Source: JBFLXN01 sp040755715 [NCBI: Candidatus Edwardsbacteria bacterium]
Lineage (GTDB): Bacteria; Edwardsbacteria; AC1; JBFLXN01
NCBI GenBank assembly: GCA_040755715.1
Contig: JBFLXN010000066.1
Coordinates: 1 to 13,562, forward strand
Direction of reading: 5' to 3'
DNA length: 13,562 bases
This document shows positions 1 through 13,562 of this stretch, piece by piece (positions within the stretch are counted from its first letter, which is position 1; the number at the start of each line of letters is the position of its first letter). The translations under genes were made by a program, and so were the position numbers. Under the pieces are notes generated by a model, which worked only from the letters and a program-made list of their open reading frames with translations, was not told where the DNA came from and ran no database searches.

Positions 1-272
1 GCTAAACTTTTAACTTCAATTTCCCAAGTGCTCTTACTTTTTTCTATCTTAGTAATCTTGCATTTAACTTTATACCAAACTCCGCTGACGCATTCTTCAA
101 AGTAAACCACGTCCCCTTCATCCATACCACCAGTCACTTTGTCGAATTTCGTATGATTAGGATGCCATTCCGTAAAATGCTTATCAAGATTTCTAAACCA
201 ATCAAAAATTTTTTCAGGCGTTGCCCTTATTTCTATTGAGTCCTTTAGAGTGATCGTATTTTTATCGCTTTT
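1..272 (-). pseudogene. SRPBCC-family protein, N-terminal part, runs off the window; no normal start
   Basis: Reading leftward from 272 the frame stays open to the window edge (about 90 codons). It gives a typical START/Bet v1-like (SRPBCC) N-terminus: SIEIRATPEKIFDWF, then EWHPNH, then a GDVVYFEE strand and WEIEVKSL near the edge. These proteins form a helix-grip ligand pocket; the ligand here is unknown. A TAG at 273-275 closes the frame upstream, and I find no in-frame ATG, GTG or TTG before the conserved region. The start is therefore lost, uses a rare codon, or lies across a sequence error. The C-terminal piece of a second copy lies directly upstream, so this may be a damaged tandem duplicate. 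Family identity is fairly sure; whether it is functional is not. Confidence 0.6.
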
Positions 273-462
273 CTAATAACCTTTTTAGGGTTTCTCCCTC
301 TTCTTTCATATGTTTTTTAACAGCGTCTATTATTTCCTTGAAAAATATTGAAATTAACCAACTAAATCTAAAGGAAAGAGTAGCAGTGAATATGCAACTA
401 TCTTCTTTAGGTTCTATGATAAATGATCCTTTCTCCCTGAAAATCCGGCTTAAAGGCAGGGT
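262..462 (-). pseudogene. SRPBCC-family protein, C-terminal fragment
   Basis: The frame from 462 to a TAA at 262-264 encodes 66 residues. They include KGSFIIEPKED, then a TATLSFRFSW strand, and end in a long amphipathic helix (KEIIDAVKKHMKEEGETLK). This is the usual last third of an SRPBCC domain: final beta strands followed by the C-terminal helix. The frame is closed by a TGA at 463-465, and nothing upstream of it continues the domain, so the N-terminal two thirds are missing. The fragment ends where the N-terminal piece of the other copy begins. I read it as a remnant of a broken or recombined tandem copy. Confidence 0.55.
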
Positions 463-637
463 TCAGAATTTCATATAACGTTTGCAGTAGTAAAGCAGTG
501 TGCCGCCGAAGAATAAACGACCAATTTTCTGTGAAGGCGGCACATTGAGCGGCCGCTACAATCTTCTCTTATCATAAAGGGAGCGTCGTTGCTACTGCTG
601 TTAGCTGCAGGCGCAAAATGGCTTTTCGACATTCCAG
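463..637. other. Intergenic stretch with a 9-bp inverted repeat
   Basis: No convincing gene is present between the cupin stop and the SRPBCC fragment. TGTGCCGCC at 499-507 and GGCGGCACA at 537-545 form a perfect 9-bp inverted repeat around a 29-base loop, with a short palindrome AGCGGCCGCT at 548-557 next to it. An open frame crosses the region on the minus strand but has no recognisable domain. The SRPBCC fragment stops abruptly at the left edge, so a recombination junction probably lies near 463-475. Confidence 0.4.
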
Positions 638-985
638 CTACTGCACCCGTGAGACAATCCATAAGTAACGAAGCGGATAAATGCCAACGTTGAATACATT
701 GTGTTGGGTAGCGGGAGGAATGTAAGCGACACAACCTTTCTGAATTCTCTGCCGACCGAGACCCTCTAGTTCAACTTCACCGATGCCATCAAGTATTATT
801 AATAGTTCTTCGTGTTTACCAGTTGTGTGCGAACCGACATCCTGACCAGGTTGAAGGCTGACGAGGCCGGATTGCATCGTAACACTTTGAGTTGATTTGA
901 GAATGTCGTGATACTTGATGTCATCGTCTGGCAGCGAAAGAACAAATGGCAGAAGGTTCTTCAATTGGTCAATGACGGTGCTCAT
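638..985 (-). CDS. Small single-domain cupin protein
   Basis: This 115-residue protein is one cupin beta-barrel. Motif 1 is visible as GSHTTGKHEELLIILDG, with His53, His58 and Glu59/Glu60 as likely metal ligands. Motif 2 is the later IPPATQHNVFNVG segment with its His. The N-terminal ~30 residues are an unconserved helix. The ATG has a GAGG ribosome site about 7 bases upstream and lies inside the end of the upstream transporter gene (17-bp overlap), so translation of the two is coupled. Cupins this small may bind a metal and a small ligand as enzymes or sensors; the substrate cannot be read from sequence. The pairing suggests handling or sensing of the transported compound. Confidence 0.8.
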   Translation of the reverse strand: MSTVIDQLKNLLPFVLSLPDDDIKYHDILKSTQSVTMQSGLVSLQPGQDVGSHTTGKHEELLIILDGIGEVELEGLGRQRIQKGCVAYIPPATQHNVFNVGIYPLRYLWIVSRVQ

Positions 986-1559
986 TAGTATCCTCGCAAT
1001 TATTCTTTCTGGTGCGCCGTTCTTGCCTGATCCACCATTTAGCGAGGAACGGAAGCAAAGCGATTTGAAGAAAAGCAGCGATTATTCCGGGTGTCAACGC
1101 TGCTCGGAAATAATCAAGATGACTTGTTGTCACTGAAGTTCCGAACCGAACGGACAGGATGAAAACAATTCTTCCAAGCACTAAAGCGATTGCCACAGAG
1201 AAGAATGGGTTAAAACGCACGAGCTCTCGAAGAAGTCCTGTCACTAAGCCGTAAGTTAGCAACTCCACCGTCATTGATGGGAGGATGTTGGGTAAAGGGA
1301 GACCTGAAAGAAAATAACTGACGATTGGAGCGAGTGCACCAGTTAGAATTCCAGCACGCCAGCCGTAGACCAAGCCGGCTAATATCACAGGCCAGTGCAT
1401 TGGGAGAAGAAATCTGACAGGAGCGCCAAACAAGTGGGAGACGACAGGTAGAACAACTGCTGCAGCGATTAGTAGGACTTGAAAAGCGATGGCTCGAATA
1501 CCCCAAAGTGCTAAGGTCGGCTTGTCGAGAGCGATTGACGATTGATTGTATGTTGACAT
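969..1559 (-). CDS. ECF-type transporter substrate-binding (S) subunit, membrane protein
   Basis: This 196-residue integral membrane protein has about five to six hydrophobic helices. It carries the pattern of ECF S components: PMHWPVILAGLVYG, then AGILTGALAPIVSYFLSGLP, then PSMTVELLTYGLVTGLL. The tail is basic and cytoplasmic. S components capture a vitamin or metal and dock on a shared EcfAAT energising module; no EcfA or EcfT gene is in the window, so the module must lie elsewhere. The ATG at 1559 follows a GAGGAG ribosome site. The gene leads a two-gene unit with the cupin. A minus-strand promoter-like sequence lies 440 bases upstream, and I saw no known vitamin riboswitch in the leader. 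The vitamin is not assignable. Confidence 0.8.
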   Translation of the reverse strand: MSTYNQSSIALDKPTLALWGIRAIAFQVLLIAAAVVLPVVSHLFGAPVRFLLPMHWPVILAGLVYGWRAGILTGALAPIVSYFLSGLPLPNILPSMTVELLTYGLVTGLLRELVRFNPFFSVAIALVLGRIVFILSVRFGTSVTTSHLDYFRAALTPGIIAAFLQIALLPFLAKWWIRQERRTRKNNCEDTNEHRH

Positions 1560-1762
1560 AGTTTATTCTCCTCATAGGTTAATGGTTGAATACAAGATAA
1601 GCACTCGCTTACGCTCGTGCTAAAATGCAAATATCAAAAGGTAAAAATCAAAATTGTGGAATTTATTCTTAAGAAAAATATTTTTGTTCCTTAATTTTGA
1701 TATTTAATTTTTGATTTTTGAATTTCCTAGACGGGAACATATGAAACCACAGATTACATTCA

Positions 1763-1781
1763 CCCCGATGTAACATCGGGG
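1763..1781. repeat. Perfect GC-rich palindrome
   Basis: CCCCGATGT and ACATCGGGG are exact reverse complements around one base. It sits inside the larger AACCACAGATTA / TAATCCGTGGTT inverted pair. Similar short palindromes recur at 2209-2227, 9930-9945 and 10494-10511. Confidence 0.8.
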
Positions 1782-1974
1782 CAGGAATTAACACGGATTT
1801 CCAATTCGTCTAATCCGTTTAATCCGTGGTTAAAAAATTATTGAATTTCCGATACTCCAAGATAACCGTCCCCCCGAAGGCGAGGCTGCTCTCTACTCGC
1901 CCCGCTAGAAATTTTGCTATATACTTTTGTGTAGATGGTATTTCTAACCGGGCTCGCTACTATATTTATTAAAG

Positions 1975-1997
1975 TTATTGCAAATCTTTTGCAATAA
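1975..1997. repeat. Hairpin next to the minus-strand promoter
   Basis: TTATTGCAA (1975-1983) and TTGCAATAA (1989-1997) form a perfect 9-bp stem with a 5-base loop. On the minus strand it would lie at the very 5' end of a transcript from the promoter at 1999-2028, so it could be an mRNA-stabilising 5' hairpin or an operator. There is no T-run suggesting termination. Confidence 0.5.
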
Positions 1998-1998
1998 T

Positions 1999-2028
1999 AT
2001 CATAACAAAAAAATCCATTTTTTGTCAA
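1999..2028 (-). promoter_or_regulatory. Sigma-70-type promoter candidate for the transporter-cupin unit
   Basis: Read on the minus strand, TTGACA (2023-2028) is followed after 18 bases by TATGAT (1999-2004). The -35 hexamer is a perfect consensus and the -10 has one mismatch. It lies between the cysteine desulfurase stop and the ECF transporter start, so it would transcribe the latter with a leader of about 430 bases. The spacer contains a second small inverted repeat, ACAAAAAA / TTTTTTGT (2005-2025). Confidence 0.55.
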
Positions 2029-2050
2029 GGAAAATCTCGCCTTCGGCGAA

Positions 2051-2161
2051 GCACAGATTAGCACAGATTAAAGGATGCAGATAATCACAGATTGTATTTA
2101 AACCATCTGTGTTTTTTGTCTGCGATCATCTGTTGCTTTTAAATCTTGCGATTATCTGTGC
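2051..2161. repeat. ACAGATTA repeat block, direct and inverted copies
   Basis: GCACAGATTA occurs twice in tandem at 2051-2070, with another CACAGATT near 2086-2093. The opposite orientation appears as ATCTGTG at 2105-2111 and ATTATCTGTGC at 2151-2161. The halves face each other, giving a long imperfect inverted repeat of about 110 bp. It lies just downstream of the cysteine desulfurase gene. It resembles degenerate intergenic repeats and not an insertion sequence; no transposase is present. Confidence 0.65.
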
Positions 2162-2208
2162 TTATATAATTTTCTATACCATCAAGAAAAAAAGACCTAA
2201 TGCTCTGA

Positions 2209-2227
2209 CCCCGAGGCGAAATCGGGG
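2209..2227. repeat. GC-rich palindrome just after the cysteine desulfurase stop
   Basis: CCCCGA and TCGGGG flank a 7-base loop, about 10 bases beyond the stop codon of the minus-strand gene. A T-run on the minus strand appears only some 15 bases further on (2187-2193), so it is a poor intrinsic terminator. It belongs with the other CCCGAT/ATCGGG elements. Confidence 0.5.
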
Positions 2228-2236
2228 GGGAATGGT

Positions 2237-3475
2237 TCATCTGGTGGCAATTTCCCTAATTCCCTTAATAGCATAGAGGATTTCTTCTTCTGTATTGAAT
2301 GGACCGAGTCCAAATCGCACTGTCCCAGTTGGGAAAGTCCCGAGTTGCTCATGGACCAGTGGAGCACAATGTAACCCTGTTCGTGAACATATATTGTAAT
2401 CTATATTGAGCCTGTTACCAACATCAACCGGATTGTAGCCATTGATATCGAAAGATAGAACGGCAATATGGTCTTTTAATGAATCCGCACAATATAGTTT
2501 AACTCCTTTTATTTCTTTAAGTCCTTCACAGAGTAATTTCAGGAGGCTCATTTCTTTTTGGTGAATGTTCTCAAGTCCCTGCTGAGTGATATACTTTTGA
2601 CCCATATACAGACCCGCTACACCCAACATATTAGTAGTACCACATTCTAATCTGTGAGGATATTCTCGGGGTTGAAACCGTTCTTCTGAACTCACACCAG
2701 TTCCACCAAAACGACTGGGTTCAATATCAATCCCTTCTCTAAGATAAAGTCCTCCAATACCCATTGGCCCAAGGAGTGATTTATGACCCGTAAAGGCTAC
2801 AATATCAATATTCATCTCCTTCACATCAATAGGCACTACTCCGGCTGTTTGGGACGCATCTATAGCAAACGCAACAGAATTTTCACGACAGATCTTCCCT
2901 ATTTCCTTCACCGGTTGCACCGTTCCTATTACATTAGAACCGTGATTCATAATAACTAATACCGTAGTCTTTTTTATTTTTCTCTCAAACTCATCAGGAT
3001 GGACAAACCCGTTTTTGTCAAATGGAACATAATCTACCTCAATACTTTTCTCTCTAGCTAGATGATGTAGAGGACGAATAACAGAGTTATGTTCAAGATT
3101 GGTGGTAATTACATGGCTACCCTCCTTAACAATGCCATTTATTATCATATTTAGAGAATCAGTGGCATTATAGGTAAAAACCAAGCGACTGGCATCTGAA
3201 CCTCCTAAAAAATTTGTGAGTGATTGACGGGTTTTAGAAAGCAATTTTCCCGCTTCTTTAGAAGCATCACATTCTGACCGTCCAGGACTCACCCCACAGG
3301 TTTTGAAAAAAGTATACATAAAATCATATACTTCTGATGGTTTTGGGTAAGTAGTAGAGGCGTTGTCCAGATAAACAAAATTCTCTATCTCAAATTCTTT
3401 ATCTAGATTATTTCCCTCTTTTAGTTTGTAGGCGATACCCATTTCTGGATCGCGATAATATTTTTCTTTAATCAT
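2237..3475 (-). CDS. Cysteine desulfurase family protein (class V aminotransferase fold)
   Basis: This 412-residue PLP enzyme should take sulfur from cysteine, leaving alanine, and pass it as persulfide to Fe-S or other sulfur carriers. The fold starts at YLDNASTTYPKP (35-46). LEHNS holds the PLP-stacking His129, Asp206 and Gln209 contact PLP, and FTGHKS carries the Schiff-base Lys232. The mobile-loop catalytic Cys370 lies in SRTGLHCAP. The architecture matches the group often annotated as 'cysteine desulfurase family protein' more than housekeeping IscS. A roughly 33-residue charged N-terminal extension precedes the fold, which is longer than usual. The ATG at 3475 has AGAGGA five bases upstream, supporting this start. 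It stands apart from the metal-cluster genes upstream but could be their sulfur source. Confidence 0.92.
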   Translation of the reverse strand: MIKEKYYRDPEMGIAYKLKEGNNLDKEFEIENFVYLDNASTTYPKPSEVYDFMYTFFKTCGVSPGRSECDASKEAGKLLSKTRQSLTNFLGGSDASRLVFTYNATDSLNMIINGIVKEGSHVITTNLEHNSVIRPLHHLAREKSIEVDYVPFDKNGFVHPDEFERKIKKTTVLVIMNHGSNVIGTVQPVKEIGKICRENSVAFAIDASQTAGVVPIDVKEMNIDIVAFTGHKSLLGPMGIGGLYLREGIDIEPSRFGGTGVSSEERFQPREYPHRLECGTTNMLGVAGLYMGQKYITQQGLENIHQKEMSLLKLLCEGLKEIKGVKLYCADSLKDHIAVLSFDINGYNPVDVGNRLNIDYNICSRTGLHCAPLVHEQLGTFPTGTVRFGLGPFNTEEEILYAIKGIREIATR

Positions 3476-3534
3476 TTCGTCCTCTCTTTATTTTAGTTTG
3501 TTCCCTTTGTTTTGTTCTGACATAACTTTTTAGC

Positions 3535-3562
3535 ATATTAGCGTGCAATTAAACTTTGGCAA
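3535..3562 (-). promoter_or_regulatory. Possible promoter for the cysteine desulfurase gene
   Basis: On the minus strand TTGCCA (3557-3562) is separated by 16 bases from TAATAT (3535-3540), about 60 bases upstream of the ATG. Both hexamers differ from consensus. The sequence overlaps the first copy of the 15-bp direct repeat, so the match could be a by-product of the repeat. Confidence 0.3.
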
Positions 3563-3778
3563 ATTTAGGTTAGGGTTGAACTCATCCCCTCTTAAAAGGC
3601 TGTTAAAACAAGCCCCTTCCCTTCTCTCACCAAGAGAAGGGAACAAAAGGGGTTGAGTTCTGGAGAGTTATAACTTTAACAACTTTGTTCTATTTTCTAA
3701 ACGGCAGATGAAGAGGCTCCGGCAAACAATCAAAATACGGACAAAAGCGATTTTTGCCAAAGTTTAGCGTGCAATTAA
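3538..3778. repeat. 15-bp direct repeat bracketing about 226 bp, with internal inverted arms
   Basis: TTAGCGTGCAATTAA occurs exactly at 3538-3552 and 3764-3778. Directly inside each copy are AACTTTGGCAAA (3552-3563) and TTTGCCAAAGTT (3753-3764), exact reverse complements. Direct repeats outside and inverted repeats inside resemble a target duplication around a small non-coding element, but the enclosed DNA encodes no protein. Confidence 0.6.
3578..3660. repeat. Nested long hairpin inside the bracketed element
   Basis: TTCCCTTCTCT (3617-3627) and AGAGAAGGGAA (3633-3643) form a perfect 11-bp stem with a 5-base loop. Outside it, GAACTCATCCCC (3578-3589) pairs with GGGGTTGAGTTC (3649-3660) at 11 of 12 positions. 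The result is a two-tier stem of the kind seen in small non-autonomous palindromic elements. Confidence 0.65.
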
Positions 3779-3926
3779 CCTGTCTGTGTTCGAACGCACA
3801 AGACGGTTCGTTCTCTAATAAGGATTCAAGAGCCCTTATCTTCACTGATAGTAACAGCAGGTTTTGCGAAGTGGTAGAAAGCGAAGCGAACCGCATACAC
3901 GCTATAAAACTTCGCACTTTAATATC

Positions 3927-4607
3927 TTATTTCGTTGCCTTGACCACTACGAATGAACCTTCACCATAACCTTCTTTTACTGACTCAATGTCTCGTATCT
4001 CGGCTAAAGGGCGAAAGAGAGTTTGCCTAAAATCGAAATCTGTAAAGCCAGCATTCTTGAGGTAAGCAACAACCTCTTCCACCGAATAGAAGGTTGCGTC
4101 TCGGTAAAACACATTGTCATTCTTCTTCTGCTGATATAACCTTCCCATTGGACTGTTCGCATTGATAAAGCCGATGATGATATTTCCACCGGATTTCAGC
4201 ACTCTGTGTATTTCCTTGAGGGCTGTTTCAATATCATCCAGAAAGCAAAGGGTAGTAACCATTAAGACGAAATCAAACTGCGAATCACCAAAAGGAATCG
4301 CTTCAGCCACACCATCTATGACCTCAATCCCCCTCCTTTGGGCTATTTTCCTCATCTCTTTAGATGGATCAAGCCCAAGTCTGATTCCAAGTGGAGCCGC
4401 AAAACGACCACTTCCCACGCCGATTTCGATCCCGTTTTCACTCTCAGGTAATAATTTCTTTATTGCCTGAAGTTCCGACTGATAGGCAAACTTGTTTCTC
4501 TCAAACCATTCTTCATACTGGCTGGCGTGTTTTTCAAAGGGCTCTGTTTTAGGCATAACACTGTGTTTGATGCTCTTTCTGATATTGCTCTTAACGCTCG
4601 TGTTCAT
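3927..4607 (-). CDS. Class I SAM-dependent methyltransferase
   Basis: A Rossmann-fold methyltransferase of the UbiE/Methyltransf_11 type. The SAM-binding motif I is GIEIGVGSG (59-67), followed by LGLDPS (acidic end of beta2), AEAIPF (motif II region) and VLKSGGNIII (motif III region). The frame opens at 4607, overlapping the previous gene by 17 bp. An internal ATG at 4556 (Met18, MPKTEPFEKHASQYEEWF) matches where family members usually begin, though no clear ribosome site precedes either start. Translation is probably coupled to the NifX-like gene upstream. Such genes recur beside NifX-like proteins in anaerobes; the methyl acceptor is unknown. Confidence 0.85.
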   Translation of the reverse strand: MNTSVKSNIRKSIKHSVMPKTEPFEKHASQYEEWFERNKFAYQSELQAIKKLLPESENGIEIGVGSGRFAAPLGIRLGLDPSKEMRKIAQRRGIEVIDGVAEAIPFGDSQFDFVLMVTTLCFLDDIETALKEIHRVLKSGGNIIIGFINANSPMGRLYQQKKNDNVFYRDATFYSVEEVVAYLKNAGFTDFDFRQTLFRPLAEIRDIESVKEGYGEGSFVVVKATK

Positions 4608-4974
4608 GCGAGCAACTGCGCTCAGGATGGTTTGTTAGTCCTCCTTGCACATATAAGTCAAAGGTTCTTCGCACATCCGTTTCATCCGTCACAAAGACCT
4701 CAATCCCGGCATTCTTCAAATCATCGTAAATCCTTCTGCCCATGCCGTGAGAAATAGCTGCTTTGCAGTCCGAAAGAGCAGAAACAATTGGTCCATGTCG
4801 GTCAACTCCATGACCTGCACCTTCTAATCCCCCTGCATGTCCGGTGAAAGTATTAGGGCGATATTCTTGATTCTTTACCTCCCTACCTTCCACCTCAAAG
4901 ACTACAAATCCCCTTGTCCTTCCAAAATGGGAAGATATAGTCTTCTCATCATCTGATGCGATGGCTATTTTCAT
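4591..4974 (-). CDS. NifX/ORP-like dinitrogenase Fe-Mo cofactor family protein
   Basis: This 127-residue protein has the RNase H-like fold of the NifX/NifY/orange-protein family, whose members hold or carry metal-sulfur clusters. Visible features are MKIAIASDD, the family's SSHFGRTRGF motif, the GHG/GPIV segment, then ISHGMGRRIYDDLKNAGIEVF. The tail is Cys/His-rich (CSHEHER), a possible extra metal site. A strong ribosome site (AGGAGAGGAA) precedes the ATG, which overlaps the stop of the coiled-coil gene by 4 bp. With no nitrogenase genes nearby, a cluster carrier unrelated to nitrogen fixation is more likely. Confidence 0.88.
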   Translation of the reverse strand: MKIAIASDDEKTISSHFGRTRGFVVFEVEGREVKNQEYRPNTFTGHAGGLEGAGHGVDRHGPIVSALSDCKAAISHGMGRRIYDDLKNAGIEVFVTDETDVRRTFDLYVQGGLTNHPERSCSHEHER

Positions 4975-5273
4975 GATTTCCTCTCCTTTGTTTTAAGGTG
5001 CTCCTCTAACTCCTTTATTCTCTTCTCCAAATCTGCCTTTTCTGCCCTCAGCTGATTAACCTCCGCTTCCGCGTCTTCCGTGGCAATGGTTTGTGTAGCA
5101 TCACGGAGAAAAAGTTGCGATGCGTGGACGACCGTGCCGCTTTTGTCCTGATAAAATGCATCTGGCCCAGAACCACACCGGCAGGGTCCAATGTAGGTAT
5201 ATCCTTCCGGCGCACTCACTGGCGCATACGGCCAAAATCTCCCTCTATGTATTCCTCTTCCATATCCGAACAT
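4971..5273 (-). CDS. Small Gly/Arg-start, Cys-containing protein with C-terminal coiled coil
   Basis: This 100-residue protein begins with an aromatic/Gly/Arg stretch (MFGYGRGIHRGRFWPY). It then has YIGPCRCGSGPDAFY with Cys31 and Cys33, and ends in a clear coiled coil (about residues 70-96, EVNQLRAEKADLEKRIKELE). The plan resembles DUF5320-type proteins that accompany NifX-like genes, but the CxC segment differs from those I know. The ribosome site AGGAGGT lies 9 bases before the ATG. Its stop overlaps the NifX-like start (ATGA), which strongly suggests that the two proteins act together. The coiled coil may mediate dimerisation or docking, and the CxC could bind a metal. Confidence 0.75.
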   Translation of the reverse strand: MFGYGRGIHRGRFWPYAPVSAPEGYTYIGPCRCGSGPDAFYQDKSGTVVHASQLFLRDATQTIATEDAEAEVNQLRAEKADLEKRIKELEEHLKTKERKS

Positions 5274-5313
5274 GTTTGATTACCTCCTTTCTGATTATCT
5301 TTGGCTTGAATTT

Positions 5314-6141
5314 TCAAACTTCCTTTCTGGTTTCCTCATATTCTTTCTCTATCTTTTCCACAATCTGCTTGAATGCCTTCACCACAGGTGAATCGTCTTG
5401 TGAAAGGATGAATGGTATTCCCTTGTCTCCCTCCTCCACAATCCCGGGATCTATCGGGATTTGGCCGAGAAATGGGATGGAGAAATCTGAAGCGGCTTTC
5501 TCCCCTCCACCGGTTTTGAAAAGATTTATCTTATTGCCACAGTGGGGACAGGTCAAGCCACTCATATTTTCTACTATACCGACGATTTTCATCTTCAGGG
5601 TTTTAGCGAAATTTATGCTTTTGCGGACGCTCAAAAGTGCTACATCCTGCGGAGTCGTAACTATTATGGCATCACTTTGTGGCATCAACTGAGCAACGCT
5701 GAGTGGTTCGTCTCCTGTTCCTGGAGGAAGGTCAACGATAAGGTAGTCCAGATCACCCCAATTCACCTCCTCCAAAAATTGACGAATGATACCCATTTTA
5801 AGCGGACCCCTCCATATCACGGGAGCATCATCTTCACGAAGCAGGAAACCTATAGACATCACTATGAGATTTGGCATGGCAAAAACCGGTAAAAGGCCAT
5901 CATCTTCCCTTGTTATTTTTCTACCTCCCAAGCCAAGCATTTTAGGTATACTGGGTCCATGAATATCCACATCTAACAGACCAACTTCATAACCTTTTAG
6001 AGATAATGCGATAGCAAGATTTGAAGCCACTGTGCTTTTCCCCACACCTCCTTTACCACTCATCACCACCAAACGGTGTTTTATCCCTTCTAGATTTTTT
6101 GCCGCTTCAATGCCAGGTTTATGTTCTGTCTGCATCTTCAT
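5314..6141 (-). CDS. mrp: Mrp/NBP35-family Fe-S cluster carrier ATPase
   Basis: A 275-residue deviant P-loop ATPase. The Walker A is SGKGGVGKST (28-37). DVDIHGPS (57-64) and DLPPGTGDE (137-145) are hallmark motifs, and Cys198/Cys201 in TCPHCG form the CxxC that bridges a 4Fe-4S cluster between two subunits. The protein delivers Fe-S clusters to apoproteins in the cytoplasm. There is no N-terminal DUF59 domain, as is common in anaerobes and archaea. The AAGGA site fits the third codon (also ATG, 6135) better than the first. A 149-bp gap with no recognisable gene separates it from the radical SAM gene upstream. In Desulfovibrio an Mrp gene lies in the orange-protein cluster, which matches the neighbours here. 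Confidence 0.92.
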   Translation of the reverse strand: MKMQTEHKPGIEAAKNLEGIKHRLVVMSGKGGVGKSTVASNLAIALSLKGYEVGLLDVDIHGPSIPKMLGLGGRKITREDDGLLPVFAMPNLIVMSIGFLLREDDAPVIWRGPLKMGIIRQFLEEVNWGDLDYLIVDLPPGTGDEPLSVAQLMPQSDAIIVTTPQDVALLSVRKSINFAKTLKMKIVGIVENMSGLTCPHCGNKINLFKTGGGEKAASDFSIPFLGQIPIDPGIVEEGDKGIPFILSQDDSPVVKAFKQIVEKIEKEYEETRKEV

Positions 6142-6290
6142 AGTTCCTTAATATTAGTTTTTCGCCACCCCTCCACTTTTTTGACTCCTGCCTCCATCTC
6201 CTTGTCTATCCGATGGACCAATAAGTGTTATCATTTATACCGGAGACCAGGCAAGAACAAGAACTGCAAGGTTGGCTCTTTTTTCTTTCA

Positions 6291-7226
6291 TCATGCGATA
6301 ATAAAATATACCCCTAACTCGTCTCTAATTTTTGCTCTTTTGATTTTTTTCTTTTCTTCCAGAATTTGGAGATACTTGGCAATCTCATTGTGATGAACGC
6401 CTAAAGAGACTGTTATCTCTTCACCTCTGGTGGGTCTTCTTTTTAAAAGCTCAATTATGGCCTGCTCCAGATCCTTTTGGTAAGCCTTACTCGTTTCTCT
6501 CTTGAAATTGGCGATCACATCCACTTTTAATTTTGGATCAAAGAGACCTTTGACTTTGTTTAGTTCCTCTTGATTCAATGGATTTGCACCTGGTTCACCC
6601 GGAGGTCGAACCACCGTATTGAGCTGAATTTCATCTACCCTCAGGTCCTTTACAAACCTGTTGATCTTACTGATTTCCCTTTCAGAATCATTGACGCCTT
6701 TAACCAACATAATCTCCAGATAGATTTTCCCCTTGAATCCTTTGCAGAACTCTTTTATTCCCTCAAGGATCTTCTTAACCTTCAATCCTTCAATGGCACG
6801 ATTCACTTTTTGAAAGATTTCTTCAGAAACCGCGTCTGCGGAGGGGATAATCAAGTCTGCCTGAGCCAGATCCTCCCTAACCGTCTTATCCCATAACAAG
6901 GATCCATTGGTCAACACCGCCACCGGAATTTGAGTAAGGCTTTTTACTCTTCCTATCATTTCTCCAATATCTTGATTTAATGTGGGCTCACCTGAGCCGG
7001 AGAATGTTATGTAATCAATGTCGCTGTTTTTGTCTATCACTTCCTTTATCTCTTTTATCATGGAGTCAACTGAGACAAAAGATTCCCTCTGTTTAGTTTG
7101 ATTTGTGGTTTTCCCTAACTGGCAGTAAACGCAATCATAGCTGCAGGTCTTATAAGGTATGATGTCCACTCCCAGAGAAATCCCCAATCTCCGTGAGGGA
7201 ACTGGTCCATAGATCATTCTGCTCAT
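6291..7226 (-). CDS. Radical SAM protein of the COG0731-like group
   Basis: This 311-residue enzyme binds a 4Fe-4S cluster through Cys28, Cys32 and Cys35 (CSYDCVYC) and SAM through the GSGEP motif (77-81). The start YGPVPSRRLGISLG is diagnostic of the Fe-S oxidoreductase group related to the TYW1 catalytic core. The last ~65 residues look like a winged-helix or helical domain (RRPTRGEEITVSLGVHHNEI). The ATG overlaps the stop of the upstream MinD-type ATPase by 4 bp, with AGGA eight bases upstream. The coupling suggests a role with the ATPase, perhaps in cluster or protein modification. The substrate is unknown; a TYW1 role is unlikely because the flavodoxin and wybutosine context is missing. 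Confidence 0.88.
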   Translation of the reverse strand: MSRMIYGPVPSRRLGISLGVDIIPYKTCSYDCVYCQLGKTTNQTKQRESFVSVDSMIKEIKEVIDKNSDIDYITFSGSGEPTLNQDIGEMIGRVKSLTQIPVAVLTNGSLLWDKTVREDLAQADLIIPSADAVSEEIFQKVNRAIEGLKVKKILEGIKEFCKGFKGKIYLEIMLVKGVNDSEREISKINRFVKDLRVDEIQLNTVVRPPGEPGANPLNQEELNKVKGLFDPKLKVDVIANFKRETSKAYQKDLEQAIIELLKRRPTRGEEITVSLGVHHNEIAKYLQILEEKKKIKRAKIRDELGVYFIIA

Positions 7227-8095
7227 TTTCTTATCCTAGCGGAGATATTTTCCCAGATATCTTGGATCCTTTCCACCAGATCGGGATGTCCGTAGTCTAT
7301 GATCGTTTTGCCTTCTACCATGGCTTTGGTAAAGGTGTGGTCAAAGGGAATCTTCCCAACGATCTGGATGTTTTCTCCTTCGCAGAATTTTTCAATTTTT
7401 TCGGTGTTTTCTAAATTTATATCATATTTGTTAATTAAAACCACTGGCTCTATTTTAAAATGGCGGGCAAGATTCAACACCCTCTCCAAGTCGGAAATAG
7501 CTGAAAGGGTTGGTTCAGTAACCGCTGTCACCAGATCTACTCCTGTTATGGAGGCAATGACCGGGCACCCGATACCCGGCGGACCATCCACGATCACCAA
7601 ATTCAAACTATCTTTATCGGCGATTAGTCTGGCGTTTTGTCTCACCTCACTAACCAATTTCCCGGAATTTTCCTCCGCGATTCCCAACTTGGCATGGACC
7701 ATGGGGCCATGTTTTGTATTCGAAATATACCATTCCCCACAAAGGTTTTCTTCCATTTGGATGGCTTGAACCGGACAGATCAGGGTACAAACGCCGCAGC
7801 CTTCGCAGGCAATGGGGTCGATTGTTATTTGGTTTTCCTTCTGGCTGATGGCATCGAATCTGCAAACCTCCACGCACCTGCCGCAATTTGTGCACAGTTT
7901 TTCATTCAGTATTGCTTTCATTCCCCCTTTAAATTCATGCGTTTCTTTTATCGCAGGATGGAGCAGAAGATGAAGGTCGGCAGCATCCACATCACAGTCA
8001 GCCAATACCTTGTCTTGGGCTAAAGCCGCAAAGGATGCGGTGATAACGGTCTTACCGGTGCCGCCCTTTCCACTGATCACAGTTATTTGCTTCAT
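7223..8095 (-). CDS. MinD-superfamily ATPase with inserted 2x[4Fe-4S] ferredoxin domain (first of two)
   Basis: A 290-residue deviant Walker ATPase beginning ISGKGGTGKT (7-16) with DCDVDAADLH as the switch-like motif. A ferredoxin domain is inserted after the first strands: Cys68/71/74/78 and Cys97/100/103/107 hold two 4Fe-4S clusters. VIVDGPPGIGCPV is the Walker B region. This is the COG1149 type. In Desulfovibrio, paired proteins of this kind are encoded with the orange protein. ATP hydrolysis may be coupled to electron transfer or cluster transfer. It overlaps the radical SAM gene by ATGA and is separated from the thioredoxin gene by 56 bp. Confidence 0.92.
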   Translation of the reverse strand: MKQITVISGKGGTGKTVITASFAALAQDKVLADCDVDAADLHLLLHPAIKETHEFKGGMKAILNEKLCTNCGRCVEVCRFDAISQKENQITIDPIACEGCGVCTLICPVQAIQMEENLCGEWYISNTKHGPMVHAKLGIAEENSGKLVSEVRQNARLIADKDSLNLVIVDGPPGIGCPVIASITGVDLVTAVTEPTLSAISDLERVLNLARHFKIEPVVLINKYDINLENTEKIEKFCEGENIQIVGKIPFDHTFTKAMVEGKTIIDYGHPDLVERIQDIWENISARIRK

Positions 8096-8151
8096 CTCTT
8101 TTCCACGCCCGCTTGGCTTTGAATAACTTGTTCGATATTATAAAGACATAA

Positions 8152-8442
8152 CTAACGGTATGATCTAGCCAGGTTGTCCAGTTTCGCTCGCAAGGGCTTC
8201 AATGGCAAAAGCCCCACGATCCGATCCACGGGTCTTCCCTTTTTGAATAGGATCACCGTGGGGATGTTTTGCACTCGATATTGCATGGCAGTTTCGGGAT
8301 TCTGATCCACGTTTAACTTAAAAATGTGCACCCGTCCCGCATAATCCGGACCAATCTCATCCAAAAGTCCCCCCATAACCTGACAGGGTGGACATCGAGG
8401 TGACCAGAAATCCACCACTACCGGAATATCAGATTCAAGCAC
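8152..8442 (-). CDS. Thioredoxin-like protein with CPPC active site; N-terminus behind an in-frame TGA
   Basis: The readable part is 96 residues from a GTG at 8442: IPVVVDFWSPRCPPC carries the redox pair Cys17/Cys20, and NIPTV has the cis-proline (Pro61). Ordinary thioredoxin has WCGPC; here the residues are RCPPC, which should shift redox potential and partner choice. Thioredoxins normally start about 25 residues earlier. That missing part is present upstream in the same frame, from an ATG at 8526 with an AGGAG site, but is interrupted by TGA at 8458-8460. Starting at the GTG, which has GAGAGG almost abutting it, would lose the first strand and helix. The gene is therefore a nonsense mutant, uses an internal restart, or is recoded. 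Confidence 0.75.
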   Translation of the reverse strand: MLESDIPVVVDFWSPRCPPCQVMGGLLDEIGPDYAGRVHIFKLNVDQNPETAMQYRVQNIPTVILFKKGRPVDRIVGLLPLKPLRAKLDNLARSYR

Positions 8443-8526
8443 TTCCTCTCGAAAGAATCAATCCGCTACAGGACGAGGCTTGCCGGGTTTCGGTGGCCGG
8501 TGGAATAAGTTCTTTAAAAATCCCAT
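8443..8526 (-). other. Upstream in-frame part of the thioredoxin gene, interrupted by TGA
   Basis: From the ATG at 8526 the frame reads MGFLKNLFHRPPKPGKPRPV-AD, then TGA (codon 23), then FFREEV running directly into the thioredoxin body. The part after the proline-rich linker matches the usual thioredoxin start (VTDxNFEEEVL). The ribosome site AGGAG lies about 12 bases before the ATG. The frame is intact on both sides, so one base substitution would restore a normal gene of about 124 codons. Confidence 0.65.
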
Positions 8527-8611
8527 CTCTTTTTAACTCCTGCATTCAAAGTGAAGCTATTATCAACGGAATTATGAGAGCTCACACTTGGCGTAAGGAG
8601 CAATAAGTAAC

Positions 8612-9466
8612 TTAAATCCCTTTGGCTTTTTGCGAAATAAAATTCCACAGATCTCGAAAGCTCTTTCGGTAACGCTCCCCATTTATCCACATGGGAATGC
8701 CATAGGAGTAAAGGACTGCAACATCTCTATCATAAGATATCTCAGCCATTATAGGCACCTCCTCTTTTTGACAATAAACTTTGACCCCTCCATCACCAAT
8801 ACCTGCCCGGTTGATGAGGACGCCATGCTTAATCTCAAGTTTTTTCAAAAGCTCTACTGCCAGTTTAAGATCATGCAGTCCAAAAGGTGTGGGCTCGGTT
8901 ACCAGCAGGCAAAAATCGCTTCCTTTTATTGATTCAATCACGGAACAAGAGGTTCCCGGAGGGACATCAATGAGAGTAATTCCATCAGAGTTTATAATCT
9001 TCTTCACCGCCCGGATCAGAGGGGTAGCCATAGGCTCACCGATATTGAGTCGCCCTTGAACAAACTTTATTGAACCTACCCTTCCCTCCTCTAAGACCCC
9101 TATTGGTCTTTCCTTCTCACTTATGGCATGCTCTGGACAAAGCAAACTGCAACCTCCGCATCCGTGGCAAAGCTCTGGAAAAGTAAGCACTTCTTTTTTC
9201 AAAACCACAATCGCATTATAGGCACAGACCTTAGCACATTCTCCACAGAAAGTGCATTTCTTCTGGTCAACATCGGGGACAAGCAGGCTTATCGGTCGGC
9301 TTCTCTCTATCTTTGGTTTTAAAAAAATATGGGAGTTGGGTTCCTCCACATCACAGTCCAGAAACAGGATATCTTGCATCCTTTCGGCAGACAAGAAAAG
9401 TGCAAGATTGGTGGCAACGGTTGTCTTACCAGTTCCTCCTTTCCCACTGGCAACAGAGATTATCAT
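8612..9466 (-). CDS. MinD-superfamily ATPase with inserted 2x[4Fe-4S] ferredoxin domain (second of two)
   Basis: Second member of the pair, 284 residues from the ATG at 9466. ASGKGGTGKTT (6-16) is the deviant Walker A and LDCDVEEPNSH follows. The inserted ferredoxin uses Cys71/74/77/81 and Cys100/103/106/110, and LIDVPPGTSCSV is the Walker B region. I chose ATG 9466 over a TTG at 9481 because GAGGG sits about 7 bases upstream and the protein then begins right at the P-loop. Its ribosome site lies at the end of the ferredoxin gene, so the two are tightly coupled. Compared with the first ATPase it has EEP in place of AAD after the DCDV motif, as expected for two different subunits of a heterodimer. 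Confidence 0.92.
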   Translation of the reverse strand: MIISVASGKGGTGKTTVATNLALFLSAERMQDILFLDCDVEEPNSHIFLKPKIERSRPISLLVPDVDQKKCTFCGECAKVCAYNAIVVLKKEVLTFPELCHGCGGCSLLCPEHAISEKERPIGVLEEGRVGSIKFVQGRLNIGEPMATPLIRAVKKIINSDGITLIDVPPGTSCSVIESIKGSDFCLLVTEPTPFGLHDLKLAVELLKKLEIKHGVLINRAGIGDGGVKVYCQKEEVPIMAEISYDRDVAVLYSYGIPMWINGERYRKSFRDLWNFISQKAKGI

Positions 9467-9477
9467 TATCTTTTCCC

Positions 9478-9906
9478 TCAATATCTAATAGCAATTGCTC
9501 CCTGGGAGCACTCCTTCACACAGGCTAAGCAAGCTGTACATTTGTTTTCATCGATTCTAGCAATCCGATTAACTGAGATGGCACCGACTGGACAGACCTC
9601 ATAACAGATCCCGCAACCAGAGCATTTTCCCTCATCCACAATGGCAACCACTTTGGGACTTTGCGAATCAATGACCTTTTTATCTTCAATGATCTTTTTG
9701 ATAATATTCACTCGTTGGGAGATCCCTTCGACATAGCATCTTAAAAACCTCAATTCCTCATCGGCGCTCAGTTCTGAAGGATCTGTTTTGGCGTTGAGGG
9801 CTTCTATCCTCCTCCAGCCTGTGAATCTGGTGTTTTTCGCTCCCCAAAAGCGGTGTCGGAGATTCTTTCGCACTTTTTTATCCTCGTTTCCTATATATTG
9901 GATCAC
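9478..9906 (-). CDS. Two-cluster [4Fe-4S] ferredoxin with N-terminal helical domain
   Basis: This 142-residue protein has two motifs at its C-terminus: CSGCGICYEVCP (Cys95/98/101/105) and CTACLACVKECS (Cys123/126/129/133). Residues 45-80 look like a helical hairpin or coiled coil (SADEELRFLRCYVEG), similar in plan to DUF5320 proteins. It is a likely electron donor for the MinD-type ATPase encoded immediately downstream. The apparent GTG start at 9906 has no good ribosome site, and a TAG lies directly upstream. The first ~35 basic residues do not match a family I know. A palindrome block begins 10 bases upstream, so the original 5' end may have been replaced. Confidence 0.82.
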   Translation of the reverse strand: MIQYIGNEDKKVRKNLRHRFWGAKNTRFTGWRRIEALNAKTDPSELSADEELRFLRCYVEGISQRVNIIKKIIEDKKVIDSQSPKVVAIVDEGKCSGCGICYEVCPVGAISVNRIARIDENKCTACLACVKECSQGAIAIRY

Positions 9907-10072
9907 CTATCATACCGGCTTATGCGAAGTCCCGCCGAGGCGGGATTTGGGAAACCGAAGTGCAACGAGGTTTTTAGCATAAGCTGAGTTAACCGAGGTC
10001 GACCGTTGGGAGAAGTGCAACATCCCAACGATCTCCAAAGTAGTGAGGAAAGTTTTTGCAAAGATGCTCTAT
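9907..10072. repeat. Cluster of four short stem-loops, two sharing the loop GAAGTGCAAC
   Basis: No gene is present. GCTTATGC (9918-9925) pairs with GCATAAGC (9977-9984), enclosing TCCCGCC/GGCGGGA (9930-9945) and AAACC/GGTTT (9952-9973). Next come the palindrome GGTCGACC (9997-10004) and a perfect 8-bp stem CGTTGGGA/TCCCAACG (10004-10030). The loops of the AAACC and CGTTGGGA stems both begin GAAGTGCAAC (9957-9966 and 10012-10021), although the stems are unrelated. No stem is followed by a T-run on the minus strand, so these are not ordinary terminators. Confidence 0.65.
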
Positions 10073-10414
10073 TCATAAATATTTCACAAATTTATTGTTC
10101 TTATCAACAAGAATATTCTTGGGTTTGATTGGTTTGTCCGTTAATTCAAAACCCATTACAATTATTTCTTCACCAACTTTAATTAAGTAGGAGGTGGCGC
10201 CATTCATACAAATAATCCCAGAGCCTCTTTCACCCACAATAACATAGGTTTCTAACCTGGCACCAGAAGTATTGCTAACTACCAAAACTTTTTCAACAGG
10301 CCAAAAACCGACTTTTTCGATCAAGTCTTCATCAATTGTAATACTTCCAATGTAATTTAAGTTAGCTTCAGTAACCGTAGCTTTGTGAATTTTGGAACGC
10401 AATACCCATCTCAT
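10073..10414 (-). CDS. panD: Aspartate 1-decarboxylase (pyruvoyl enzyme)
   Basis: PanD makes beta-alanine from aspartate for pantothenate and coenzyme A. The sequence is highly typical: LRSKIHKATVTEANLNYIGS, with self-cleavage between Gly23 and Ser24 giving the pyruvoyl group, Lys8 in its usual place, and GARLETYVIVGERGSG and ICMNGA further on. I chose the ATG at 10414 because AGGA lies 7 bases upstream and the protein then starts like other PanDs; a TTG at 10435 in the same frame is less likely. The length, 113 residues, is slightly below the usual ~120-125. It stands alone, with no panB, panC or panE nearby and palindromes on both sides, and is unrelated to the metal-cluster genes. Confidence 0.95.
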   Translation of the reverse strand: MRWVLRSKIHKATVTEANLNYIGSITIDEDLIEKVGFWPVEKVLVVSNTSGARLETYVIVGERGSGIICMNGATSYLIKVGEEIIVMGFELTDKPIKPKNILVDKNNKFVKYL

Positions 10415-10732
10415 AATATTCCTAAATAAAGGCAAGTTAATAAATGTTACGAAAACAGTCTTTCATTGGCGCCCGAGCAAAAATTTGGGTGAGTCCCGAT
10501 GGCTATCGGGAAGAACCTTTTATGCTGTGTTAGACGACACTTTGCCATAAATACCTCTTGTTAGTCTTCGTTTCATTGCTCATCTATTTGCCTCATTGCT
10601 ATTTCAAGCGAAATTTTGTCTAATGCTTTTATAGACCCCGACTCCACCATCAGGGTAAGATCATCAAGCATCGCTCCACCTGTCCACAGCAGGTGGCTCT
10701 CCTCGAACCAGTTGCCACAAGCTTTTATCCGA
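10415..10732. other. Intergenic region with two palindromes and an unassigned short frame
   Basis: Between panD and the SelD fragment I recognise no gene. TCCCGAT/ATCGGGA (10494-10511) is a 7-bp stem with a 4-base loop, and CCACCTG/CAGGTGG (10676-10696) a 7-bp stem with a 7-base loop. A minus-strand frame of about 53 codons ending in TGA at 10573-10575 covers 10573-10731. Its last 32 codons start at an ATG (10668) preceded by GGTGGAG and encode MLDDLTLMVESGSIKALDKI and a short helix. It could be a small protein or a gene tail. Confidence 0.4.
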
Positions 10733-10936
10733 TTACTTTATCACTTGGATTCGGCATTTCTCATCTTCGATTATTTTCCCGATGACCACACTGCCGGAGA
10801 CACCTTTGGAGATCAAACTTCTTAGGAGTTCTGTTTCCTTCTCCTTCGGCACGGAGATGAGCAATCCCCCTGAAGTCTGGGCATCACAGAGGATCGTTTT
10901 TTCTTCATCTGTGATTCTCTCATCCCAAATCCTCAT
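10733..10936 (-). pseudogene. C-terminal fragment of selenophosphate synthase (SelD)
   Basis: This 67-residue frame contains ILCDAQTSGGLLISVPKEK, the signature of the SelD C-terminal (AIRS_C) domain, followed by ELLRSLISKGVSGSVVIG, which also fits. Full SelD is about 330-350 residues; everything before roughly 70 residues from the end is absent, including the catalytic Cys/Sec, the glycine-rich loop and the ATP/Mg residues, so it cannot make selenophosphate. The ATG overlaps the metallo-hydrolase stop by 4 bp, so it may still be translated as a small protein. A remnant left by recombination is the simplest reading. Confidence 0.7.
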
Positions 10937-11724
10937 TGGATTTCGATCATCTTTCCAACTCCTCCGGAAATGAAATCTTCTTTATATTTCTGCTGGAACA
11001 ACTCCCTGGTTTTATCTCCGGAGCAATGGCAGGGGGCAACTTTCTTCACCCCCATTTTTCTAAACTCATATACAATTTTCTCTATCACTTCTTTTGAACT
11101 GCCTAAAAGATGAAATCCACCCATAACCAGATATATATTCTGGTTCAGAAGCTTTTTCGTTTTTTTGACAATATCCACTATTCCTGGATGAGCACAGCCC
11201 GTTATGATCACCAACCCTTTCTCCGTCTTAATGACAAGCGACTGCTCCTTGATGGAGGACCCAAGCTCGCCTGTAGAGAAGACATCCTGGCAGATCTCAA
11301 TTGGTTCTTTAACCTCGATATATTGCGCACCGAGGGCAGTTATCTCTTTTTTGAATGTGGAAGGAAATGAGTGCGGAAGGAAGACCTTTACTTTATGATT
11401 TTTCTTCAGAAATTCCAGAAGACCTCCGGTGTGGTCACCATGTATATGGGAGAGAAAGATCAAATCAACCTGGTCGGGCGTGATTTTGAGTTTTTTCATA
11501 TTGGAGAGCAAAGTTGATCCATCCCCACCCGTGTCGAAAAGGATTGTCTTTTGGGTGCCAATGATAAAACAGGAAAATCCCCATTCAGCCTTAAGCTGAG
11601 GATCAAATTGGTAATTATCGTAGATGATCCTGATGGTTATGGGATTTGCTTTCCTTGGCCAAGCATTAAAAGATAAACTTAAAAGGATCATCGCTAAAGA
11701 ACAAATCTTAATGAGATACTGCAT
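10933..11724 (-). CDS. MBL-fold metallo-hydrolase, probably exported (COG1237-like)
   Basis: A 263-residue metallo-beta-lactamase fold protein. The metal motif is SHIHGDHTGG (His93, His95, Asp97, His98), with further ligands expected in GCAHPGI and GGFHLLG. LFDTGGDGS precedes it, as usual. The layout (RIIYDNYQF at the start, CHCSGD near the end) fits the COG1237 group, sometimes annotated as a dihydropterin ribofuranosylaminobenzene phosphate synthase, although that activity is proven for few members. The first ~25 residues (KICSLAMILLSLSFNAW) form a likely signal peptide, unusual for this mostly cytoplasmic group. No strong ribosome site is seen. It lies 20 bp after the FmdB gene. Confidence 0.85.
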   Translation of the reverse strand: MQYLIKICSLAMILLSLSFNAWPRKANPITIRIIYDNYQFDPQLKAEWGFSCFIIGTQKTILFDTGGDGSTLLSNMKKLKITPDQVDLIFLSHIHGDHTGGLLEFLKKNHKVKVFLPHSFPSTFKKEITALGAQYIEVKEPIEICQDVFSTGELGSSIKEQSLVIKTEKGLVIITGCAHPGIVDIVKKTKKLLNQNIYLVMGGFHLLGSSKEVIEKIVYEFRKMGVKKVAPCHCSGDKTRELFQQKYKEDFISGGVGKMIEIQ

Positions 11725-11744
11725 TTTTCAATTCAGCTTATTCT

Positions 11745-11993
11745 TCACCTATCTCTCCCACAGACTCCATCATCAGAACACGGAGGGGTGGAACAACGTT
11801 CTTCCCGTCCACAGCATGTGGTTCCCTTTGGAGTAGAGCCACCCATAACAATAACGCCCGGAGAAGAGATCATTCTTTTCATTTCAGTTGAACCGCAATC
11901 GGGACAAACAAGTGGCTCATTCTGGGTGAAACCTTTCTGCAGGACCTCGACTACCTTTCTGCAATTTTGACATTGATACTCATATATTGGCAT
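11745..11993 (-). CDS. FmdB-family zinc ribbon protein
   Basis: This 82-residue protein starts MPIYEYQCQNC, the FmdB/CxxC_CxxC_SSSS signature. Cys8/Cys11 and Cys30/Cys33 (CPDC) form the zinc ribbon, followed by STEMKRMISSPG. The tail is longer and Cys-rich (TTCCGREERCSTPPC), which could hold an additional metal. Family members are putative regulators found with formamidase or amidase genes and in many anaerobic operons; their role is not settled. The start is supported by AGGAG 8 bases upstream. Its 5' side carries the array of four stem-loops. Confidence 0.9.
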   Translation of the reverse strand: MPIYEYQCQNCRKVVEVLQKGFTQNEPLVCPDCGSTEMKRMISSPGVIVMGGSTPKGTTCCGREERCSTPPCSDDGVCGRDR

Positions 11994-12000
11994 AAATCAT

Positions 12001-12262
12001 ACTCCTGTTAAATCAAGGTTGGTTCGGGGTGCCCTCATCCCGAACCAGAAATTCGTATGAATGCATTCGCATGTTGCGGGGTAAGGTACCCCGCAACAAC
12101 AATTGAAAGATTTGTAACTGATCAAATCATTTCTCGAAAAAATCTTTTTTCTTCTGCTGGCTGTTGGTCTTTTTGACCAACAGCCTGATAATTTGCTAAA
12201 TCTTTCTGTTGGTGAAGAACACCAACAGAGAGCGAGAACCAAGAATTGCCCAAATCTCGCCT
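12001..12262. repeat. Tandem array of four perfect stem-loops between two small zinc-protein genes
   Basis: Four separate perfect inverted repeats lie in 210 bp: TGGTTCGGG/CCCGAACCA (12020-12047, loop 10); TGTTGCGGGGTA/TACCCCGCAACA (12072-12098, 12-bp stem, loop 3); GGCTGTTGGTC/GACCAACAGCC (12159-12185, 11-bp stem, loop TTTTT); and TCTGTTGGTG/CACCAACAGA (12205-12229, 10-bp stem, loop AAGAA). The last two share the arm CTGTTGGT with different loops. A palindrome GAATGCATTC (12059-12068) and a 6-bp pair GCGAGA/TCTCGC (12232-12260) are also present. No credible gene lies here. In the minus-strand operon the array would be in the 5' leader of the FmdB gene. Confidence 0.8.
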
Positions 12263-12269
12263 TAAGCTT

Positions 12270-12500
12270 CTATTCCCTCATCATTTTACTTCCGCACTTA
12301 GGGCAGGTCATATCATAACATGGTGTCCCTGTTGAATGCGGGACTTTTGCTCCGCAGGAGGGACACACACAATTCCCCATAGGTCCTGCTCCGGGACGGT
12401 TTCCACCCATTCTGCCTCTGCCTGCTCCACGTCCCATTCCCCTACCCCTTCCGGTTCCTGGTCCCCGACCCAAAGGTCCAGTTCCGTTACCTCTTGGCAT
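12270..12500 (-). CDS. Gly/Arg-rich N-terminus plus zinc-ribbon small protein
   Basis: This 76-residue protein has a low-complexity Gly/Arg/Pro first half (MPRGNGTGPLGRGPGTGRGR and on to about residue 42) and a Cys-rich second half: CVCPSCG (Cys44/46/49), Cys61 and CPKCG (Cys66/69), two knuckles of a zinc ribbon. The start resembles the DUF5320-type proteins that accompany NifX-like genes. A GGGAGAG site lies about 8 bases before the ATG. It follows the NifX-like gene by 65 bp in the same direction. It may be a metal- or nucleic-acid-binding accessory; function is unknown. Confidence 0.8.
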   Translation of the reverse strand: MPRGNGTGPLGRGPGTGRGRGMGRGAGRGRMGGNRPGAGPMGNCVCPSCGAKVPHSTGTPCYDMTCPKCGSKMMRE

Positions 12501-12565
12501 TTTTCATCTCTCCCTTCAATGAGTTTCAAAGTCATCCTTAATTCCCATAGAGCACTTAGGAGTGA

Positions 12566-12967
12566 TCAAGCAGGTTCATCGTGGCGGTGATCGGGATGGT
12601 CACATCTGCTCTTCTCTATACCATAACCTCTGCCTGTTCCTGGCTTACACAGACTTTCCCCTCCTTTAAGTGTCCCCGCAATCAGCTTTTCTATCACCTC
12701 GTCCACCCGACCAGCTATTCCCACCAAGGTCTCGATACCTTTCTCCGCAAAGAGAGCTTCAGCCCGTCTTCCCATTCCACCGGCAATGATACAGCTTACC
12801 CCCTTCTCTGAGAGAAAGTGAGGCAGAAATGCCGGTTGATGTCCAGGATTCTCTACCACTTCCTTACTAACAACTTTTTCTTCTTCTATCTCCACAATGG
12901 TAAAGGTTGGACAACGCCCAAAATGAGGAGATACATAATCACCATCTGTCGAAATTGCCACTTTCAT
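12566..12967 (-). CDS. NifX/ORP-like Fe-Mo cofactor family protein with Cys/His tail
   Basis: A 133-residue protein of the NifX/NifB-C-terminal family: MKVAISTDGDYVSPHFGRCP at the start, with an added Cys in the HFGRC motif, then IAGGMGRRAEALFAEKGIETL. The roughly 35-residue tail holds CKPGTGRGYG and CDHPDHRHD, likely metal-binding. AAGGAG lies about 9 bases upstream of the ATG. It is separated by 17 bp from the next NifX-like gene upstream. Three such proteins in one window suggest paralogs with separate carrier and recipient roles. Confidence 0.9.
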   Translation of the reverse strand: MKVAISTDGDYVSPHFGRCPTFTIVEIEEEKVVSKEVVENPGHQPAFLPHFLSEKGVSCIIAGGMGRRAEALFAEKGIETLVGIAGRVDEVIEKLIAGTLKGGESLCKPGTGRGYGIEKSRCDHPDHRHDEPA

Positions 12968-12984
12968 ATGTTCCTACTCCTTAT

Positions 12985-13365
12985 TTAACTTTTCCCACTT
13001 TTCCTTAACCCAAAATGTCCCGGCACAGAGGAATTGGCCGACTCCTTTAGTTTACCGCTCTTATATTCTTCCAATGCCTCTTTGACTGTTCCAGAGTCAA
13101 CCTGATATACTTTTATGTTTGCGGCTTTTAGTGTCTGAAAGGCATTGGGTCCCACATTTCCGGTAATCACCACCTCCACACCTTTATCCGCAATGATTTG
13201 TGCTGCCTGAGGACCGGCACCTCCCGTAGCACCCGAAGCCGGATTGGGAATAGCCTCGATTTTTCTCGCTTCCAGATCGACAATTATGAAATAAAGACAC
13301 CGCCCAAAACGTAAGTCAATAGGGGCATCCAGACTGTCTCCCTGAGATGTTACGGCAACTTTCAC
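12985..13365 (-). CDS. NifX/ORP-like Fe-Mo cofactor family protein, first gene of the right-hand operon
   Basis: This 126-residue protein opens with MKVAVTSQGDSLDAPIDLRF, in which DLRFGRC replaces the SPHFGRC of its neighbour. It continues with NPASGATGGAGPQAAQ, the family's loop before VVITGNVGPNAFQTLKAANIKVY. The DAPIDLRFGR and GPQAAQ form is common in archaeal and thermophile members and in orange-protein-like sequences. The start is GTG with AGGAG 5-6 bases upstream. It leads the operon; the leader upstream contains two hairpins but no clear minus-strand promoter. The tail (FGLRKSGKS) is basic and lacks the Cys/His cluster of the other two. Confidence 0.9.
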   Translation of the reverse strand: MKVAVTSQGDSLDAPIDLRFGRCLYFIIVDLEARKIEAIPNPASGATGGAGPQAAQIIADKGVEVVITGNVGPNAFQTLKAANIKVYQVDSGTVKEALEEYKSGKLKESANSSVPGHFGLRKSGKS

Positions 13366-13392
13366 GTTATCTCCTTTCCCAGATTTAATGGA

Positions 13393-13430
13393 GGAGGGGA
13401 AAGATGACTCTTTCCCCTCCTTTCTTTTTT
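13393..13430 (+). terminator. Intrinsic terminator shape, plus-strand orientation
   Basis: GGAGGGGAAAG (13393-13403) and CTTTCCCCTCC (13410-13420) form a perfect 11-bp stem with a 6-base loop, followed by TTTCTTTTTT (13421-13430). The T-run lies on the plus strand only. No plus-strand gene lies to the left, so it would stop antisense or read-through transcription. On the minus strand it is a strong hairpin in the leader of the first NifX-like gene. Confidence 0.6.
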
Positions 13431-13455
13431 ACTTCTTAAGACTTCTGTAAAATTC

Positions 13456-13482
13456 ATAACCTGCTGATATTTTGCAGGTTAT
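13456..13482. promoter_or_regulatory. Inverted repeat just upstream of the rightward promoter
   Basis: ATAACCTGC (13456-13464) and GCAGGTTAT (13474-13482) are perfect 9-bp arms with a 9-base spacer, ending 13 bases before the -35 box of the plus-strand promoter. The position suits a regulator-binding site; a second hairpin of a double terminator is the alternative, since a short T-run follows at 13490-13494. Confidence 0.45.
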
Positions 13483-13495
13483 CTGATTATTTTTC

Positions 13496-13524
13496 TTGAC
13501 TTTTCCTCCAGCTTTTGATATAAT
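13496..13524 (+). promoter_or_regulatory. Strong sigma-70-type promoter pointing out of the window
   Basis: TTGACT (13496-13501), a 17-base spacer and TATAAT (13519-13524) make a near-perfect housekeeping promoter on the plus strand. Transcription would begin near 13531 and run off the right edge. It implies a divergent gene beyond 13562, the only plus-strand gene suggested in the window. Confidence 0.75.
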
Positions 13525-13562
13525 TTAACTCGTTATAAACAAAAACCTTACATCAAAAAACA

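Follow-up and report, generated by a model that had tools for sequence, protein, structure and literature searches.

Gene content of the locus

The window, the whole 13,562-nucleotide stretch of DNA analyzed here, is Zixibacteria-like, and a Pfam search placed the gene set described earlier on the minus strand, within positions 3927-13365. In agreement with the initial annotation, three NifX-fold proteins, two ferredoxin-MinD ATPases, Mrp, a radical SAM protein, a ferredoxin, a thioredoxin, and a methyltransferase were found on this one strand. The genes named there were thus recovered, but four lying between them had been left unlisted: an FmdB-type zinc ribbon (11745-11993; PF09723, 56.8 bits), an MBL-fold metallo-hydrolase (10933-11724; PF00753, 50.4 bits), a 67-aa C-terminal fragment of SelD (10733-10936; NF002098, 39.4 bits), and an intact aspartate decarboxylase, PanD (10073-10435; PF02261, 131.6 bits). 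The span of 4591-13365 given for the set holds the rest of it, but the class I SAM methyltransferase (3927-4607; PF08241, 72.7 bits) falls outside its start. Beyond the methyltransferase lie a cysteine desulfurase family protein (2237-3475, minus strand; TIGR01977, 456 bits against a cut-off of 377), an ECF substrate subunit, and a cupin. Overlaps of 4 nt were observed at only three junctions (MBL/SelD fragment, MinD2/radical SAM, and Gly/Arg-start protein/NifX3) and overlaps of 17 nt at two (NifX3/methyltransferase and ECF/cupin), while five intergenic gaps of 149-297 nt lie within the array; the description "many ATGA overlaps" was therefore overstated.

Neighboring gene families were counted at 76 loci anchored on MinD2, the second ferredoxin-MinD ATPase. 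The genes are grouped together beyond chance. The zinc ribbon (20/76 loci) and the MBL hydrolase (21/76) are recurrent accessories, and relatives of the N-terminally extended 2x[4Fe-4S] ferredoxin (9478-9906; Fer4, 56.6 bits) occurred at 9 to 10 loci. A NifU_N/IscU scaffold was found at 27 loci, with 25 on the Desulfobacterota side and 1 on the Zixibacteriota side, and a sigma54-activator family at 37; one member of each of these two families was checked in Pfam. The thioredoxin body (8152-8457; CPPC; PF00085, 73.5 bits for the 96-aa form), which has an in-frame TGA directly upstream as judged by eye from the reading frame, had counterparts at 4 loci, the desulfurase at 5, and the methyltransferase at 7 to 8. 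Background neighbors reached similar counts (an ABC ATPase family, 7; a lipoamide-dehydrogenase-like gene, 6; an enolase-like gene, 5). These results indicate that the desulfurase association is not above background and that the tie of the methyltransferase to the module is weak; thioredoxin and methyltransferase, counted earlier as added parts, do not clearly exceed unrelated neighbors. Neither the SelD fragment (model positions 287-345; cut-off, 299 bits) nor panD was labeled at any of the other 75 loci, and a 37.5-bit PanD match was found near the radical SAM gene of locus L029, in a stretch without MinD. The SelD fragment is probably outside the module, and PanD is probably a passenger. 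Iron-uptake genes were seldom neighbors (feoB at 3, fur at 2, and feoA at 1 of the 76 loci).

NifX-fold proteins

NifX1 (12985-13365), a one-domain, Orp8/ORP-like protein, matched PF02579 with 95 bits, NifX2 (12566-12967) with 81.6 bits, and the divergent NifX3 (4591-4974) with 56.3 bits (cut-off, 26.3 bits). When compared with solved structures by phmmer, NifX1 aligned with ORP (2wfb, 7e-21) over residues 2-110 and with 1rdu (4e-25) and 1eo1 (3e-22). NifX2, which carries HFGRC and CDH at its C-terminus, corresponds to positions 265-365 of the NCBIfam MrpORP model (99.9 bits; the cut-off for the whole model is 450 bits), and its closest solved structure is 2yx6 (3e-16). The score of NifX3 against TIGR02663, 31.1 bits, did not reach the cut-off of 112. 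Apart from ORP for NifX1, the closest solved relatives of NifX1-3 are PH0822 (2yx6), 1t3v/1o13, MTH1175 (1eo1), and 1rdu, entries titled hypothetical, conserved hypothetical, or probable NifB protein. NifX was found at 68-69 of the 76 loci and three NifX genes at 26 of them, so that three carriers are not the special feature they had been taken for.

MinD-type ATPases, Mrp, and the Desulfovibrio ORP complex

MinD1 (8612-9481; likely start, 9466), a MinD/ParA ATPase with an inserted 2x[4Fe-4S] ferredoxin, and MinD2 (7223-8095) are CbiA/ParA ATPases with two Fer4 motifs apiece in Pfam. The eight ferredoxin cysteines and KGGTGKT were invariant in the seven MinD2 and six MinD1 sequences aligned, and the two proteins form distinct orthologous groups, each conserved. 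MinD2 was present in 30/98 Zixibacteriota and 72/118 Desulfobacterota genomes, counts that, like all genome counts here, take kindred genomes as independent. The Fe-S carrier Mrp/NBP35 (5314-6141; 275 aa; CPHC; PF10609, 344.8 bits) stands alone in the window, and Mrp was found at 27-37 of the 76 loci.

The MinD pair, the NifX1-ORP match, and the NifX2-MrpORP match bear out the Desulfovibrio ORP complex as the closest precedent. In Desulfovibrio vulgaris Hildenborough, this complex consists of Orp3, Orp4, Orp5, Orp8, and Orp9/MrpORP. Shared with the window are two ferredoxin-MinD ATPases (Orp3/Orp4), each with two [4Fe-4S] motifs, a one-domain ORP/Orp8-like NifX protein, an Mrp ATPase, and an MrpORP-type Di-Nase domain. 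MrpORP is fused in Desulfovibrio, whereas Mrp and the Di-Nase-like NifX2 are separate genes here; since single ORFs at five other loci (L031, L107, L109, L112, and L124) matched both Mrp and NifX, the window carries MrpORP as two pieces. The window also differs in having its genes on a single strand rather than in two divergent operons and in carrying additional radical SAM, DUF5320, MBL, FmdB, and methyltransferase genes. The small [2Fe-2S] protein Orp5 was not recognized in the window, although no Orp5 query sequence was used. The ORP complex has sigma54 promoters and a cognate activator, and a sigma54-activator family adjoins 37/76 related loci; in the window the sigma54 promoter pattern matched 10 times against 9.0 expected by chance, and no activator gene was found inside it, though one could sit past its end.

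DUF5320-type proteins

Two Gly/Arg-start proteins had been described, and both are indeed Gly/Arg-rich, but their relation to DUF5320 differs. DUF5320a (12270-12500; 76 aa, 21 of them Gly; pI 10.5) has a Gly/Arg-rich N-terminus and a cysteine-rich, zinc-ribbon-like C-terminus and scored 23.3 bits against the DUF5320 cut-off of 27. The protein at 4971-5273, with a coiled-coil-like C-terminus, gave no DUF5320 match in Pfam and resembles the family in composition only. Relatives of DUF5320a were found by phmmer at 43 of the 76 loci, a count that biased composition may inflate, and the DUF5320 long form was present at 44-47. Furthermore, DUF5320 was over the cut-off in 29/30 MinD2-positive but in only 1/68 MinD2-negative Zixibacteriota genomes, with 25 of those 29 lying within 10 kb. 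DUF5320 is thus the tightest companion of the NifX/MinD module. NifX-DUF5320 fusions also occur in some Desulfobacterota; all four tested matched both families, three of them over both cut-offs.

IssA, which belongs to the same domain family as NifX, is reported to store thioferrate, with its cationic Gly-rich tail proposed as the binder (PMC5524996). The likeness of Pyrococcus furiosus IssA to the window NifX proteins is one of domain family (IPR003731/PF02579). IssA carries the cationic Gly-rich sequence in its own chain, as a long Gly/aromatic tail of 70 residues, whereas in the window such sequence lies on separate DUF5320-type proteins and the NifX tails are short (24, 37, and 21 residues past the Pfam match in NifX1, NifX2, and NifX3, respectively). 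By motif count, Gly-rich NifX tails were found at 15/69 loci of relatives (four were examined in Pfam), and 11 of these 15 loci also carried the DUF5320 long form (Fisher P = 0.76). A tail on NifX thus does not exclude a separate DUF5320, which weakens a simple model of DUF5320 as the tail in trans.

Radical SAM protein

The radical SAM protein (6291-7226; PF04055, 75.2 bits) contains CX3CX2C and a winged-helix-like C-terminal domain; a FaeA-like match of the protein scored 20.7 bits, equal to the cut-off of 20.7. Its gene was found at 24/76 loci, a count inflated by loci chosen for radical SAM, and at 15/67 when those were removed. Of the genomes with both, 8/16 Zixibacteriota and 9/59 Desulfobacterota had it less than 10 kb away from the two ATPase genes. 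A gene-neighborhood comparison had been proposed as a check, with unconserved neighbors counting against the gene set; the radical SAM gene adjoins the ATPase pair in several phyla, so that this refuting outcome was not seen, and the protein is a recurrent yet optional component of the module.

C28, C32, and C35 of the CX3CX2C motif were invariant in 18/18 relatives. No fourth cysteine column reaching at least 30% was found in the barrel of these 18 aligned relatives, and the sole further column (12/18), in the C-terminal domain, is Thr in the window protein. NifB, which acts in nitrogenase cofactor synthesis, joins a radical SAM and a NifX domain, and the module of the window likewise includes both a radical SAM protein and NifX-fold proteins. 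The further cysteines of NifB serve additional Fe-S clusters of the barrel. Many NifB cysteines are described as highly conserved (PMC5524996), whereas the window family keeps only the three of CX3CX2C. The top structural matches of the predicted model were tied between PFL-activase (Z 18.0) and NifB (Z 17.1). The nearest NCBIfam names, a tungsten-enzyme maturase and MoaA, were both far under cut-off, and the NifB family model was absent among the matches listed at E ≤ 1e-5 (25 of 26 for the window protein and 25 of 35 for the alignment).

Nitrogenase and molybdenum genes in relatives

Thirty-one module-bearing relatives, draft genomes separate from the window's own genome, were searched for nitrogenase and molybdenum genes. 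Nitrogenase (PF00148) was over the cut-off in none of the 31, consistent with the gene set having been described as one without nitrogenase. ModB and WtpA were likewise over cut-off in none, ModA in 1, and MoaC in 7, although molybdenum may enter through other transporters. None of the four was found in G001, G002, G041, and G085, the genomes with the gene order closest to the window. Sub-cut-off ModB matches in 30/31 relatives (best, 74.2 bits against 182.6) were taken to be other ABC permeases. With the same search, ModA was over the cut-off in 55/118 Desulfobacterota genomes, where it occurred in 29/72 MinD2-positive and 26/46 MinD2-negative genomes (two-sided P = 0.09, towards fewer). The WtpA control was over the cut-off in only 2/14 named genomes.

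Proposed function

The comparison bears on how Fe-S clusters are made, kept, and passed on in anaerobes by routes other than ISC, SUF, and NIF, and on what the ORP complex does. The locus is a known anaerobe module, unusually well stocked, and probably serves Fe-S assembly, carrying, or storage. In these comparisons, DUF5320, a Pfam family whose function is unnamed, is tied closely to the NifX/MinD module, and a radical SAM family that lies under all NCBIfam cut-offs shown is a recurrent optional part of it.

We favor, with reasonable though limited confidence, an expanded Zixibacteria-type ORP module for assembling, carrying, and storing all-iron Fe-S clusters in an anaerobe that probably lacks nitrogenase. 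Gene content, orthology, conserved co-location, the NifX-DUF5320 fusion, and the relatives' lack of nitrogenase and few molybdenum genes were computed directly; the biochemical steps of the scheme are all inferred. NifX1 and NifX2 would hold Fe-S species non-covalently or through few ligands, with the Gly/Arg-rich DUF5320 proteins as a cationic partner or scaffold, like the proposed IssA tail. Mrp may bring a [4Fe-4S] cluster and load the ferredoxin domains of both MinD-type ATPases, which would use ATP hydrolysis and low-potential electrons to transfer clusters or to position the complex. Optional auxiliaries would be the radical SAM protein, MBL hydrolase, and zinc ribbon. In Desulfovibrio, the ATPase domain of MrpORP is described as binding a [4Fe-4S] cluster that is then passed to Orp3/Orp4, and the Di-Nase domain apparently holds a 3Fe-4S cluster (PMC6345978). 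In Methanococcus voltae grown on pyrite, two IssA homologues are reported to be up together with FeoB (PMC8516115). Against this reading, iron-uptake genes seldom adjoin the present module, the Desulfovibrio complex was linked to cell division rather than iron storage, NifU_N is nearly confined to Desulfobacterota-side loci, and the window showed no recognized Orp5, no activator gene, and no promoter pattern above chance.

The closest characterized relative of NifX1 also argues against all-iron clusters, since ORP of Desulfovibrio gigas is described as binding S2MoS2CuS2MoS2 (PMC6345978). A sulfide cofactor of that kind with a heterometal (Mo-Cu or other), as favored in the initial annotation, with the extra genes as added steps, would fit this kinship, the nearest names of the radical SAM protein, and the few relatives with ModA or MoaC. 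Yet molybdenum uptake and Moco genes are scarce in module-bearing relatives, and ModA, detectable in Desulfobacterota, has no positive association with MinD2. A molybdenum-containing cofactor is accordingly disfavored; the module persists where recognizable molybdenum genes are few, which makes Mo-Cu improbable as what it usually carries, and we consider a heterometal cofactor unlikely. Less likely still, and very improbable, is a nitrogenase-free, multi-gene counterpart of NifB chemistry, in which NifX1/NifX2 would hold an all-iron sulfide cluster with DUF5320 serving as scaffold, the radical SAM protein would alter this cluster, for example by adding a SAM-derived atom, and the MinD pair would deliver it using ATP, to yield an undescribed cofactor. 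The NifB radical SAM part and NifX are reported as separate genes in some organisms (PMC8351635).

Membership of both ATPases in the MinD family, together with the polar localization of MrpORP and its putative role in Desulfovibrio cell division (PMC6345978), would suit ATPases that chiefly position, with the metal clusters as sensors. This is quite improbable: the commonest neighbors are the metal-sulfur genes NifX, NifU_N, and Mrp and DUF5320, and no division gene was recognized among families in at least four loci (unlabeled ones judged by their first 60 residues). The locus might also be an ordinary small ORP operon split by unrelated insertions, its larger size then lacking functional meaning. 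Several observations point this way: panD and the SelD fragment are labeled at none of the other 75 loci; L002 and L063 have DUF5320a, ferredoxin, and MinD1-MinD2 without MBL, panD, or thioredoxin between; the array has five long gaps and an interrupted thioredoxin frame; and thioredoxin, desulfurase, and methyltransferase are close to background. Because MBL, FmdB, and radical SAM recur in other groups, we regard this as unlikely for the whole window; hot-spot insertion is true of panD and SelD and probably of thioredoxin.

Gene array and relation to the ORP complex

The genes of interest all lie on the minus strand of the window. Family matches identified three NifX-fold (PF02579) proteins, NifX1 (12985-13365), NifX2 (12566-12967), and NifX3 (4591-4974); two ferredoxin-MinD ATPases, MinD1 (8612-9481) and MinD2 (7223-8095); a radical SAM protein (rSAM, 6291-7226); Mrp (5314-6141); a ferredoxin (9478-9906); and DUF5320a (12270-12500), a small Gly/Arg-rich protein. 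They also identified an FmdB-type zinc ribbon (11745-11993), an MBL-fold hydrolase (10933-11724), a 67-aa C-terminal fragment of SelD (10733-10936), PanD (10073-10435), a thioredoxin (8152-8457), a methyltransferase (3927-4607), a cysteine desulfurase (2237-3475), an ECF subunit (969-1559), and a cupin (638-985), and the ORF list added a Gly/Arg-start protein (4971-5273). The genes listed in the initial annotation were thus correct but incomplete, and the "many" ATGA overlaps that it described came down to just three junctions with a 4-nt overlap. No RNA family at the gathering threshold and no tRNA was found in the window.

The Desulfovibrio orange-protein (ORP) complex is described as containing the ATPases Orp3 and Orp4, which carry ferredoxin motifs, together with Orp5, Orp8 (ORP), and Orp9 (MrpORP) (PMC6345978), encoded in two divergent sigma54-driven operons (PMC6345978; PMC3897727). 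MinD1 and MinD2 are the counterparts of Orp3/Orp4, and NifX1 is that of Orp8, matching ORP (2wfb) at 7e-21. MrpORP is a fusion in that complex, whereas Mrp and NifX2 are separate genes in the window. With a score of 99.9 bits, NifX2 aligns to the Di-Nase portion of the MrpORP model, and it partly keeps the motifs CXHFGHCE and CDH named for MrpORP (PMC6345978), as SPHFGRCP, in which Ser replaces the first Cys, and CDH. ORFs matching Mrp and NifX together were found in the loci of five relatives. Upstream of NifX1, matches to the sigma54 promoter pattern were no more frequent than chance. On sequence grounds, we infer that the window cluster is an expanded ORP-type Fe-S module. Nothing closer than PMC6345978 appeared among the matches listed by a literature search with most subscription journals outside its scope; orange protein, radical SAM, and Desulfovibrio occurred together in a DMSO-reductase review.

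A strong hairpin with a 13-bp stem lies directly upstream of the NifX1 start (13360-13450; -28.2 kcal/mol, z -2.87), with equal stability reached in 4 of 200 shuffles; it is possibly an attenuator or terminator. The thioredoxin frame extends upstream to an ATG at 8524-8526 and, as seen by eye, is broken by an in-frame TGA at 8458-8460 (minus strand), for which a premature stop, a sequencing error, and recoding are indistinguishable; GTG at 8442 as the start would give a 96-aa form. The start of the SelD fragment overlaps the MBL gene at an ATGA, and the window's ORF lists showed no upstream part of SelD.

Module content across related loci

We clustered the called proteins located at most 9 kb from MinD2, with no preselection of families, in 76 of 78 loci; two loci (L090 and L099) in which no MinD2 anchor was called were excluded. 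MinD1/MinD2 were present in all 76 loci, NifX in 68, the long form of DUF5320 in 44, and DUF5320a in 42. A sigma54-activator family was found in 37 loci and a NifU_N scaffold in 27, 25 of them on the Desulfobacterota side (one member of each family was confirmed by Pfam). The Mrp count depended on the method (27 loci by clustering vs 37 by label). MBL was present in 21 loci, FmdB in 20, a histidine-kinase-like family in 12, and ferredoxin in 9. The count for rSAM, 24 of 76, is inflated, and fell to 15 of 67 without the nine loci picked for rSAM (the window, L001, L002, L005, L011, L018, L027, L028, and L031).

Three families served as background, an ABC ATPase (7 loci), a lipoamide-dehydrogenase-like family (6), and an enolase-like family (5), all named from a reading of the first 60 residues. 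Because the ABC ATPase reached 7, families at 8 loci or fewer are not clearly above background. DUF89 (8), DUF134 (7), CGGC (7), and TsaA (6) were no higher than background, and no inference was drawn from them. Thioredoxin, cysteine desulfurase, and methyltransferase (4, 5, and 7-8 of 76 loci, respectively) were likewise comparable to background families and are not supported as core parts. The window carried the most labelled families of the 76 loci (15, followed by L005 with 13), but a high rank was bound to follow, since the labels were drawn largely from the window itself.

Related thioredoxins lie close to MinD2 in L092 and L117. In the window, panD is intact within the metal-sulfur array, and this label is absent from the other 75 loci; a weak panD match lies near the rSAM gene of L029, outside the 76 loci. 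A short protein of ~100 aa recurs in eight Zixibacteriota-side loci (L069:1-282 and seven others), sits between NifX1 and DUF5320 in L084, and gave no Pfam match in the single member tested. The Spirochaetales locus (L005:754-12317) combines FeoA, FeoB, and a Fur-like regulator with DUF5320, NifX2, NifX1, MBL, methyltransferase, rSAM, an IscU-like scaffold, DUF89, and a 670-aa ORF hit by each of the two MinD queries. Striking as it is in L005, a Feo/Fur linkage is not general among the 76 loci.

Occurrence of the radical SAM gene beside the ATPases

The rSAM protein shares 75% identity with one from Zixibacteria bacterium SM1_73 (L001) and 69% with one from Candidatus Zixiibacteriota (L002). 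Within the stretch examined, a MinD1/MinD2-type ATPase was present in 8 of 32 loci fetched by the rSAM protein, from Zixibacteria (L001 and L002), Spirochaetales (L005), Acidobacteria (L011), Abyssobacteria (L018), Methanoregulaceae (L027), Syntrophaceae (L028), and Deltaproteobacteria (L031). NifX was also present in six of the eight, the exceptions, L001 and L027, being short contigs. Elsewhere, a MinD2 remnant lay at a contig edge (L013), NifX was found in L023, and Mrp was found in L022 and L025; the remaining rSAM loci, some on short contigs, contained no MinD, NifX, or Mrp.

We then counted both genes in two groups named after L002 and L028, whose genomes centred the searches. Among 98 Zixibacteriota genomes, MinD2 (orthologue at least 349 bits) was found in 30, long-form rSAM (at least 270 bits) in 17, and both in 16, with the two at most 10 kb apart in 8 of the 16. 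Among 118 Desulfobacterota genomes, the numbers were 72 for MinD2 (at least 264 bits), 75 for rSAM (at least 283 bits), and 59 for both, with proximity in 9 of the 59, where roughly 0.7% per genome would be expected; these counts treat related genomes as independent, and draft contigs conceal some links. The 40 Desulfobacterota loci fetched, out of the 72 MinD2-positive genomes, include eight of these nine genomes, the ninth being L028. Left out of the counts were Zixibacteriota rSAM matches below 270 bits; some of these were pieces at contig edges in MinD2-positive genomes (G089, G074, and G112), and one was an additional copy in G060. Desulfobacterota rSAM matches below 283 bits were also left out, as were the A2 matches of G156 and G178, which were partial or at the MinD1 level. 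The short-form rSAM paralogue (137 to 186 bits), used as a control, was near MinD2 in none of 14 genomes, indicating that proximity to MinD2 is specific to the long form.

Of the genomes with both genes, 50 of the 59 from Desulfobacterota and 8 of the 16 from Zixibacteriota had rSAM on another contig or more than 10 kb from MinD2, and 16 Desulfobacterota genomes contained long-form rSAM without MinD2. This frequent occurrence outside the module argues against a tight functional bond with it. The co-occurrence of rSAM with the ATPase pair, proposed in the initial annotation as a point to check, recurs in several groups, but the radical SAM gene is a recurrent yet optional member of the module.

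Predicted structure of the radical SAM protein

The rSAM protein has a CX3CX2C motif and a winged-helix-like C-terminus, and exceeded no NCBIfam cut-off among the matches listed. Its predicted model had a mean pLDDT of 80.3, with residues 24-40 (the cluster loop) below 50. In a VIA-align comparison covering Foldseek's top 1000 chains, the best match was PFL-activase (Z 18.0, rmsd 3.2, 213 residues), tied with NifB (Z 17.1, rmsd 2.8, 197 residues); both matches span residues up to ~240. Foldseek placed NifB first by E-value, with a TM of ~0.5. Only three cysteines were conserved in all 18 aligned rSAM sequences, so NifB-type cluster fusion by rSAM is not supported. Given the structural tie and the absence of extra conserved cysteines, the identification of rSAM as NifB is not supported.

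Metal-related genes in module-bearing relatives

Nitrogenase was found in none of the 31 module-bearing relatives, in agreement with the initial description of the gene set as nitrogenase-free. ModB exceeded its cut-off in none of the 31 (weaker matches in 30, best 74.2 bits vs a cut-off of 182.6), and WtpA was found in none, with the control over cut-off in just 2 of 14. ModA was over cut-off in one relative, with any match in three, and MoaC was present in 7 of 31 (control, 11 of 14). Applied to the 118 Desulfobacterota genomes, the same search gave ModA matches above the cut-off in 55, and ModA was not enriched with MinD2 there (29/72 vs 26/46). The scarcity of Mo genes in the relatives disfavours a Mo-Cu cluster in the module, yet some genes may be missing from draft assemblies, and molybdate may be taken up by other transporters.

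DUF5320 and the tails of NifX proteins

DUF5320 exceeded the Pfam cut-off in 30 of 98 Zixibacteriota genomes, 29 of them among the 30 MinD2-positive ones, G104 and G087 being the exceptions to this pairing. In the 29 genomes, DUF5320 was within 10 kb of MinD2 in 25 and on another contig in 4. In Desulfobacterota, some NifX proteins end in a Gly/Met/Arg-rich, coiled-coil-like tail. By a simple motif, tailed NifX was found in 15 of 69 NifX-bearing loci, none of them among the 29 counted on the Zixibacteriota side. All four tailed proteins tested matched PF02579 followed by DUF5320, the latter scoring 45.5, 40.7, 33.8, and 26.6 bits against a cut-off of 27. Such a fusion points to joint action of NifX and DUF5320. 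A simple replacement of the NifX tail by DUF5320 was ruled out as stated, because tailed NifX and separate DUF5320 co-occur.

The tail of IssA is described as cationic and Gly- and aromatic-rich, and its authors proposed that it binds thioferrate (PMC5524996). By this published description, the DUF5320 and NifX tails resemble it in being cationic and Gly-rich. Within the literature searched, the word DUF5320 itself occurs in work on poplar HSF genes and archaeal G-quadruplexes. In the window and in three Zixibacteriota loci (L063, L064, and L088), the C-terminus of the DUF5320a-type protein has a conserved cysteine-rich pattern, CxCPxCG ... PC ... CPxCG.
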